This document shows positions 1-64,000 of a DNA stretch of 64,000 bases, one piece after another. Source of the DNA: Pseudomonadota bacterium (GTDB taxonomy: Bacteria; Pseudomonadota; Gammaproteobacteria; Burkholderiales; Methylophilaceae); contig JAKQIT010000074.1 of NCBI GenBank assembly GCA_029556915.1, positions 186,001-250,000 on the forward strand. Direction: 5' to 3'. The notes below the pieces were generated by a model. The model did not search any database. It was not told where the DNA came from and saw nothing but the letters and a program-made list of their open reading frames with translations. The stretch's first letter is position 1. Each line of letters begins with the position of its first letter. A program made the position numbers and the translations under genes.

Positions 1-469
1 CTTTAGGGTTGCGGTTAATAGTAGAAAAAAAAACTTTGCCATCGGGTTTTACCAGCTTGGCACAGGCAGCAACAACACTTGCGGGCTCAGGCACATGCTC
101 TAACATTTCCATGCAAGTCACCACGTCAAAACTAGCAGGCATTTCTTCAGCCAGTTTTTCAACAGCAATCAGGCGATAATCTACCTGAGCACCACTTTCT
201 AGCTGGTGTAGCTTAGCGACATTAAGCGCTTTATCGCCTAAATCTATGCCGGTCACCTCTGCACCTTTAAAGTACATTGACTCTGCCAAAATGCCGCCGC
301 CGCAGCCCACATCTAACACACGCTTTCCACTAAGTGGCGCTAGATGGTTAATCCAATTGAGCCGTAGCGGGTTAATTTCGTGCAACGGTTTAAATTCGCT
401 TTCTTTATCCCACCATTTATGGGCGAGTTCTGCAAATTTTTGTAATTCAATCTCATCTACATTTGCCAT
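1..469 (-). CDS. ubiG: Ubiquinone biosynthesis O-methyltransferase (partial, 3' end outside window)
   Basis: The reading frame opens at ATG 469 and runs off the left edge after about 156 codons, so only the N-terminal two thirds is present. SAM-binding motif I (LDVGCGGG) lies at residues 52-59. It is followed by the acidic GIDLG motif and by CMEMLEHV, typical of UbiG, which methylates both ring hydroxyls during ubiquinone synthesis on the inner face of the membrane. The N-terminal [10 protein letters not shown] segment is a UbiG hallmark. The gene is downstream of the deaminase gene on the same strand, with a degenerate REP element between them. The gene frame is not in doubt; only its end is unseen. 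Confidence 0.93.
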
Positions 470-529
470 ATTATTATTCCGAATTGATTTGCAAAAATCA
501 CTCAATATTACTCCGTACAAAAAACACCA

Positions 530-575
530 CCCCGCCAAGCCAACAACCATGCGGCTCGCAGCCCTATGCCAAAGA
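530..575 (+). repeat. Degenerate REP-like element (copy a)
   Basis: This stretch aligns with the dispersed 12-bp stem, 11-nt loop family. The 5' arm reads CCCCGCCAAGCC, the loop AACAACCATGC and the 3' arm GGCTCGCAGCCC, but the outer stem no longer pairs well and the CTCGGG tail is not recognisable. It touches the stop codon of the upstream deaminase gene and lies just before ubiG. It is the weakest of the eleven copies. Confidence 0.5.
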
Positions 576-1922
576 AGATATACTATTTTCCTTAAATTGT
601 TTCAATTTTGGCTGCCAAGTATTGACCACATTTTTTAGTTCATTTGGCTCTACATTTGCAAATACACCTTCACTGTAGCGTAACTCCCCAGCCACCCATG
701 TGTGGGTGACATGCTCTCGTCCACACGCATACACAAGATGTGAAATGGGGTCAAAATATGGCGCAATGGCGAAATCGCTTAATTTAACCGCTGTTAAGTC
801 AGCTAATTTGCCACTTTCAATCGAGCCAATTTTATCATCTAAGCTAAGTGCTTTTGCTGCATTTATAGTGGCCATTTCTATTGCTTGGTGTGCCGGCAAA
901 GCAGAAGCCTCCCCACTCACACCTTTTGCTAACAAGGCTGCTAGCCGCATTTCTGCAAACATATCAAGCCGATTATGGCTTGCGGCACCATCTGTGCCCA
1001 AACCCACATTCAGCCCTTTTGCTAGCATGGATGTTACTGGTGCTATACCGCTGGCTAACTTTAAGTTTGAGGTTGGACAATGCACGATATGGCAACCAAA
1101 CTCGCATAGCATATCAATTTCATGCGGCAATAGATGCACACCATGCGCAGCCACAAAATTATGACCGAGCAACCCTAAATCTGCCATACGCTGAATAGGA
1201 CGTGCATTGTGTTGCATTTCAGACTGCGCAATTTCAGCTTGTGTTTCATGCAAATGGGTATGAATGCCAACTCCTAATTGCTCGGCATAAGTCACGATGC
1301 TTTCAAATGTTTTATTTGACACCGTATAGGGTGCATGCGGTGCAATGGACGTAGAAATACGCGGATGATTGCGCCAACTATCATGCGCATCAAAGCCCTT
1401 TTGCAAGTAATCTTGCGCATCATTGGCGTAAGCCGTCGGAAACTCAAGCACCACCAAGCCCAAATTTGCTCTAATGCCAATCTGCGTAATAGCCGCAGCC
1501 GCTGATTGCGGATAAAAATACATATCATTAAAAGTGGTAATGCCACCGCTTAGCATTTCCGCACAAGCCAATAACGTACCATCTTGCACATAACTGGGGG
1601 ATACAAACTTTTGCTCAGTTGGCCATATAAATTGCTCCAACCATGGCATCAGGGAAACATCATCTGCAAAACCACGCATTAAACACATGGCTGCGTGGGT
1701 ATGCAAATTGATTAAACCTGGCATCAACACATGCTCAGTCAGTGAAACTACTTCTTTAGGCAGATAGCGTGTTTTTGCTACCTCGCTAGGGCAAATGTCC
1801 ACAATTTTGCCATCATGAATCACCGCAGAATGATTTTCTAATAAAGACTGACTTGGAATCACTGGCAGCAACCAGCGCACCTCAATAATTAAATCAACTA
1901 AAATAGTATCGCTCTTTATCAT
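564..1922 (-). CDS. mtaD: Amidohydrolase: 5-methylthioadenosine/S-adenosylhomocysteine deaminase-like
   Basis: This is a cytosolic metal-dependent amidohydrolase of the TRZ/ATZ group, about 452 residues. Metal ligands are visible as HTHAAM near residue 75, HTHLHE near residue 230 and GTDGAASHN near residue 310. The family deaminates 5-methylthioadenosine or S-adenosylhomocysteine. Pairing with a SAM-dependent methyltransferase (ubiG) is common in betaproteobacteria, though the substrate cannot be proved from sequence. I prefer ATG 1922, which gives an N-terminus [11 protein letters not shown] like relatives; a GTG at 1946 would add eight residues. The stop codon abuts a degenerate REP element. 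Confidence 0.85.
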
Positions 1923-1980
1923 CCCAGCATTATATCGGTTAACCACCCATTTTTAATTTTTAACTAGCTTTAGACAATAA

Positions 1981-2004
1981 AAAACCCCGCAATTGCGGGG
2001 TTTT
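1981..2004 (-). terminator. Rho-independent terminator of ompA
   Basis: A perfect 24-bp palindrome: AAAACCCCGC, the central AATT, then GCGGGGTTTT. The T-run on the minus strand follows the ompA stop by about 17 bases. Because it is symmetrical it could act on both strands, but only minus-strand genes adjoin it. Confidence 0.88.
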
Positions 2005-2020
2005 AAAGTTAAAAATAAAC

Positions 2021-3124
2021 TTATTTACAACCTACTTCTTTTGTACCTTCAGCTCGAATTTCAACGCGACGGTTTGGTTGTAAGCAAGAAATTAATTTCT
2101 TAGTTGCTTTATTACCTTTACATTCAACAACCGGCTCAGATTCACCTTTACCAGATGATTGAATAATACCAGCATCAACACCTTGACCCACTAAGTACTC
2201 TGCAACTTGTGCAGCACGACGCTCTGACAATTTTTGGTTGTAAGCATCTGAACCGATGCGATCAGTATGACCTGTCACAATCACAGCTTTAATCTCTGGA
2301 TTAGCTTTAATTTTTGCAGCAGCATCATCTAAAGCAGCTTTACCTTCATCTTTTAATGCTGCTTTATCAAAGCCAAATAATTTTTCAGCACCCACAGTGA
2401 TGGTTTCTGATTGCGGCTCGCATTTAGCTGGCTCGGGAGCAGGTGCAGGCGCTGGCTCAGGAGCAGGTGCAGGCTCAACTGCAGCTACTGGCGCTGGTTC
2501 AGGCTCAACTGCAGCTACTGGCGCAGGTGCTGGGGCACCAAAACGGAACACGCCGCCTAAATTGAACAATGTATTTCCAACTGTTTCAGTTGTATTATCA
2601 CCAATAACGTTGTTGTTAAATCCTAACTTTGCACGACTCCATTGATGACGCAAATCAGCCTGAACACCAAATGAATCATTAAACAAATACTGCGCACCTA
2701 AACCAACATTCGCCAACCATGATGTTTTTTTACCATCTGCAGGATTTGTGTAATCTAAGTTGTTGCGTGCAACACCTAAGCCAGCCAATAAGAATGGGCG
2801 GAAGTTGTCACGACTGAACATGTACAAAGCATCTAAACCTAACGTCGTTTGCTTGTAGCGACCGCCAATACCTGCAACATCTAGATCTTCACTTGCACGG
2901 TTGTAACCCAAACCACCTTGAATATCCCAGCTTTGGCTCAATTCTTTACCTAATTTCAAGAAAACACCACCGCCATTGTTAGCTTCTAAATCGCTATCTG
3001 TGTTCATGTAGCTAGCACCAGGCACCACATACCATGAACCACGGTACATATCTTCTGCTGATGCTGAAAGTGCAGCTAAACCCAATGTAGCTGCAACAGC
3101 TAAATTAATCATGTTCTTTTTCAT
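2021..3124 (-). CDS. ompA: OmpA-family outer membrane porin with Pro/Ala-rich linker
   Basis: The protein has 367 residues. A signal peptide covers residues 1-23 (cut after ASA, before EDMYRG). An eight-strand beta-barrel-like domain runs to about residue 195. A linker of Pro-Ala-Val-Glu repeats spans about 200-235. The C-terminal OmpA peptidoglycan-binding domain carries TGHTDRIGSDAYNQKLSERRA. This layout matches OprF/OmpA proteins that anchor the outer membrane to peptidoglycan. A clear AGGAGC ribosome site precedes the start, and a strong terminator follows. Cysteines in the C-terminal domain resemble the disulfide found in OprF-type proteins. The gene appears monocistronic. Confidence 0.93.
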   Translation of the reverse strand: MKKNMINLAVAATLGLAALSASAEDMYRGSWYVVPGASYMNTDSDLEANNGGGVFLKLGKELSQSWDIQGGLGYNRASEDLDVAGIGGRYKQTTLGLDALYMFSRDNFRPFLLAGLGVARNNLDYTNPADGKKTSWLANVGLGAQYLFNDSFGVQADLRHQWSRAKLGFNNNVIGDNTTETVGNTLFNLGGVFRFGAPAPAPVAAVEPEPAPVAAVEPAPAPEPAPAPAPEPAKCEPQSETITVGAEKLFGFDKAALKDEGKAALDDAAAKIKANPEIKAVIVTGHTDRIGSDAYNQKLSERRAAQVAEYLVGQGVDAGIIQSSGKGESEPVVECKGNKATKKLISCLQPNRRVEIRAEGTKEVGCK

Positions 3125-3315
3125 TCGTTTTGCTCCTATTTATTAAAAGTACTTCTGGTGTCAATTACGCAATTTCTTTAGGATAGAAAAAACGTAAGAA
3201 ATATACAAACTGTATAAGCAGATACTACTCACACTTACCAATTTACGCAATGATTAAAGCGCATTAATGCTCGGTTTTACAAGGTTTTTGTTGTTTTTAT
3301 GCTAAACATAAGGGC

Positions 3316-4041
3316 TTATTGCATCAGCATTTGCTTAATCTGCCAAATTTTTTCTGGGCGAATGAATGAAGTGCGCAGATCACTTTCGCACACGCCACCT
3401 CTAAACCCCAAGTAAGTGGGGTTTAGTTTTAGCAATTGCGCTACATGTTGTGATTTAAGTGACCCTGCAAGCCCAAAAATTAATGCATTATCTGCCACCT
3501 TTTGCGCAAATGTCAGCAGCATTTTTTCATCAACATTTGTTAGCAAACTGCGGCCATTTTTTTCTGCGGTATCTAACATCACACCAACAAATCCTGCTTG
3601 TTTAATCGCTTCAATCAAGTTACTTGGATACGATTTTTCTGCAAACAGAACAGCAATGAGTTTTGCGTCTAATTTTGCAAAATGACTAAGGGCATTTAGG
3701 CAACCCTGATAACCCTCAGCATCAAAAAAGCCTATTTTTATATAATCCACTTTTGATGCCAGCATTTTTGACACACTATCGCGCAATAAATCAGCTTGCA
3801 TTGGAACATCCCCTACTGTGGCACTCGTCATTTTTTTTGCATTGGTCCGCTTCACATAAGTCACTACGGATTGCACAACATTAATAGGCAATGCCCCAAG
3901 CGCACCAGCATGAGGGTCTTTTAAATCAATCAAATCCGCGCCATTTTCAAGCGCTATTTGCGCTTCATCTAAACTGGTCACGCTAATTAAAAGTTGCGTT
4001 TTGTGCAAGTTAAGCAACGTTTTCACCTGATTGTTCAGCAT
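3316..4041 (-). CDS. mfnB: (5-formylfuran-3-yl)methyl phosphate synthase (DUF556)
   Basis: This is a 241-residue TIM-barrel protein of the MfnB family, which condenses two glyceraldehyde-3-phosphate molecules into the furan precursor of methanofuran. LISVTSLDEAQIALENGAD and DLKDPHAGALGA near residues 40-51 contain the family lysine equivalent to archaeal Lys27. DYIKIGFF holds the second active-site lysine. The start lies inside the 3' end of the upstream DUF447 gene, a 32-bp overlap, so the two are probably translationally coupled. In aerobic methylotrophs methanofuran-type and methanopterin cofactors serve formaldehyde oxidation. It is the last gene of the four-gene cluster. Confidence 0.9.
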   Translation of the reverse strand: MLNNQVKTLLNLHKTQLLISVTSLDEAQIALENGADLIDLKDPHAGALGALPINVVQSVVTYVKRTNAKKMTSATVGDVPMQADLLRDSVSKMLASKVDYIKIGFFDAEGYQGCLNALSHFAKLDAKLIAVLFAEKSYPSNLIEAIKQAGFVGVMLDTAEKNGRSLLTNVDEKMLLTFAQKVADNALIFGLAGSLKSQHVAQLLKLNPTYLGFRGGVCESDLRTSFIRPEKIWQIKQMLMQ

Positions 4042-4585
4042 AAAAATTATCGATTTTTTCCATTAACCAGCCCCAAGCCTCTAGTTCACGCGCACCTGCA
4101 GTTTTATCAATCGCAATTTTTAAGTAATTGATTTCATTTTCAATTTTCTCCCGCGGCAATAAATGCAAGCGACTTACCAGCACGGCTAATTCAATCACCG
4201 CCGCCTGTGCACGATTAAACCCTTGAAATGCCTGATGCTGTGCTTCTAACACCACTTCAAAACTGAGCTGCGGGCGTAATTCATCATCTTGCACATTCAC
4301 GAGCTTGAGCTCTTTATGTGCCAACGTATTGGACAAACGAACGCCATTTACTTTTTCAGCGGCCTGTAAATTTAAGTCTTGATGGCGAGTGAGCGCACCG
4401 GCAAAGACACGCACATCATCGGTTAGGTTCATCACCGCACACTCTGTGGCAAGGATATTTGCTAACGTTGTAGAAGGTTTAAATGGCGAAATGACAACCA
4501 AATTACCTGCATAACGCACGCCAAATGGCGTGACGTGTGGTTTTCCTTGCGCATCAACCGTGCTAATAATGGTTTCAAAAATCAT
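4010..4585 (-). CDS. DUF447 family protein, methanopterin-cluster gene
   Basis: The 191-residue product has an N-terminal flavin-reductase-like split-barrel signature (ETIISTVDAQGKPHVTPFGVRY) and a helical C-terminal half. DUF447 proteins are found in methanogens and in bacteria that make tetrahydromethanopterin. Their reaction is unknown to me, so I assign no activity. It overlaps the upstream gene by 11 bp and the downstream mfnB by 32 bp, which argues for one transcript and coupled translation. The association with cofactor synthesis is inferred from context. Confidence 0.85.
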   Translation of the reverse strand: MIFETIISTVDAQGKPHVTPFGVRYAGNLVVISPFKPSTTLANILATECAVMNLTDDVRVFAGALTRHQDLNLQAAEKVNGVRLSNTLAHKELKLVNVQDDELRPQLSFEVVLEAQHQAFQGFNRAQAAVIELAVLVSRLHLLPREKIENEINYLKIAIDKTAGARELEAWGWLMEKIDNFYAEQSGENVA

Positions 4586-5993
4586 TTTTCTTTGAGTGTG
4601 TCTTTTCTTTTATTGAAGCTTCACGATGGGCTGCTTTTGGCAACTTATTAGCTTCTAAACCCGCAACACCCCAAGCTAATATTTCATCTTGCACATAACG
4701 CTTACCTAGTTGATACGCAATTTGCGCGCGCGCGAGTTCCACCCCCAAATAAAACGCATGAGAGGCATCATTTTCCACCCCAAGTTTAGGGTAAAACACA
4801 AATGGGTCTACAGCCAATTGCGCCCCATCCCGATTATATACATGCACGCCAGCGTCGCTCACCATAATTCTAAAGCTAGGGTCTTTAATTTGTGCAGCAA
4901 ATTCAGCCACTTCATCCGCATTGTATGGAAATGGTTTTCTATCATGCAACCCGAGCAGTCCATTGCTGTAGCCACGTGGTAAGCGGTCATCTTGCTTGGC
5001 AGCAAACATTACGCGTCGCGCAATATCCGCCTCGGCAATCGCATTCACGGCATGGGGGCTCACAGAAGTGGCCAACACCGCATTGATATTCAACTCTGAA
5101 ATCAGCCCAAATAACAGCGCATTGATGCCCGTGGTGTCAGCATCCGTCAACTCCGTGACGTTACCAACGCCCATCATGATAGGAATGTTGGGGTGTTTTT
5201 TGCGCAGTTTGTGATAACGTACAATCGAATCTGCCAGCCCAAAATGAATCGGGTCTAAAATCGGGTCGGCAATAAAATCTTTGCCTTTTTTCAGGCAAAT
5301 TTCAATGGCGCGATAAAGCGACGCCAAACTGCCCGCTTTTGCCGGAATCAAAATAGGCGTAGAAGCCACTTCATCAGCAATCCATAAAGTTTTTTCGGTC
5401 AAACTCAATAAATAATCTGCACCAAATTTACCTGCCAGCAACAATTCATCGACATTGATAGAATCCACGCTGACTTTAAAGTTTGCTTGTTTTAACGCTT
5501 TAATCGCTTCTGCTAAATGCGAAAATGGCCGATTGGGTAAGCAACCTAAATCGATGACATTCGCGCCTTGCGCTTGAAAACGGGCAGCTTTGGCAAGGAT
5601 TTGTTCAACGGTTAAATCAGGCGCATCGACGATTTCAGCAAAAATCTGTGTGCTGTATTGGCTTAAATCTGGTGATTTTCCAGCTTGCCCAAAATACTGT
5701 GGCAAGTCTTTTAAATCGTTCGGGCCGCGTTCCACGGGGATGCCAAATTGGCGGTGTAATTGACTTAAATCGCCTTGACATAACCCTGGCAAAATCATTT
5801 TATTCGCTTCACCTGTGCTTTTTAGACGACGCGCAATCATTTCTGGGGTCATGAGTGCCGCCACAGAAACGCCCATTTGCTCGATACGATATTTAAATGT
5901 TGGTGTTTTAGGATTGGCTTGCACTTCTTGCAGTACTTTTTGCAAACTTTTTTCAGCTAATTTACCCGTTAAAAAAAGTAAGTTTTCAGCCAT
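4575..5993 (-). CDS. Dihydropteroate synthase-like protein of tetrahydromethanopterin biosynthesis
   Basis: The protein has 472 residues from ATG 5993 (MAENLLFLTGKLAEK), the start used in relatives. The open frame extends upstream to 6086 but through REP sequence and the end of the previous gene, so that extension is rejected. The N-terminal domain (about 1-110) is a small alpha/beta domain found in this family. The central part is a pterin-binding TIM barrel with GANVIDLGCLP, KVSVDSIN and PIMMGVGNVTELTDADTTGIN. It is distinct from folate FolP and is restricted to organisms with methanopterin. It probably joins the pterin to the aminobenzene-ribofuranosyl part, but that role is inferred. Only one base separates it from the upstream flavoprotein stop. 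Confidence 0.88.
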   Translation of the reverse strand: MAENLLFLTGKLAEKSLQKVLQEVQANPKTPTFKYRIEQMGVSVAALMTPEMIARRLKSTGEANKMILPGLCQGDLSQLHRQFGIPVERGPNDLKDLPQYFGQAGKSPDLSQYSTQIFAEIVDAPDLTVEQILAKAARFQAQGANVIDLGCLPNRPFSHLAEAIKALKQANFKVSVDSINVDELLLAGKFGADYLLSLTEKTLWIADEVASTPILIPAKAGSLASLYRAIEICLKKGKDFIADPILDPIHFGLADSIVRYHKLRKKHPNIPIMMGVGNVTELTDADTTGINALLFGLISELNINAVLATSVSPHAVNAIAEADIARRVMFAAKQDDRLPRGYSNGLLGLHDRKPFPYNADEVAEFAAQIKDPSFRIMVSDAGVHVYNRDGAQLAVDPFVFYPKLGVENDASHAFYLGVELARAQIAYQLGKRYVQDEILAWGVAGLEANKLPKAAHREASIKEKTHSKKNDF

Positions 5994-5994
5994 T

Positions 5995-6579
5995 TTAAGC
6001 ACATCTTCCTGCATGCACCTCTGCAAGCCGCATGGATACTGCCTCGCAGAGGATCGAAAAACTCTCGGCGATTTTTGTATGTTCAAAAGTGGCTAATTTT
6101 TCCACATTCTCTAAGTCAATTTTTCTCGGATAAACTTGCACGATATTTTCACGTGGCGCTTCAGATTCTATAAATGGAATGTCAGGCTCCGGCGCGGTAT
6201 CGCAAGCAAAAATGATGCTAGGCACTCGCGTTTTACCAGCTTGGGCATATAAATTAGTGACCAAGCTATCAGAAAAGCCGTAGGCCATTTTGGCGATGGT
6301 GTTAGAAGTGGCTGGCGAGATGACTAGCGTGTGATAAACGCCTTCATAAAACAAACCCACAGGCACACTACTGGCCGTCTTATCTTGGTAAACTTTATGA
6401 CCCATCGCATCAAGCTGCATTTGAAAGCCATATTGCTTGATAATTTCTGCCGCTGCTTTACTCAAGTAAACATCTACATTTTGTAGTCTAGCAAGCAAGG
6501 CTAAAGACTCGCGCAGATAATGCCCTGAACCCGTAATTGCCCAAGCGAGGCGTTGTTGATTAGAAATTGACATGACCAT
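5995..6579 (-). CDS. DmrB-like flavoprotein, dihydromethanopterin reductase (acceptor)
   Basis: This 194-residue flavoprotein belongs to the archaeal-type family that includes the FMN enzyme DmrB, which reduces dihydromethanopterin to tetrahydromethanopterin. The N-terminal AWAITGSGHYLRESLALLARL and the central VISPATSNTIAKMAYGFSDSLVTN are the flavin-site segments. Start choice is ATG 6579, or ATG 6573 two codons later. It heads the C1-carrier cluster. The last roughly 15 codons (from LCEAVSMRL onward) are encoded by a REP element at 6018-6070, so the natural C-terminus has been replaced or extended. Whether the tail is tolerated is unknown. Confidence 0.82.
   Translation of the reverse strand: MVMSISNQQRLAWAITGSGHYLRESLALLARLQNVDVYLSKAAAEIIKQYGFQMQLDAMGHKVYQDKTASSVPVGLFYEGVYHTLVISPATSNTIAKMAYGFSDSLVTNLYAQAGKTRVPSIIFACDTAPEPDIPFIESEAPRENIVQVYPRKIDLENVEKLATFEHTKIAESFSILCEAVSMRLAEVHAGRCA
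6018..6070 (+). repeat. REP-like element (copy b) inside a coding 3' end
   Basis: The 5' arm CCTCTGCAAGCC, loop GCATGGATACT and 3' arm GCCTCGCAGAGG are followed by a tail ending CTCTCGGCG. The loop is the reverse complement of the loop in most other copies while the tail stays on the same side. The whole element lies within the last codons of the DmrB-like gene. Confidence 0.85.
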
Positions 6580-6591
6580 AATCTATCACAG

Positions 6592-6710
6592 AAAACGCAA
6601 ATTGCTAAGCAAGACAAGGCGCATGAAAAAAATCGAGCGCCGCATAGGGGCTCTATGTAAGCGAAGATTTTTTAAGTAGCAACGTAGTATTGCAACGCAA
6701 TTTACGTTTT
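6592..6710. repeat. Large intergenic inverted repeat (nested cruciform)
   Basis: The outer arms AAAACGCAAATTGC (6592-6605) and GCAATTTACGTTTT (6697-6710) pair with one mismatch. Nested inside are AAAAAAATC (6626-6634) with GATTTTTT (6666-6673), and CATAG (6643-6647) with CTATG (6653-6657). It fills the gap between the purA stop, which it overlaps, and the DmrB-like gene. It could be a bidirectional transcript-end structure or a small non-autonomous mobile repeat. No second copy was seen in the window. Confidence 0.6.
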
Positions 6711-8037
6711 ATGCAAAGGGGTGCTCAATCACAATAGTCTCATCACGCTCTGGCCCCGTTGAAACAATCGCAATGGGCACGCCGCATAAGGCTTCTAGGC
6801 GTTTTAAGTAGTTTTGTGCTGCTTTTGGCAAGCCATCCCAAGTTTTCACACCAAAAGTATTTTCAGTCCAGCCAGCAACAGTTTCATAAATTGGCTTGCA
6901 CCCTGCAACATCATCCGCGCCAATCGGCAGTACATCAATTTTTTGTCCATTGAGCTCGTAGCCAATACAAATATTGAGCTCTTTAATACCATCTAGCACA
7001 TCCAGCTTGGTGATACAGAGGCCAGTCAAACCGTTAATCATCGCCGAACGACGTAAAGCAGCTGCATCAAACCAGCCACAACGGCGTTTACGCTTGGTGA
7101 CTGTGCCAATTTCTTGACCTTTCACAGACATTTGCGTGCCTGGTGCACCTTCGGTATCAATATCTAACTCACTTGGGAATGGGCCGCCACCTACACGGGT
7201 GGTATAAGCTTTGGTAATGCCCAACACATAATGCAGCATATTGGCGCCAACACCTGTACCAGCAGAAGCTTGGCCGGCAATACAGTTGCTGGAAGTAACA
7301 TACGGATAAGTACCATGATCAATATCCAACAACGTGCCCTGCGCGCCTTCAAACAGCATGTTTTCACCACGTGCATTGGCTGCATATAAATCAGCAGAAA
7401 TGTCAGAAATCATCGGCTTTAAGGCAATCGCATGCTGCATACTAGTATCGTATTGTTGATTAAAATCAACCGCTTTTGCGCTCAAATAGTTAGTTAAAAC
7501 AAAGTTATGGTAATCCATTACTTCTTTTAATTTTTCAGCAAAGCGCTCTGGGTAAAATAAATCATAAACGCGCAAGGCACGGCGCGCGACTTTATCTTCA
7601 TAACACGGGCCGATGCCTTTACCTGTCGTGCCAATTTTAACGGCGCGTTTCGCCTCGCGTGCGGTGTCGAGCGCCACATGGTGACTTAAAATGAGTGGGC
7701 AGCCAGAACTTACTTTTAGGCGATTTTTAACTTCTAAGCCATCTTTTTCTAATGCGGAAATTTCGTTTAACAAGTGCCCAGCATCTAGCACCACGCCGTT
7801 GCCGATATAACAATTGATACCAGAACGCACAATACCTGAAGGTACCAGATTAAGCTTGTAAACACGCTGTGCTTCACCCTGACCAACCACTAATGTATGC
7901 CCCGCATTGTGTCCACCTTGAAAGCGCACCACGCCTTGCGCATGATCTGTCAACCAATCAACTATTTTACCTTTACCTTCGTCACCCCATTGCGTGCCAA
8001 TGACCACCACGTTTTTTGCTGCTGTATTTTTTGCCAT
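6709..8037 (-). CDS. purA: Adenylosuccinate synthetase
   Basis: The 442-residue enzyme joins IMP and aspartate with GTP in the first committed step to AMP. The N-terminal [11 protein letters not shown] (residues 14-24) is the GTP-binding loop. QGGHNAGHT and [14 protein letters not shown] are further IMP/GTP-site signatures, and [12 protein letters not shown] is the conserved central segment. Length is normal. It lies 53 bp downstream of hisZ as the last gene of the hfq cluster, an order common in betaproteobacteria. Confidence 0.98.
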
Positions 8038-8090
8038 GATTAAAGTACTTTTTAATAATATCTAAGAATTTTTGTGTTGTTGATTGGAGG

Positions 8091-9251
8091 CTATTTCGCA
8101 ATGGGTTCTACTGCCCAAGCGCCATTTTTTAATATAAATTGCCGATCACAATTAAGCTCGCAAGTATCAGTGACGGCATTAGGCAAAGCCTGCACAACAA
8201 CCTGCCCTGCCGCACGCAATTCGGCAATTTTTTTCTGCAAAACAGCATCTGCGTCAGCGGGAGCCAAAATAGCTTTAGGTAGAATCGCGGGAGCTAGTGC
8301 TGAAACAACCCCGCGTATATCTAAACTAAAACCAGTGGCTGAACGAGCTCGACCAAACGCCTCGCCCACTTCATCGTAACGTCCACCTAAAGCCAGCGGC
8401 CCTTTATAACCTTGTGCGTAAGCGGCAAATACAATACCACTATGATAATGATATCCACGCAACTCACTTAGATCAAAGCTCACTGACACATTGAGTGTTG
8501 CTAACGCTTGACTTACTTTAGCTAAACTCGCTAAAGCTGCTTGAATAGCTGGTATATTGGGAAGCACTTTTTTAGCGACTTCTAAAATAGATTGATCCCC
8601 GTTAAGTGTCGTCAGCGCGATTAGGGCATCACGCGTAGTGGCATCTAAATTAATTGCGAGCTTGGCAACGGCAGATTGATCTTTACTTTGCAGTGCACGA
8701 TGTAAAGCTTGTTCTAAGCTGGCATTAATATTGCCAGACTGGACAAGGCTTTCAAATATGCCAACATGGCTAAAATCAATGTGGATTTGCGAAATGCCAA
8801 TAGCCTGCAAAGCAGCAATCATCAAGGACTGCACTTCAACATCACTTTCTACCCCAGCATGGCCATAAAGTTCTGCGCCTAATTGCAACGGTTCACGTGT
8901 TTGTGCCAAACCATCTGGGTTAGTACGTAGTACGCTACCCGCGTAACATAGTCTTGTTACACCTTGATGATTCAATAAATGAGCATCTATTCGCGCAGCT
9001 TGCGGCGTCATGTCTGCGCGCACGCCCATTAACCGGCCTGTGAGTTGATCTACCACCTTAAAAGTAGCCAAGTCTAAATCGTAACCAACACCAGTGGTGA
9101 GCGACTCCATATACTCAAGCATGGGTGGAATGACATACTGGTAGCCATGCACATAAAATAAATCTAGTAAATTGCGGCGAATATGCTCTATACGCAACGC
9201 TTCGGCTGGTAGCACGTCTTCAAGATATTCGGGGAGAAGCCAATTACGCAT
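8091..9251 (-). CDS. hisZ: ATP phosphoribosyltransferase regulatory subunit
   Basis: The 386-residue product resembles a class II histidyl-tRNA synthetase core without the tRNA-binding domain, as in HisZ. It opens with WLLPEYLEDVLPAEA. LMGVRADMTPQAARIDAH is the motif-2-like region, and PLALGGRYDEVGEAFGRARSATGFSLD the motif-3-like region. HisZ partners the short-form HisG to catalyse and regulate the first step of histidine synthesis; hisG itself is not in this window. It sits between the DUF2065 gene (21 bp) and purA (53 bp) in the usual betaproteobacterial order. Confidence 0.95.
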   Translation of the reverse strand: MRNWLLPEYLEDVLPAEALRIEHIRRNLLDLFYVHGYQYVIPPMLEYMESLTTGVGYDLDLATFKVVDQLTGRLMGVRADMTPQAARIDAHLLNHQGVTRLCYAGSVLRTNPDGLAQTREPLQLGAELYGHAGVESDVEVQSLMIAALQAIGISQIHIDFSHVGIFESLVQSGNINASLEQALHRALQSKDQSAVAKLAINLDATTRDALIALTTLNGDQSILEVAKKVLPNIPAIQAALASLAKVSQALATLNVSVSFDLSELRGYHYHSGIVFAAYAQGYKGPLALGGRYDEVGEAFGRARSATGFSLDIRGVVSALAPAILPKAILAPADADAVLQKKIAELRAAGQVVVQALPNAVTDTCELNCDRQFILKNGAWAVEPIAK

Positions 9252-9272
9252 ATTGATGCTCGATATTCAACA

Positions 9273-9461
9273 CTAATTACTAAATAAAAAAACCAACAAC
9301 AATCCGCTCACTACTGAAATTAAGCCTACAAATCTTAACTGGCCATCTTTAAACTCAATCATCCGTTTAAAGGTGTCACGCCAAGCCTGTGGCATTAACA
9401 AGGGCATTAAACCCTCTAGCACCAACATCAAGCCTAAAGCCATCAAAAAAGTGTCACTCAT
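9273..9461 (-). CDS. DUF2065 family small membrane protein
   Basis: The 62-residue protein has two hydrophobic segments (about 5-22 and 43-59) separated by a short hydrophilic stretch, WRDTFKRMIEFKDGQ. It matches the DUF2065 (YjeT-like) family, which almost always follows hflC. Its function is unknown. Gaps of 17 and 21 bp to its neighbours indicate cotranscription. A link to the HflKC membrane complex is suggested only by position. Confidence 0.9.
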   Translation of the reverse strand: MSDTFLMALGLMLVLEGLMPLLMPQAWRDTFKRMIEFKDGQLRFVGLISVVSGLLLVFLFSN

Positions 9462-9478
9462 GCTAGCAATAAAACAAA

Positions 9479-10351
9479 CTACTTCTTGGCTGAATTTCGC
9501 ATGTACTTAAAAAAATCTGAATTTGGGTCAAGCACCATCACATCAGCCTTATTTTTAAAACTTTGCTTATAGGCTTCTGTACTGCGGTAGAAAGCATAGA
9601 ACTCAGGGTTTTTTCCATAAGCGTCGTTATAAATTGAAGCTGCCGAAGCATCGCCCTGTCCCTTAATTTTTTCAGCCTCTTTAAATGCTTCAGCTAAAAT
9701 GACTTGGCTTTGCTTATCAGCATCCGCACGAATTTTTTCAGACTCAGCAAAACCTTCCGCTCTTAATTGATTGGCAATGCGCTTACGTTCAGAAATCATT
9801 CTATCAAACACTGACTTACTAATATCTTCAGAGTAATCAACGCGTTTTAAACGTACATCCACGACTTCAATGCCCATTTGTCGTGCGTCTAAATCCGCAT
9901 TCTTACGTAAATTGTCCATGACAGCACCACGCTCTCCGGCAATCACATCGCGCACAGTACGTTTACCAAACTCCAAACGTAAGCCCGCATTTATGACGTT
10001 AGATAAACGATTTTCTGCAGCTGACTCACCACCCTCTTTAATTGAAACATAATATTTGGCTGGGTCAACGATGCGCCACTTCACAAAAGAATCTACTAGC
10101 ATGTATTTGTTTTCGCTCGTATTAAATTTAGCTGGCTCTTCCCAATCCAGCGTCACGATGCGGTTATCAAAACGCTTGAGTTCATCAATAAAAGGAACTC
10201 TAAAATAAAGCCCTGGAGATTTTTTTGCATCAATAATCTTACCCAAACGCTTAACAACAACAAATTCAGTTTGATCAACCGTATATGCAGACGTAAGTAA
10301 AAACATAAGTGCCGCTAAACAAAGTACTAAAATGCTGGTGATATTTTTCAT
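9479..10351 (-). CDS. hflC: Protease modulator HflC (SPFH/band 7)
   Basis: The 290-residue protein has an N-terminal membrane anchor at residues 7-24, then the SPFH domain (TEFVVVKRLGKI, SPGLYFRVPFIDELKRFDNRI). A charged coiled-coil region (AESEKIRADADKQSQVILAEA) follows. HflC forms a periplasmic-side cage with HflK around FtsH. It is 26 bp downstream of hflK. Length and domain order are normal. Confidence 0.96.
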   Translation of the reverse strand: MKNITSILVLCLAALMFLLTSAYTVDQTEFVVVKRLGKIIDAKKSPGLYFRVPFIDELKRFDNRIVTLDWEEPAKFNTSENKYMLVDSFVKWRIVDPAKYYVSIKEGGESAAENRLSNVINAGLRLEFGKRTVRDVIAGERGAVMDNLRKNADLDARQMGIEVVDVRLKRVDYSEDISKSVFDRMISERKRIANQLRAEGFAESEKIRADADKQSQVILAEAFKEAEKIKGQGDASAASIYNDAYGKNPEFYAFYRSTEAYKQSFKNKADVMVLDPNSDFFKYMRNSAKK

Positions 10352-10377
10352 TATTTTGCCCTATTTTCCTATGCGAC

Positions 10378-11535
10378 TTATCGCGTCTCTCTATCGCGGT
10401 TACGTAAAGCATCTCTTGTACGTTCAACTTCAGCTGAGGTCACGGGTGCAGCTTGCGTATTTGCTTGCGGCACTACTTGTATTTGCGGAGCTGTACTATT
10501 ATTCATAAGCTTATCAATCGGTAAGTAAAGCATACTGCCCGCTTTTTGATCTACCACTACTTTGCTGACACTCGATAAAATCTGCTCTTGGGCGTCTAAG
10601 TATAAGCGTTGACGCGTCACTTCTGGGGCATTATTGTATTGTGCTAAAATTTGATCGAAACGGCTCGCGTTACCTTTTGCCTCATTTTCCATTTTGAGTT
10701 TATACCCAGCAGCTTCTGCCAATAACCTTGAAGCTTGGCCACGCGACTTTGGTATTACATCGCGTGCATAAGCTTGCCCCTCATTGATTTGGCGCTGATT
10801 ATCTTGATTGGCACGGTTAACGTCTTCAAACGCTTCTTGTACTGGCTCGGGCGGCAAGGCACTTTGTAATGACACGCTAATAATATGAACACCTGTTTTA
10901 TAACGATCTAAAATTGCCTGCATACGCGCAGAAGTATCGACCAGTCCTTTTTGCAACAAGTCATCTAATTTATTTTTACCCACCACTTCACGTATCGCAG
11001 ACTCTGCAGCTGAGCGCACCGCATCATCTGTGGAGCGGTTATTAAATAAATAGTGCTTAGCGTTATTAAGGTTGTATTGCACAGCAAATTGCAACTCAAT
11101 GATGTTTTCATCCTCAGTCAGCATCAGCGCCTCTTGAGGTTGCTTGGTTTTACTGGTTCCATCGCTACTTCTGTAACCAACTTCTAATTTGCGCACTTCC
11201 TCGAGGTTTACAACCGTCACTTTTTCAATTGGATAAGGGATATGCCAATGCAAACCCGGTTCGGTCACATCATCCGCCATTTGACCAAAACGTTGTTCAA
11301 CACCTACTGAGCCAGAATCTACCTTGTAAAAACCTGATGCAAGCCAAATCAACAAAATAATGCCAACAATTGGGATTAGAGGAATATTAATGCTAGTACC
11401 ATTACGGTTTGGTTGTTGGCTATTTTTACCACTACCAAATAGCTCGTTAATTTTTTTACTCACATCACGAAATACTTGGTCTAAATCTGGCGGGCCATCG
11501 TTATTTTGGGCACGCCAACCAGGAAATTTAATCAT
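10378..11535 (-). CDS. hflK: Protease modulator HflK (SPFH/band 7)
   Basis: The 385-residue protein starts with a Gly/Asn-rich cytoplasmic segment (WRAQNNDGPPDLDQVF) and a membrane segment at about 50-67. An SPFH domain follows (VDSGSVGVEQRFGQ, EPGLHWHIPYPIEKV), then a coiled coil and a low-complexity tail. It forms the HflKC-FtsH quality-control complex with HflC. It lies 42 bp after hflX. Confidence 0.96.
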   Translation of the reverse strand: MIKFPGWRAQNNDGPPDLDQVFRDVSKKINELFGSGKNSQQPNRNGTSINIPLIPIVGIILLIWLASGFYKVDSGSVGVEQRFGQMADDVTEPGLHWHIPYPIEKVTVVNLEEVRKLEVGYRSSDGTSKTKQPQEALMLTEDENIIELQFAVQYNLNNAKHYLFNNRSTDDAVRSAAESAIREVVGKNKLDDLLQKGLVDTSARMQAILDRYKTGVHIISVSLQSALPPEPVQEAFEDVNRANQDNQRQINEGQAYARDVIPKSRGQASRLLAEAAGYKLKMENEAKGNASRFDQILAQYNNAPEVTRQRLYLDAQEQILSSVSKVVVDQKAGSMLYLPIDKLMNNSTAPQIQVVPQANTQAAPVTSAEVERTRDALRNRDRETR

Positions 11536-11577
11536 TTAACACTCCAAAAAAGTACTATTTTGCTAAGATATTTCAGA

Positions 11578-12729
11578 TTACGTAAACGCAGCCTCTTCAG
11601 TGCTCTGCTGTTTTAGCATTTGATAATGCTCGGCCATCGCTAGTCGCAAGAAGTCCAATCCTTCGCCAGTTTTAGCAGAAACATGAATAGACGCAATTCT
11701 ACCATATTCATCTCGCTCAATTGTGGGCGGCAATCCTACACGATCAATTTGATTATGCACCAAAATCTGCGGCACACTTAAAGCGCCAATTTCACCAAGC
11801 ACTTTATTTACTTGTGCAATTTGCTCATCGCGATTGGTACTGGCGGTATCCACAATGTGCAGCAATAAATCGGCTTGCGCCGCTTCTTCTAGCGTTGCAC
11901 CAAAAGCCTCTACCAAAGCATGCGGCAAATGTTTAATAAACCCCACTGTATCTGATAAAACTACTGAACCACAGTCAGGGATATAAATTTTGTGTGTAGT
12001 CGTATCCAGCGTTGCAAATAACTGATCAGCCGCATAAATGTTGGCTTTAGTGAGCCGATTAAAAATGGTCGATTTTCCAGCATTGGTGTATCCCACCAAT
12101 GAAACGGTCATGACATTTGAGCGTTTACGCGCTTTCCGTTGCATGCTGCGTTGCGCTTTAAGTTTAGTCAATTTTTCGCGTAATTGTTTCACGCGGATAC
12201 GCAGCATACGACGGTCAAGTTCCAGTTGAGTTTCACCAGGACCACCCCGCACACCAATACCACCTTTTTGACGTTCCAAATGCGTCCAGCCGCGCACCAA
12301 ACGTGTCGATAAATGCTCTAGCTGCGCTAATTCAACTTGCAATTTACCTTCATGGCTTTGTGCACGTTGGCTAAAAATATCAAGGATTAAACCTGTTCTA
12401 TCAACCACGCGCGCCTGCAGCAAGCGCTCTAAGTTGCGCTGTTGTGAAGGTGATAAATCATGATTAAATACAGCAATATTGGCTTCGCTGGCTTGCATCA
12501 TCAACTTCAGTTCATCCGCTTTGCCGCTACCAATAAATAGTTTTGCGTCGGGAGTTGACCGTTTACCCTCTATGGTGCCACGAACAGCTAAGCCAGCGCT
12601 AATACTCAGCTGTCGCAATTCATGCAAACTTTCTTCGTAATCGCTATCGCCAAAGTCCACACTTACCAAAATGGCGGCTTCAAAGCTACCTGATATGTCG
12701 GTACCAGGTCGTTCAAACAAATCTTTCAA
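11578..12729 (-). CDS. hflX: Ribosome-associated GTPase HflX
   Basis: The 383-residue GTPase has the N-terminal HflX domain and the conserved GGIGVRGGPGETQLE segment near residue 160. The G domain carries GYTNAGKSTIF (G1), DTVGFI (G3) and NQID, a variant of the usual NKxD, as G4. HflX splits or rescues stalled ribosomes under stress. Only three bases separate it from hfq, so the two are certainly cotranscribed. Confidence 0.96.
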   Translation of the reverse strand: MKDLFERPGTDISGSFEAAILVSVDFGDSDYEESLHELRQLSISAGLAVRGTIEGKRSTPDAKLFIGSGKADELKLMMQASEANIAVFNHDLSPSQQRNLERLLQARVVDRTGLILDIFSQRAQSHEGKLQVELAQLEHLSTRLVRGWTHLERQKGGIGVRGGPGETQLELDRRMLRIRVKQLREKLTKLKAQRSMQRKARKRSNVMTVSLVGYTNAGKSTIFNRLTKANIYAADQLFATLDTTTHKIYIPDCGSVVLSDTVGFIKHLPHALVEAFGATLEEAAQADLLLHIVDTASTNRDEQIAQVNKVLGEIGALSVPQILVHNQIDRVGLPPTIERDEYGRIASIHVSAKTGEGLDFLRLAMAEHYQMLKQQSTEEAAFT

Positions 12730-12732
12730 TGC

Positions 12733-12969
12733 TTATTCGTCGCCTTCACCAATATTCATATTAACCATACGCGCTGGCACAATGGTTGAAATAGCATGTT
12801 TGTACACCATTTGGGTGACAGTGTTTTTAAGCAAAATCACATATTGGTCAAACGAATCAACTTGACCTTGTAGTTTAATACCATTGACGAGATAAATTGA
12901 TACGGCCACATGCTCTTTGCGTAACGCGTTTAGAAATGGGTCTTGTAACATTTGCCCTTTGGGATTCAT
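12733..12969 (-). CDS. hfq: RNA chaperone Hfq
   Basis: The 78-residue Sm-like protein starts [19 protein letters not shown]. The Sm1 strand set includes [20 protein letters not shown], and the Sm2 signature YKHAIST is intact. The hexamer matches small RNAs to mRNA targets. An AGGAGA ribosome site precedes the start. It is the first gene of the cluster, and the roughly 220-bp gap upstream holds its promoter. It is relevant to the small-RNA candidate at 25243-25302. Confidence 0.98.
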
Positions 12970-13187
12970 GACTTTCTCCTATTGTTTGGAGTTAAATAAA
13001 AATAACATAGCGTACACTACAACGTTGATGTTACTCCAATTGAGATTGAGAACAAGGACTTTTGTTCCTTTAATTTCACAATTACTCAATTTAATAAATT
13101 AGCGCTAATAAATCAAGGTTGTTGACTAGGTATTATCAGTCAAAATTATATCACAACAGAACGTGGCTAACCGTGACCTTTAGCTGA

Positions 13188-14687
13188 CTATTGCGCCAAT
13201 CTGGCACGAATAACTTCAAGCGAAGTGGTACTCATCATCTTTCCATCTAAATAAATAGTGGCTAACTCGCCTAAGTTTTCCTGTGCGATTGTTTGCTGAT
13301 CGTATAAAACATAATCGCCATTTTCAAGTTCAACACGCAACAAACCTTTTGCTGATTTTTTTGTGCCGATATCGGTCACTGGGTTTTTAAAAATATCCAC
13401 AGGTTTGCCATTAATTACGCCGTAAGTTGCCTTCATGGCAAAGCCCAAGGTATCACGTGTTAAATATTGATAAGTGTAGGAGCCAATACCAAATACTACA
13501 TTATCGGATGCGAAACCTTTTGCTTTTAAACGACGCAAAATATCTTCTGCACGTTGCGGAGTAATCGAATCACCATAGATTAACCCTACACGTTGGTTTA
13601 ACGTTTTGTAACCTTGCGCATTAATTGTTCCGCCAAAAATATTCCACAACACTTCTACAGCTCCTAATTTCGCTGGGCTGGTGTCATCTGAAGTGCGATT
13701 TTCCGCACCGCAGATAATCTCTACGGGGTCTCCGCTATCTGGTCTAAACACCACTTTGGCAAATCCCATCGAATCGGGCTGACGGTTTAAAATCGTCTCT
13801 TTCAAATTGCTAGCGTATTCAGAAATCACTTTCCAAAAATCCCAAGAGTCAGACACAACAGAAACAATACCTGTAGGATATAAGTCTTCAATTAAACGGC
13901 GTATGGTTTCTTGCTCATCTGTTTGTCCATTAATACACATCACACTGTGCTCTGAGGCAGGTACAGACGCGGCTACAAAAGTATTTTTAGCATCGTAAAA
14001 GTATTCTAAATAATCAACCGCATTTAATGTATCTGTCCCTTTAAACGAAGTTAAGTGGCCAGCCCCTGCTTTTGCTGAATCTACAGAGCCAGACATGCCG
14101 CGCATAGAAAAATCATGGCCTTGAAATTCAATAAAGTCTTGATTGCCACCTGTTTCAACAGCGTATTTCTTAATAATTTTCTTGTAAATATCGGCAATAG
14201 TAGCCGTGGTTGACGATTTCCACGACTCAGCAGATAAGTACGACTCCAAGTAATTGGTTAACCAGTAAAACGCCGGCTTGGTATTCACAATGGTAAATAC
14301 CGGCACACCTATATTCACGCGCGCACCCTCTGGCAATGCTTTGATTCTAATAGGCAAATAGCCTAATTTGTGCAAAGCGATGATAGCTTGAATATCCACC
14401 GGATAATCACCTGTAAAGGGGCGTGTTCTATTTTGATATTGTGTAACAATATCTTCAATTGGCATGTCAAAAAAACGCTCTTGCCACTCTTCGTGCATTT
14501 GCTTGACCACACCCTGAAGTCCAAAAAATACGATTTTATTGGTTTTATAAGCACTCGGAATATTCAAGTGGCTATTGCTTCGCGGGGTGAAGTTAGAGTA
14601 AATCAACTCTGTTCCTTCAGGGTACATGCGCGCGTGGGCTAATTTATAGCTATCCGTTGTGGAGATTGGGGGTATTTTAAATGTCAT
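13188..14687 (-). CDS. nadV: Nicotinamide phosphoribosyltransferase family (NadV/NAMPT-like)
   Basis: The 499-residue protein opens TTDSYKLAHARMYPEG and contains FEGRGH-like EFQGHDFSMRGMSG, VSDSWDFWKV, FRPDSGDP and GIGSYTYQY, all NAMPT-family active-site segments. The classical reaction joins nicotinamide and PRPP to give NMN. The gene follows the PRPP-synthetase-like gene by 28 bp, with a GGAG ribosome site, and faces an NrtR regulator, so NAD salvage is near certain. Phage homologues in such pairs (Namat) instead join nicotinamide to ADP-ribose pyrophosphate and make NAD directly. Sequence reading alone does not separate the two. Confidence 0.88.
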   Translation of the reverse strand: MTFKIPPISTTDSYKLAHARMYPEGTELIYSNFTPRSNSHLNIPSAYKTNKIVFFGLQGVVKQMHEEWQERFFDMPIEDIVTQYQNRTRPFTGDYPVDIQAIIALHKLGYLPIRIKALPEGARVNIGVPVFTIVNTKPAFYWLTNYLESYLSAESWKSSTTATIADIYKKIIKKYAVETGGNQDFIEFQGHDFSMRGMSGSVDSAKAGAGHLTSFKGTDTLNAVDYLEYFYDAKNTFVAASVPASEHSVMCINGQTDEQETIRRLIEDLYPTGIVSVVSDSWDFWKVISEYASNLKETILNRQPDSMGFAKVVFRPDSGDPVEIICGAENRTSDDTSPAKLGAVEVLWNIFGGTINAQGYKTLNQRVGLIYGDSITPQRAEDILRRLKAKGFASDNVVFGIGSYTYQYLTRDTLGFAMKATYGVINGKPVDIFKNPVTDIGTKKSAKGLLRVELENGDYVLYDQQTIAQENLGELATIYLDGKMMSTTSLEVIRARLAQ

Positions 14688-14715
14688 GTTTTACTCCTTA
14701 TAATTCATTTAGTTA

Positions 14716-15540
14716 TTATTCAATTTCTATTAAAGAATAGGCTGCAATATTTTTTGTTAAGCTTTGTGTGGTGAAAAATGCACTGATGCCTGCTTTCATT
14801 AGGCCATCGAAGCCTTTGCTAAAAATACCGTGAGTTACATATAATCCAAGCTCACAACCCCTAGGGTATTGACTGCATAAATATTTAGCAGCATTAATGA
14901 AAGTAGCACCACCATCGCATATATCATCCACCAACAACATTTTTACTGGCTTTTCAGTACTTACATTTCCCAAACTTGCTGAACTTAACGCAATATCAAT
15001 CGTTAAAGCTTTGATTTCTCCTGTTGCTTGGTCACGATTTTTATCCAACACCAATACTGCTAAATCACACTCCGCCAGCATTTGGCTATAGCGGTTAAAT
15101 GCGCCCGCATCAGGAAACACCAACACATCGGGTTTAAAACTTTTAATTGCTTGCGTGATATATGGTTTGGCTGAGTATGAGAAAATCTGCGCATGTGGAC
15201 TATGCGCATCTAAAGTGCTTAATTTGCGCACGCCCGTTTTAAACAACATTTCAATAAAGACAGTTTTGGCAAATGTACTAGAGTTGCTCACCGCCTTATC
15301 TTGTCGCGCATAAGGCAAATAAGGCATATACAACTCTTGAACTGCTAAGCCTTCTGCCCGCAAAAGCGTGGTGAGTTGGTTCACCCAAATCAACTCGGCT
15401 TCTTCTTCAAAATGCCACACTACTTTTACTGGAGTATTTTGAAAGGCGGCAATATCAAGTTTCCAGACTTGACTTGTGCCATCAGGAAAACGTGTGGGTT
15501 GGATGACTTGCTTGCTATTTTTATTCGTCAAAACAATCAT
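14716..15540 (-). CDS. Ribose-phosphate pyrophosphokinase-like protein of NAD salvage
   Basis: The 274-residue protein belongs to the PRPP synthetase family but is shorter than the usual 310-320 residues. LPYARQDK matches the ATP-site segment and TLDAHSPHAQIFS the metal/ATP histidine segment. LLVDDICDGGATF is the ribose-phosphate loop, in a form different from the housekeeping LVDDMVDTAGT type. It could supply PRPP to the adjacent NAMPT-like enzyme, or act as an ADP-ribose pyrophosphokinase (Adps) as in the phage NARP1 pathway. An AAGGAG ribosome site precedes ATG 15540. The promoter region shares the NrtR palindrome. Confidence 0.85.
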   Translation of the reverse strand: MIVLTNKNSKQVIQPTRFPDGTSQVWKLDIAAFQNTPVKVVWHFEEEAELIWVNQLTTLLRAEGLAVQELYMPYLPYARQDKAVSNSSTFAKTVFIEMLFKTGVRKLSTLDAHSPHAQIFSYSAKPYITQAIKSFKPDVLVFPDAGAFNRYSQMLAECDLAVLVLDKNRDQATGEIKALTIDIALSSASLGNVSTEKPVKMLLVDDICDGGATFINAAKYLCSQYPRGCELGLYVTHGIFSKGFDGLMKAGISAFFTTQSLTKNIAAYSLIEIE

Positions 15541-15582
15541 TTTATTGCTCCTTAATATTCACTTAGTTGTTCTGTACATCTA

Positions 15583-15607
15583 AGTTAGTTGCACTATACA
15601 ACTAACT
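15583..15607. promoter_or_regulatory. Candidate NrtR operator
   Basis: AGTTAGTTG (15583-15591) and CAACTAACT (15599-15607) form a perfect 9-bp inverted repeat with a 7-bp spacer, in the 106-bp gap between the divergent NAD-salvage pair and the NrtR gene. It overlaps the -35 box and spacer of the nrtR promoter, as expected for a repressor site acting in both directions. The link to NrtR is inferred from position. Confidence 0.7.
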
Positions 15608-15617
15608 AAACTACAAT
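15589..15617 (+). promoter_or_regulatory. Sigma-70 promoter of nrtR
   Basis: TTGCAC (15589-15594), a 17-bp spacer and TACAAT (15612-15617) form a near-consensus promoter about 30 bp before the nrtR start. The palindrome overlaps its -35 half. Confidence 0.65.
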
Positions 15618-15646
15618 GTCAACAACTATTTAATGATTGCCAGAAA

Positions 15647-16369
15647 ATGACGCATGTGCAGCCTAACTTAAGCTTTGAAAAACCCTTTACCACGGTAGAT
15701 ATCGTGATATTTAGTGTGCAAGATAACAAACTAAAGGTGCTGCTAGTGAAGCGACCCAGTAACGCTAGCGAACCCTACCCTAACCAATGGGCATTAGTGG
15801 GCGGCTTTGTAGATGTACAATTAGATGCTGATTTAGAAGCCACCGCTAGACGGAAATTATTTGAAAAAACGCATGTAAAAACCGCCTATTTAGAGCAGAT
15901 AGGCAGTTGGGGCAATGCCACTCGCGACCCGCGCGGCTGGTCCACTACGCATGTGTATTTTTCAATGTTGGCGATGAATCATGCCGAGCAACTTAAATCT
16001 GGCGCCAATGCACAAGATGTGCAGTGGTTTGATGTGGTCGAAAATGGTGTGCAAACAGCACTGGCATTTGACCACGCACATTTATTGGCTGTTGCCATTG
16101 AGCGCTTGCGCAATAAAGTGGAGTACACTTCGCTACCCGCATTTTTAATGCCTACGTTATTTACCCTAAAAGAATTGCAATCAACCTTTGAGGCTGTGCT
16201 GGCACGGCCGCTTGAACGCAGTGCATTTAGAACGCGCATTTTAGCGACCGATTTATTAGAAGCAACACCGCATTTTAAAACGGCAGCCAACCGCCCTGCG
16301 CAACTTTATCAGCTAAAATCCAACCTACAGCCAGTGTATTTTCAGCGCACTTTTAACCCGATTAAATAG
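15647..16369 (+). CDS. nrtR: NrtR-type Nudix-related transcriptional regulator
   Basis: The 240-residue protein has an N-terminal Nudix fold (about 12-150) and a C-terminal winged-helix region (about 150-230, from LPAFLMPTLFTLKELQSTFEAVL). The Nudix box is broken: GGFVDVQLDADLEATARR continues to KLFEKTHV, so the REUXEE glutamates are mostly lost. This is as expected for a sensor that binds rather than hydrolyses ADP-ribose compounds. NrtR represses NAD genes and is released by ADP-ribose in characterised relatives. It is divergent from the NAD-salvage pair with a palindrome between them. Confidence 0.88.
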   Translation: MTHVQPNLSFEKPFTTVDIVIFSVQDNKLKVLLVKRPSNASEPYPNQWALVGGFVDVQLDADLEATARRKLFEKTHVKTAYLEQIGSWGNATRDPRGWSTTHVYFSMLAMNHAEQLKSGANAQDVQWFDVVENGVQTALAFDHAHLLAVAIERLRNKVEYTSLPAFLMPTLFTLKELQSTFEAVLARPLERSAFRTRILATDLLEATPHFKTAANRPAQLYQLKSNLQPVYFQRTFNPIK

Positions 16370-16387
16370 CACATCTTCATGTGAGCA

Positions 16388-16441
16388 CCTCTGTAAGCCA
16401 GTATCCATGCGGCTTACAGAGGCATTAAAATCGCTCGGGCG
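16388..16441 (+). repeat. REP-like element (copy c)
   Basis: Arms CCTCTGTAAGCC and GGCTTACAGAGG pair perfectly over 12 bp around the loop AGTATCCATGC, followed by a tail ending CGCTCGGGCG. It sits between the convergent nrtR and sppA-like ends. The compensating T/A pair in the stem supports selection for the hairpin. Confidence 0.9.
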
Positions 16442-16454
16442 TTTTTTTGCGCTA

Positions 16455-17462
16455 TTAATGGAGCTTTACTTCACCCGCGTTTACTAGATGTTGCGCTAAG
16501 GTTTCACCAAAGCTCGCACTCGCGCCTGCACCCACGCGTTTTGCAATGCGGCTGGCAAAATCTTCTTGATAGGTAAAATCGACAATGTCTTCTTGCTTAA
16601 TCACTTCGCGCGCAACAAAATCTGCGCTGCCATAAGCATCCGCTAAGCCCAATTTAATACTTTGCTCGCCGCTCCAAAATAAACCGCTAAACGTTTCAGG
16701 CGTTTCTTTTAATCGCGCCCCACGCCCTTGACGCACCACCGTTTTAAATTGCTCGTGAATTTCATTGAGCATATTTTGCGCAAATTGTTGATGCTTAGGA
16801 TTCACAGGAGAAAATGGATCTAACATCGCTTTGTTTTCACCTGCGGTCATCAAACGGCGCTCGACGCCTAATTTTTTCATGGTTTCAGTAAAACCATAGC
16901 CATCCATCAGCACGCCAATAGAGCCAACAATACTGGCTTGATTCACATAAATTTTATCCGCCGCAACCGCAATATAATAGCCGCCTGACGCGCAAATATC
17001 TTCCACCACCGCATACACAGGCACTTTAGGATGCAGTTTGCGTTGACGCTTAATTTCATCATTAATAATCCCCGCTTGCACTGGGCTACCACCTGGGCTG
17101 TTAATGCGTAAAATAATGCCTTTGGTGCCTTTGTTGTCATAAGCTTCTTTCAAGCTATTAATGAAGGCATCGGCATTCACTTCTCCACCCGCCTCAATCA
17201 CACCAGAAATTTCAATCAAAGCAGTATGCGCACCAACTTTTGCCGCGCCGCCGCCTATCCAGCCCATGGCAATGAATAAAATACCAAACAAATATAAAAA
17301 CGTTAGTGCTTTAAAAAAGTTACTCCAGCGGCGCGATTTTTTTTGCTCGGTTAGCGCAGATGACGCAAGTTTTTCTATCGTGTCGCGCTGCCACTGCGTG
17401 TCTTGCGGCTGCGCACCTAATGGATTGATATTATTCTGGTTTTGTGGATTTTCTAATGACAT
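16455..17462 (-). CDS. sppA: S49 family signal peptide peptidase (SppA/SohB-like)
   Basis: The 335-residue protein has a single membrane anchor at about 45-70 and a periplasmic S49 protease domain. GIILRINSPGGSPVQAG and EDICASGGYYIAVAADKI surround the catalytic serine, and SIVGSIGVLMDGYGF follows. The size is that of the short, single-domain SppA type that works as an oligomer. It degrades leftover signal peptides in the membrane. It follows the Rieske gene by 15 bp in a rluC-HAD-Rieske-sppA order. Confidence 0.92.
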   Translation of the reverse strand: MSLENPQNQNNINPLGAQPQDTQWQRDTIEKLASSALTEQKKSRRWSNFFKALTFLYLFGILFIAMGWIGGGAAKVGAHTALIEISGVIEAGGEVNADAFINSLKEAYDNKGTKGIILRINSPGGSPVQAGIINDEIKRQRKLHPKVPVYAVVEDICASGGYYIAVAADKIYVNQASIVGSIGVLMDGYGFTETMKKLGVERRLMTAGENKAMLDPFSPVNPKHQQFAQNMLNEIHEQFKTVVRQGRGARLKETPETFSGLFWSGEQSIKLGLADAYGSADFVAREVIKQEDIVDFTYQEDFASRIAKRVGAGASASFGETLAQHLVNAGEVKLH

Positions 17463-17477
17463 ATTTTTCTCTATTTT

Positions 17478-17837
17478 TTATTTTATGGACGCTAAATGAA
17501 TAGTAATAATTTCGTTTTCTTCGGTCACTTCTATCGCTTTCAAACTTCTGCCTTTACAAGGGCCCATGACGCAAAAACCATTGTCCGGCCGATAATGCGC
17601 ACCATGCGTGGCGCAAATTAAATAATCTTTTTGCGTAGTAAAAAATCCGCCTTGATACCAATCTAACTCGACAGGCACATGTGCGCATTGATTCACGTAC
17701 GCATAGGGTTTACCACGATAACGCACCACAAAGCCCGTGACGAATTCGCCTAACATGGGCAAGTCAAAGCGCAACCCTGGCCCTTCGTTTAGCAATTCAT
17801 CACTTTTAAACGTAATGGTTTCTTTTATTTCTAACAT
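17478..17837 (-). CDS. Rieske [2Fe-2S] domain protein
   Basis: The 119-residue protein has one Rieske domain: CAHVPVELDW provides the first Cys-His pair and CATHGAHYRPDNG the second. It has no signal peptide or membrane segment, so it is cytosolic and ferredoxin-like. Its partner is not known. The gene is packed between the HAD phosphatase (19 bp) and sppA (15 bp) genes, a conserved neighbourhood without an obvious pathway. Confidence 0.9.
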   Translation of the reverse strand: MLEIKETITFKSDELLNEGPGLRFDLPMLGEFVTGFVVRYRGKPYAYVNQCAHVPVELDWYQGGFFTTQKDYLICATHGAHYRPDNGFCVMGPCKGRSLKAIEVTEENEIITIHLASIK

Positions 17838-17856
17838 CTGGCTATTTTAACAAAAT

Positions 17857-18513
17857 TTAAGCATGCGCTAATAACCAGCCGCTTAAACTCGCAAAATCAT
17901 TAAATTGTTGAATCGGGTTTAAATGTTGCCATTTTTCAGCAGGTTGTGCACCAAAAGTCACGCCAATCGCAGCCACACCAGCATTTTGCGCCATTTGTAA
18001 ATCGTAGCTGGTGTCACCTATCATTAGCGTGCGTTCTGGCACCGCAAACAAATTGTCCATCAACTCTTCCAGCATTTGGGGATGCGGTTTTGAAAAACAT
18101 TCATCCACTGTACGCGTGGCATGAAAGTACGGCGTCAGTTCAGCGTATTGCAACGCCATATTTAGTCCACGCCTGCCTTTGCCAGTGGCAACCGCCAATT
18201 TAAAACCTTGATGATGTAATGATTTAATCAAATCTACCGCTTCATCAAACAATGCAATTTCATGCTCGCCAGCAAAATAGTTTGCTTTATATAAGCGCGC
18301 CATTTCTTGCGCCTGATGGACTGGAATATCCCCGTACAGCGCATGAATCGCTTCTTGTAGCCCCAAACCAATAATATGGCTGGCTGTTTGTTTATCTATT
18401 GCAGGCAGGCCAACTTGCGCCGCGGCCATGAGCACCGCTTGGGTAATCATGCCTGTTGAATCTGCCAGCGTGCCATCCCAATCCCAAACAATTAAATCAA
18501 ACCGCTTTGGCAT
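17857..18513 (-). CDS. HAD-superfamily hydrolase, phosphoglycolate phosphatase-like
   Basis: The 218-residue enzyme shows HAD motif I as DWDGTLADS (residues 11-19), motif II as AVATGKGRRG, and motifs III/IV as KPHPQML and MIGDTSYDLQMAQNAG. A helical cap between motifs I and II marks subclass IA. Phosphoglycolate or a pyrimidine nucleotide is a likely substrate, but specificity cannot be read. It lies downstream of rluC with a REP element between them. Confidence 0.88.
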   Translation of the reverse strand: MPKRFDLIVWDWDGTLADSTGMITQAVLMAAAQVGLPAIDKQTASHIIGLGLQEAIHALYGDIPVHQAQEMARLYKANYFAGEHEIALFDEAVDLIKSLHHQGFKLAVATGKGRRGLNMALQYAELTPYFHATRTVDECFSKPHPQMLEELMDNLFAVPERTLMIGDTSYDLQMAQNAGVAAIGVTFGAQPAEKWQHLNPIQQFNDFASLSGWLLAHA

Positions 18514-18576
18514 TCGCCATTCCTCTTATAAATATCTCTTATTTTAATGCTAATTTTACCCAACATCATTACACCG

Positions 18577-18627
18577 CCTCTGGAAGCCGCATGGCTATTG
18601 GCTTGCAGGGGCATCAAATTTTTGTCG
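18577..18627 (+). repeat. REP-like element (copy d)
   Basis: Arms CCTCTGGAAGCC and GGCTTGCAGGGG surround the loop GCATGGCTATT, with a tail of CATCAAATTTTTGTCG. The loop is in the inverted orientation relative to most copies. It lies in the rluC-HAD gap. Confidence 0.82.
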
Positions 18628-18693
18628 TATGAATAATGCGCTTTAGCGCATATATTCTACGGGCATGACCTTTACGGTTACTCGGTGCTAAAA

Positions 18694-19704
18694 TCATGCT
18701 TCCAACTTTAATAAAAACTTGCTTAACTCTGCTGGCAGGGGTGCGATTAATTCCAACTTTTCTTGCGTGAGCGGATGCCGAATTTTGGTAATCGCCGAAT
18801 GCAAAAACATGCGCTTTAAACCATGTTTTTGTAAAGTTTTGTTCAAAGCAAAGTCACCGTATTTATCATCGCCCACAATAGGAAAGCCTAAATGTGCCAA
18901 CTGCACGCGCAATTGGTGCGTGCGCCCCGTCACCAACTGCGCCTCAAGCAAGCTGAATTGACCCAGTGTCGGGTGCTGAAAGTTCCGCGTCAAACGAAAA
19001 ATAGTTTCAGAGCTTTGGCGTTCGTTATATTTATCTTTTGATGGGTCGGTTACCACGTTCACGCGGCGCTCACCATTTGGGAGTAAATAACGCTGCAAAT
19101 CTAGCACCACGCGTTTCTTGCTTTCTAACCACTCGCCTTTCACTAACAACACGTAGCGCTTATCCGTTTGGTTTTGCCGAATCATTTCATGCAGCGCTAC
19201 CAAGGCGGTGCGCTTTTTTGCCAACATCAGCACCCCTGAGGTTTCACGGTCTAGGCGATGCACCAACTCTAAAAATTTTGCTTTGGGTCGCTCTAAGCGC
19301 AGTTGCTCAATCACGCCAAGGCTAATGCCACTACCGCCATGCACCGCAAAGCCTGCGGGCTTATCCAGCACCAGCATGGCATCATCTTCGTAAATAATCG
19401 CGTTGGCAAATTTAGCCACAGTGTTTGAATTAACTTCAAGCTTTTCAGTTGTGGTCGCGCGCGTGGGTGGTACGCGAACAATATCGCCCAAACTTAACCG
19501 AAAATCCGCATCTATGCGCTTTTTATTCACGCGTACTTCACCACTGCGCAAAATGCGATACACATGGCTTTTCGGCACGCCCTTAAGCATTTTAGTCAGG
19601 TAATTATCTACGCGCTGACCTTCGCTGGCTTCATCTACCGTTAAAAATGCTGCCGCGCTTTGGCTAATTTGATTTGTGCTGATTTTGTTTAAAGTTGTGC
19701 TCAT
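18694..19704 (-). CDS. rluC: 23S rRNA pseudouridine synthase RluC
   Basis: The 336-residue protein carries an N-terminal S4 RNA-binding domain (QRVDNYLTKMLKGVPKSHVYRILRSGEVRVNKKR) and a RluA-family catalytic domain. HRLDRETSGVLMLAK holds the catalytic aspartate near residue 150, and LVTGRTHQLRVQL is also conserved. It makes pseudouridines 955, 2504 and 2580 of 23S rRNA (E. coli numbering). It is divergent from rne across a 570-bp gap, the arrangement known from many proteobacteria. Confidence 0.93.
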   Translation of the reverse strand: MSTTLNKISTNQISQSAAAFLTVDEASEGQRVDNYLTKMLKGVPKSHVYRILRSGEVRVNKKRIDADFRLSLGDIVRVPPTRATTTEKLEVNSNTVAKFANAIIYEDDAMLVLDKPAGFAVHGGSGISLGVIEQLRLERPKAKFLELVHRLDRETSGVLMLAKKRTALVALHEMIRQNQTDKRYVLLVKGEWLESKKRVVLDLQRYLLPNGERRVNVVTDPSKDKYNERQSSETIFRLTRNFQHPTLGQFSLLEAQLVTGRTHQLRVQLAHLGFPIVGDDKYGDFALNKTLQKHGLKRMFLHSAITKIRHPLTQEKLELIAPLPAELSKFLLKLEA

Positions 19705-20276
19705 ACTTTGCTTAAATGTGCGTTGTAGCCTATACTTGCAGAATATTCAGTCAATAATTTTTTTATCTACTGATTATAAAGAACATTTGGTTTTCGCCGC
19801 TCACCATTTTTTTAAAGTAGCAGCATGTAAATTTAGTGTTCAAGCCGCCGCAGACAAATAAACATAAAGCGCGACTTAATGTGAAAAATGTTTAGCTAAA
19901 GCCAGCTTTAGCTAAAAGTTAAATCCAAAGATTGAACAAAGACAGAATTTTAACGAATTTAGGCCGCATTAGGCGTAAGTTTAGTAAATTAGTTTGCTTT
20001 AACGATAATTTAATAGCTGTTCAGCCATTTTTGTGCTGAAACCTATTAGGCAACACTAGGTAGTCGCGTGATTTCAAGCACATCAAGGCTTTATTAAGCC
20101 TCTTTGATTGCTTTGTCGCACACCCTAAAGCCAACCGTTTGATAGCATCCCAGCGTGCATATAACACGCTAATTCGTCCGCTAGTCTCTTTGGTCATTTC
20201 ACCTTAAACGCCTTCAACCAGTATTGTGCAATTGCGCGCAATGCGTCTGCCGCCAAGCTAGAATCTGGAGCAAATC
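19705..20276. promoter_or_regulatory. rluC-rne intergenic region with probable long rne leader
   Basis: These 572 bases hold no convincing gene. A near-perfect hairpin at 19891-19916 has arms TTTAGCTAAAGC and GCTTTAGCTAAA. A second stem-loop at 20081-20109 contains GGCTT paired with AAGCC, flanked by ATCAA and TTTGAT. The length and structures fit a long 5' leader used by RNase E to control its own mRNA, as known in enterobacteria. No similarity to the enterobacterial rne leader was established. Confidence 0.5.
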
Positions 20277-23015
20277 ATGAAACGTATGTTATTTAATGCA
20301 ACGCAAGAAGAAGAATTGCGCGTTGCGATTGTTGATGGTCAAAAACTTATCGATTTGGATATTGAACACGCTGGCAAAGAGCAGCGTAAAAGCAATATTT
20401 ACAAAGGGATCATTACCCGCATTGAGCCTTCACTGGAGGCTGCATTTGTGGATTATGGTCAAGATCGTCACGGTTTTTTACCTTTTAAAGAAGTTTCTCG
20501 CAGCTATTTTAAAGAGGGTGCTGACAGTAAATCACGCATTCAAGATGCTTTAAAAGAAGGCCAAGAAGTAGTTGTGCAAGTCGATAAAGATGAGCGCGGT
20601 AATAAAGGTGCGGCACTCACCACGTTTATTTCGCTTGCTGGCCGCTATTTGGTATTGATGCCCAATAATCCGCGCGGAGGTGGCGTATCACGTCGAATTG
20701 AAGGCGAAGACCGCGATGAACTGCGCGATATTCTCGCCCAATTAGAAGTACCAAAAGGCATGAGCACGATTGCTCGTACAGCGGGTATTGGCCGCACAGT
20801 TGAAGAATTGCAATGGGATTTAAATTATCTGACGCAATTGTGGGCGGCGATTGATGATGCCACCAAACCAAAAATGGACGAGCAAGGTAAACGCTTAAAC
20901 CCTGCACCTGAGCTGATTTACTTAGAATCAAGCTTAGTCATTCGCGCGATTCGTGATTATTTCAGCCCAGATATTGGTGAGATTTTAATCGACACTAAGG
21001 ATATTTTTGAGCAAGCCGAATACTTTATGAGTGTCGTGATGCCTAACAACGTATCGCGCGTAAAACTTTATCAAGATGAAATTCCGCTCTTTACGCGCTT
21101 TCAAATTGAGCACCAAATTGAATCTGCTTTCTCTCGTGAAGTGCGTTTGCCTTCCGGTGGCGCCATTGTGATTGACCATACCGAAGCGTTGGTTTCAGTG
21201 GATGTCAACTCAGGCCGTTCAACCCGTGGCAGCGACATCGAGCAAACTGCTTTTAACACCAATATTGAAGCAGCTGAAGAAGTTGCGCGCCAGTTACGTT
21301 TACGCGATTTAGGTGGCTTGGTGGTTATTGACTTTATTGATATGGAAAGCCAACGCAACCAACGTGAAGTTGAAAATGCTTTGCGCGATGCCTTGCACGC
21401 AGACCGTGCGCGCGTACAAACCAGCAAAATTTCTAAGTTTGGTTTGCTTGAACTTTCACGCCAACGTTTACGCCCAAGCTTGGGCGAAACCAACCACATT
21501 CCCTGCCCGCGTTGCAGTGGCACAGGCCATATTCGCGGTATTGAATCTACTGCATTGCACATTTTACGGATTGTGCAAGAAGACGCGATGAAAGAAAACA
21601 GCGCCATTATTCAAGTGCAATTACCAGTTGAAGTGGCCACATTCTTGCTCAATGAGAAACGTGCGGATATTCACACGGTTGAACAGCGCATCGGCGTTGA
21701 AGTCGTGTTGATTCCAAACATCCACTTAGAAACACCTAACTATTCTATTACACGCGTAAAACATGACGATGTGAATGAAGATAAAAGCCGTGCCAGCTAT
21801 AAATTAGTAGAAATGCCAACCGAAACGACTTACATACCAAGTGCGGAAGAAACTGCCAAGGCGGTTAAACCAGTTGCTGCGGTAAAAGGCATCACACCGG
21901 TCGCGCCTGCGCCAATTGTAATTGAGCGCACTATCAGCGCACCAGTTGCGGCACCTAAATTATCATTAATGGATAGAATTAAACGCTTTTTTGGTGCAAC
22001 TGTTGAAGCAACACCCACACCTAGCGTTGAAACTAAAAAATCTGAAGAAGCGCATCGCGACAATCATCGTAACCGCAATGACAGAAATCGCAATCGCAAC
22101 AAAAATCGTGGTGAGCGCAACGATAAAAACGCTCAACCAGAGCGCACCAATCAACAGCGCCCTAATGAAGTAAAAAATCAAGAACCTCGCCAACCACAAG
22201 AGCAACGCCCTGCTAAGCCGCAACAACAGGCGCGCCAAGAGCAACCTCGCCAAACGCAAGCAGTACCTAGCGTCAATTTGGAAAGCGCAGAAGCAGTAGT
22301 TAATGATGCCAACAAACCGCAAAATAGCGAGCGTAGCCGCCGCAATCGCAATCGCCGCAACCGCCGCGACCGTGATGAAGCAAATCCACGCCCATTTGTC
22401 CCTGTTGAAGAGCTGAATGCAAATCAAGCTTCTACACCAGAAACCACGCAGCAAGTTGAGGTTAAAGAGGCTGTGGTTGAGCAAACCGTAGCAGTTGCAA
22501 CACCTGTTCAACAACAGCCAACGCAACAAACACCTGCGCAAGAAACAACTGCGCAAGAGGCAACCGAAGTCATCAAAACGGTTGAAACCGTAGCAACGCA
22601 AGCAGAGGAAACCGTTGCAGAAAAAACTGCAAAACCTAAGCAAAAAGCCGCTAAAAAAGTAAAAGAGGTTAATGCTCCGCATGCCAACATTGCCGAAGCG
22701 ATTAAAGCCAAACGCAAAATGGTAAAAAACGAAAGTGCTAACGAAAGCCAAGAGACTAAAACCAGCAGTGCTGCAGAAGTTGCTGAACCCGTCGCAAAAG
22801 CTAAAAAAACCAAAGCAAAAGCACCTGCAAAACCAGTTGATTTAGCCGCTTCTGGCTTGCAATTAGTTGAAACAAAAGCTGATGCACCGAAAGTAGAAGC
22901 GACAATTGAACCCGCTAAACCAAAAGCGCCGCGCCGCGCCGCAAATTGGCAGAAAAAAGCGGAAGATAAAGTTGAAGATGCGCCTTTGGTGATGGTAGAA
23001 ACGCAAAATAAATAA
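20277..23015 (+). CDS. rne: Ribonuclease E
   Basis: The 912-residue endoribonuclease has an S1 domain near residues 35-120, followed by the 5'-sensor and RNase H-like regions. VSVDVNSG and VVIDFIDM carry the metal-binding aspartates. The zinc link CPRCSGTGH is near residue 409. The C-terminal half (from about 560) is disordered, with Arg/Asn-rich ([15 protein letters not shown]) and Lys/Ala/Glu-rich blocks suited to binding RNA and degradosome partners. It initiates mRNA decay and rRNA/tRNA processing at the inner membrane. Long antisense frames across the repetitive tail are compositional artefacts. Confidence 0.97.
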
Positions 23016-23044
23016 GCGTTTGTATTGCTAAATTTGTAGTCATG

Positions 23045-23081
23045 AAAAAAGCCGACTTGAAGTTTTCAAGTCGGCTTTTTT
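23045..23081 (+). terminator. Rho-independent terminator of rne
   Basis: AAAAAAGCCGACTTGAA and TTCAAGTCGGCTTTTTT form a perfect 17-bp stem with a 3-nt loop, 29 bases after the rne stop. Confidence 0.93.
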
Positions 23082-23134
23082 CATGCAATAAAAACAGTTA
23101 AAACCCGTATTTTTGAAGCATCTTCTTTGGTGCT

Positions 23135-23187
23135 GCCCTGCAAGCCAGTATCCATGCGGCTTCCAGAGGCACAATTTTCGCTCGGCG
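23135..23187 (+). repeat. REP-like element (copy e)
   Basis: Arms GCCCTGCAAGCC and GGCTTCCAGAGG surround the loop AGTATCCATGC, followed by a tail ending CGCTCGGCGG. It lies between the rne terminator and the end of crcB. Confidence 0.85.
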
Positions 23188-23213
23188 GTTTTTAATGTAT
23201 CAATTAAACTGAT

Positions 23214-23594
23214 TTAATGCCTAAAATAATTGACCAACATAAAGCCAATAGCAGTCATTAGCAAACTGCCTAGCACATGGCTGGCAATATGCGTTGCTGC
23301 CCATGCATATTGTTGCTTGTGCAAAAAGTTGAATGCTTCGGCAGAAAAAGCCGAAAACGTGGTTAGGCCACCTAAAAAACCGGTCATGACAAATAGTCGC
23401 AGCTCATTTTGATGCGGTACGGATACAAAATAGGCCAGCGCCATGCCCATCAACAAGCCACCGCCTAAGTTAGCGATGAGTGTACCCATCGGCAATATGC
23501 TAGCATTAAGCGCAATACCTAAGCCCCAACGCAACCATGCGCCGATTGTTGCGCCCGCCCCTACCGCCAGCCATTGTCCTATCGCCATATCCAC
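23214..23594 (-). CDS. crcB: Fluoride exporter CrcB/FluC
   Basis: The 126-residue protein has four membrane segments. Family signatures are GATIGAWLRWGLG, GTLIANLGGGLLMG and GFLGGLTTFSAFSAEAF, the last containing the conserved pore phenylalanines and Na+-site TTFS. It works as a dual-topology dimer passing fluoride out of the cell. Only 41 bp separate its start from the TTG at 23636 and no fluoride riboswitch sequence is visible, so it is probably constitutive. It is divergent from glgA. Confidence 0.93.
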   Translation of the reverse strand: MDMAIGQWLAVGAGATIGAWLRWGLGIALNASILPMGTLIANLGGGLLMGMALAYFVSVPHQNELRLFVMTGFLGGLTTFSAFSAEAFNFLHKQQYAWAATHIASHVLGSLLMTAIGFMLVNYFRH

Positions 23595-23653
23595 GTTCGC
23601 CTAAAAAATAATCTATAATGCAAATATACCATTGATTGCTTATTGAGAATATT

Positions 23654-25108
23654 GTGCGCGTATTATTTACTACTTCTGAAGTTTTTCCCCTTATCAAAAC
23701 TGGTGGCTTGGCTGATGTTAGCGGTTCGCTACCTGCGGCACTGCAGCACTTGGGCGTGGACATTCGTATCTTAGTGCCCGGTTACCCATCAGTATTAAAC
23801 CAACTCGCACCGCTCACGCATTTGGCACAACTTTCTGAGCTACCCGTGGTTGGTCAAGCAGAGTTGCTGATGGGTACAATCAAAGAAACCCAAGTAAAAG
23901 TCATGGTAATTAAATCTGCCAGCCTGTATGAGCGCGCAGGCGGCCCTTACGCAGATGCTAACGGCATGGAATGGCTGGACAATCCCGTGCGCTTTGGGAT
24001 TTTATCAAAAGTGGCTGCTATATTGAGCGGCAAAAACTCACCTTTAAAAGATTGGCAGCCCGATGTTGTGCACTGTAACGATTGGCAAACAGGCTTAACA
24101 CCCGCCTATATGAAACTGGTGGAACATACACCTGCAAAATCGATGATTAGCTTACACAACATGGCTTTTCAGGGCTGCTATGCGCCAAGCTGGCTACCTA
24201 CACTGGCTTTGCCAAGCACGCACTTTACGCTAGAAGGTTTTGAATATCACGGTTTGTTGTCATTTTTAAAAGCAGGTATTTTTTATGCTGATAGCATCAC
24301 CACTGTGAGCCCTAGTTATGCCAAAGAAATTCAAACTGCTGCATTTGGCTTTGGTTTGGAAGGCCTGCTAAGCAAGCGCGGGGACGAAATTAAAGGCATT
24401 TTGAATGGTATCGACACCAAAGAATGGAACCCGAAAACAGACACTCACCTTGCTAAAAACTATAGCGCCACACAATTAGCTGGCAAAGCTGAAGTTAAGC
24501 GTGCTTTGCAAGAAAAGTTAGGCCTGCAAGTTAAAGCCGATGCGCCATTATTAGGAGTAGTGAGTCGCCTCACGCATCAAAAAGGCTTAGATATGCTAGC
24601 ACCTATCGTGCAGCCCTTGCTGGATTTAGGCTGCCAATTGGTACTGCTGGGCGGTGGTGAAAGTGAACTTGAAAACGCTTTTAGACATTTGGCTAACAAC
24701 CATGCGGGTAGCGTGAGTGTGAATATTGGTTATAACGAGCCGCTCTCACATCAAATTATGGCGGGCAGTGATATGTTCATCATGCCTTCACGTTTTGAGC
24801 CTTGCGGTTTAAATCAACTTTACGGGCTAGCTTATGGCACACCGCCTATTATCAACGCGACTGGCGGCTTAGCAGATTCAGTCATCAACACCAACATCAT
24901 CACTTATAAAAACAAAACGGCGAATGGCTTTGTGTTAAGCGAAGCCAGCTCGGCGAGTTTACTCAGTTGTATTAAAGAAGCGATTAACGTATATAAAAAC
25001 GACGCAGCCGCTTGGAAGCAAATACAAAAAAATGGCATGTTGCAAAACTTAAGCTGGGATAAAAGCGCGCTGGAATACTTGGCAGAATACAAAAAGATGC
25101 TGCAATAG
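23654..25108 (+). CDS. glgA: Glycogen synthase (ADP-glucose)
   Basis: The GT5 glycosyltransferase has 484 residues from GTG 23654, giving VRVLFTTSEVFPLIKTGGLADVSG, the family N-terminus with the KTGGL ADP-glucose loop. An upstream TTG at 23636 is less likely. SRLTHQKGLDMLAPI and MPSRFEPCGLNQLYGLAYGTPP are the C-terminal nucleotide-sugar signatures. It elongates glycogen from ADP-glucose. No other glg gene is nearby, so it is an orphan here. A TATAAT box lies at 23614-23619. A REP element and the small-RNA candidate follow. Confidence 0.93.
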   Translation: MRVLFTTSEVFPLIKTGGLADVSGSLPAALQHLGVDIRILVPGYPSVLNQLAPLTHLAQLSELPVVGQAELLMGTIKETQVKVMVIKSASLYERAGGPYADANGMEWLDNPVRFGILSKVAAILSGKNSPLKDWQPDVVHCNDWQTGLTPAYMKLVEHTPAKSMISLHNMAFQGCYAPSWLPTLALPSTHFTLEGFEYHGLLSFLKAGIFYADSITTVSPSYAKEIQTAAFGFGLEGLLSKRGDEIKGILNGIDTKEWNPKTDTHLAKNYSATQLAGKAEVKRALQEKLGLQVKADAPLLGVVSRLTHQKGLDMLAPIVQPLLDLGCQLVLLGGGESELENAFRHLANNHAGSVSVNIGYNEPLSHQIMAGSDMFIMPSRFEPCGLNQLYGLAYGTPPIINATGGLADSVINTNIITYKNKTANGFVLSEASSASLLSCIKEAINVYKNDAAAWKQIQKNGMLQNLSWDKSALEYLAEYKKMLQ

Positions 25109-25138
25109 CAGCAATATTTATCGCACATCATTTTAATG

Positions 25139-25190
25139 CCTCTGCAAGCCTTATTTTATGTGGCTCCCAGAGGCATTAAATTTTCTCGGG
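25139..25190 (+). repeat. REP-like element (copy f)
   Basis: Arms CCTCTGCAAGCC and GGCTCCCAGAGG surround an unusual loop, TTATTTTATGT, followed by a tail ending TTTTCTCGGG. The loop resembles that of copy i in opposite genomic orientation. It lies directly after glgA. Confidence 0.85.
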
Positions 25191-25215
25191 AAAAATAATA
25201 CGAAGTTTTAAAAAG

Positions 25216-25231
25216 TTGGCATGAGGTTTGC
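25216..25231 (+). promoter_or_regulatory. Sigma-54 (-24/-12) promoter
   Basis: TTGGCATG, four bases, then TTGC matches the sigma-54 consensus (YTGGCACG-N4-TTGCW) with the invariant GG and GC and exact spacing. The predicted start is near 25243. There is no downstream plus-strand gene, only a structured region ending in a terminator, so it appears to drive a small RNA. Confidence 0.75.
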
Positions 25232-25242
25232 TTATATAAATT

Positions 25243-25302
25243 CAAGTCTCTCCAAGACTTAATCTTCCTCCCTCGGGGCACCTTAATCGGTGCCCTTTTT
25301 TT
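25243..25302 (+). ncRNA. Candidate sigma-54-dependent small RNA with anti-SD segment
   Basis: From the predicted start the roughly 60-nt transcript holds a 6-bp hairpin, AAGTCT/AGACTT (25244-25260). A single-stranded CU-rich linker follows, containing CTTCCTCCCTCG and hence the CCTCC anti-Shine-Dalgarno core. A strong rho-independent terminator ends it: GGGCACC, a 6-nt loop, GGTGCCC and seven Ts (25275-25302). No open reading frame fits. The layout matches Hfq-type trans-acting sRNAs. Existence and function are inferred. Confidence 0.7.
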
Positions 25303-25321
25303 GCCTAAAAATTGTGCAAAA

Positions 25322-25882
25322 TCACTTCACAATAAAGTGTTCACGGTAGTATTTTAGCTCGTCAATCGACTCATAAATATCCGCCAGAGCCTCATGTTTA
25401 CTGGCTTTCTTAAATCCAGCGTAGATTTCTGGCTTCCAGCGACGTGCCAATTCTTTAAACACGCTCACGTCTAAGTTACGGTAATGAAAGTAGCTTTCCA
25501 AATTGGGCATGTAACGTGCCATAAATCGTCGGTCTTGACAGATGGAGTTGCCGCACATGGGCGATTTTCCTGCGGGCACAAACTGTTTTAAAAAGTCTAT
25601 CATTTGCTGCGTAGCCATTTCCTCATCAAGCGTTGAGGCTTTAACTTTATCTATCAAACCTGAACGACCATGCGCACCTTTATTCCAAGCATCCATACCG
25701 TCTAAAATCGCATCACTTTGATGAATAACCAACACGGGTGACTCACCTAATACATTTAAATCTGCATCCGTGACCACAGCCGCTAGCTCTAAAATGCGAT
25801 CAGAATCTGGCAATAGTCCACTCATTTCCATATCTAACCAAATTAAATTATTTTGATTTGTACCGTTATTTATATCTGCCAT
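25322..25882 (-). CDS. orn: Oligoribonuclease
   Basis: This DEDDh 3'-5' exonuclease of about 186 residues degrades short RNAs and the c-di-GMP product pGp[12 protein letters not shown] holds the first Asp-Glu pair and [12 protein letters not shown] the middle Asp. [13 protein letters not shown] is the final His-Asp motif. ATG 25882 (MADINN) is preferred over ATG 25894, which lacks a ribosome site. It faces the small-RNA terminator, and the c-di-GMP genes at 28-31 kb are close by. Length is normal. Confidence 0.95.
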
Positions 25883-25988
25883 CATGATTTCCATTAAAAT
25901 ATGAGAATTAAAACCTATTGCGTGAACTAACAGCGCAAAAATGCTTCACAATGTCATCATATTAACTTAAATTTTGCCTATTTGACTC

Positions 25989-27242
25989 ATGACACCCATT
26001 GTACTCACCACAATTTTTATCGCACTTTTAGCAATTACCACTGCATTACGCCTTTGGTTAAGTCGTCGCCACTTTGCTTATGTGCAGCAACACCGCAACG
26101 CCGTACCGACTGCCTTTAGCGACAGTATTTCACTTGATGCCCACCAAAAAGCGGCCGATTACACGCTGGCCAAAACCAAGCTCGGGATGACTGAAGTGCT
26201 TGCTCAAGCGATATTATTGTTGTGGCTGACTGTCGGTGGAGGCTTACAGTGGATTGATGGCGTGTGGCAGCATTTATTGCCTAACCACGAAATGTGGCGC
26301 GGTGCGTTGGTAATCATCAGTGCGCTCATTATCAGCAGCTTGATTGACCTACCGTTTGAATATTACAGAACTTTTGTGGTGGACGAAAAGTTCGGCTTCA
26401 ATAAAATGACGCCGACCATGTTTTTTACCGATATGGTTAAACATGCTATCGTCGGCTTAGCGCTTGGTGCACCTATTTTATTCGCAGCACTTTGGCTAAT
26501 GCAAAGTGCTGGGCAATATTGGTGGCTGTATTTATGGATTGTGTGGAGCGTGTTTAATCTCCTGATGTTGGCTATTTACCCAACATTTATTGCACCCATG
26601 TTTAATAAGTTTTCACCGCTTGAAGACCAAAATCTGAAACAGCGTATTGAAAACTTGCTCACCAAATGCGGCTTTAAATCACAAGGCCTATTTGTGATGG
26701 ATGGCTCTACCCGTAGTAGCCATGGCAACGCTTACTTTACAGGCTTTGGCGCATCTAAACGCGTGGTGTTTTTTGATACATTGCTTGCGCGCCTAAATGC
26801 TGATGAAATAGAATCCGTACTCGCGCATGAGTTGGGTCACTTTAAACATAAGCATGTCATCAAACGCATTGCCATGATGTTTTTAGTGAGTTTTTTGGGC
26901 TTAGCTCTACTAGGCTGGCTGGCGCAACAAGCGTGGTTTTACACAGGATTAGGCGTTACCACGCCAAGTAACTACATGGCATTAATGCTCTTTTTATTAG
27001 TTTCACCAGTATTTTTATTTTTATTACGCCCGATTATGGCAAGCTATTCACGCAAAAATGAATTTGAAGCTGATGCTTATGCTGCCCAAAATGCCAGCGC
27101 AAAACATCTTATTGAAGCATTGGTAAAACTGTACCGCGATAACGCGTCAACACTTACGCCAGACCCGTTGCATTCAGCCTTTTATGATTCACATCCACCT
27201 GCAAGTATTCGCATTGCAAAATTAGCTGTACATGCAAACTAA
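25989..27242 (+). CDS. M48 family metallopeptidase (Ste24/CAAX-protease-like)
   Basis: The 417-residue membrane protease has about six hydrophobic segments. The zinc motif is HELGHFKHKH near residue 281, and the third ligand region is NEFEADAYAAQNAS. DEKFGFNKMTPTMFFTDMVK is a Ste24-type signature. Such proteins in bacteria are thought to take part in membrane protein quality control, but substrates are unknown. It is divergent from orn and overlaps rsgA by 11 bp. Confidence 0.92.
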   Translation: MTPIVLTTIFIALLAITTALRLWLSRRHFAYVQQHRNAVPTAFSDSISLDAHQKAADYTLAKTKLGMTEVLAQAILLLWLTVGGGLQWIDGVWQHLLPNHEMWRGALVIISALIISSLIDLPFEYYRTFVVDEKFGFNKMTPTMFFTDMVKHAIVGLALGAPILFAALWLMQSAGQYWWLYLWIVWSVFNLLMLAIYPTFIAPMFNKFSPLEDQNLKQRIENLLTKCGFKSQGLFVMDGSTRSSHGNAYFTGFGASKRVVFFDTLLARLNADEIESVLAHELGHFKHKHVIKRIAMMFLVSFLGLALLGWLAQQAWFYTGLGVTTPSNYMALMLFLLVSPVFLFLLRPIMASYSRKNEFEADAYAAQNASAKHLIEALVKLYRDNASTLTPDPLHSAFYDSHPPASIRIAKLAVHAN

Positions 27243-28143
27243 ACCAGCAAGTCACTATATTGCGCCGTTGGAAGGCATCATTGTTTCAGCTTACGGTAAA
27301 CGTTATCAAGTAGAACTACCAGATAAACATCGCATTAGCTGTGTCACGCGTGGCAAAAAAACAGACTTAACATGCGGTGATGTTGTTACATTGAAATTGA
27401 CAGATAAACATGAAGGTGTGATTGAAACATTTTTGCCTCGTAGCACTTTACTCTACCGTAGCAATGCCTTTAAAAGCAAAATGTTAGCGGCAAATGTCAC
27501 GCAAATTATTATTGTGCTTGCCACCCAACCCAGCTTTTACGAGGCATTACTTAATCGTTGCTTAGTTGCTGCAGAAGCAGCGCAAATTAAGCCGCTCATC
27601 GTGCTGAATAAATGCGATTTAGCGGATAGCAACCAAGCTTTACAAAAGCTCTCTTTATACACTTCACTAGGTTACCCTGTTGTCGCACTTTCTGCAAAAG
27701 CGGAAATCTCAGCGTTGCGTCCCTATTTGCAAGGGCAAGCCAGCATTTTAGTGGGGCAATCTGGCATGGGGAAATCTACCATCATCAACGCCCTGCTCCC
27801 TGAAGAAAATGTTCGCACTCGTGAAATGAGTGAAACCTTAGACAGCGGCAAACACACCACCACTGCCGCCCACTTATACCATATTGATACGCATAGCCAG
27901 TTGATAGACTCACCTGGCTTGCAAGAATTTGGCTTACATCACCTCAGTGCACCTCAACTTGAACATGCATTCGTTGAATTTCGCCCCTATCTAGGCAAGT
28001 GCCGTTTTAATAACTGCCAACATCTGCAAGAGCCTGATTGTGCAATTAAGTCTGCGGTACTCACTCAGCACATTCACCCAGAACGCTTAGCAATTTACCA
28101 AACTTTACGTTCTGAGCTCAATCAATCAACTGCATTTGCATAA
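27232..28143 (+). CDS. rsgA: Small ribosomal subunit biogenesis GTPase RsgA
   Basis: The 303-residue protein has an N-terminal OB fold, a circularly permuted GTPase domain with LNKCDLA (G4) before GQSGMGKSTI (G1) and DSPG (G3), and a C-terminal zinc knuckle, CRFNNCQHLQEPDC. It acts in late 30S maturation. The start ATG overlaps the end of the upstream protease gene (orn-protease-rsgA is a common order), indicating translational coupling. Confidence 0.95.
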   Translation: MQTKPASHYIAPLEGIIVSAYGKRYQVELPDKHRISCVTRGKKTDLTCGDVVTLKLTDKHEGVIETFLPRSTLLYRSNAFKSKMLAANVTQIIIVLATQPSFYEALLNRCLVAAEAAQIKPLIVLNKCDLADSNQALQKLSLYTSLGYPVVALSAKAEISALRPYLQGQASILVGQSGMGKSTIINALLPEENVRTREMSETLDSGKHTTTAAHLYHIDTHSQLIDSPGLQEFGLHHLSAPQLEHAFVEFRPYLGKCRFNNCQHLQEPDCAIKSAVLTQHIHPERLAIYQTLRSELNQSTAFA

Positions 28144-28321
28144 AACCAACGCTAGTTCAGTATTTATTAAGCTATATCAAGCATTTTTCTCATATCTCTA
28201 TTTAAAATTTCAATAAAAAAGATACAATGCGTTAACTTTAATTTTTAAACAATAAAGTCAAGTCATTGCTTTAAGCAATTGAAAGTAATTGATTAAATTT
28301 TTCACCATTTATTAACTTAAG

Positions 28322-29917
28322 ATGAGCGAAATTCATAAACAAAAAACACCAGTGGCTAAATTAGCAATTGGGATGTTTGTCACGGCGCTAGACAGGCCTT
28401 GGTTGGGCACGCCGTTTTTACTCGAAGGTATCTTATTAGAAAACCAAGAGCAAATCGACATCATGAATAAGCTATGTCAATTCGTTTATGTTGATCATAC
28501 GGTATCAGTGGGTGAGCATTATATCGCTCCGCCTAAATTGCAGGTGGGGATTAAGCGCGAGGCTGGTACAACCTTTGTTGGAGCTAAATCAAGCCCTACA
28601 AAACTGGCCAAAAAGAGTGCAAGCCAACAAAAATTTACTTTTTATAATATTTTAAAAGAAATCCAGTCGAGCAATCAATCCAACCAAACAGATGATAACG
28701 GCCAAAATAGCACCGATAACATTTTACTCAATATTCAAAACATTAATAATCAAGTGCACACTGCGGGCGCGAAAGAAGATGATGCGCCAGTTGTCGCTGA
28801 AACTGGTTCAATTGTTGGACGTGTTAAAGAGGATTTATCCGAGTTTTTATCAGAATTGACCAGATGGGGGAAAAAATCCAAAACATCAAATGCAAAAGTT
28901 GTTGACCCCAACCAAGACGAGGCCTCAGAACAAGGTGAGCTAGGTCAAGTTACGGTCTTTGAAGACACCTCGCCTGTTGAAGATGAAATCGCAGAAATTT
29001 ATCCAACTTACGCGCAATCTCAAATTGCCACGCGTGAGATTTTTGAAGCACTCGCGCATGACCAAAAAATTGATATTTCGCATGTGGATGAAGCGCTAGA
29101 CAGCATGGTTTCTAGCATTGAGCGCAACCCTGATGCGCTCATATGGTTGGCAAAATTAAAGCAGACAGATAATTACGCCTACAATCACGCGCTTAATGTT
29201 TCGATTACTTTAATGGCGTTTGCAAGCTATATTTCACTACCCAAAGCACAAATTAAAAATTTAGGTATGGCGGGACTTTTGCAAGATTTGGGCAAAGGCA
29301 AGTTACCCCACGATTTATTGCACAAAGCAGATAGGCTTTCCCCTGCTGAATTTTTTATCCTTAAAAAACATGTCGAATACTCAGTAAACATTCTTAAGGG
29401 AACACCTAATATTCCTGAAGGCGTGATTACCACAGTGGAGCAGCACCATGAGCGCTATAACGGAAAAGGTTATCCGTATGAGTTATCAGAAAATAGAATT
29501 AGTTTAGGCGGCCAGATGGCAGGCTTAGTCGATACTTACTGTGCCATGACCACAAACAAAGTTTACGCTAAAGGTGTTTATAACCAAGTAGCGCTAGAAA
29601 AAATTCAAAAAATGCGAGAAATCGCTTTTAGTAGTACGCTTATTGACCAATTGGTACAGTTTTTAGGTATTTATCCCGTAACATCATTGGTTGAGCTCAA
29701 CTCAGGCGAAGTTGGTGTAGTCATTCAACAAAATAGCGTACGTCGAATGCTGCCGCGTGTAATGATTTTGCTCAATCCAGATAAAACTAAAAATGCGTTT
29801 CCTGCTACCATTAACTTGATTAACAAGCCATTAAATCCTGCGGGTGAGCCTTATCGTATTGTGCGTGGTTTACCAGCCAATAGCTATGGACTTGATGCCA
29901 ACAGTTTTTATGGATAA
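28322..29917 (+). CDS. HD-GYP domain protein with altered HD motif
   Basis: The 531-residue protein has an N-terminal DUF3391-like region (about 1-75), a disordered acidic middle and a C-terminal HD-GYP domain (about 280-460). The domain keeps NHALN, KKHVEY and HHERYNGKGYP, but the metal-binding HD pair is QD (Gln321-Asp322, in LLQDLGKGKLP). HD-GYP enzymes hydrolyse c-di-GMP. Loss of that histidine may abolish or change activity, leaving a sensor role. The stop codon overlaps the proposed start of the EAL gene by 8 bp. Confidence 0.88.
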   Translation: MSEIHKQKTPVAKLAIGMFVTALDRPWLGTPFLLEGILLENQEQIDIMNKLCQFVYVDHTVSVGEHYIAPPKLQVGIKREAGTTFVGAKSSPTKLAKKSASQQKFTFYNILKEIQSSNQSNQTDDNGQNSTDNILLNIQNINNQVHTAGAKEDDAPVVAETGSIVGRVKEDLSEFLSELTRWGKKSKTSNAKVVDPNQDEASEQGELGQVTVFEDTSPVEDEIAEIYPTYAQSQIATREIFEALAHDQKIDISHVDEALDSMVSSIERNPDALIWLAKLKQTDNYAYNHALNVSITLMAFASYISLPKAQIKNLGMAGLLQDLGKGKLPHDLLHKADRLSPAEFFILKKHVEYSVNILKGTPNIPEGVITTVEQHHERYNGKGYPYELSENRISLGGQMAGLVDTYCAMTTNKVYAKGVYNQVALEKIQKMREIAFSSTLIDQLVQFLGIYPVTSLVELNSGEVGVVIQQNSVRRMLPRVMILLNPDKTKNAFPATINLINKPLNPAGEPYRIVRGLPANSYGLDANSFYG

Positions 29918-31736
29918 CTTGCGTCAGCTTTCTAAGTTACAACCTCCCTACTCGCCTGAAATCATTGCGAATGCTGACTTTACCATTGCCACTTCACCCA
30001 CTGAAGTGTTGCAACGTTTAAGTCAGTATGGTTTAAAAGCCACTGAAATCATGGGCGAATATACTGTAAATGCACAAATTCTGACAGAGCTAACGCAATC
30101 AGCTGAAATTGAAGCAACAGATTTAGCGACAGTCAACTTATTGCAAGCATGGCCTAAACAGCTAAACTGGGTGCAATTTAACCAACTTGTTGAGCAGTTT
30201 CAATATGCTTGGCTAAATGACTATCAACTTGGATTAAACTTAGAAGCCGCATTTACGCTAGCACGTTGCTTAATACTAAGCCCTAGTAATTGTGATGAAA
30301 AAAGCGCGCAGTTAAAATTTCAATGTTTTTTAATGCACACCTTAAGCCGCGTAACGCACGCATTTGATCAGCACCAAACGCACTTTATTCAGCATTTTGA
30401 TGTGGACACACACTTGCCCAACCAGCAGTTATTGCTTAATACCTTGCAAGACTATTCCACTTCAAATCAAGAAAGCAGCACTCCAGAAATACCCGCATTA
30501 GGTATTTTAATGATCAATTTAAATATTGATTTTGAAGACGCATCGCATATGGGAGAACATTTAAGTACGATGTCTGCAGACATCGTACAAGCGGCGGTAC
30601 AAGTAATCCAAGAAAATTTAAATAAAGAAGCGTATTTATATAGAGCTAGCACGCAGGAGTTAGTCGTTGTCGTGCATCAACTGAAGTTTTCAGCCCAATT
30701 ACAATTGATAGCAGCAAGGCTCGCACATGCTTTTGAAGAAGAGCTTCCATTAAATAACATCACGCTTATTTTAAAACCTTTCTTTGGTGGGGTAAGCTCG
30801 CTCAAAACCGCTGTGAGCCCATTATCGTTACTTGATAGCGCAAAAATGGCCTTACACCAAGCGATTGTCAATAATCAGCAAATAGAGATTTATGATCAAC
30901 TCATTACGAGTGCATCGCTTAACCAACATCAATTAGATGAAGACATTATTAAAGCCTTGCAGCAAAATGAGTTAGATCTCTACTTACAGCCTGTGGTAAA
31001 TCTTAAACTTGTAGGCGAGCCTGAAACTTCCCCTTTTGGTGAATATTGTGTAAGTGGCGAATTTTTATTACGTTGGCCAAATGCGCAACGCGGCTTTGTG
31101 TCACCAGTGCGGCTGATTGACACCATTTACAAAAAAGGCTTTGGTAAAATTTTTGTACGCTGGCTGATTAACACCGCTTGCAGACGCTGTGCAGAGCTCA
31201 TGAATTCGCACCAACGCAGATTTTCATTCAATATCAATTTGAGTAGCAATGATTTGCTGGATGAAGACTTGCCAGAATTACTGCCGCAATCAATCGCGCT
31301 TTGGAATACCCCTGCCCAAAATATTGTCATTGAAATCACCGAGACAGACTTATTGGTGAACGAAGAAAAAGTCATGAAAGTGTTAGATGAAATTGTCAAT
31401 CTTGGCTTTAAAATAGCCTTAGATGACTTTGGCACTGGTTATTCATCGATGGCGCGCTTGCGCAATATGCCGGTACATCTCATTAAAATTGACCAATCAT
31501 TCGTGCGGCATTTAGCGGAATCTAAAGAAGATAAAGCTATCGTTCAGTCTATTTTGAAGCTATCTCATAGCCTTGGTAAAGAAGTAATCGCTGAAGGCGT
31601 AGAAGATGAAGCTAGCATGCAGATTCTAAAAAACATGCAATGCGATAAAATTCAGGGTTACTATTACGCAAAACCAATGCCATTTGACGATTTTATGCCT
31701 TGGCTTGCACAATTTGAAGCCGCGCGTGGCGGTTAA
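29910..31736 (+). CDS. Degenerate GGDEF / EAL domain c-di-GMP phosphodiesterase
   Basis: ATG 29910 gives 608 residues, MDNLRQLSK onward, and overlaps the HD-GYP stop. Upstream in-frame ATGs at 29886 and 29895 are possible. A GGDEF-like fold in the middle (ALGILMINLNIDFED) lacks the GGDEF signature. The C-terminal EAL domain has the EAL position as EFLLRW, NINLSSNDLL, EITETDLL, DDFGTGYSSMARLRNMPVHL, KIDQSFV and EGVED, so catalytic residues look intact. It probably degrades c-di-GMP to pGpG, which orn can finish. It is coupled to the HD-GYP gene. Confidence 0.88.
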   Translation: MDNLRQLSKLQPPYSPEIIANADFTIATSPTEVLQRLSQYGLKATEIMGEYTVNAQILTELTQSAEIEATDLATVNLLQAWPKQLNWVQFNQLVEQFQYAWLNDYQLGLNLEAAFTLARCLILSPSNCDEKSAQLKFQCFLMHTLSRVTHAFDQHQTHFIQHFDVDTHLPNQQLLLNTLQDYSTSNQESSTPEIPALGILMINLNIDFEDASHMGEHLSTMSADIVQAAVQVIQENLNKEAYLYRASTQELVVVVHQLKFSAQLQLIAARLAHAFEEELPLNNITLILKPFFGGVSSLKTAVSPLSLLDSAKMALHQAIVNNQQIEIYDQLITSASLNQHQLDEDIIKALQQNELDLYLQPVVNLKLVGEPETSPFGEYCVSGEFLLRWPNAQRGFVSPVRLIDTIYKKGFGKIFVRWLINTACRRCAELMNSHQRRFSFNINLSSNDLLDEDLPELLPQSIALWNTPAQNIVIEITETDLLVNEEKVMKVLDEIVNLGFKIALDDFGTGYSSMARLRNMPVHLIKIDQSFVRHLAESKEDKAIVQSILKLSHSLGKEVIAEGVEDEASMQILKNMQCDKIQGYYYAKPMPFDDFMPWLAQFEAARGG

Positions 31737-31778
31737 AATCAGTATAATAGCAGCGCTTATATCACTGCTAATAACATC

Positions 31779-32219
31779 ATGCAAATAACCACTCGACTTG
31801 AATTTGATGCAGGGCATCGTATTCCCAGCCACAAAAGCCAATGCAAAAATTTGCATGGACATCGTTACGCGATTGAAATCACCCTGTCTGGCGATATTAT
31901 TAAAAATGACCATGCCTCAGAAAATGGCATGGTGATGGATTTTTCAGATGTAAAAGCCATAGCCAAAAAAGGGCTGGTGGACGTTTGGGATCATGCATTT
32001 TTGGTGTATCAGCACGACCTTGAAGTGTTGAGTTTTTTAAATTCGCTACCCAATCACAAAACCGTGATTTTCCCCACCGTGCCCACCGCAGAAAACATGG
32101 CGGCTGAAGCGTTTAAAATTCTCAAAAGCTTTTATCAAGACACTTTTGGTAACCATCTTAAGCTTGAAAAAGTGCGGCTTTACGAAACGCCAAACAACTG
32201 GGCAGATGCCCTCAGTTAA
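31779..32219 (+). CDS. queD: 6-carboxytetrahydropterin synthase (QueD family)
   Basis: The 146-residue enzyme has zinc histidines in FDAGHR and LHGHRY, a catalytic Cys in SQCKNLHGH and Glu in the C-terminal RLYETPNNWAD. Cys spacing fits QueD, which makes the queuosine precursor from dihydroneopterin triphosphate. Paralogues of the PTPS family also feed other pterins, so a role beside methanopterin cannot be excluded. The start is 43 bp after the EAL gene. Confidence 0.9.
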   Translation: MQITTRLEFDAGHRIPSHKSQCKNLHGHRYAIEITLSGDIIKNDHASENGMVMDFSDVKAIAKKGLVDVWDHAFLVYQHDLEVLSFLNSLPNHKTVIFPTVPTAENMAAEAFKILKSFYQDTFGNHLKLEKVRLYETPNNWADALS

Positions 32220-32273
32220 ACTCTACTTAAAAAGGCGTTATTTTAAGAAAAAATCGCTCGAGAAAAAATAAAT

Positions 32274-32320
32274 GCTCTGCAAGCCAGTATCCATGCGGCT
32301 TCCAGAGCATCAAAATGATT
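32274..32320 (+). repeat. REP-like element (copy g)
   Basis: Arms GCTCTGCAAGCC and GGCTTCCAGAGC surround the loop AGTATCCATGC. The tail begins ATCAAAATGATTT and lacks CTCGGG. It lies between the convergent queD and rfbB ends. Confidence 0.85.
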
Positions 32321-32385
32321 TGTGCTAAAAATAGCGCTTTTTAATGCGTAACTATTCGTTATTTTTTGCTAACAATTTACTGCGA

Positions 32386-33471
32386 TTACGCCATTTCCTC
32401 ACCACGATCAGCGTAGTGTTTTTGCACCCAGTTACGATAATCTCCACTCGTCACATTGTTCACCCAATGTTGATTTTCTAAGTACCAGTTAACGGTTTTT
32501 TCAATGCCAGTTTCAAAGGTTTCTTGTGGCTTCCAGCCAAGTTCGCGGGCAATTTTTGTCGCATCAATCGCATAACGTTGGTCGTGACCCAATCTATCTT
32601 CTACATGCGTAATTTGATCGGCATAAGGCTTACCATCCTCACGTGGTTTTTTGGCATCTAAAATACGGCATAAGGTACGCACTACTTCGATATTCGGTTT
32701 TTCGTTCCAACCGCCAATGTTATAAACCTCACCTACTTTGCCCGCTTCTAACACACGACGTATCGCCGCGCAGTGGTCTTCTACAAACAACCAATCGCGG
32801 ATTTGTTGACCTGTGCCGTAAATCGGCAATGGCTTACCTGCTAATGCATTATGAATGACTAAAGGAATCAATTTTTCAGGAAAATGATGTGGGCCGTAAT
32901 TATTAGAACAATTAGTGGTTAACACGGGTAAACCATAAGTGTGGTGATACGCACGCACTAAATGGTCTGAGGCTGCCTTAGAGGCTGAATATGGGCTGTT
33001 GGGCTCATATTTACGCGTTTCTACAAAAGGTGCTTCATCTTTTTCAAGCGAGCCATATACTTCATCGGTTGAAACATGCAAAAAGCGAAAGGCTGTTTTA
33101 TCGGTTGCATTTAAGCCGCCCCAATAAGCGCGCACGGCCTCTAGCAAGTGAAACGTGCCAACCACATTGGTTTGAATAAAATCTTCTGGGCCATGAATAG
33201 AGCGATCAACGTGACTCTCCGCAGCAAAGTTTACCACTGCACATGGCTGATGTTCCGCTAACAATTGCGCGACTAATTTTTGGTCACCAATATCGCCGCG
33301 TACAAAAACATGGTTAGCATTATGCTGAATATCCACTAAATTTTCTAAATTGCCAGCATAAGTGAGTTTATCCAAATTAACCACTTTGCCAAAGCCCTGC
33401 TTCACCCAAGCCAACACAAAGTTAGCGCCAATAAAACCAGCGCCACCAGTCACGATAATAGTTTTGTTCAT
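32386..33471 (-). CDS. rfbB: dTDP-glucose 4,6-dehydratase
   Basis: The 361-residue SDR enzyme has [14 protein letters not shown] (NAD loop, residues 9-22), HVSTDEVYG (active-site Thr-Asp-Glu) and [20 protein letters not shown] (Tyr-Lys pair). It converts dTDP-glucose to the 4-keto-6-deoxy sugar for rhamnose and other surface sugars. The usual partners rfbA, rfbC and rfbD are not adjacent. It lies downstream of dnaQ on the same strand. Confidence 0.95.
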
Positions 33472-33499
33472 GCGATTTTCTTTCTGTAAAAATTGTTTC

Positions 33500-34198
33500 T
33501 TAAGTAGGTGTGTTCAATGTGTTCCACAAACAGTTGCCAGACTTTGTCATGGCTGCTAAATATTGTGCATGCGCATCTAACTCAGCCTGGCTTGCCGCTT
33601 TAATCATTAAAGGCGTAGCATCTTGCTGTGCGCTAAGTGCGCTATTTTGCACAGGCTGCGCGAGCTCCATCATCAGACTTTCTTGCCCGCGTGTCATCGC
33701 CATATAGACTTCAGCTAACAACTCAGCATCAAGCAACGCGCCGTGTAAAGTGCGTTTTGAGTTATCTATCCCAAAATGCTTACACAAAGCATCCAAGTTA
33801 TTGCGCTGGCCTGGGCGCATATCTTTGGCCATTTTCAGCGTATCAGTTACTTTAGCTACAATCGATTTGGTCGGTTGCATATCTAGCAAACCAAACTCCA
33901 TGTCCAAAAAGCCTTCATCAAATGGCGCGTTATGCATAATCAGTTCTGCATCGGCAATAAAAGCTATTAACTCTGAGGCAATTTCAGCAAATAAAGGCTT
34001 ATCCTGTAAAAACTCGAGCGAAATACCGTGCACTTCTTGTGCACCTTGGTCAATTTCACGCTCTGGGTTAATGTAAAAATGTAAATGCTGCTTGGTCAAA
34101 CGACGATTTATCACCTCTACCGCCGCCACCTCAATAATGCGATGTCCTTGCGCGTGATATAAGCCTGTCGTTTCGGTATCTAGAAATATTTGTCGCAC
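33500..34198 (-). CDS. dnaQ: DNA polymerase III epsilon subunit (proofreading exonuclease)
   Basis: The 232-residue DEDDh exonuclease has FLDTETTGL (residues 5-13), [14 protein letters not shown] and [14 protein letters not shown], giving all acidic residues and the catalytic His. A short C-terminal region after about 180 is the expected alpha-subunit tether. Its start overlaps the rnhA stop by one base. rnhA-dnaQ pairing is widespread. Confidence 0.95.
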
Positions 34199-34668
34199 TA
34201 CTCATTAACCTCAATTTTACTTTGCTGTAGCACCCACTCTACGCCTTTGTTTGCCAATAAGTCTGCGCGCTCATTACCGACATCGCCGGCATGGCCTTTG
34301 ACCCAAACCCATTCAACCGTGTGTTGTTGCGCCAGCACGTCAAGCGCACGCCACAAGTCATCGTTTTTAACAGGCTTTTTATCTGCGGTGCGCCAGTTAC
34401 GTGCTTTCCAGCCTGTCAGCCATTCGCTCATGCCTTTTTGCACATACACCGAGTCAGTCAACACCTTAGCATGACAAGTGCGATTAAGTGCTTCTAGTGC
34501 GCGTATCACAGCAGTTAATTCCATGCGATTGTTGGTGGTTAACAATTCACCCCCAAATAGCTCTTTTTCTTTATCTCCATATCGCAGCCATGCGCCCCAT
34601 CCTCCAACCCCAGGGTTGCCCTTGCAAGCACCGTCCGCATAAATCTCAACTTCTGCTTTTTTCGTCAT
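34198..34668 (-). CDS. rnhA: Ribonuclease HI
   Basis: The 156-residue enzyme has [36 protein letters not shown] and the late [15 protein letters not shown], giving the D-E-D-D catalytic set and the histidine loop. It removes RNA from RNA-DNA hybrids. It is 49 bp downstream of the methyltransferase gene and coupled to dnaQ. Confidence 0.96.
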
Positions 34669-34717
34669 CTTCGGTATTATAGTTTATTCATGCTTGATAA
34701 CGTATAGCCCAACCAGC

Positions 34718-35473
34718 CTATTCATCTAACTCTTTATTTATCTCTGATTGGGTTGTGTGCGATTTGGGTTGTCTAACAACCAAGCCCGCTTTGAGGGGTG
34801 ACACTTTCCAATGGGGCTTAATGGGTGTCATGCCTGCCACCCGCTTTTTAGCAATGATAAAATAGACTCCACCAAATAAAGTACAACAATGTGCGCCTAA
34901 TTTATCCATCGATGCAAAACGCTGCTGCCACGATACTTGTTCAAATGGCGGAACATAGCACACCATTTGCACCGAAGCCACTTCAAAACCCAACAAAGTA
35001 AGCCAATCTTTAAGGCGCGCTAAACCGATAAACTGTCCATTCCAAGGGTAATTAGGCGACTTTGACATTTTTTTAAATCGCGCAGTCATACCCCAAACAC
35101 TGACCGGGTTAAATCCAGAAATAAGCAAATGACCATCATGTACCAGCACCCGCGCCGCCTCGCGCAAAGTTTGATGTGGAAGCTCGCTAAACTCCAAGCG
35201 ATGCGGCAGCAGCAACAGATCTAGACTCATTTCTGCAAACGGCAAAAAGTCATCTTGGCAACATAAATGGTGTTTTAGGTTTGCATCCACTTGATGCGAA
35301 GCTAAAAATTGATTTGGAATACGTGAGTTTTGCAATAAATTGCAATGCAAACTACCCATTTGCAGGGCGTTAAAGCCAAACAAATCAAACACGGCTTTGT
35401 CATACAACGGTTGCTCTTTTTCAAGCAAATATTGTCCTGCAGTGCCATTAAACCAATCAGGTGCTATTGACAT
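34718..35473 (-). CDS. Class I SAM-dependent methyltransferase
   Basis: The 251-residue protein resembles the methyltransferase usually found between gloB and rnhA in proteobacteria. LHCNLLQ and EMSLDLLLLPHRLEFSELPHQTLREAARVLVHDGHLLISGFNPVSVWG correspond to the mid and late motifs of the fold. The canonical GxGxG motif I is poorly recognisable, being replaced by LQMGSLHC. The substrate is unknown. The C-terminal tail is basic (RVAGMTPIKPHWKV). It is divergent from gloB with near-overlapping starts. Confidence 0.85.
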   Translation of the reverse strand: MSIAPDWFNGTAGQYLLEKEQPLYDKAVFDLFGFNALQMGSLHCNLLQNSRIPNQFLASHQVDANLKHHLCCQDDFLPFAEMSLDLLLLPHRLEFSELPHQTLREAARVLVHDGHLLISGFNPVSVWGMTARFKKMSKSPNYPWNGQFIGLARLKDWLTLLGFEVASVQMVCYVPPFEQVSWQQRFASMDKLGAHCCTLFGGVYFIIAKKRVAGMTPIKPHWKVSPLKAGLVVRQPKSHTTQSEINKELDE

Positions 35474-35502
35474 TTATCTCGGCAAAACAAATGATGTGGG
35501 CT

Positions 35503-36288
35503 ATGCAACATAATCTGCAAATTATACCGATTTTAGCGTTTGAGGATAACTATATCTGGCTGATCCATAATGGCAAACAAGCTGTGGTGGTTGACCCTGG
35601 CGATGCAAACCCTGTTTTATCTGTGCTCAAAGCGCTTAGTTTAACGCTAGTCACTATTTTGGTTACTCATCACCACCATGACCATATTGACGGCGTAGCA
35701 GTATTGATTAAAAACTATCCGCAAGCAAAAGTTTACGCGCCTAAGCTAGAGGATTATCAATTTTCGCATAGCCCCGTAAGTGAGCCTGACGCAATCAATA
35801 TTGATGCGCTAAATCTAACATTTAAAGTGATTGATTGCGCTGGACATACCCAAGGCCATGTTGCGTATTACGCTCAAAGACCTAACGGCCAACATTGGTT
35901 ATTCAGTGGTGATGTCATATTTGCTGCTGGCTGTGGATTTGTCATGAACGATGCCTACCAGCAAGCATTCAACTCACTGCAAAAAATTGCAAATTTGCCC
36001 CCACAAACGCACATTTATTGTACGCACGAATACACGCTAAAGAATATTCAATTTGCACGCACGCTTGAGCCAAATAATGCAGCACTTTTGCAACGACAAC
36101 AGGATGCCGTACAAAAGCGCTTAACCAATCAACCTACATTGCCCACAACGGTGGCGCTTGAGCTGGCGACAAATCCTTTTTTGCGCTGTCATAGTGATGA
36201 AATAGTACGCAACTTAAAAGCAGATAAATGCGATAAAATCGAAATATTCACTTTGATTAGAATGGCTAAAAATAATTATATATCATAG
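35503..36288 (+). CDS. gloB: Hydroxyacylglutathione hydrolase (glyoxalase II)
   Basis: From ATG 35503 (MQHNLQIIPILAFEDNYIWLI) the enzyme has 261 residues. The metal motif THHHHDHIDG is near residue 55, DCAGHTQGHVAYY provides a further ligand and FSGDVIFAAGCG the bridging Asp. CTHEYTLKN is the late His. It hydrolyses S-lactoylglutathione in methylglyoxal detoxification. Earlier in-frame starts (35461, 35491) reach into the divergent methyltransferase gene and are less likely. Confidence 0.93.
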   Translation: MQHNLQIIPILAFEDNYIWLIHNGKQAVVVDPGDANPVLSVLKALSLTLVTILVTHHHHDHIDGVAVLIKNYPQAKVYAPKLEDYQFSHSPVSEPDAINIDALNLTFKVIDCAGHTQGHVAYYAQRPNGQHWLFSGDVIFAAGCGFVMNDAYQQAFNSLQKIANLPPQTHIYCTHEYTLKNIQFARTLEPNNAALLQRQQDAVQKRLTNQPTLPTTVALELATNPFLRCHSDEIVRNLKADKCDKIEIFTLIRMAKNNYIS

Positions 36289-36358
36289 TGTTATTTATCT
36301 TTATTAAAGTAAATTAGCATAATAATATGCTTGACTAAAATACCGCTTTATAGATAAT

Positions 36359-38215
36359 ATGCTTTCAAACCTCTGTATATTCAACGTGCAAAGTGCACAC
36401 AAATTTAGGTCATCTTTGAAGCAATTTTCCCCCACACTTATTTTGGCAAGCGCTTTGTTTTTATTGCCTCAACTAACGCATGCAGCAAACGATGCCTTGG
36501 GGCAAGAAATAGCCCAAGACTCAGATGAGATTAGCCCGCCTGAACAAAACTGGCCTTATGATGCAGACCTGACCAAAGAGCAACCGAGTGCTGAAGCACA
36601 CGCTGCAGAGGTGATTCCGATAGAAGATCCGCTTGGCTCAGAAAACATTCCGCCGCTGACTGAAGTCGCCCCAGAAGAACTTGACGTGATTAATGTGGGT
36701 AGCGAGGACTTATGGCAACGCATCAAAAAAGGCTATGCTATGCCAACCTCAAAATCAAAATTGGTGGCTAATCATGAGCGTTTTTTTAGCGCAAAACCAG
36801 AATATGTGCAGCGCATGGTGGAGCGTAGCCAAAAATACTTATTCCACATTGTAGAAGAAGTAGAAAAACGCGGCATGCCCACTGAAATCGCCTTACTGCC
36901 GATGATAGAAAGTGCTTACAATCCACAGGCGTATTCACGTAGCCGCGCTTCGGGCATTTGGCAGTTTATGCCTGCCACGGGTAAGTTTTTTGGTCTAAAA
37001 CAAAACTGGTGGGTCGATAATCGACGTGACATCACCATTGCCACAGATGCAGCGCTAACTTATCTGCAAAAACTCTATGCCATGTTTGGCAGTTGGGATT
37101 TAGCGCTTGCCGCTTATAATGCAGGCGAAGGCACGGTTAGCCGCGCGATTGAGCAAAACCGTAAGTTAGGATTGAGTACGAACTATGAAAGTTTAAACTT
37201 GCCTGCTGAAACAAAAAATTACGTGCCTAAGCTACAAGCCATGAAAAACCTGATGACCTACCCCGGTAAATATGGCTTGCAAATTCAAACCATCGCTAAC
37301 ACTGCTTACTTCACGCGCGTTTCAGCGCCACCGCAAATTGATGCACACTTAGCTGCCAAGTTAGCAGAAATTCCTGATGAAGAATTTTCTGCACTCAACC
37401 CAAGCTATAACCGTCCGGTCATTGCTGGGCATGACAGCAACCATGAAATATTACTGCCTATTGCCTCCGCACAAACTTTTAGGGATAACTTAGCGGCATA
37501 TAACAAACCACTCGTTACATGGCGTACTTATACGGCCAAACGCGGTGAGCGCATTGACAGTATCGCTTCAAAATTTGGTGTGGACGCCAGTAAAATTCGC
37601 AGTGCTAACAAGTTATCTTCCCAAGACAAACTCACCAAATCAGCCACCATTTTTGTCCCTAACAGCGCAACAGCAACCGAAACCAGCCCCAAAAAGATGG
37701 AATCAATCGAGCAAATTATTGAAGAACATTCCGACATCAGTGTTCAGCAAAACGCTGGCAATATTGATTTAGCGCATACTGAAAAACTATTTTCGGCTGA
37801 GAATGACAACGACACTGTACCAGCCAAAGAAAAACAACAAAAAATTGAACCTGTCAGGATGAGTAGCGTCACACACACCATCAAAAAAGGTGAAACCTTG
37901 CAGTCTATTGCGAGAAAGTACGATGTTAGTGTTAAGCAAATTTTAGCCGCCAACACATTAAAAAGCACTAAAGTTAAAGTCGGGCAAACGATTACCATAA
38001 AGAAAGAAGTGGATGACAACGAGAGTAGTCAAGCCGAAATTAAAAACAAAAAACAAGATAAACTAAAAGATAAAAAACAAACTAAAAATAAGTCTGTAAA
38101 ATCTAAGGATAAAAACAGCAACAGTAAAGTGAAGCAGGCAAAAGTAAAACAGGGTAAATCCAAGCAAGACAAATCTAAAACCGTGAAAACCAAAACAAAA
38201 GCGAAGAAAAAATAA
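36359..38215 (+). CDS. mltD: Membrane-bound lytic transglycosylase D-like, two LysM repeats
   Basis: The 618-residue protein has a long N-region and signal segment (LILASALFLLPQLTHA, to about residue 42), without a lipobox. An SLT domain follows with ALLPMIESAYNPQAYSRSRASGIWQFMPATG, the catalytic Glu in MIES, and AYNAGEG. Two LysM motifs lie near 385-430 (YTAKRGERIDSIASKFG) and 505-550 (HTIKKGETLQSIARKYD). The last 65 residues are strongly lysine-rich. It cleaves peptidoglycan in the periplasm. The basic tail is unusual and may bind cell-wall polymers or nucleic acid. Confidence 0.92.
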   Translation: MLSNLCIFNVQSAHKFRSSLKQFSPTLILASALFLLPQLTHAANDALGQEIAQDSDEISPPEQNWPYDADLTKEQPSAEAHAAEVIPIEDPLGSENIPPLTEVAPEELDVINVGSEDLWQRIKKGYAMPTSKSKLVANHERFFSAKPEYVQRMVERSQKYLFHIVEEVEKRGMPTEIALLPMIESAYNPQAYSRSRASGIWQFMPATGKFFGLKQNWWVDNRRDITIATDAALTYLQKLYAMFGSWDLALAAYNAGEGTVSRAIEQNRKLGLSTNYESLNLPAETKNYVPKLQAMKNLMTYPGKYGLQIQTIANTAYFTRVSAPPQIDAHLAAKLAEIPDEEFSALNPSYNRPVIAGHDSNHEILLPIASAQTFRDNLAAYNKPLVTWRTYTAKRGERIDSIASKFGVDASKIRSANKLSSQDKLTKSATIFVPNSATATETSPKKMESIEQIIEEHSDISVQQNAGNIDLAHTEKLFSAENDNDTVPAKEKQQKIEPVRMSSVTHTIKKGETLQSIARKYDVSVKQILAANTLKSTKVKVGQTITIKKEVDDNESSQAEIKNKKQDKLKDKKQTKNKSVKSKDKNSNSKVKQAKVKQGKSKQDKSKTVKTKTKAKKK

Positions 38216-38226
38216 ACCAATTTTGT

Positions 38227-40005
38227 ATGTTTTTTAATCGACTATTTTTAGCCATTTTTCGTGCGAGAGAAAATCACCGGCCTGCAAGCCGCATGGATAC
38301 TGGCTCACAGAGCATCGCCAATGAAGATGGGTGCATTCCAAGGTTTTTTTTCTATTTTTCTCGCGCTGTATTTGCTTGGCTAAGCTTGAGTTTTTGCTTA
38401 GTGTTAAGCGCATGCAACAACGCTAACGAAGCCACAATAAATATCGATTACAGCCAAGCAGCGCAACCACAAGAAGGTGGCACATTGATTGATGCCAGCG
38501 TGGGCGAGCCAAGTGGCCTGATTGCAATGACCGCTGGCGAATCAGCAGCTTCAGCCATTGCAAGTAATATTTTTAATAGTTTATTAAAATATGACAAAAA
38601 GCTCGATTTAACGGGCGAACTGGCGCAATCTTGGGAAGTTTCGCCAGATAAAAAAACCATCACCTTTCACTTAAAGCCCAATTTAAAATGGGCGGATGGT
38701 AAAGCGCTGACCAGTGAGGATGTGTTATTTACTTGGCAAAAAGTCACGGATGACAACACACGCACTCCTTACGGCGCAGATTACAAGCTAGTCATAAAAG
38801 CTGAAACGCCTGATGCCAATACTTTTCGCGTGACTTATGAAGCGCCGTATGCACCCGCTTTAGATAGTTGGGCTGGGCTACATATTTTGCCCAAACATTT
38901 GCTGAAAGACCAAGACATCAACACCACTGCCTTTAAGCGCAACCCGGTAGGCAGCCACTATTACAAGCTAGAAAGCTGGAAAAACAATCAGCATCTAACG
39001 CTGACTAGAAATGCAAACGCCACGCAAGGCCAAGCCAGAATCAACAAGCTTATTACGCGCATTATCCCCGACAAAGCCTCTCAATTCTTGGAGTTAAGCG
39101 CTGACAATATTGATATGATGGGGCTAAATCCTATTCAGTATTCTCGCGTGTTACCCGCCCGAAAAGAACTCAGCAAAAACATGGGCTTGTATAAAGAACT
39201 GGGAAACGGCTACACCTATATGGGTTTTAATCTCAAGCGTAAGCCATTTGACGATGTGCGCGTAAGACAAGCCATTAACTATGCCATCAACAAGCAAGAG
39301 ATTATTGATGGTGTATTGCTTGGTTTGGGAGAGCCAATTGCGTCTCCTTATAAACCAGGTACACGTTGGAGCAACCCAGCACTCAAACCTTATTCGTATG
39401 ATCCTGAAAAAGCGAGACAGTTGCTAAAAGAAGCAGGATTTTCTGATAGCAATGCGGATGGCATCTTAGAAAAAGACGGTAAACCTTTTAGCTTTGAAAT
39501 TTTAACCAATCAAAACAAAGAGCGTGAAATGTCGGCGGTGCTGATACAACGCCGCTTAAAAGAAGTAGGAATTGAAGTGAATATCCGCGCACTGGAGTGG
39601 GCGAGCTTTTTAGGGCGATTTATTGAGCCTCGCGAGTTTGATGCCGTGATATTAGGCTGGGGCTTAGGGCTAGAGCCAGATCAATATGGCATGTGGCACT
39701 CTAGCCAGCAAGCGCCAAAACAGTTTAACTTTATCAGTTACAATAATCCTAAAGTAGATACGCTTTTAGAAGCTGGGCGATTAGAGCTAAACCCAGATAA
39801 ACGGCAAATGATTTATCATCAATTAGCAGAAATTTTGCTTGAAGATAGCCCGATTATTTATTTATACGCTGGCTATGGCTTAACGGCGGTACATAAACGC
39901 GTGCATGGCATCGACAGCCCCGCCCCGCCCGCAGGGATTGGGCATAACACCCATGAATGGTATATTCCCAGCCAATATGCCCGCAATGAAATAAGCGAAC
40001 ACTAA
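38227..40005 (+). CDS. Peptide ABC transporter substrate-binding lipoprotein (DppA/OppA family)
   Basis: The SBP_bac_5 protein is 592 residues as the frame is open from ATG 38227. A hydrophobic signal and lipobox (FAWLSLSFCLVLSACNN) place the lipidated Cys near residue 62. The mature part shows LTGELAQSWEVSPDKKTITFHLKPNLKWADGK and FDDVRVRQAINYAINKQ. Residues about 12-30 are encoded by a REP element, and no good ribosome site precedes either ATG 38227 or ATG 38293, so the start is uncertain. It is followed by two coupled permease genes but no ATPases. Confidence 0.88.
   Translation: MFFNRLFLAIFRARENHRPASRMDTGSQSIANEDGCIPRFFFYFSRAVFAWLSLSFCLVLSACNNANEATINIDYSQAAQPQEGGTLIDASVGEPSGLIAMTAGESAASAIASNIFNSLLKYDKKLDLTGELAQSWEVSPDKKTITFHLKPNLKWADGKALTSEDVLFTWQKVTDDNTRTPYGADYKLVIKAETPDANTFRVTYEAPYAPALDSWAGLHILPKHLLKDQDINTTAFKRNPVGSHYYKLESWKNNQHLTLTRNANATQGQARINKLITRIIPDKASQFLELSADNIDMMGLNPIQYSRVLPARKELSKNMGLYKELGNGYTYMGFNLKRKPFDDVRVRQAINYAINKQEIIDGVLLGLGEPIASPYKPGTRWSNPALKPYSYDPEKARQLLKEAGFSDSNADGILEKDGKPFSFEILTNQNKEREMSAVLIQRRLKEVGIEVNIRALEWASFLGRFIEPREFDAVILGWGLGLEPDQYGMWHSSQQAPKQFNFISYNNPKVDTLLEAGRLELNPDKRQMIYHQLAEILLEDSPIIYLYAGYGLTAVHKRVHGIDSPAPPAGIGHNTHEWYIPSQYARNEISEH
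38262..38313 (-). repeat. REP-like element (copy h) inside a lipoprotein 5' coding region
   Basis: Read on the minus strand: arms GCTCTGTGAGCC and GGCTTGCAGGCC, loop AGTATCCATGC, tail GGTGATTTTCTCTCGCAC. It lies within the first 30 codons of the substrate-binding lipoprotein frame, which stays open through it. Confidence 0.82.
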
Positions 40006-41024
40006 TGCTGAAATATCTCGTCAAACGCATCTTTTGGATGATACCCATGATGATAGGCATCAGCCTCATCTCATTTTTCATCATGCATTTAGCGCCTGGT
40101 GACATCACCACGACAGAAGCAAACTTTAACCCCAAAGCCAGTCAAGAATCCCGACAAAAACTGCGCGAGCTTTATAACCTCGACAAACCCGTTATTGTGC
40201 AATACGGCTTGTGGCTAAAGCGCATCGCAACGCTCGATTTTGGTACTTCATTTGCATCACATCAGCGCCCTGTGTTTTGGCAAACCAAAGATAAAGAAGG
40301 CAATGTAACGCTAGGCATGATACAAGAAGCACTCCCCATTACTTTGCTGATTAATGTGTTGAGTTTGCTGTTGATTATTCTGATTGCCCTGCCTTTAGGC
40401 GTGGTTGCTGCGCTAAAGCAAAATCAACTCCCAGACCGCACCATTACCCTATTTGTGTTTATTGGATTTGCCATTCCCGGCTTTTGGCTGGCATTGATGC
40501 TGATGTATTGGACGGGTGTGCAGCATAACTGGCTGCCTATCTCAGGCTTAAACAGCATTGGTTATGAGCGCATGCCTTGGCTTGCTCAACAAATAGATAC
40601 GCTTAAGCACTTGGCCTTGCCAATATTTATTTCAGCCATTACAGGCTTGGCAGGTATTGCGCTTTTTGTGCGCAATGGCATGTTAGACGTGCTTAACCAA
40701 GACTACATCACCACAGCACGCTCAAAAGGTTTAAGCGAAAATCGCGTGATTTACGGGCACGCTTTGCGCAATGCCTTATTACCACTTGTAACCATCTTTG
40801 GCTTGAGTATTCCAGGCTTAATTGGCGGCTCGGTGATTGCCGAGAGTATTTTTGCCATTCCTGGTATGGGTAAACTGTTTATTGATGCTGTGAATATGCG
40901 TGACTTTCCAGTCATCATGGGCATACTCACCATTGGCGCGTTACTCACATTGCTAGGTAATTTGTTGGCAGATATTATGTATGCGTGGGCTGACCCGCGA
41001 GTAAGACGAGGTGTTGCGCAATGA
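40005..41024 (+). CDS. Peptide ABC transporter permease (DppB family)
   Basis: The 339-residue inner-membrane protein opens MLKYLVKRIFWMIPMMIGISLISFFIMHLAPGD, the DppB N-terminus. A large periplasmic loop with the YNLDKPVIVQYGLWL segment follows, then the permease core with the EAA-like loop ARSKGLSENRVIYGHALRNAL. It starts in the TAATG overlap with the substrate-binding gene, so both are translated together. Confidence 0.93.
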   Translation: MLKYLVKRIFWMIPMMIGISLISFFIMHLAPGDITTTEANFNPKASQESRQKLRELYNLDKPVIVQYGLWLKRIATLDFGTSFASHQRPVFWQTKDKEGNVTLGMIQEALPITLLINVLSLLLIILIALPLGVVAALKQNQLPDRTITLFVFIGFAIPGFWLALMLMYWTGVQHNWLPISGLNSIGYERMPWLAQQIDTLKHLALPIFISAITGLAGIALFVRNGMLDVLNQDYITTARSKGLSENRVIYGHALRNALLPLVTIFGLSIPGLIGGSVIAESIFAIPGMGKLFIDAVNMRDFPVIMGILTIGALLTLLGNLLADIMYAWADPRVRRGVAQ

Positions 41025-41845
41025 AAAAAGTATTGCTGTCTAACCCCCTCATTCTTATTGGCTTTGCGATTATCGCGAGCATTTTGCTACTGGCTTTCTT
41101 GGCGCCACTGATTGCTCCTTACGACCCTGATGCCATTGACGTGAAATCCATACTACTTGCACCTTCAGTGCAACATTGGATGGGCACCGATGGGTTGGGT
41201 CGTGATGTTTTTTCACGTATGCTCTACGGCGCACGCATTTCACTTTTGGTGGGTTTTGTAGCAGTAGGCATATCTACTATCATCGGCATCATTTTGGGCG
41301 CAATAGCAGGCTTTTATCGTGGCTGGGTTGATACCTTTATCATGCGCTTAGTCGATGTGATGCTTTCCATCCCTACTTTCTTCTTAATTTTAGCTGTGAT
41401 TGCGTTTTTATCGCCCTCTATTTGGAACATCATGATTGTGATTGGCTTAACATCATGGATGGGCGTCACGCGTTTGGTGCGTGCCGAATTTTTAAGCTTG
41501 CGCAATCGTGAGTTTGTACTTGCCACACAAACGCTCGGTGCAAAAGATGCGCGCCTTATTTTTACGCACCTGCTACCCAACAGTTTAACGCCTATTATCG
41601 TCAGCTCGATTTTAGGCATTGCCAGTGCGGTATTGCTCGAGTCTGGTTTAAGCTTTTTAGGGCTAGGCGTGCAAGCGCCGCAAGCTTCTTGGGGCAATAT
41701 CTTAACCGATGGCAAAGAGTACATTCAGTTTGCTTGGTGGTTATCGCTTTTTCCTGGGCTTGCTATTCTCATTACCGTGTTAGGGTATAATCTACTTGGG
41801 GACGGGCTACGTGATGCGTACAACCCACGTAGTAATCAGCGCTAA
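41021..41845 (+). CDS. Peptide ABC transporter permease (DppC family)
   Basis: The 274-residue protein has the DppC N-terminus (APLIAPYDPDAIDVKSILLAPS, then HWMGTDGLGRDVFSRMLYGARISL) and the EAA-like loop ATQTLGAKDARLIFTHLLPNS. It overlaps the upstream permease gene by four bases (ATGA). The importer is completed by ATPases that must be encoded elsewhere. The fabI gene follows by 30 bp. Confidence 0.93.
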   Translation: MKKVLLSNPLILIGFAIIASILLLAFLAPLIAPYDPDAIDVKSILLAPSVQHWMGTDGLGRDVFSRMLYGARISLLVGFVAVGISTIIGIILGAIAGFYRGWVDTFIMRLVDVMLSIPTFFLILAVIAFLSPSIWNIMIVIGLTSWMGVTRLVRAEFLSLRNREFVLATQTLGAKDARLIFTHLLPNSLTPIIVSSILGIASAVLLESGLSFLGLGVQAPQASWGNILTDGKEYIQFAWWLSLFPGLAILITVLGYNLLGDGLRDAYNPRSNQR

Positions 41846-41875
41846 TCAAACATAAAATAATAGATAGGACACATC

Positions 41876-42661
41876 ATGGGATTTCTCGCAGGTAAAAAAA
41901 TACTCATTGCAGGTTTATTGAGCGACCGCTCAATTGCTTACGGCATCGCCCAAGCCATGAAGCGTGAAGGTGCCGAGCTCGCTTTTACTTATCAAGTAGA
42001 AAAACACAAAGACCGCGTCGCTAAGCTGGCAGCAGACTTTGATTCAACATTAGTTTTTCATTGTGATGTAGCTGAAGATAGCTTGATTGAATCGTTATTT
42101 GTGGATATTGCCAAAGTGTGGGATGGCATTGATTCTATTGTACATTCGGTTGCTTTTGTGCCCAAAGATGCGCTTGATGGCGACTTTGTCGAAAAAACCA
42201 CGCGTGAAAACTTTCGTATTGCGCACGACATCAGCTCATACAGCTTTACCGCCTTGGCAAAGGCCGCCTTGCCACTTATGCTAGGCCGTAACGGTAGCTT
42301 GCTCACCCTCAGCTATTTAGGTGCAGAACGCACCATGCCTAATTACAACGTGATGGGTGTGGCAAAGGCTAGCTTAGAAGCAAATGTACGCTATATGGCG
42401 CAAAGCTTAGGTCCTAGAGGCATCCGTGTGAATGCGGTTTCGGCTGGACCGATTAAAACATTGGCTGCTTCTGGCATTGCGGGCTTTGACAAAATGATTA
42501 ACTACAATGAAAAACATGCCGCATTACGCCGCAATGTTACTATTGAAGAAGTGGGCAACGTGGCTGCCTTTTTGTGTAGTGATTTAGCCTCTGGTGTTAC
42601 AGGTGAAATTACCTATGTGGATGGCGGCATGAACATCACCGCTGCAGGCGTTATTGATTAA
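41876..42661 (+). CDS. fabI: Enoyl-[acyl-carrier-protein] reductase (NADH)
   Basis: The 261-residue SDR protein starts [40 protein letters not shown], the FabI nucleotide-site segment. [23 protein letters not shown] holds the Tyr-x6-Lys catalytic pair near 156-163. It performs the last step of each fatty-acid elongation cycle. A GGAC ribosome site precedes it. Its position 30 bp after the permease suggests read-through from the transporter operon. Confidence 0.96.
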
Positions 42662-42700
42662 TTTAGGCCGCTTGTTAAAGCAAGTTATTGCATTACATTT

Positions 42701-42757
42701 CGCCCGAGGGCAAAACAGCACCTCTGTAAGCCTCATAGAATAAGGCTTGCAGAGGTG
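42701..42757 (-). repeat. REP-like element (copy i)
   Basis: Read on the minus strand: arms CCTCTGCAAGCC and GGCTTACAGAGG, loop TTATTCTATGA, and a tail ending CCCTCGGGCG. It lies between the convergent fabI and ppiD ends, next to a separate terminator. Confidence 0.87.
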
Positions 42758-42806
42758 CTAAAAAAAAATGTGGCTAAATAGCAGTTTAAACCTTATATTT
42801 TAGACA

Positions 42807-42840
42807 ATAAAAAAGGCACTTATCAGTGCCTTTTTTATTA
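42807..42840. terminator. Bidirectional terminator between fabI and ppiD
   Basis: AATAAAAAAGGCACT, a 4-nt loop, then AGTGCCTTTTTTATT form a 15-bp perfect stem with A and T runs on both sides, suited to ending both convergent transcripts. Confidence 0.88.
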
Positions 42841-42859
42841 CCTAAACTAAGCTTAAAAT

Positions 42860-44755
42860 TTAATTATTTGCCGCTGAATCTAACAACAAACGTTCATTAA
42901 TGGTGACTTTTGATTTTTCACGCAGTGATTGCTTATAAGCCGCGAGATACTCACTCGCCACTACTGCATTTAGCTCATTTCTGGCTGCGGCTTCATCTGC
43001 TGGTTTTTGCGTTTCCGCTTTGACTAACTTCACTAACAAATAGCCTTGCTTTTCATTTACCGCACCTGCGTATGCAGGCAATTTTGCAGTGCTTATTTTA
43101 AACGCCTGTGTCATCGCCAAATCGGTTAAACCCTGCGCATTTTTGCGGTCAATGGTCACTTCCTGAATCCAATCGAGCCCGCTCACCTCTTTACCTGCTT
43201 GCAGGTCTTTTAGGGCAGCCTCGCCCTTTGCATTGGCCAATTTAGAAGCAGCCTCTAATTTCAACAAAGCTTCAATGGCTGTTTTAACTTCATCAAACGT
43301 TTTTGGTGTTGCCGCTTTAAAGTCCACCACGCGCGCAGACACTAAATTATTGGGTGATACTTCTATTGCCTCAGTATTACGACGCTCTTTGAGTGATTCT
43401 GGCGCAAAAATAAGATCCATCAACTGCGTATTGTCTTTAAAAAACTTCGCCCCTGATTCACGTGTGAGCCAGTCAGATTTTTGAACTTCTGTTTTAAATT
43501 GTTTAGCAGCTGGCGCTAAGCTATTTTGCTGGGTATAAACCAACTCTTTAAAATCTTCAGCCTGTTTAGCAAATTCAGCCTTCGCTTTATTAAACATTAA
43601 ATCGCCCTTGATTTGCGGTTTTAATGATTCAAAATCAGACTTGTCACCTGTAATGCCTGTTAGTTTAATAATGTGATAACCAAACTCGGATTCAACCAAG
43701 CCGCTGATTTCATCCACTTTCATACTAAAAACAGCGTCTTCAAATGGCTTTACCATTGCACCACGTCCAAAACTACCTAAAGACCCGCCATTGACTGCTG
43801 AACCTTCATCGGTAGAGTGTTGTGTCGCTAAGGCTTCAAATTTCTTAGGGTCTTTTTTAAGCTCAGCCAAAATACCTTCAGCTTTCACTTTTGCGGCTTG
43901 TTTTTTCTCTGCTGTCACATTGGCACCAAAACCAATCAAAATATGGCTAGCTTGACGCTCTTCTCCAGCTTGAAATTTATCTTTATTCGCTTCGTAAAAC
44001 TGCTTAACTTCAGCATCATCCACAGTCACACCAGTAATTAGGCTATTGGCAGATAGCAGCACAAACTCAATTTTCACTTGCTCTGGATTCATTAATTTTG
44101 CTTTATTTTTTTCATAATAAGCTTTTATTTCAGCAGGGTTTATGCTGACTTGCTCAACGAAATCTTTAGTTTTAATTTCAGCAACGGTTACCACGCGTTG
44201 TTGGTTTAAAGTATTAAAAACTTGGTCTGCGCGCGTGTTAGAAATAAAGCCCAGTTTTGCAAAGCCATCTTGGGCTTGCTGCGCTTGTAAATCTGAGCGG
44301 ATTAAATTTTCGAATTTATTTGGAGTTAACTGATTTTGAGTTAAAAGTTCATCGTACAGTTCTTGTGAAAACTTACCATCTTTTTGAAACTCAGGCATAC
44401 CAGTGATATAAGTCGATAAATGTGCATCGCTAATCGCGTAATGAGATTTTTTGATTTCTTCACTTAAAAGTTGCTTACTCACCAAATCATTGAGCACAAA
44501 TGATTTCATTTCTTGGGTATCGGGCTGAGATGCATCCCATTTGCCTTGGGCTTGTAACTGTTTACGCAAATTTTGCAATGCGTTTGTATATTCTTGAATT
44601 GAAATACTGTTATTGCCTACTTTTGCAACTGCTGCATTGCTGCCTGCACTACTCAAATAAGACTCTATTCCAAATAAGGCAAGCGGAATCCCAATAATCG
44701 CTAATAACGCCTTACCAACCCAGCCATGTGCTAACGAACGAATATTATCTAACAT
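42860..44755 (-). CDS. ppiD: Periplasmic folding chaperone PpiD (SurA-like/parvulin)
   Basis: The 631-residue protein has one N-terminal membrane anchor (about 13-33: [20 protein letters not shown]), a SurA_N-like chaperone region and a parvulin domain near 255-370. That domain shows [32 protein letters not shown] and [14 protein letters not shown] second degenerate helical part follows. It assists folding of outer-membrane and secreted proteins at the periplasmic face. Its position after lon-hup-tRNAs is conserved in proteobacteria. Confidence 0.94.
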
Positions 44756-44930
44756 ACAACTTTACCTTAAATAAACAGAGGATTAACCAAAAAATAATGG
44801 TACAAAATCGAATGCGTGACTATAGCATATTTCTAATTTTGATTAGCAGGTATCGACCGTTAAAATCCAGAAAATATCCCAAGTTGGACAACAAAGCTTT
44901 TAAATACTTTGCTTCATTTCTGCACCACAG

Positions 44931-44966
44931 AAAAAAAAAGCCTGCAAGCAATTTGCTTACAGGCTT
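44931..44966 (-). terminator. Rho-independent terminator of tRNA-Asp
   Basis: AAGCCTG (44938-44944) pairs with CAGGCTT (44960-44966), with AGCA/TGCT nested inside. The A-run 44931-44939 gives the U-tract on the minus strand, just after the tRNA-Asp 3' end. Confidence 0.8.
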
Positions 44967-44972
44967 TAATAT

Positions 44973-45049
44973 TGGCGGAGTGGACGGGACTCGAACCCGC
45001 GACCACCTGCGTGACAGGCAGGTATTCTAACCAACTGAACTACCACTCC
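44973..45049 (-). tRNA. tRNA-Asp (GTC)
   Basis: The 77-nt gene encodes its CCA end. Acceptor arms GGAGTGG and CCACTCC pair fully. The anticodon arm CCTGC-CTGTCAC-GCAGG exposes GTC, and the T arm contains GGTTCGAGTCC. It is followed by a terminator and preceded by tRNA-Val about 200 bp away. Confidence 0.96.
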
Positions 45050-45247
45050 AAAACTTGTTTAGCCAGCAACTTGTTTAGTTGCAAACCAACTAATTTGGCG
45101 CTTTTAATAAAAGCGGTCATTTTAATCGCTTCTAAGTGTTTTTGCAAAATAAAAGAGCGCCTAAAAAAACTAGCACTCTTAATTTACAAAAATTAGGAAC
45201 GACTAAATCAAAACAACTTTAATACACAGCTAAAACTTGCAATTTAG

Positions 45248-45323
45248 TGGTGGGTGCTAACGGGGTCGAACCGCTGACATTCGCCTTGTAAGGGCGACGC
45301 TCTACCAACTGAGCTAAGCACCC
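45248..45323 (-). tRNA. tRNA-Val (TAC)
   Basis: The 76-nt gene encodes its CCA end. Acceptor arms GGGTGCT and AGCACCC pair fully. The D arm is TAGCTCAGTTGGTAGAGC, and the anticodon arm CGCCC-TTACAAG-GGCG-like exposes TAC. The T arm is CGGTTCGACCCCG. It lies between hup and tRNA-Asp on the same strand. Confidence 0.96.
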
Positions 45324-45364
45324 TGCGCAATCAACAATGTTAATTAGCTGTGTGACTAAAAACG

Positions 45365-45637
45365 CTAGTTTACAGCATCTTTAAGAGATTTACCAGCCCT
45401 AAATTTAGGAGAATTTGCAGCTTTAATTTGAATAGAACCGCCAGTACGTGGGTTACGTCCACTGCGTGCTGCACGTTTACCTACGTAAAATGTACCAAAG
45501 CCGATTAATGTTACTAAATCGCCCTTTTTCAATGCTTTTGTAATTGAAGCTGTAGTTGCATCTAATGCACGCGCTGCTGCAGCTTTTGAAATGTCAGCTG
45601 CTTCTGCAATGTTGTCAATGAGTTCTGATTTATTCAC
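45365..45637 (-). CDS. hup: DNA-binding protein HU
   Basis: The 90-residue histone-like protein starts at GTG 45637 ([21 protein letters not shown]). A GGGAGA ribosome site lies about 8 bases upstream; the longer frame to 45712 is rejected. The beta-arm [21 protein letters not shown] holds the signature and DNA-intercalating proline. It compacts and bends DNA. The lon-hup-tRNA order is typical. Confidence 0.96.
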
Positions 45638-45797
45638 GTGAAATCTCCCTAGGGTTAAATTAACATAGTTGCCTATGCTGATAAATGATAAGTTTATATT
45701 CAAATCAGTCAAAAATTGAGTATATAACTCATTGTGACTTTATATCAAGCCTATAAAGGCTATGTCAAGCATTTATCTGCTTAATTCTACGTTTTTC

Positions 45798-48251
45798 TTA
45801 ATGTTTGGTCGCATCTGCTACATTCGCTGTATTTTCCACCATTTTTTCTGTAGCAGGCACATCACTTAATGTAGTAACTTGCTCAACCTCAACTAAAGGC
45901 TTCGGTTCAGAAGCCAGCGCCAGCGTCAACACCTCATCAATCCATTTCACAGGGTGTATATCAAGATGATTTTTAATATTATCAGGAATATCCGTTAAAT
46001 CTTTGACATTCTGTGCTGGAATTAACACAGTTTTTAGACCTCCACGATGTGCAGCTAAAAGCTTCTCTTTAAGACCACCAATTGGTAGCACCTCGCCTCT
46101 TAACGTGATTTCCCCAGTCATTGCCACGTCTGCACGCACTGGAATACCCGTCAGTATAGAAACTAGAGCCGTAGTAATAGCGATACCTGCGCTTGGGCCA
46201 TCTTTAGGTGTTGCGCCTTCAGGAAAGTGAATATGAATATCATTTTTCTCGTAAAAATCTTCACTAATACCTAAACGCTTGGCACGACTACGAACAACAC
46301 TCATGGCAGCCATGGTTGACTCTTTCATGACTTCACCTAGCTTACCTGTGGTCGTCGTTTTTCCTTTACCTGGCAACAACACAGCCTCAATGGTTAATAA
46401 CTCTCCACCGACGGATGTCCACGCTAGACCGGTCACTTGACCAACTTGATTCTCCTTAGCCGCTACACCAAAATCGTAGCGTTGCACGCCTAAATATTTA
46501 TCTAAGTTTTTAGGGGTAATATTGATTTTTTTCGCCGCTTTTACACCCTCTTTAGCTTTATTGGTAAGTAGCTCTTTTACCACTTTTCGGCAAATTTTAG
46601 ACACTTCTTGCTCTAATCGACGCACTCCTGCTTCGCGCGTGTAATAACGCACTACATCACGGATTGCCGCTTCAGACACTTCCACTTCAGCAGTTTTTAG
46701 CCCATGTGTCTTGAGTTGTTTTGGTAGCAAATAGCGCATCGCAATATTTACTTTTTCGTCTTCGGTATAGCCAGAAAGATGGATAATTTCCATACGGTCT
46801 AACAAAGCCGCTGGAATATTCATTGAGTTAGCTGTTGCTACAAACATCACGTCTGACAAATCGTATTCCACTTCCACATAGTGGTCAGCAAAAGTGTGAT
46901 TTTGTTCTGGATCTAACACCTCAAGCAAGGCTGATGAAGGGTCGCCACGCATGTCTTGACCCATTTTATCGACTTCATCGAGTAAGAATAATGGGTTTTT
47001 AACGCCCACTTTCGTCATGCTTTGCAATAGTTTGCCTGGCATTGAACCAATGTAAGTGCGCCGATGCCCGCGAATTTCAGATTCGTCACGCACACCGCCC
47101 AGCGCCATACGTACAAATTTACGGTTAACCGCTTTAGCAATACTTTGACCCAATGAGGTTTTACCCACACCCGGTGGACCAACCAAGCACAAGATTGGGG
47201 CTTTAATTTTATCTACCCGCTGCTGCACAGCTAGATACTCTACGATACGTTCTTTAACTTTATCTAAGCCATAGTGATCATCGTCTAATATTTTTTCAGC
47301 CGCGATTAAATCCTTGCTAATTTTAGTTTTCTTCTTCCAAGGCAAGTTAATCAACACGTCAATATAGTTACGCACAACTGACGCTTCAGCTGACATCGGC
47401 GACATCATTTTGAGCTTTTTAAGCTCACTTGCCACTTTAGCCAACGCTTCTTTTGGCATGTGGGCGGCTTCGATACGTTTTTCAAGCTCATCCATTTCGG
47501 CATTTTCATCTTGCTCGCCTAATTCCTTTTGGATGGCTTTTACTTGCTCATTTAAGTAATATTCGCGCTGCGTTTTTTCCATTTGGCGTTTAACACGGCC
47601 ACGAATGCGTTTTTCCACTTGTAAAATATCAATTTCGCCTTCCATCAAACGCAACAAATGTTCTAAACGTTCTGCTACATCGAACATTTCAAGTACTTTT
47701 TGTTTTTCGTCCAATTTGAGCGTCAAATGGGCAGCAATGGTATCTGCCAGACGACCGGCATCGTCAATAGTTGCAAGTGATGTCAAAATTTCAGGCGGAA
47801 TTTTTTTATTCAGTTTGACGTACTGATCAAACTGCGCAAATACTGTGCGCATTAATGCTTGTATTTCAATGTCGGCTAAGGATTCTGGGATCAATTCCGC
47901 CCGTGCCGCAAAGCATTCTTCAGTTTCAGTAAAACCTGAGAAGCGTGCGCGCTGTACACCTTCTACTAGAACTTTAACCGTGCCATCAGGCAATTTAAGC
48001 ATTTGTAATACCGTTGCGACGGTGCCTACTTCATATAAATCTTCAACACTCGGTTCGTCTTTATTTGCTGATTTTTGTGCTACTAATAAAATCTGTTTAT
48101 TGCCATCGGAGGCAATTTCTAGTGCTCGAACTGATTTAGTCCGCCCAACGAACAAGGGAATGACTAGATGCGGATACACCACCACGTCGCGCAATGGCAA
48201 CACAGGTAACATACCATCTTCAGATTGAAATAAAGGGAGCGTTTTTGTCAT
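45798..48251 (-). CDS. lon: ATP-dependent protease Lon
   Basis: The 817-residue protease has an N-terminal LAN domain ([21 protein letters not shown]), a coiled middle and an AAA+ domain with [11 protein letters not shown] (Walker A) and [11 protein letters not shown] (Walker B). The C-terminal protease domain has the catalytic Ser in [11 protein letters not shown] and Lys in [10 protein letters not shown]. It degrades misfolded and regulatory proteins. It lies 120 bp after clpX and 160 bp before hup, so separate promoters are likely. Confidence 0.97.
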
Positions 48252-48371
48252 AGAGACTTTTTCCTATCAAGCAAATATAAGCCAAAGTGCTTACACAGCG
48301 ATATATGGGGCTAACAACATCATATTCAAGAGTGAAAACTTAATCATTAGCCCAGTGGGGCTATCTTACTT

Positions 48372-49649
48372 TTAACCAACCGCTTCAGTGGCTTGATCTG
48401 CATAAATTAGCATGGGCGGATTGTCGCCACGAATGACACCATCATCTATCACTACTTTAGTTAAATTCTTTAACGAAGGTAACTCATACATGATATCAAG
48501 CAAAGCATGCTCTAAAATAGAACGTAGCCCGCGTGCGCCAGTTTTACGTTCAAGCGCCTTCTTGGCAACTAAACGTAACGCTGAGTCCCTAAATTCAAGT
48601 TCAACGCCTTCCATTTTAAACAGCTTCATGTATTGTTTAGTCAATGCATTTTTAGGCTCAGTCAGAATGGTCATCAGTGCCGCTTCATCCAGTGATTCCA
48701 GCGTGGCCACAACTGGCAAACGACCAATAAACTCTGGTATCAAGCCAAATTTAATTAAGTCTTCAGGTTCTACATCGCGCAGTACTGTACCAACTTCACG
48801 ATTATCATCTTTGCTTTTTACTTCTGCGCCAAATCCAATGCCACCTTTTTCTGAACGCATACGAATGACTTTTTCTAAACCATCAAATGCACCGCCACAA
48901 ATAAAGAGGATATTCGTCGTATCTAATTGCACAAACTCTTGATTAGGATGCTTGCGGCCGCCCTGTGGAGGGATAGAAGCAACGGTTCCCTCAATCAACT
49001 TAAGCAAGGCTTGCTGAACGCCCTCGCCAGACACATCGCGCGTAATCGAAGCATTTTCTGATTTACGTGAAATTTTATCCACTTCATCAATATAAACAAT
49101 GCCACGCTTGGCTTTTTCTACGTCGTAATCACATTTTTGCAATAGTTTTTGCATAATGTTTTCAACATCTTCTCCCACATAGCCGGCTTCGGTAAGTGTG
49201 GTCGCATCGGCCATCACAAACGGCACATCAAGTAAACGTGCCAAGGTTTGTGCAAGCAATGTTTTACCTGAGCCGGTTGGGCCAATCAGTAAAATATTAC
49301 TTTTTGAAATTTCAACTTCATCTTTTTGCCCACCATCAGCCAAATTATTGTGACCAAGGCGTTTATAGTGGTTGTAAACCGCCACTGCTAAGTTCTTTTT
49401 CGCGTGGGTCTGCCCAATCACATATTGGTCTAATATTTTGCAAATTTCTTGCGGGGTTGGCAAACTTTCTTCAGCAGATTTCAAGCCTTCAACATTCTTT
49501 ACTTCTTCACGAATAATATCGTTACATAAGTCAACGCACTCATTGCAGACGAATACTGACGGCCCAGCAATGAGCTTTTTCACTTCATGTTGGCTTTTTC
49601 CACAAAATGAGCAATACAATAATTTGTCATTATCGGCTTTGTTTGCCAT
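48372..49649 (-). CDS. clpX: ATP-dependent Clp protease ATP-binding subunit ClpX
   Basis: The 425-residue unfoldase has an N-terminal zinc-binding domain ([19 protein letters not shown]), the AAA+ module with [15 protein letters not shown] and VYIDEVDKI, and the C-terminal small domain. The ClpP-contact loop region includes IGFGAEV. It feeds substrates to ClpP, encoded 45 bp upstream. Confidence 0.97.
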
Positions 49650-49694
49650 AGCTAATTCCTATTTTAATACGTGTCAAATATTATTATCGGCCAG

Positions 49695-50339
49695 TTATAC
49701 CGCTTCTGAACGACTCGTAATGACTCTATCAATCAATCCATACTCTTTGGACTGTTCAGCACTCATAAAGTTGTCACGCTCAGTATCCACATCAATTTCT
49801 GCAGCTGTTTTACCTGTATGGTGCGCTAAAATGGCATTGAGCTTCTCACGTAAGTACATGATTTCTTTTGCGTGAATAGCAATATCAGTAGATTGCCCCT
49901 GAAAGCCGCCCGATGGTTGGTGAATCATGATGCGGGAATTTGGTAAACTGTAACGCTTACCTTTTGCGCCAGAAGCTAACAAAAATGCCCCCATGCTGGC
50001 AGCCTGACCTATGCACAAGGTGCTCACATCCGCTTTAATAAACTGCATGGTGTCATAAATAGACATACCCGCCGTGACTGAGCCACCTGGTGAGTTGATA
50101 TACAAATAAATATCTTTATCTGGATTTTCAGCTTCTAAAAACAATAACTGCGCTACCACTAAGTTGGCAGACATGTCATTCACTGGGCCGACCAAAAAGA
50201 TAACGCGCTCTTTAAGTAAGCGAGAGTAAATATCGTAAGAACGCTCACCGCGACCACTTTGCTCAATCACCATGGGGATATACCCCAAGGCTTCCGTCGT
50301 CATATTTTGTGCCGCTTCAAGCTGCGTTAAGTTAGTCAT
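49695..50339 (-). CDS. clpP: ATP-dependent Clp protease proteolytic subunit ClpP
   Basis: The 214-residue serine protease has the catalytic Ser in [13 protein letters not shown], His in [10 protein letters not shown] and Asp in TERDNFMSA. The N-terminal [23 protein letters not shown] is the usual propeptide and axial-loop region. Its start shares one base with the tig stop, so translation is coupled. Confidence 0.97.
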
Positions 50340-51640
50340 TAAGCATTTCCCATTAAATCATCAAATTTCACTTTTTTGTCTGTCACTTTAGCTTGAGACA
50401 ACACCCAAGCCACTGCGTTCTCTTCTGTGGCTAAAGCAGAAGGTTCATCCAAACGTTTTGGATCGGCGTAATACCATGTCACCACTTCATCTGGACGCTC
50501 AAAACTTTGAGAAAACACATCCACCATCGCGCGAATTTGCTCTGCATTAGCGTGCAAACCATTGGTATTGATTATATTACCCAACAATAAACGTAGTTTA
50601 GTACTACGTTTGGCTTGGTCTTCAAACATGCTAGGCTCAAGTTTAATCGTACTCATATCCGCACCGCGTTGTTTCAAGTTTTGCATGGTGGTTTCCATCA
50701 TACGGTTGATTTCTGTGCCCATTAACACGCGAGGCACTTCAAAATCAGCACTTTCAACCAAGGCTTGAAACACCTGCTCTTTTAATTTCGCGTTAACACG
50801 CTTATTCACTTCTTGCTTCAAGCTTTCGGTCACTTCAGCCTTCATTTTCTTCACATCACCATCTTCAATACCTAAGCTTTTGGCAAAGTCTGCATCAATT
50901 TCTGGTAATTTTGGCTCAGAAACACTCACCGCCATCACGCTATAAGAAACGGTTTTACCTGCTAATTGTGCGGGTTGATGGTCTGCTGGGTAAGTAATCT
51001 CAAAAGTTTTATCACTGCCCGCTTTTACCCCCACTAAAGCGTCATCAAATGCTGGCAAGCGGCCTGCCTCACCCAGCACCAAATCAATGCCTTGTTTACC
51101 GGTTGATTCCACTTCTTTGCCATCAATAGATGCGGTCAAAGTCACGTTAACACGGTCACCTTTTTTAGAGGCACGTTTCACTGGCACATAGCTCACGCGT
51201 TGTTGTACCAACACGTCTAGGGTTTTTTTCACATCAGCGTCGGCCACTTCAATCACTGGGCGCTCAATTTTTAATTTTGACAAATCACCCACATTCACTT
51301 CAGGGAAAATTTCAAAAGTTGCAATGTACTCTAAGTTTTCTGAGGCCGCATCAAAAGGTTTATGCTCAATATTAGGAAAACCTGCCACGCGCAATTTTGC
51401 CTCTTCAACCGCATCACCAAAGCTTTTTTCTACCGCGCCAGAATACACTTCATCACGTACTTGATCACCATAATGTTGATTCACCAAACCCAATGGGGCT
51501 TTACCTGGTCTAAAACCAGCCAATTTAGCCGTGCGCGCAATTTGCGATAAACGCGCATGAATTTGCGCTTGCAAGGGTTGGAGTGGGACTGAAATCGTCA
51601 TACGACGTTCTAATGAACTAAGAGTTTCAACTAATGCCAT
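50339..51640 (-). CDS. tig: Trigger factor
   Basis: The 433-residue ribosome-bound chaperone has the ribosome signature in [13 protein letters not shown] (residues 40-52), a central FKBP-like prolyl isomerase domain near 155-240, and a helical C-terminal substrate cradle. It is the first gene of the tig-clpP-clpX-lon series. Its promoter lies in the roughly 480-bp gap upstream. Confidence 0.96.
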
Positions 51641-51884
51641 GCGGTTATTCCTATTTGATTGACTACGTTTTGATTGGACAAGGTTTATATAAGCCTAGAT
51701 TTTAATAAGCTAGGTTTGCTTAATTTTTAACTAGAGGACTATAGCATATTCGCTCGCTTTTTCACAAATATTGCCTCAGAAATTGCGCATATTTCACTGA
51801 ATATAGAGGGTCAGCCAAGGTCAGAAATGATGCTTTGTAAAATGCCTACTTTTAAGCGAATTTTAACACAACATCATTTGACCT

Positions 51885-51990
51885 GCCCGCTAAGCCAGTC
51901 TGTATGCGGCTTTCGCATTCGACTTAGTGCGTACGCACTTAGCGAGAATGGTGATGCCAAGCACTGGTACAGAGGCATAAAAATCTCTCG
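51885..51990 (+). repeat. REP-like element (copy j) split by a 57-bp insert
   Basis: The 5' arm GCCCGCTAAGCC, loop AGTCTGTATGC and GGCTT are followed by foreign sequence (about 51913-51969). The rest of the 3' arm, CAGAGG, and a tail ending AATCTCTCG come after it. The insert carries the 14-bp palindrome AGTGCGTACGCACT. The 24 bases before the element match the RAYT 3' end. It lies in the 480-bp gap upstream of tig, which holds no gene. Confidence 0.78.
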
Positions 51991-52127
51991 ATAAAATATG
52001 GTGGCCAATTAAAAGGAAAAATAATGATGATTTAAACATTTCTGTGCGAATAATTATTGTTTGAACGCGATATCAAAATATGTCATGCTTTATCCACATT
52101 TTTTAACCCTTCCGCTAAGTCACTTTC

Positions 52128-52448
52128 ATGATTCCCATTAACGAGTATCAAACCGAAATTGGTGAACATGGTGTAGGCCTAAGTGGTGGACAGAAGCAAC
52201 GCATTGCCATCGCCAGAGCGCTACTCAGACAACCGAATATCCTCATCTTTGATGAAGCCGCCAGTAACCTTGACCAACACACCGCTGAACAGTTTGCCCA
52301 AACCATTAACCGTTTGAAAGGCCAAGTGACGATTCTCTTTATCACCCACCAAATACCAAAAGGATTGCAGGTGGATGAGGCGATACTACTGGGCAAAGAT
52401 GGTAACACTAATGCAAAACACACCAACAACGAGGAGTTAGCAACATGA
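52128..52448 (+). pseudogene. C-terminal remnant of a type I secretion ABC transporter (HlyB-like)
   Basis: These 106 codons contain the tail of an ABC ATPase: YQTEIGEHGVGLSGGQKQRIAIARALL (signature motif), NILIFDEAASNLD (Walker B and D-loop) and TILFITHQ (H-loop). Walker A and the membrane domain are absent, and the frame upstream is closed by a stop. Similarity is to type I secretion ATPases. The last codon overlaps an ATG that might have been the start of the next secretion gene, now replaced by brnA on the other strand. It is a deletion remnant. Confidence 0.75.
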
Positions 52449-52479
52449 AATTAACCAGCATTACCGCGTGTAGCCAACT

Positions 52480-52755
52480 TTACAGCACATGGGTTTTAAG
52501 CCAATCTTGCAACGCAGAATCTATGCGTGTTTGCCAGCCAGCACCCGTTGCTCTAAAAGTTTCAACCACCGTAGGCGATAATCGAATGGTAATGCGTTCT
52601 TTGGTTGGCGTAAGTTGCACGCCACGCGCACGCCGTGCCAGCTTGGTTTGCATGGTGTCTGATAATGCAGAAAACGGCAACGATGCATGCGCCTCCGCCA
52701 CCGTCCATTCAGGGTTGTCTATATCTATCAATTCAGGATTTAATTTGCGTTTCAT
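52480..52755 (-). CDS. brnA: BrnA-family antitoxin
   Basis: From ATG 52755 (MKRKLNPELIDIDNPEWT) the product has 91 residues. The C-terminal half, RITIRLSPTVVETFRATGAGWQTRIDSALQDWL, is the ribbon-helix-helix-like segment of BrnA antitoxins. It begins inside the 3' end of brnT (23-bp overlap), in the toxin-first order usual for BrnT/BrnA. It should bind BrnT and repress the shared promoter. Longer upstream frames are read-through of the toxin sequence. Confidence 0.88.
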   Translation of the reverse strand: MKRKLNPELIDIDNPEWTVAEAHASLPFSALSDTMQTKLARRARGVQLTPTKERITIRLSPTVVETFRATGAGWQTRIDSALQDWLKTHVL

Positions 52756-53008
52756 AAATTTTAACCTCTCGTTTATTCGCTTTTCTAAAGCTGACCACAC
52801 GAATACCATGCTGGGTTTCCACAAATACCAAAGCATGTACACACCCATCCAGCAAACCCAAAGCACGTATACGCACCTCGCCATAATCACGCCGCAAGTC
52901 TGGCGAAAAGAGCGCAGTTTCAAACTCAAAATCAACCACCCGATCAAAAGACAAACCTCGCAATTCAATATTAAGGATATTCTTAGCGGGGTCGAATGTG
53001 ATTTCCAT
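52733..53008 (-). CDS. brnT: BrnT-family ribonuclease toxin
   Basis: The 91-residue protein follows the BrnT pattern: EITFDPAKNILNIELRGLSFD, then DLRRDYGEVRIRALGLLDG, VFVETQHGIRVVSFRKANKREVKIYE. BrnT is an RNase of the RelE-like fold that blocks translation. It is followed by brnA with overlap. A near-perfect promoter ends only about seven bases before the ATG, suggesting a leaderless mRNA. The length is full, so the module is probably intact. Confidence 0.88.
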   Translation of the reverse strand: MEITFDPAKNILNIELRGLSFDRVVDFEFETALFSPDLRRDYGEVRIRALGLLDGCVHALVFVETQHGIRVVSFRKANKREVKIYETQIKS

Positions 53009-53015
53009 AAATCAG

Positions 53016-53066
53016 ATTGTATGTACAAAATAACCAACTGTCAAACCTTAAATGCAAATTTGACAG
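53016..53066 (-). promoter_or_regulatory. brnTA promoter with operator-like inverted repeat
   Basis: On the minus strand, TTGACA (53039-53044), a 17-bp spacer and TACAAT (53016-53021) form a near-consensus promoter. CTGTCAAA (53038-53045) and TTTGACAG (53059-53066) make an 8-bp inverted repeat covering the -35 box, a plausible BrnA site. Confidence 0.7.
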
Positions 53067-53094
53067 CGAATGACAGTGATTGGAGGATAGCGGC

Positions 53095-53406
53095 GTGAGC
53101 TTGAAAGAAAAGTTAAATGAATTATTTGGTACACAAGATGAATTTAATAAAACAGAACCTTCTGTTGCAATAGAAGAGATTGGTACAGTGCGATTATATC
53201 TGTACGCGTGTAAGTGGTTATTGATGAATGCCATGCTCGTTGGTCTTATCGTAGTTTTTTGGATAACTTATGAACCTCCCGCAGGTGGAAAATTCATTGC
53301 TTTTCTACACGCAGCGGTTATCTTGGGGTTTTATAAAGTAAATGAGAAATACTTTAAATACTTACGTCTTATTGGAAGTAAATTTTATAAAATTAAGGAA
53401 AAATAA
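53095..53406 (+). CDS. Small two-segment membrane protein, unknown function
   Basis: The GTG 53095 start has a GGAGG ribosome site (53082-53086) at good spacing, giving 103 residues. Hydrophobic segments lie near 44-62 (WLLMNAMLVGLIVVFWITY) and 70-86 (FIAFLHAAVILGFYKV), with a charged, Lys-rich C-terminus. I do not recognise the family. It is divergent from brnTA and separated by two bases from the next frame, so both may belong to one lost system. Confidence 0.65.
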   Translation: MSLKEKLNELFGTQDEFNKTEPSVAIEEIGTVRLYLYACKWLLMNAMLVGLIVVFWITYEPPAGGKFIAFLHAAVILGFYKVNEKYFKYLRLIGSKFYKIKEK

Positions 53407-53408
53407 TC

Positions 53409-53603
53409 ATGGATAACAATCAAACACAAAGTGGTATTGGGGATTTTCTTGGCAAAATTGACACTGCAAGAGGGTGGTTAGTTGATGCCTTAACTGAAAG
53501 TAAATTGGGAAATACCCCGATGGGTGCAGCCCGCGTAGGGCGCAATAGCTTGCGTATTGCGCCGTATGAAACATTTCACCTTCGGCGTATTACGTTGCAC
53601 TAA
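53409..53603 (+). pseudogene. Small gene truncated by the REP/RAYT unit
   Basis: The frame starts MDNNQTQSGIGDFLGKIDTA two bases after the membrane-protein gene. Its first 38-40 codons look native, but from about 53534 it enters the GTAG-type repeat upstream of the RAYT, which supplies the rest of the codons (RNSLRIAPYETFHLRRITLH). The native protein is thus cut by the mobile unit. Function unknown. Confidence 0.55.
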
Positions 53604-53667
53604 TTATAAACACTTGCTGGCTTACCAGCTTTAGTGTTTGTTATCAGTGTTCCTGATACGCCCTACG
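53534..53667. repeat. GTAG-headed inverted-repeat element upstream of the RAYT
   Basis: The ends CGTAGGGCGC (53534-53543) and ACGCCCTACG (53658-53667) are inverted repeats with one mismatch. Inside are a 9-bp hairpin, GGCGCAATA/TATTGCGCC (53539-53563), and a second hairpin (53608-53639) with AAACACT/AGTGTTT. GTAG followed by a palindrome is the classical form of RAYT-linked REPs. It differs in sequence from the dispersed CCTCTGCAAGCC family. Confidence 0.7.
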
Positions 53668-53704
53668 ATAATCGTTTCAATGGTAACTTTTGCTGGGAAT
53701 TACA

Positions 53705-54229
53705 ATGGATTATCGACGCGCTTGGCATAAGGGTGGCACTTACTTTTTTACCCTTAATTTATTGCAGCGGCGTGATAATAATTTGCTCATTCAACATATT
53801 GATGTTTTAAGATCTGCGGTGAGGCGCGTTAAACAAAAACACCCCTTTATCATTCATACTTGGGTGGTGTTGCCTGACCATTTGCATTGTGTGATTGAAC
53901 TACCAACTAATGACGCTGATTTTGCCACGCCTTTGCGGCTGATTAAAGCGGGCTTTTCAAAAGCAATTGCTAAAACTGAATTTCGCTCTGACGTGCGGCT
54001 TGCACGTGGTGAACGCGGCATTTGGCAACGGCGATATTGGGAACACTTGATTAAAGACGAGAGAGACTTTCAGGCGCATGTTGATTATGTGCATATTAAC
54101 CCTGTAAAGCATGGCTTGGTTGCGTGCGTTAAAGATTGGCCGTATTCAAATTTTACACAACATCATTTGACCTGCCCGCTAAGCCAGTCTGCATGCGGCT
54201 TGCAGAGGCATGATTTTCTCTCGGGCTAG
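53705..54229 (+). mobile_element. REP-associated tyrosine transposase (RAYT, IS200-like Y1)
   Basis: The 174-residue protein runs from ATG 53705 (MDYRRAWHKGGTYFFTLNLLQRR). The HUH metal site is LPDHLHCVIELP (HLH) near residue 60. The catalytic tyrosine region is HVDYVHINPVKHGLV near residue 133, and the FSKAIAKTEFRS/GIWQRRYWEHLI segments are typical. RAYTs are single-copy Y1 enzymes that bind and cut REP hairpins. The last roughly 18 codons and the approach to the stop are made of REP sequence (copy k). It is flanked upstream by a GTAG element. Confidence 0.92.
54174..54225 (+). repeat. REP-like element (copy k) overlapping the RAYT 3' end
   Basis: Arms GCCCGCTAAGCC and GGCTTGCAGAGG surround the loop AGTCTGCATGC, followed by a tail ending TTTTCTCTCGGG. 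The RAYT stop TAG directly follows the tail, so the enzyme's C-terminus reads through the element. The outer 3 bp of the stem are mismatched. Confidence 0.9.
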
Positions 54230-54300
54230 TTTAGGGGGATTTTTGACATGTTTTATTAACTAAAATTCGGCTTTAAAACATACAGATAATTTGTGTCAAT

Positions 54301-54335
54301 AAAAAAGGGCTTTCTAAATTAGAAAGCCCTTTTTT
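54301..54335 (-). terminator. Rho-independent terminator of tRNA-Leu
   Basis: GGGCTTTCT (54307-54315), a 5-nt loop and AGAAAGCCC (54321-54329) are flanked by six As and six Ts. It lies about 10 bases past the tRNA-Leu 3' end and could act in both directions. Confidence 0.9.
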
Positions 54336-54344
54336 AATATTGTT

Positions 54345-54429
54345 TGGTGCGAAAGGAGAGACTCGAACTCTCATGGATTTCTCCGCTGGCTTCTAAGACC
54401 AGTGTGTCTACCAATTCCACCACTCTCGC
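54345..54429 (-). tRNA. tRNA-Leu (TAG)
   Basis: The 85-nt class II tRNA encodes its CCA end. Acceptor arms GCGAGAG and CTTTCGC pair with one G-T. The anticodon arm CTGGT-CTTAGAA-GCCAG exposes TAG. A short variable arm (CGGAGAAATCCAT) and T arm GAGAGTTCGAGTCTCTC follow. It borders the accessory patch on its 3' side. Confidence 0.95.
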
Positions 54430-54623
54430 AATGCTTGAGACGTCATTTAAACCATCAAAAGCAATAAAGGCGGTATTCTACCTCAAATTATCTGTTTTAT
54501 AAAAATCATTATTAAAATTTTCTGCTACCGCTTTAACTTAAGCCGATACTGGTTGACAGAAATGGCAAACAAACTGCAAGATGTAGGCTTAATTGTTAAC
54601 GACTTTATTGCAAAGATAAAACT

Positions 54624-54869
54624 ATGCCAAATACACATACCGCCGAAAATAACATGCTAAGCGCAGAACTTGAATTATTAATGAAAGAGCGCGAAACGCT
54701 ATTGGTGATTGCGGGGGCGGCCGCAGGATTGATTGCAGAACTCAACACTAATGACTTGCCAATTCGCACGGTTGAGGCGGCAGATTTACTTGCTACGCAC
54801 GTGAACAAGCTCTCAGAAGAAACTTTGCAAGATGCGTTAAATTCTGTGCACGCAACCATTGAAAGCTAA
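54624..54869 (+). CDS. Small conserved-looking hypothetical protein
   Basis: The 81-residue protein starts MPNTHTAENNMLSAELELLMKER. It is acidic and helical, with a small hydrophobic patch (LLVIAGAAAGLIAEL) in the middle and no signal peptide. I do not recognise a family. It stands 25 bp before the efflux operon on the same strand and may be its first gene. A native start is supported by the frame and normal composition only. Confidence 0.6.
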   Translation: MPNTHTAENNMLSAELELLMKERETLLVIAGAAAGLIAELNTNDLPIRTVEAADLLATHVNKLSEETLQDALNSVHATIES

Positions 54870-54894
54870 ACGCATAACAAGCTAACACCTTAAT

Positions 54895-56346
54895 ATGAAA
54901 GATAAAATTCCTAGTTTATCTATCATGCCAACAAAACCACTTTGGGCGATAGGGCTGTACTTGCTTGCTGGCGCGCTCGCCAGTTGCGCTACAGAGCCGT
55001 ATCAATCTCAGCCTTTAACGCCACAAGCATCGCTTACTCGCATTAAGGAGCAAAATCCTAACAGTGCAGATTTTCATGCTTATTTAATAAAGCAAGGCTA
55101 CAAATCTTCTGAATTGCCTATTGCCACTTGGGGTTTACGCGAGCTGACTTTATGTGCGTTGTTTTATCACGCCAAACTGGATGTAGCAAAAGCGCAATAT
55201 GGGCTAGCGCTCGCTGCAATCGACAGCGCTGGCATACAGCAACCCCCTAGCATAGGCGGTCATGTATCGCATAGCAATCAAAAAAATGACGATTTAAGTC
55301 CGTGGGCGTTTGGTTTGCAAGTGGACATTCCTATCCAAACGACTAACAAACGTGCGATTAAAGTTGAAGAAGCACAACATTTAGCAGAAGCTGCGCGACT
55401 AGATATTGCCGACACTGCTTGGCAAATAAGACTAGCAATCGCGACTGATTTACTACAATTACACGAAAACACCGCGAATATTGCGCAACTCAACAACATG
55501 CTTGCATCGCATGAAAAAATAATCAACATGTTGCAAAAGCGCGTAGCAGCTGGATTAAACTCTAATACCGACCTAAGCAATTACAAGCTCGCTCAACAAC
55601 AATTGCAATTTTCGCTCACAACCGCGCAAGCTAAAACTGCGGAAATTCGTGCCAGACTAGCGGCCGATTGCGGCTTATCGGTGGAAAAACTCAATCAGCT
55701 CAACATCCAAACTTTAGACTTAGATGCGGCACTTAAACAGCAGCAAAGTGTTTTAAGTAACATGATGACTTCTGAAGCTTTACAAGAAATAACGTTGCTC
55801 AATCGTATTGATATTCGCAGCGCGCTAGCCAAATATGCGGCAGCTGAAAGCAAAATCAAGCTCGAAATTGCCAAGCAAACGCCCGATATTTCACTGAGTC
55901 CGGGCTTAGCTTTTGAGTTTGGCGATACTATCTGGTCTTTAGGCATTAACGCCCTGCTGAGTTTTGCACAAAAAAATAAAACCATGATTGCGGAAACCAA
56001 ACAACTACGTGAAATTGAAGCAGCTCAATTTGAGGCTTTGCAAACGCAAACATTAGCAAATTTAGCGCAAGTGCAAACACAATATCAAGCGGCAAATGAA
56101 ACGCTAACAGCGCAAAGACAATGGCTTGCGGCACAAACGGCCCAACATGAAAAACAACAGAAGCAATTTGATGCAGGCTTAATTGACCGCTTAGCGTTCA
56201 CCCAAAGTGGGCTAAATCAGCAACTAGCCTTGCAACAACTACAAACTGCGCAATTTGCGGTATTACAAGCAGCACTGCGCTTAGAAGATGTGATGCAATA
56301 TCCTATTGAGGTAACGTCCATGTTACCAAGCGAGCTTATGCCATGA
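54895..56346 (+). CDS. TolC-family outer membrane efflux lipoprotein
   Basis: The 483-residue protein has a signal peptide with a lipobox (LLAGALASCATEP, Cys near residue 31). Long amphipathic helices rich in Ala, Gln and Leu follow in two repeats (LAEAARLDIADTAWQIRLAIATDLLQL; LAQVQTQYQAANETLTAQRQWLAAQ), as in TolC/CusC channels. It should form the outer-membrane exit duct for the adaptor and RND pump encoded next. The adaptor start overlaps its stop by four bases. Confidence 0.88.
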   Translation: MKDKIPSLSIMPTKPLWAIGLYLLAGALASCATEPYQSQPLTPQASLTRIKEQNPNSADFHAYLIKQGYKSSELPIATWGLRELTLCALFYHAKLDVAKAQYGLALAAIDSAGIQQPPSIGGHVSHSNQKNDDLSPWAFGLQVDIPIQTTNKRAIKVEEAQHLAEAARLDIADTAWQIRLAIATDLLQLHENTANIAQLNNMLASHEKIINMLQKRVAAGLNSNTDLSNYKLAQQQLQFSLTTAQAKTAEIRARLAADCGLSVEKLNQLNIQTLDLDAALKQQQSVLSNMMTSEALQEITLLNRIDIRSALAKYAAAESKIKLEIAKQTPDISLSPGLAFEFGDTIWSLGINALLSFAQKNKTMIAETKQLREIEAAQFEALQTQTLANLAQVQTQYQAANETLTAQRQWLAAQTAQHEKQQKQFDAGLIDRLAFTQSGLNQQLALQQLQTAQFAVLQAALRLEDVMQYPIEVTSMLPSELMP

Positions 56347-57407
56347 ACAAAAAATCTTTGCTGATTGTGCTGTTACAAACCATTATTATCATTATTTTAT
56401 TTTGGATGCTGGTGTTTTACGGCAAAGATGAATACGAGGATTTTCAACAGGAGCAAGAAGAAGAAATTGAAACGCCCAACCGCGTTAGTGAAAAAGAAGG
56501 TATTAGCAGTATCACACTATCCCCCGCCACTCAAAAAAATAGTGGCATTAAAACAGATGTAGTACAAGCAATCGCGTTTGAGGGCGAAATTAAAAGTTAT
56601 GGTAATGTAGTCAATATAGATGGCTTAATTGATGCCAAAACACTTTATTTAAACCTAACTTCTGAGCTTAATTTAAGCAATGCGAGTCAAGCCCAAAACC
56701 AAGCACAATATGAGCGGCTTAAAGCCTTAAATGCTGATGATAAAAACGTGTCTGACCGCGCAGTACAAGAAGCGCAGGCGCTGGTCAATGCAGATGCTGC
56801 AAAACGCAATGCAACGATTGCGCAAATTAAACAGTTGAAAGAAAGTACGCAACTCAAATGGGGCAATGCGTTAGCGCAATTGGTGTTTGCTAGCAAACCA
56901 CCCGCGCATTTACAAGCTTTACTAACCAGAAACAATGTTTTGGTGCAAGTCGGCTTACCTCTCAACACGGCAACGCCAAAAGTGGGTTCAAGCATTCAAA
57001 TCACCCCACTTAATGCGAGCAGTCAAGCGATACTAGCGCACTATGTTTCACCCGCAACCCAAAGTGACCAAAGTGGCTTCGGTAAAACTTATTATTACAC
57101 CGCGCCAGCAGATTTACTACGCATTGGCATGCGTGTGAATGCGGAGATAGACCCAAATGCGAATGATGCAAAACAAGGTGTCGTGATTCCTAACAGCGCT
57201 GTAGTTTGGTATGCCGGCAAAGCATGGGCATATTTTAAAGAAGATGATAATCACTTTATTCGCAAACCTATAGACACTGATACCGAAATTGAAGAAGGTT
57301 GGTTTAATCAAGCGATTGCGGCCGATAGCATAGTTGTGACCAGTGGCGCGCAGTTGCTGTTGTCTGAAGAATTTAAGTATCAGATTAAGAATGAAAATGA
57401 AGACTAA
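56343..57407 (+). CDS. Efflux RND transporter periplasmic adaptor subunit
   Basis: The 354-residue membrane-fusion protein has an N-terminal anchor (residues 6-24). A barrel-sandwich and coiled-coil region follows (NLTSELNLSNASQAQNQAQYERLKALNADDKNVSDRAVQEAQALVN), then a beta-barrel part with GMRVNAEIDPN and GVVIPNSAVVWYAGKAW. It links the RND pump to the TolC-like channel. No His/Met-rich metal-binding N-terminus of the CusB type is present. A strong hairpin covers its stop codon. Confidence 0.87.
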   Translation: MNKKSLLIVLLQTIIIIILFWMLVFYGKDEYEDFQQEQEEEIETPNRVSEKEGISSITLSPATQKNSGIKTDVVQAIAFEGEIKSYGNVVNIDGLIDAKTLYLNLTSELNLSNASQAQNQAQYERLKALNADDKNVSDRAVQEAQALVNADAAKRNATIAQIKQLKESTQLKWGNALAQLVFASKPPAHLQALLTRNNVLVQVGLPLNTATPKVGSSIQITPLNASSQAILAHYVSPATQSDQSGFGKTYYYTAPADLLRIGMRVNAEIDPNANDAKQGVVIPNSAVVWYAGKAWAYFKEDDNHFIRKPIDTDTEIEEGWFNQAIAADSIVVTSGAQLLLSEEFKYQIKNENED

Positions 57408-57429
57408 AAAAATGGATTTTTTAGTCTTC
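57399..57429 (+). other. Intercistronic hairpin between adaptor and RND genes
   Basis: GAAGACTAAAAAA and TTTTTTAGTCTTC form a perfect 13-bp stem with a 5-nt loop. The first arm contains the last two sense codons and stop of the adaptor gene. No U-tract follows the stem, so it looks more like an mRNA stability or translation element than a classical terminator. Confidence 0.6.
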
Positions 57430-57498
57430 ATTTCAGGGCAAGCGGACGCAGCAAAGCTGTGTGATGCTGGAGCTAAAATGAAAGCTGAGAGATAAGAC

Positions 57499-60400
57499 AT
57501 GATGTCCACCCTCGTCCGCTTTTCTATACGCTATGCTGGCGTGATGATAGGCTTAGCGATGCTGGTAGTGCTTTACGGTATTTTTAGCCTAACGCGTAGC
57601 AATTTAGATGTTTTTCCTGAGTTTTCACCGACACAAATCATCATTCAAACTGAATCGCCCGGTTTATCCGCCGAATTAGTTGAGCGTTTAGTAACGCAAC
57701 CCATTGAAAGCGCAGTAGCTGGCAGCGTTGGCGTTGCCGAGATACGTTCGCAGTCTATCCCGAGCTTATCAGTAGTAACAATCATTTTTGATGAACGTAC
57801 CGATATATATAAAAATCGGCAAATTATAGCTGAACGACTTAGTACGCTTTCAAATCAGATTCCTAAGGGAATCACGCCTAACATTACACCTCTCACCTCT
57901 TCTGCCAGCACAGTGCTGGGCTTCGGGTTAACTTCTGATTCGCGTAGCTTGATGGAACTTCGCACTTTAGTAGATTGGACAATTACGCCCCATTTGCTTG
58001 CTATCCCCGGTGTGGCCGATGTGAATGTATTTGGTGGGGATGTGCGGCAGTTTCAGGTGCAAATTGACCCACAAAAATTGGTGCAATACCAGCTCAATAT
58101 TAATGACGTGGTCAAAGCCACGCAACAAGCCACAGGGGTGAGTGGCGCTGGTTATATTGAAAATAGTAATCAACGGATTATTATTAACACTGACGGGCAA
58201 GCGACTTCACCAGAAATGCTTGCCAAAACAACACTGATTCATCGCGATGGGCAAACTATCACGCTGGGCGATATTGGTCGCGTGGTAGAAGGTATGGCAC
58301 CTTCTATCAGTGCCGCCGCAATTGATGGTGAGGTGGGTATTTACTTGTCAGTGCAAGGTCAACTTGGCGCAAACACCCATGCCGTGACGCAAGCGATTGA
58401 AACTGCGCTGCAAGATTTAAAACCTGCGCTAGCTAACGAGAAAGTCATTTTACACGAAGGCCTATTTCGCCCTGCCAACTTTATTGAAACCGCTATTAAG
58501 GGCGTACGGACTGACATTCTCATAGGCTCCGTTCTAGTCGTCACCATTTTATTTTTATTTTTGTTTAATGCGCGCACGGCATTTATATCGGCAACCGCCA
58601 TACCACTTTCATTGCTCAGTGCCATTATTGTGCTCAGTTACTTTAATATTGGTCTCAATATTATGGTACTAGGCGGCTTGGCTATTGCATTGGGCGAGGT
58701 GGTAGATGATGCGATTATCGACACGGAAAATATTTTTCGTAGGCTGAAAGAAAATCGCTTGCTAGCACAGCCATTGCCTATTCAACGCGTGGTGTTTGAT
58801 GCTTCAATGGAAGTGCGTAGTTCGGTGGTGTATGCCACAATTATTGTCGTTCTGGTATTTATGCCACTTCTTACACTGAGCGGTGTAGCAGGTAAATTAT
58901 TTGCACCGCTAGGCTATGCATACATCGCCGCCATTGTGGCTTCATTAGTCGTTGCGCTCACACTTACCCCTGCACTATGCTACTTACTACTAGGCAAAGC
59001 AAAGCTTGAGACTGACGATTCCCCCCTTATTAAATGGATTAAACATCATTACGTGCATTTGCTGCACCAAATTGAATACCGTTATAAAGCTGTATTGATT
59101 GCTAGCTTTGCGTTTATTGCGTTAGGTTTAGGTATCGTGCCATTATTCAAAAGCCAATTTATTCCGGCATTGCACGAAGGGCATTTTATTATGCACATGA
59201 CCGCCGTGCCGGGCACTTCTGAACAAGAGTCACTTCGTTTAGGTCAGCGCGTTGCCAAAGTAATAGGCGAGATTAAAGGGGTAAAATCGGTTACGCAGTG
59301 GGTGGGGCGCGCCCAAAATGGCGCAGACACCTTTGGCACGCATTACAGCGAGTTTGAAATTGAAATCGGCACACTTTCTGGGGAAGAGCAAAACCGCATT
59401 TTAGAGGATATTCGTGAAGAGCTAGCCGGTGAAGTTGAAGATGAAGACGGTGATGGCGTGGCAGAAATTGGCTTTGTTGGTGTGAATTTTGCCATCAACA
59501 CTTTTTTAACTGAGCGCATTGAAGAAACCATTTCTGGTTATGCCGCCTCAACAGTCATCAACATTTATGGCAACGATTTAGATGCGCTAGACCGTGATGC
59601 CCAAAAAATAGCCGCGATTGTTGAAAGCACAACGGGTGCTGATGCTGTGCAAGTACAATCGCCACCTGGTACGCCACAAGTGGTCATTCGGCTACGCCCC
59701 GACAAACTCAACGTGTGGGGGTTACAACCGGTAGAAGTGCTCGATACCATTCGTGCGGCGTATGAAGGCGTGCCCATTGCGCAAGTGTATATGGGTAGTC
59801 GCGCCGTAGGTGTTAGTGTAGCGCTAGATATAGAAGCGCGCGATGACATTGGCGACATCGGCAATATTCCGCTATTTAATCCTGCCGGCAAACTTTTACA
59901 CCTCAAAGACATTGCGTGGATTAGCCAAGAAAATGGCCGCTCAAAAATTTTGCATGCAGGCGCTAAACGTATCCAAACAGTCACCGCTAATGTACAAGAC
60001 CGTGAAGTAGAAGACTTTACTGATGAGCTTAAAAACCGCATCAAAAAAGAAGTACAACTTAGCGAGGGCAATTACCTGCATTTTACAGGTGAGGCTGAAG
60101 CCAATGCACAATCACGCGAAGACTTAATTACCCATGCCCTATTAGCGGGTGTAGCAATTTTTCTGATGCTCTACATTGCCTTTGGGCGACTGCGCAATTT
60201 ATTGCTGACCTTTGCTAACTTGCCATTTGCGCTAATTGGCGGTGTGCTGGCAGCCATGTTTACTGGCGGCTGGATTTCACTTGGCTCACTGGTGGGTTTT
60301 GTTACGCTGTTTGGCATTACCCTGCGCAACTCGATAATGATGATTTCACACTTTCAACATCTCGTTGATGCAGAAAACTGCTCGTGGGATTTGCACACTT

Positions 60401-60630
60401 GCATTCGCGGGGCTTCAGAGCGCCTACCCTCCGTGTTGATGACTGCACTTGTCACCGCACTAGGGCTGTTGCCATTAGCAGCGGGTAGCGGCCAACCAGG
60501 GCGGGAAATTGAAGGCCCGATGGCGACCATTATTGTAGGTGGTTTAATTACTTCTACCATTTTAAATCTGCTGATTTTACCAACCATTATGCTGCACTTT
60601 GGCAAGTTTGAGAAAATCAGCGATGATTGA
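57499..60630 (+). CDS. CusA/CzcA-family efflux RND permease
   Basis: The 1043-residue pump has twelve predicted membrane segments and two periplasmic loops. It opens VRFSIRYAGVMIGLAMLVVLYGIFSLTRSNLDVFPEFSPTQIII, the heavy-metal RND start. In TM4 the segment LGEVVDDAIIDTEN keeps the Asp and Glu of the relay, but the first CzcA Asp (DFG) is missing. Metal specificity is therefore uncertain. It is the third gene of a TolC-adaptor-pump operon, about 90 bp after the adaptor. Confidence 0.92.
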   Translation: MMSTLVRFSIRYAGVMIGLAMLVVLYGIFSLTRSNLDVFPEFSPTQIIIQTESPGLSAELVERLVTQPIESAVAGSVGVAEIRSQSIPSLSVVTIIFDERTDIYKNRQIIAERLSTLSNQIPKGITPNITPLTSSASTVLGFGLTSDSRSLMELRTLVDWTITPHLLAIPGVADVNVFGGDVRQFQVQIDPQKLVQYQLNINDVVKATQQATGVSGAGYIENSNQRIIINTDGQATSPEMLAKTTLIHRDGQTITLGDIGRVVEGMAPSISAAAIDGEVGIYLSVQGQLGANTHAVTQAIETALQDLKPALANEKVILHEGLFRPANFIETAIKGVRTDILIGSVLVVTILFLFLFNARTAFISATAIPLSLLSAIIVLSYFNIGLNIMVLGGLAIALGEVVDDAIIDTENIFRRLKENRLLAQPLPIQRVVFDASMEVRSSVVYATIIVVLVFMPLLTLSGVAGKLFAPLGYAYIAAIVASLVVALTLTPALCYLLLGKAKLETDDSPLIKWIKHHYVHLLHQIEYRYKAVLIASFAFIALGLGIVPLFKSQFIPALHEGHFIMHMTAVPGTSEQESLRLGQRVAKVIGEIKGVKSVTQWVGRAQNGADTFGTHYSEFEIEIGTLSGEEQNRILEDIREELAGEVEDEDGDGVAEIGFVGVNFAINTFLTERIEETISGYAASTVINIYGNDLDALDRDAQKIAAIVESTTGADAVQVQSPPGTPQVVIRLRPDKLNVWGLQPVEVLDTIRAAYEGVPIAQVYMGSRAVGVSVALDIEARDDIGDIGNIPLFNPAGKLLHLKDIAWISQENGRSKILHAGAKRIQTVTANVQDREVEDFTDELKNRIKKEVQLSEGNYLHFTGEAEANAQSREDLITHALLAGVAIFLMLYIAFGRLRNLLLTFANLPFALIGGVLAAMFTGGWISLGSLVGFVTLFGITLRNSIMMISHFQHLVDAENCSWDLHTCIRGASERLPSVLMTALVTALGLLPLAAGSGQPGREIEGPMATIIVGGLITSTILNLLILPTIMLHFGKFEKISDD

Positions 60631-60722
60631 ATAACCTATAGGGTTGGGGCATAGGTATTTATTTATAAAGTTAGACTTTATAAAATCTCTAAAACTTGCA
60701 ATAAACAATACTCGCAAAATAT

Positions 60723-61769
60723 CTAAAATACTTTTAATTTTTTTATCAAAAAATTAATCTTTTGATTTTCATAAAGATTTAACTCGCTAAATCTTTCTTG
60801 CGTAAGCTCAGCTTCAATCATTTCTTTACAGTCAACTTTTTGTAATTCAACTTTTACAACCGAACCAACTGCATTGATATAACGAACTACCGCCTGAAAT
60901 GCTTGTTTGTTTTCTAATGAATGACTATAGATTTCTATATCATGTGGACGTACAAATGCTAATGCATTCCCGTTATGGTTTGAATCCACTTTAACCCCTA
61001 AACCCGAAATGTTTGCAATCCCATTATGTATCTGACTTTCAAACTGATTCACATTACCCAAAAACTGGTAAACAAATGGGGTGGCTGGTTGAGAATAAAC
61101 ACTTTGGGGAGAGCCTATTTGCTCAATCTTACCTTGATTCATGACAACAATAGTATCCGCAACCTCTAGGGCTTCTTCTTGGTCATGTGTTACAAATACA
61201 CTGGTAATATGTAGTTCATCATGCAACCGACGCAACCAACGACGCAATTCCTTTCGCACCTTTGCATCCAATGCACCAAAAGGCTCATCCAGTAGTAATA
61301 CTTTGGGCTCAACTGCTAAGGCGCGTGCTAATGCAATCCGCTGTCGCTGCCCGCCTGAAAGCTGTGGTGGGTAACGGTCTGCGAGCCAATCAAGTTGTAC
61401 GAGATTTAATAATTCATGTACACGGCATCTAATTTCCACATCACTTGGGCGAGTTTGTTTTGGGCGAACCCTTAATCCAAACGCTACATTTTCAAATACG
61501 GTCATATGCCGAAATAGTGCGTAATGCTGAAATACAAAGCCAACTTCACGCTCACGTACTGCACGTTCGGTAGCATCTGTGCCATGAAAATGTATGCTGC
61601 CACTATCCGGCGTTTCAAGACCAGCAATGATGCGAAGCAAAGTGGTTTTACCGCAACCTGATGGTCCTAGCAAGGCAACAAGTTCACCTGTTGGTACTTG
61701 TAGTGATACCTCATTGAGTGCACTAAAGTTGCCAAAACCCTTTTTAATATTTTTAATTTCAATGCTCAT
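60723..61769 (-). CDS. cysA: Sulfate/thiosulfate ABC transporter ATP-binding protein
   Basis: The 348-residue ATPase has [18 protein letters not shown] (Walker A), [15 protein letters not shown] (signature) and [23 protein letters not shown] (Walker B), plus a C-terminal TOBE-like regulatory region. The [20 protein letters not shown] segment is typical of CysA. It drives sulfate import with CysT and CysW. One base separates it from cysW. It is convergent with the RND gene. Confidence 0.95.
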
Positions 61770-61770
61770 A

Positions 61771-62679
61771 TCAGTCCTTGATTACTCTTTCCATTATTTC
61801 TCTCTCAATGCCTTCTGCATTTTTGGCTGATTGCCACTCAACGTAGGTTTTAAGAGCCAACGTGAGCAAAGCCAACAACGCTAATATCGAAGCCACTGCA
61901 AAAGCTGCCGCATAGTTATATTCGTTGTATAAAATTTCTACATGCAAAGGTAAAGTGTTGGTTAATCCTCGAATATGACCAGAAACCACAGATACTGCTC
62001 CAAACTCACCCATGGCGCGGGCATTACATAAAATCAAGCCATACAATAATCCCCATTTAATATTTGGCAAGGTAACATACCAAAACATCTGCAAGCCATT
62101 AGCGCCCAGCACCATAGCCGCTTCTTCTTCCTCTTTACCTTGTGCTTGCATGAGTGGAATCAGCTCACGTGCCACAAATGGAAAGGTGACAAATGTGGTC
62201 GCAAGTACAATACCTGGAATCGCAAAAATCACTTTAAAATCATGGTCAGACATCCATTCACCGAACCAACCTTGCGCGCCAAATATCAGCACATAAATGA
62301 GACCTGCAATCACGGGTGAAACTGCAAAAGGTAAATCAATCAAAGTAATTAAAAAACTTTTGCCTTTAAACTCAAATTTTGCAATGGCCCAAGCTGCCGT
62401 CACCCCAAATATTAAATTAAGCGGTAAAGAAATAGCTGCCGCAGTTAAGGTCAGTTGAATGGCTGATAACGCATCTGGTTCACTCAAAGCTGAAAAGTAG
62501 GTTTCAATTCCTTTTCTTAAGGCCTCCGTAAACACGGCTGCAAGCGGCACAAATAAAAATAAACTTAAAAATAGCAAAGTAATGCCAACTAAGCTGTAGC
62601 GCACCAAGGCAGGTTCTGATGTTGCTTGGTTAAGACCAACCTTGCTGTGATATTTACTATATTGTGTGGTGCTAGTCAT
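61771..62679 (-). CDS. cysW: Sulfate ABC transporter permease CysW
   Basis: The 302-residue permease has six membrane segments. [20 protein letters not shown] and the EAA loop [22 protein letters not shown] are CysW signatures, and [35 protein letters not shown] marks the subunit specifically. It lies 9 bp after cysT and directly before cysA. Confidence 0.95.
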
Positions 62680-62688
62680 ATAAAACCC

Positions 62689-63516
62689 TTATTTAATTGA
62701 GCTATAGCGGCGATTACTCCACCACTGAAAGCCATTAATCGCAAATAGGAGGATAAATGAAATCACCAACATAACTGCCGCAACAGCGGTTGCTCCTGCA
62801 TAATCATATTGCTCTAGTTTGGTGATAATAATAAGCGGGGTTATTTCAGACAACATCGGCATATTGCCAGCAATAAAAATCACTGAGCCATATTCTCCAA
62901 TCGCACGGGCAAATGCTAAAGCAAACCCTGTGATCACCGCAGGCCATATTGCAGGTAAAATAATTTTATAAAACACTTGCCAGCGGTTTGCACCTAAACT
63001 TGTTGCGGCTTCTTCAACCTCTGCACCTAAATCTTCAAGTACTGGCTGCACTGTACGCACCACAAAGGGTAAGCCTATAAAAGTGAGCGCCACTATCACA
63101 CCTAACGGCGTATAAGCAATGGTAATGCCGAGTGGCTCAAGCAAGCCGCCAATCCAACCGTTTTTAGCATAAATGGCCGATAGTGCAATACCTGCTACCG
63201 CGGTGGGTAGAGCAAAAGGAAAATCCACAAAAGCATCCACCAGTTTTCTGCCAAAAAACTGATAGCGCGTAAGTACCCAAGCAGTTAGCACGCCAAACAC
63301 AACATTAATAAGTGCTGCAATGAATGACGCTCCAAACGTAAGTTCGTATGAAGCTAATACGCGTGGCGAGGCCACAGCTTCTAAAAAGTCGGTCCAACTG
63401 AGCGTAAATGTTTTAAAAAACACGGCTGAAAGCGGAATTAAAACAATTAAACTCAAATACAAGAGTGCATAACCTAGCGATAAGTTGAACCCTGGAAGCG
63501 TGTTTTTTTGTGCCAT
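62689..63516 (-). CDS. cysT: Sulfate ABC transporter permease CysT
   Basis: The 275-residue permease has six membrane segments. PRVLASYELTFGASFIAALINVVFG, FPFALPTAVAGIALSAIYA and the EAA loop ATSLGANRWQVFYKIILPAIWPAV are typical of CysT/CysU. ARAIGEYGSVIFIAGNMPMLSEITPLIIITKLEQYDY identifies the subunit. It is the first of cysTWA. The sulfate-binding protein gene is not adjacent and must be elsewhere. Confidence 0.95.
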   Translation of the reverse strand: MAQKNTLPGFNLSLGYALLYLSLIVLIPLSAVFFKTFTLSWTDFLEAVASPRVLASYELTFGASFIAALINVVFGVLTAWVLTRYQFFGRKLVDAFVDFPFALPTAVAGIALSAIYAKNGWIGGLLEPLGITIAYTPLGVIVALTFIGLPFVVRTVQPVLEDLGAEVEEAATSLGANRWQVFYKIILPAIWPAVITGFALAFARAIGEYGSVIFIAGNMPMLSEITPLIIITKLEQYDYAGATAVAAVMLVISFILLFAINGFQWWSNRRYSSIK

Positions 63517-63617
63517 TTTTTGTAAGTATTACCCAATTAGAATTAAATTTGCTGGCACTTTATCAGCATTTTATATACCGATTAAATACTTTATCGCCAT
63601 AAATTTATATCTTTTAG

Positions 63618-64000
63618 TTATATTGATTGCACTCCCACAAATCGCTTTTGTATGAAGTCTGAGGCGTGTAGTTGTGAAGTTGTGTTGGCAATGCCTAAAA
63701 AATCTCCTTGCACTAGTCCAAACCCTGCTTTTAGTGCAATTTCAAATTGTGCTTGCGTGTTCACATTGCCAATCACTGGCCTAGCCCCTAGATCTTTACT
63801 CAACTGTGCAAGTCCTTTTAATGTAGTTTGCAGACGTGGCTGCGTTTCAGCCTCTTGAATCAAACTTGGGTCAAACTTAATATAATCTGGAGACATCTTC
63901 CACAAACGACTCACTAGCGAGTGCTTATTACCAAAATAATCCACGGCAATTTTATAGCCACGGTCATGGTAATTATCAATTGCGGCGGCCAATTGACGCT
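63618..64000 (-). CDS. Degenerate EAL-domain protein (partial, 5' end outside window)
   Basis: The frame is open to the right edge and shows the C-terminal part of an EAL fold: GYKIAVDYFGNKHSLVSRLWKMSPDYIKFDPSLI and AQFEIALKAGFGLVQGDFLG. The catalytic DDFG is DYFG, the substrate-loop GTGYSS is lost and the usual AEGVE is VIGNVN, so phosphodiesterase activity is unlikely. It may be a c-di-GMP or protein-binding EAL relative. About 100 bp separate it from cysT on the same strand. Confidence 0.75.
   Translation of the reverse strand, partial: RQLAAAIDNYHDRGYKIAVDYFGNKHSLVSRLWKMSPDYIKFDPSLIQEAETQPRLQTTLKGLAQLSKDLGARPVIGNVNTQAQFEIALKAGFGLVQGDFLGIANTTSQLHASDFIQKRFVGVQSI

Follow-up and report, generated by a model that had tools for sequence, protein, structure and literature searches.

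The gap between glgA and orn in the window, meaning the whole stretch of 64,000 nucleotides that was analysed, which begins at C14:186001 of its own genome (G000), poses the question of whether a pair of promoter-like boxes followed by a hairpin, a CU-rich segment and a terminator makes up a gene in its own right and, if so, what would switch that gene on and what its product would do. In many Methylophilaceae this gap looks, from sequence comparison, as though it carries an apparently conserved small-RNA gene of about 60 nt with its own sigma-54 promoter; this gene is called A below.

Predicted promoter and RNA in the glgA-orn gap

The gap is 213 nt long and lies between the end of glgA on the plus strand (25108) and the end, on the minus strand, of a gene that we take to be orn, for oligoribonuclease (25322). 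Its features and neighbours, in window coordinates, are as follows.

23636..25108, plus strand: glgA, same-strand neighbour upstream, start codon uncertain; PF08323 match at G000:C14:209657-210373; syntenic in relatives
25216..25232, plus strand: predicted sigma-54 promoter, with the -24 box TTGGCA at 25216-25221, the -12 box TTGC at 25228-25231 and 10 bases between GG and GC
25242..25302, plus strand: predicted small RNA of about 61 nt, its start placed about 12 bases past the C of the -12 element
25244..25260, plus strand: predicted 5' hairpin AAGUCU-CUCCA-AGACUU, stem 25244-25249/25255-25260, loop CUCCA
25261..25274, plus strand: CU-rich open linker UAAUCUUCCUCCCU, with the second anti-Shine-Dalgarno (anti-SD) motif CCUCCC at 25267-25272
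25275..25302, plus strand: predicted intrinsic terminator, an 8-bp stem (25275-25282/25289-25296) followed by a T run
25322..25894, minus strand: orn, convergent neighbour downstream; syntenic in relatives

The first-pass annotation had described an exactly spaced -24/-12 promoter about 12 bases ahead of a 60-nt segment composed of a hairpin, a CU-rich linker and a strong terminator, with no open reading frame and with the next gene on the other strand, and this architecture is borne out. The promoter reads TTGGCATG-AGGT-TTGC at 25216-25231, a stretch spanned by TTGGCATGAGGTTTGC, with the C of the -12 box at 25231 and 12 bases separating that box from the start of the hairpin at 25244; compared with the sigma-54 consensus it is near-perfect by sequence. 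The segment 25242-25302 has a predicted folding energy of -20.3 kcal/mol (z = -5.44), and 0 of 200 dinucleotide shuffles fold as low. The first anti-SD motif, UCUCC at 25249-25253, has its CUCC part in the hairpin loop. No plus-strand open reading frame of at least 30 aa lies inside the RNA segment, and the plus strand of the gap upstream of it has no listed sigma-70-like site. The combination of its own promoter with an intrinsic terminator and U tail is that of an Hfq-type small RNA, and the -24 GG and -12 GC elements, which stand at the fixed spacing of sigma-54-dependent genes, are kept in relatives; an RpoN domain is encoded in the same genome. Sigma-54 control of the glgA-orn RNA gene is very likely on this sequence evidence.

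Two side observations concern glgA itself. Its start may be a GTG at 23654 (MRVLFTTSEV...) rather than the mechanically listed upstream TTG (window 23636-23660), a region in which no clear ribosome site was seen by eye. Beyond its end, an imperfect repeat at 25115-25197, whose arms are 72% complementary and which by eye has a perfect 13-bp core (TTTAATGCCTCTG/CAGAGGCATTAAA), is possibly the gene's own terminator.

Conservation, spread and relation to the neighbouring genes

Within the genus, the extended promoter pattern TTGGCAYN5TTGCTTATATAA, with at most two mismatches allowed, gives 95 matches in 52 genomes against 3 for a reversed control (both tallied by hand), and among its three matches in the own genome the glgA-orn locus is the only one free of mismatches. 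Across the family, the pattern TGGCA-N7-TGC-N20-50-TCTCCTCC matches in 89 of 187 genomes, and its reversed control gives 2 matches. A search anchored on orn found that gene in 46 of the 52 genus genomes and the RNA at 39 of these 46 loci, 38 of them recognized by the strict promoter pattern and one (G069) by a covariance model; G063 and G066 have both glgA and orn, yet no covariance-model match. The GG/GC boxes, the CU motif and the terminator are kept in Methylophilaceae between glgA and orn, the comparison by which the initial reading had proposed to be judged.

Several of the counts given below refer to a set of 95 loci which was selected for the promoter, CUCC, a second C-rich motif and the terminator, and which holds some paralogs. 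Because of this selection the features alone are not evidence in that set, and the orn-anchored set of 46 loci is less biased. The subsets used are 94 loci for an NtrC scan, 84 of those 94 without near-duplicates for a scan of dyads and GlrR-type sites, 81 with both neighbours, and 92 to 94 for a later NtrC scan. In the promoter columns that the selection left free (it prescribed TGGCA, TGC and their spacing), a Y follows TGGCA in 95 of 95 loci and an R comes next in 93 of 95, which fits sigma-54.

The covariance model (R1) was built from an alignment of 39 sequences, comprising 38 orn loci and G073. UCUCC is invariant in 39/39 genus sequences. Changes on both sides occur in 9 of 13 stem pairs, against a shuffled mean of 4.5 and with 0 of 500 shuffles as high, although these shuffles ignore relatedness and the loci are not independent by descent. 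The terminator accounts for 5 of 7 modelled pairs changed on both sides, with 97.7% of cells paired, and the 5' hairpin for 4 of 6, with 73% paired; the pairing of the hairpin is weaker partly because some subgroups appear, by eye, to pair differently. The mean identity of promoter plus RNA is 72.5% (0.725; 400 random pairs from 81 loci), a figure that is somewhat inflated, since promoter and motifs were among the criteria for choosing these loci. It compares with 60.1% for the last 90 nt of glgA, with 41.9% (274 pairs) and 38.0% (228 pairs) for spacers, and with 51% reached by shuffled RNAs in the same pairwise comparison; the difference from the glgA end implies that the RNA is under more constraint than the adjoining coding end.

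At E<=1e-4 the model finds the RNA in 118 of 187 family genomes and 18 of 24 genera, usually beside glgA and orn where this was checked; this is a hand count which includes the genomes of the 39 model sequences, and the flanks were examined for part of it. The own genome scores 59.9 bits with its sequence included in the model. Among 41 matches whose flanks were tested, a sample that deliberately includes weak second matches, both neighbours are present in 23, glgA only in 3, orn only in 2 and neither in 13; one genome within the 118 (G121, genus g32) has neither gene in the stretch. Two small-genome genera (31 and 16 genomes, at most 1.4 Mb) have no R1 match below E 0.003. Loss of the RNA together with rpoN was considered for these genera and is not seen, since 39 of the 47 RNA-less small genomes keep an RpoN match. 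Of 399 genomes of the order, 19 match at E<=0.001; 7 of these are family members, and the other 12, scoring at most 37.6 bits, lie outside the family.

A core-pattern scan of named genomes returned 77 stretches, divided by hand count into 61 with the glgA-orn RNA and 16 from unrelated taxa (some genomes occur in two collections). The 61 have the promoter at no more than one mismatch in 60, a T run in 61 and glgA and/or orn in the stretch in 60; the 16 have the promoter in 1, a T run in 2, both in 0 and glgA or orn in 0, and look like chance matches. Named carriers include Methylophilus methylotrophus DSM 46235, Methylobacillus flagellatus L1B, M. glycogenes, Methylotenera versatilis 7 and Pseudomethylobacillus aquaticus, the last with an RNA core identical to that of locus L163, and the presence of the same RNA in these named members identifies the searched family as Methylophilaceae. 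Methylobacillus rhizosphaerae (L250) has kept the RNA and lost the -24/-12 boxes, and M. arboreus (L223) has TGTT instead of TGCT as its -12 box. L242, a Methylotenera-like locus in a record labelled Sulfuritalea, may sit on a misplaced contig.

The association of the RNA with its neighbours is not fixed. In five of the seven genus genomes that have orn but no RNA beside it (G009, G014, G019, G068 and G074) the RNA lies near glgA instead, sharing its contig and strand and no more than about 1 kb from its PF08323 match, and glgA is also seen beside it in L174 and L175. At L168 and L170 (genomes G173 and G179), promoter and RNA persist between orn and a gene which is presumably CrcB-like, and neither genome, of which G179 is a single contig, has a PF08323 match for glgA. 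A second full copy of gene A, promoter included, occurs at L147 (genome G110, contig C41) in a 4-kb stretch with neither glgA nor orn.

These rearrangements bear on whether the element could be nothing more than the terminator or 3' UTR of glgA, with promoter-like boxes and a CU motif that are incidental. That the -24 box follows the glgA stop closely, at a median of 33 nt over the 81 loci (a few boundaries set by the script are misplaced and give negative minima), is in keeping with such an origin and implies that glgA transcripts may end at the RNA terminator in many genomes. However, an RNA that accompanies glgA away from orn, and orn where glgA is gone, as at L168 and L170, is not merely a glgA terminator. 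Promoter plus RNA is also better conserved than the end of glgA, with UCUCC invariant; the L147 copy has its promoter in a stretch lacking both genes; and glgA in the window is already followed by an imperfect inverted repeat distinct from the RNA (25115-25150 / 25162-25197). This explanation is accordingly regarded as very unlikely.

The same shuffling of neighbours argues against an effect confined to orn, in which read-through from the convergent orn would be antisense to the RNA, so that the RNA either limits orn mRNA or is mopped up by it. The convergent arrangement is indeed kept, and the T run is close to the orn stop, at 19 nt in the window and at a median of 22 over the 81 loci, but the gene adjoins glgA away from orn in the five genomes named above, and its best conserved part is UCUCC and not the whole overlap. 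Such action in cis is highly improbable, and the reading preferred here remains that of a separate small-RNA gene.

Activator sites and related sigma-54 loci

The nitrogen signal that had been suggested as the reason for sigma-54 control is not borne out at the glgA-orn locus, where NtrC-type patterns, upstream and downstream of A, are at or below the level of shuffles; a similar RNA linked to amtB does have such sites. One pattern of the first NtrC scan had a spacer one base too long, and the later scan of 92 to 94 loci is the better test. An NtrC-type score of 9/10 is reached only at L149 (-246) and at L152 (-89), the latter not a glgA-orn locus. With no recognisable NtrC site at the glgA-orn gene, the sequence gives no support for nitrogen control of A. 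NifA-type patterns near A are at shuffle level, and GlrR-type patterns score 5.52 against 5.51, 5.81 against 5.52 and 8.02 against 7.71 in shuffles, two of the three being slightly above. A de novo search upstream of A gave three dyads above the shuffled maximum of 10, namely GCTG-N6-CAGC (15), TTTA-N8-TAAA (15) and AAAT-N13-ATTT (11); the TTTA and GCTG dyads were rejected as activator sites, nearly all matches of the former and most of the latter coming from one stretch of glgA codons. As a sigma-54-dependent gene, A would be activated by some enhancer-binding protein, which may be of a type outside these patterns.

The amtB-linked locus, B, was found by combining a sigma-54 promoter with UCUCCUCC at a longer spacing, which matches 26 times, in 24 of 187 genomes, and never in the reversed control; 21 of the matches have a terminator and 19 have amtB in the stretch. 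The B set of 22 loci consists of those 19 together with L172 in the own genome, L273, where amtB was seen, and L317, where it was not seen in the stretch; the amtB-linked loci, besides L172, include L295, L297-L301, L303-L305, L307, L310-L316, L318 and L319. B lies downstream of amtB, is about 65-105 nt long, and consists of a sigma-54 promoter, UCUCCUCC and a terminator, with an NtrC-type dyad upstream. Its copy in the own genome, which could be foreign because the contamination of that genome is 5.65%, is the following.

L172 1973-2064, contig C12: sigma-54 promoter, UCUCCUCC and terminator

The dyad TGCAC-N7-GTGCA, which has the canonical seven bases between NtrC half-sites, reaches a mean of 8.91/10 in the 22 B loci against 6.85 (sd 0.70) in Markov controls, and the best NtrC-type site lies 77 to 107 bases upstream of the promoter in 21 of 22; three other NtrC-like patterns tried on B are not above controls (7.05 against 6.83, 7.14 against 6.84, and 8.91/14 against 8.64). 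These sequence patterns indicate that the amtB-linked RNA is probably under NtrC control. A third sigma-54-linked locus, C, lies beside glyA in five genomes (L031, L078, L089, L328 and L329) and has a CUCC motif and a terminator; the same dyad has a mean of 8.0 there against 6.70 (sd 0.62), in the 4 of 5 loci with enough upstream DNA.

The shared design of A, B and C suggests a small family of sigma-54-controlled anti-SD RNAs. That the three form one common output module, with A answering to an enhancer-binding protein, B to NtrC and C standing at glyA, is a tentative proposal to which we give somewhat less than even chances; if it is true, several signals converge on the blocking of one class of ribosome sites through CUCC. 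In another family of the order, six of the 12 model matches outside Methylophilaceae (L266, L267, L280, L282, L285 and L287) fall directly after amtB on an element consisting of CUCC(CC) and a terminator, at which no -24/-12 boxes were seen by inspection. This element is possibly a 3'-UTR-derived relative of B, and its occurrence at amtB 3' ends in another family means that the link to amtB may predate the Methylophilaceae.

Elsewhere in the genus, sigma-54 promoters stand upstream of porin-like genes, of pilins and of an ANTAR-type regulator (names assigned by eye). The position 5' of a porin-like gene recurs at L068, L077, L079, L081, L083, L088 and L090 (SYNVGLFSQYIFRGLTQT-type), and at L088 an amtB homologue follows the porin-like gene.

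Known RNA families and proposed anti-Shine-Dalgarno action

Against Rfam 15, the window locus has no match at gathering score, and 20 relative loci have none either apart from a tRNA; the open-access literature searched yielded no description of the glgA-orn RNA and no regulatory small RNA of Methylophilaceae. The suggestion that the candidate is undescribed therefore holds within these sources, and A is apparently a new small-RNA family.

The only Rfam family that recurs at A is suhB/mmgR (RF00519), always below its gathering score of 41: it scores 17.2 bits in the window, 28.0 at L039, 23.8 at L048, 22.2 at L042 and 23.4 at the amtB-linked L300. This recurrence raises the alternative that A is a betaproteobacterial member of the MmgR/suhB (alpha-r8) family and not a new one. 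MmgR of Sinorhizobium meliloti, as described in excerpts of one report, resembles A in being short (77 nt), in the anti-SD motif predicted in its first loop and in its promoter type, RpoN being listed beside RpoD; it is NtrC-induced and linked to carbon storage as PHB, and it differs from A in being alphaproteobacterial and in having three predicted stem-loops against two (PMC7143759). The score of 41 is missed at every scanned locus, however; the sub-threshold match appears in 3 of 11 A loci scanned, with none up to E 5 in the other 8 (at one locus lacking it, L104, Burkholderia ncS025 matches instead, also below threshold), and A shows no NtrC-type site. Membership is distinctly unlikely, and A, as a family of its own, may work like MmgR-type RNAs though it does not reach the score that defines them.

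The resemblance to NfeR1, an RNA of nitrogen stress that belongs to alpha-r14, is one of redundant, unpaired anti-SD motifs on diverging stems; according to the available part of the source, NfeR1 has three hairpins, each with CCUCCUCCC, and a promoter without a sigma-54 signature, and its anti-SD motifs silence ntrB by blocking the ribosome site (PMC10746234). A has one hairpin, a linker and a terminator behind a sigma-54 promoter, an arrangement outside the alpha-r14 definition of three hairpins with CCUCCUCCC. Transcripts from RpoN promoters also give rise to NrsZ and CrcZ of Pseudomonas, Qrr1 of Vibrio and GlnZ of enterobacteria, for which excerpts of three reports describe no anti-SD-based action (PMC8395346, PMC9731577, PMC10162802); A is shorter than NrsZ (about 226 nt) and CrcZ (407 nt) (PMC8395346).

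The motifs on which A would depend are two. The first-pass annotation had placed the anti-SD function in the linker, and the second CUCC found there is indeed kept, with a mean predicted unpaired probability of 0.95; the CUCC of the hairpin loop, which is better conserved and which reaches 0.98, had been overlooked. These means, over the 95 loci, compare with 0.70 for CUCC in shuffled RNAs, and two or more CUCC occur in 93 of the 95 selected loci. Together with the invariance of UCUCC they give A the conserved single-stranded seed of an Hfq-type small RNA. CUCC forms the central part of the ribosomal anti-SD sequence, and from this, with NfeR1 as precedent, we infer that the glgA-orn RNA blocks Shine-Dalgarno sites. 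The gene for the Hfq chaperone lies in the window.

12763..12948, minus strand: hfq, PF17209, E 7.4e-29, G000:C14:198763-198948

The sequence of events would be as follows. RNA polymerase with RpoN would start about 12 bases past the -12 box and stop at the terminator, leaving a primary transcript of about 60 nt, a step strongly supported by comparison. The transcript would expose two single-stranded CUCC modules, in the 5' hairpin loop and in the linker, as structure and conservation support, and these modules, probably with Hfq, would base-pair with the GGAG-type Shine-Dalgarno sites of target mRNAs and so keep ribosomes from binding. Of the mechanisms considered, anti-SD action is the best and is likely from the motifs, and the explanation as a whole, a Methylophilaceae sigma-54 small-RNA gene acting by anti-SD pairing, seems to us a good deal more probable than otherwise.

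Targets in the window do not stand out. The linker had been expected to pair with the ribosome sites of many genes there, but over 56 initiation regions (starts chosen by script) the RNA forms duplexes no better than a shuffled RNA does, the mean energy being -8.12, where shuffled RNA gives -8.60 (sd 0.21) and shuffled initiation regions -7.81 (sd 0.28). A long perfect Shine-Dalgarno complement, GGGAGGAGAA-N1-9-ATG, occurs in only 4 of 52 genus genomes, and what matches in the own genome is the amtB-linked RNA read on its reverse strand. The CU motif pairs with a purine-rich sequence 5' of the promoter slightly better than shuffles do (mean z -0.55, 18% below -1.65).

The lack of a target signal in these 56 regions would suit a protein decoy, in which repeated CUCC and a U tail would sequester Hfq or a different RNA-binding protein in the way the A-rich motifs of CrcZ do, and so would short, repeated motifs that stay conserved as the stems diverge. 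Against this stands the place of CUCC at the core of the ribosomal anti-SD sequence, and we know of no bacterial protein with a preference for CUCC. In the sources as available, an RpoN-driven decoy exists in CrcZ (PMC8395346), but motifs similar to those of A work by base pairing in NfeR1 (PMC10746234). A decoy function is considered unlikely, and action by anti-SD pairing is preferred.

A predicted RNA gene that is kept in most genera of a methylotroph family, for which both the sigma factor, RpoN, and the active bases can be predicted, is directly testable in cultured species. The three sigma-54-linked types of locus, with their one design, would offer a simple case in which to learn how anti-SD RNAs whose seed matches broadly gain specificity.
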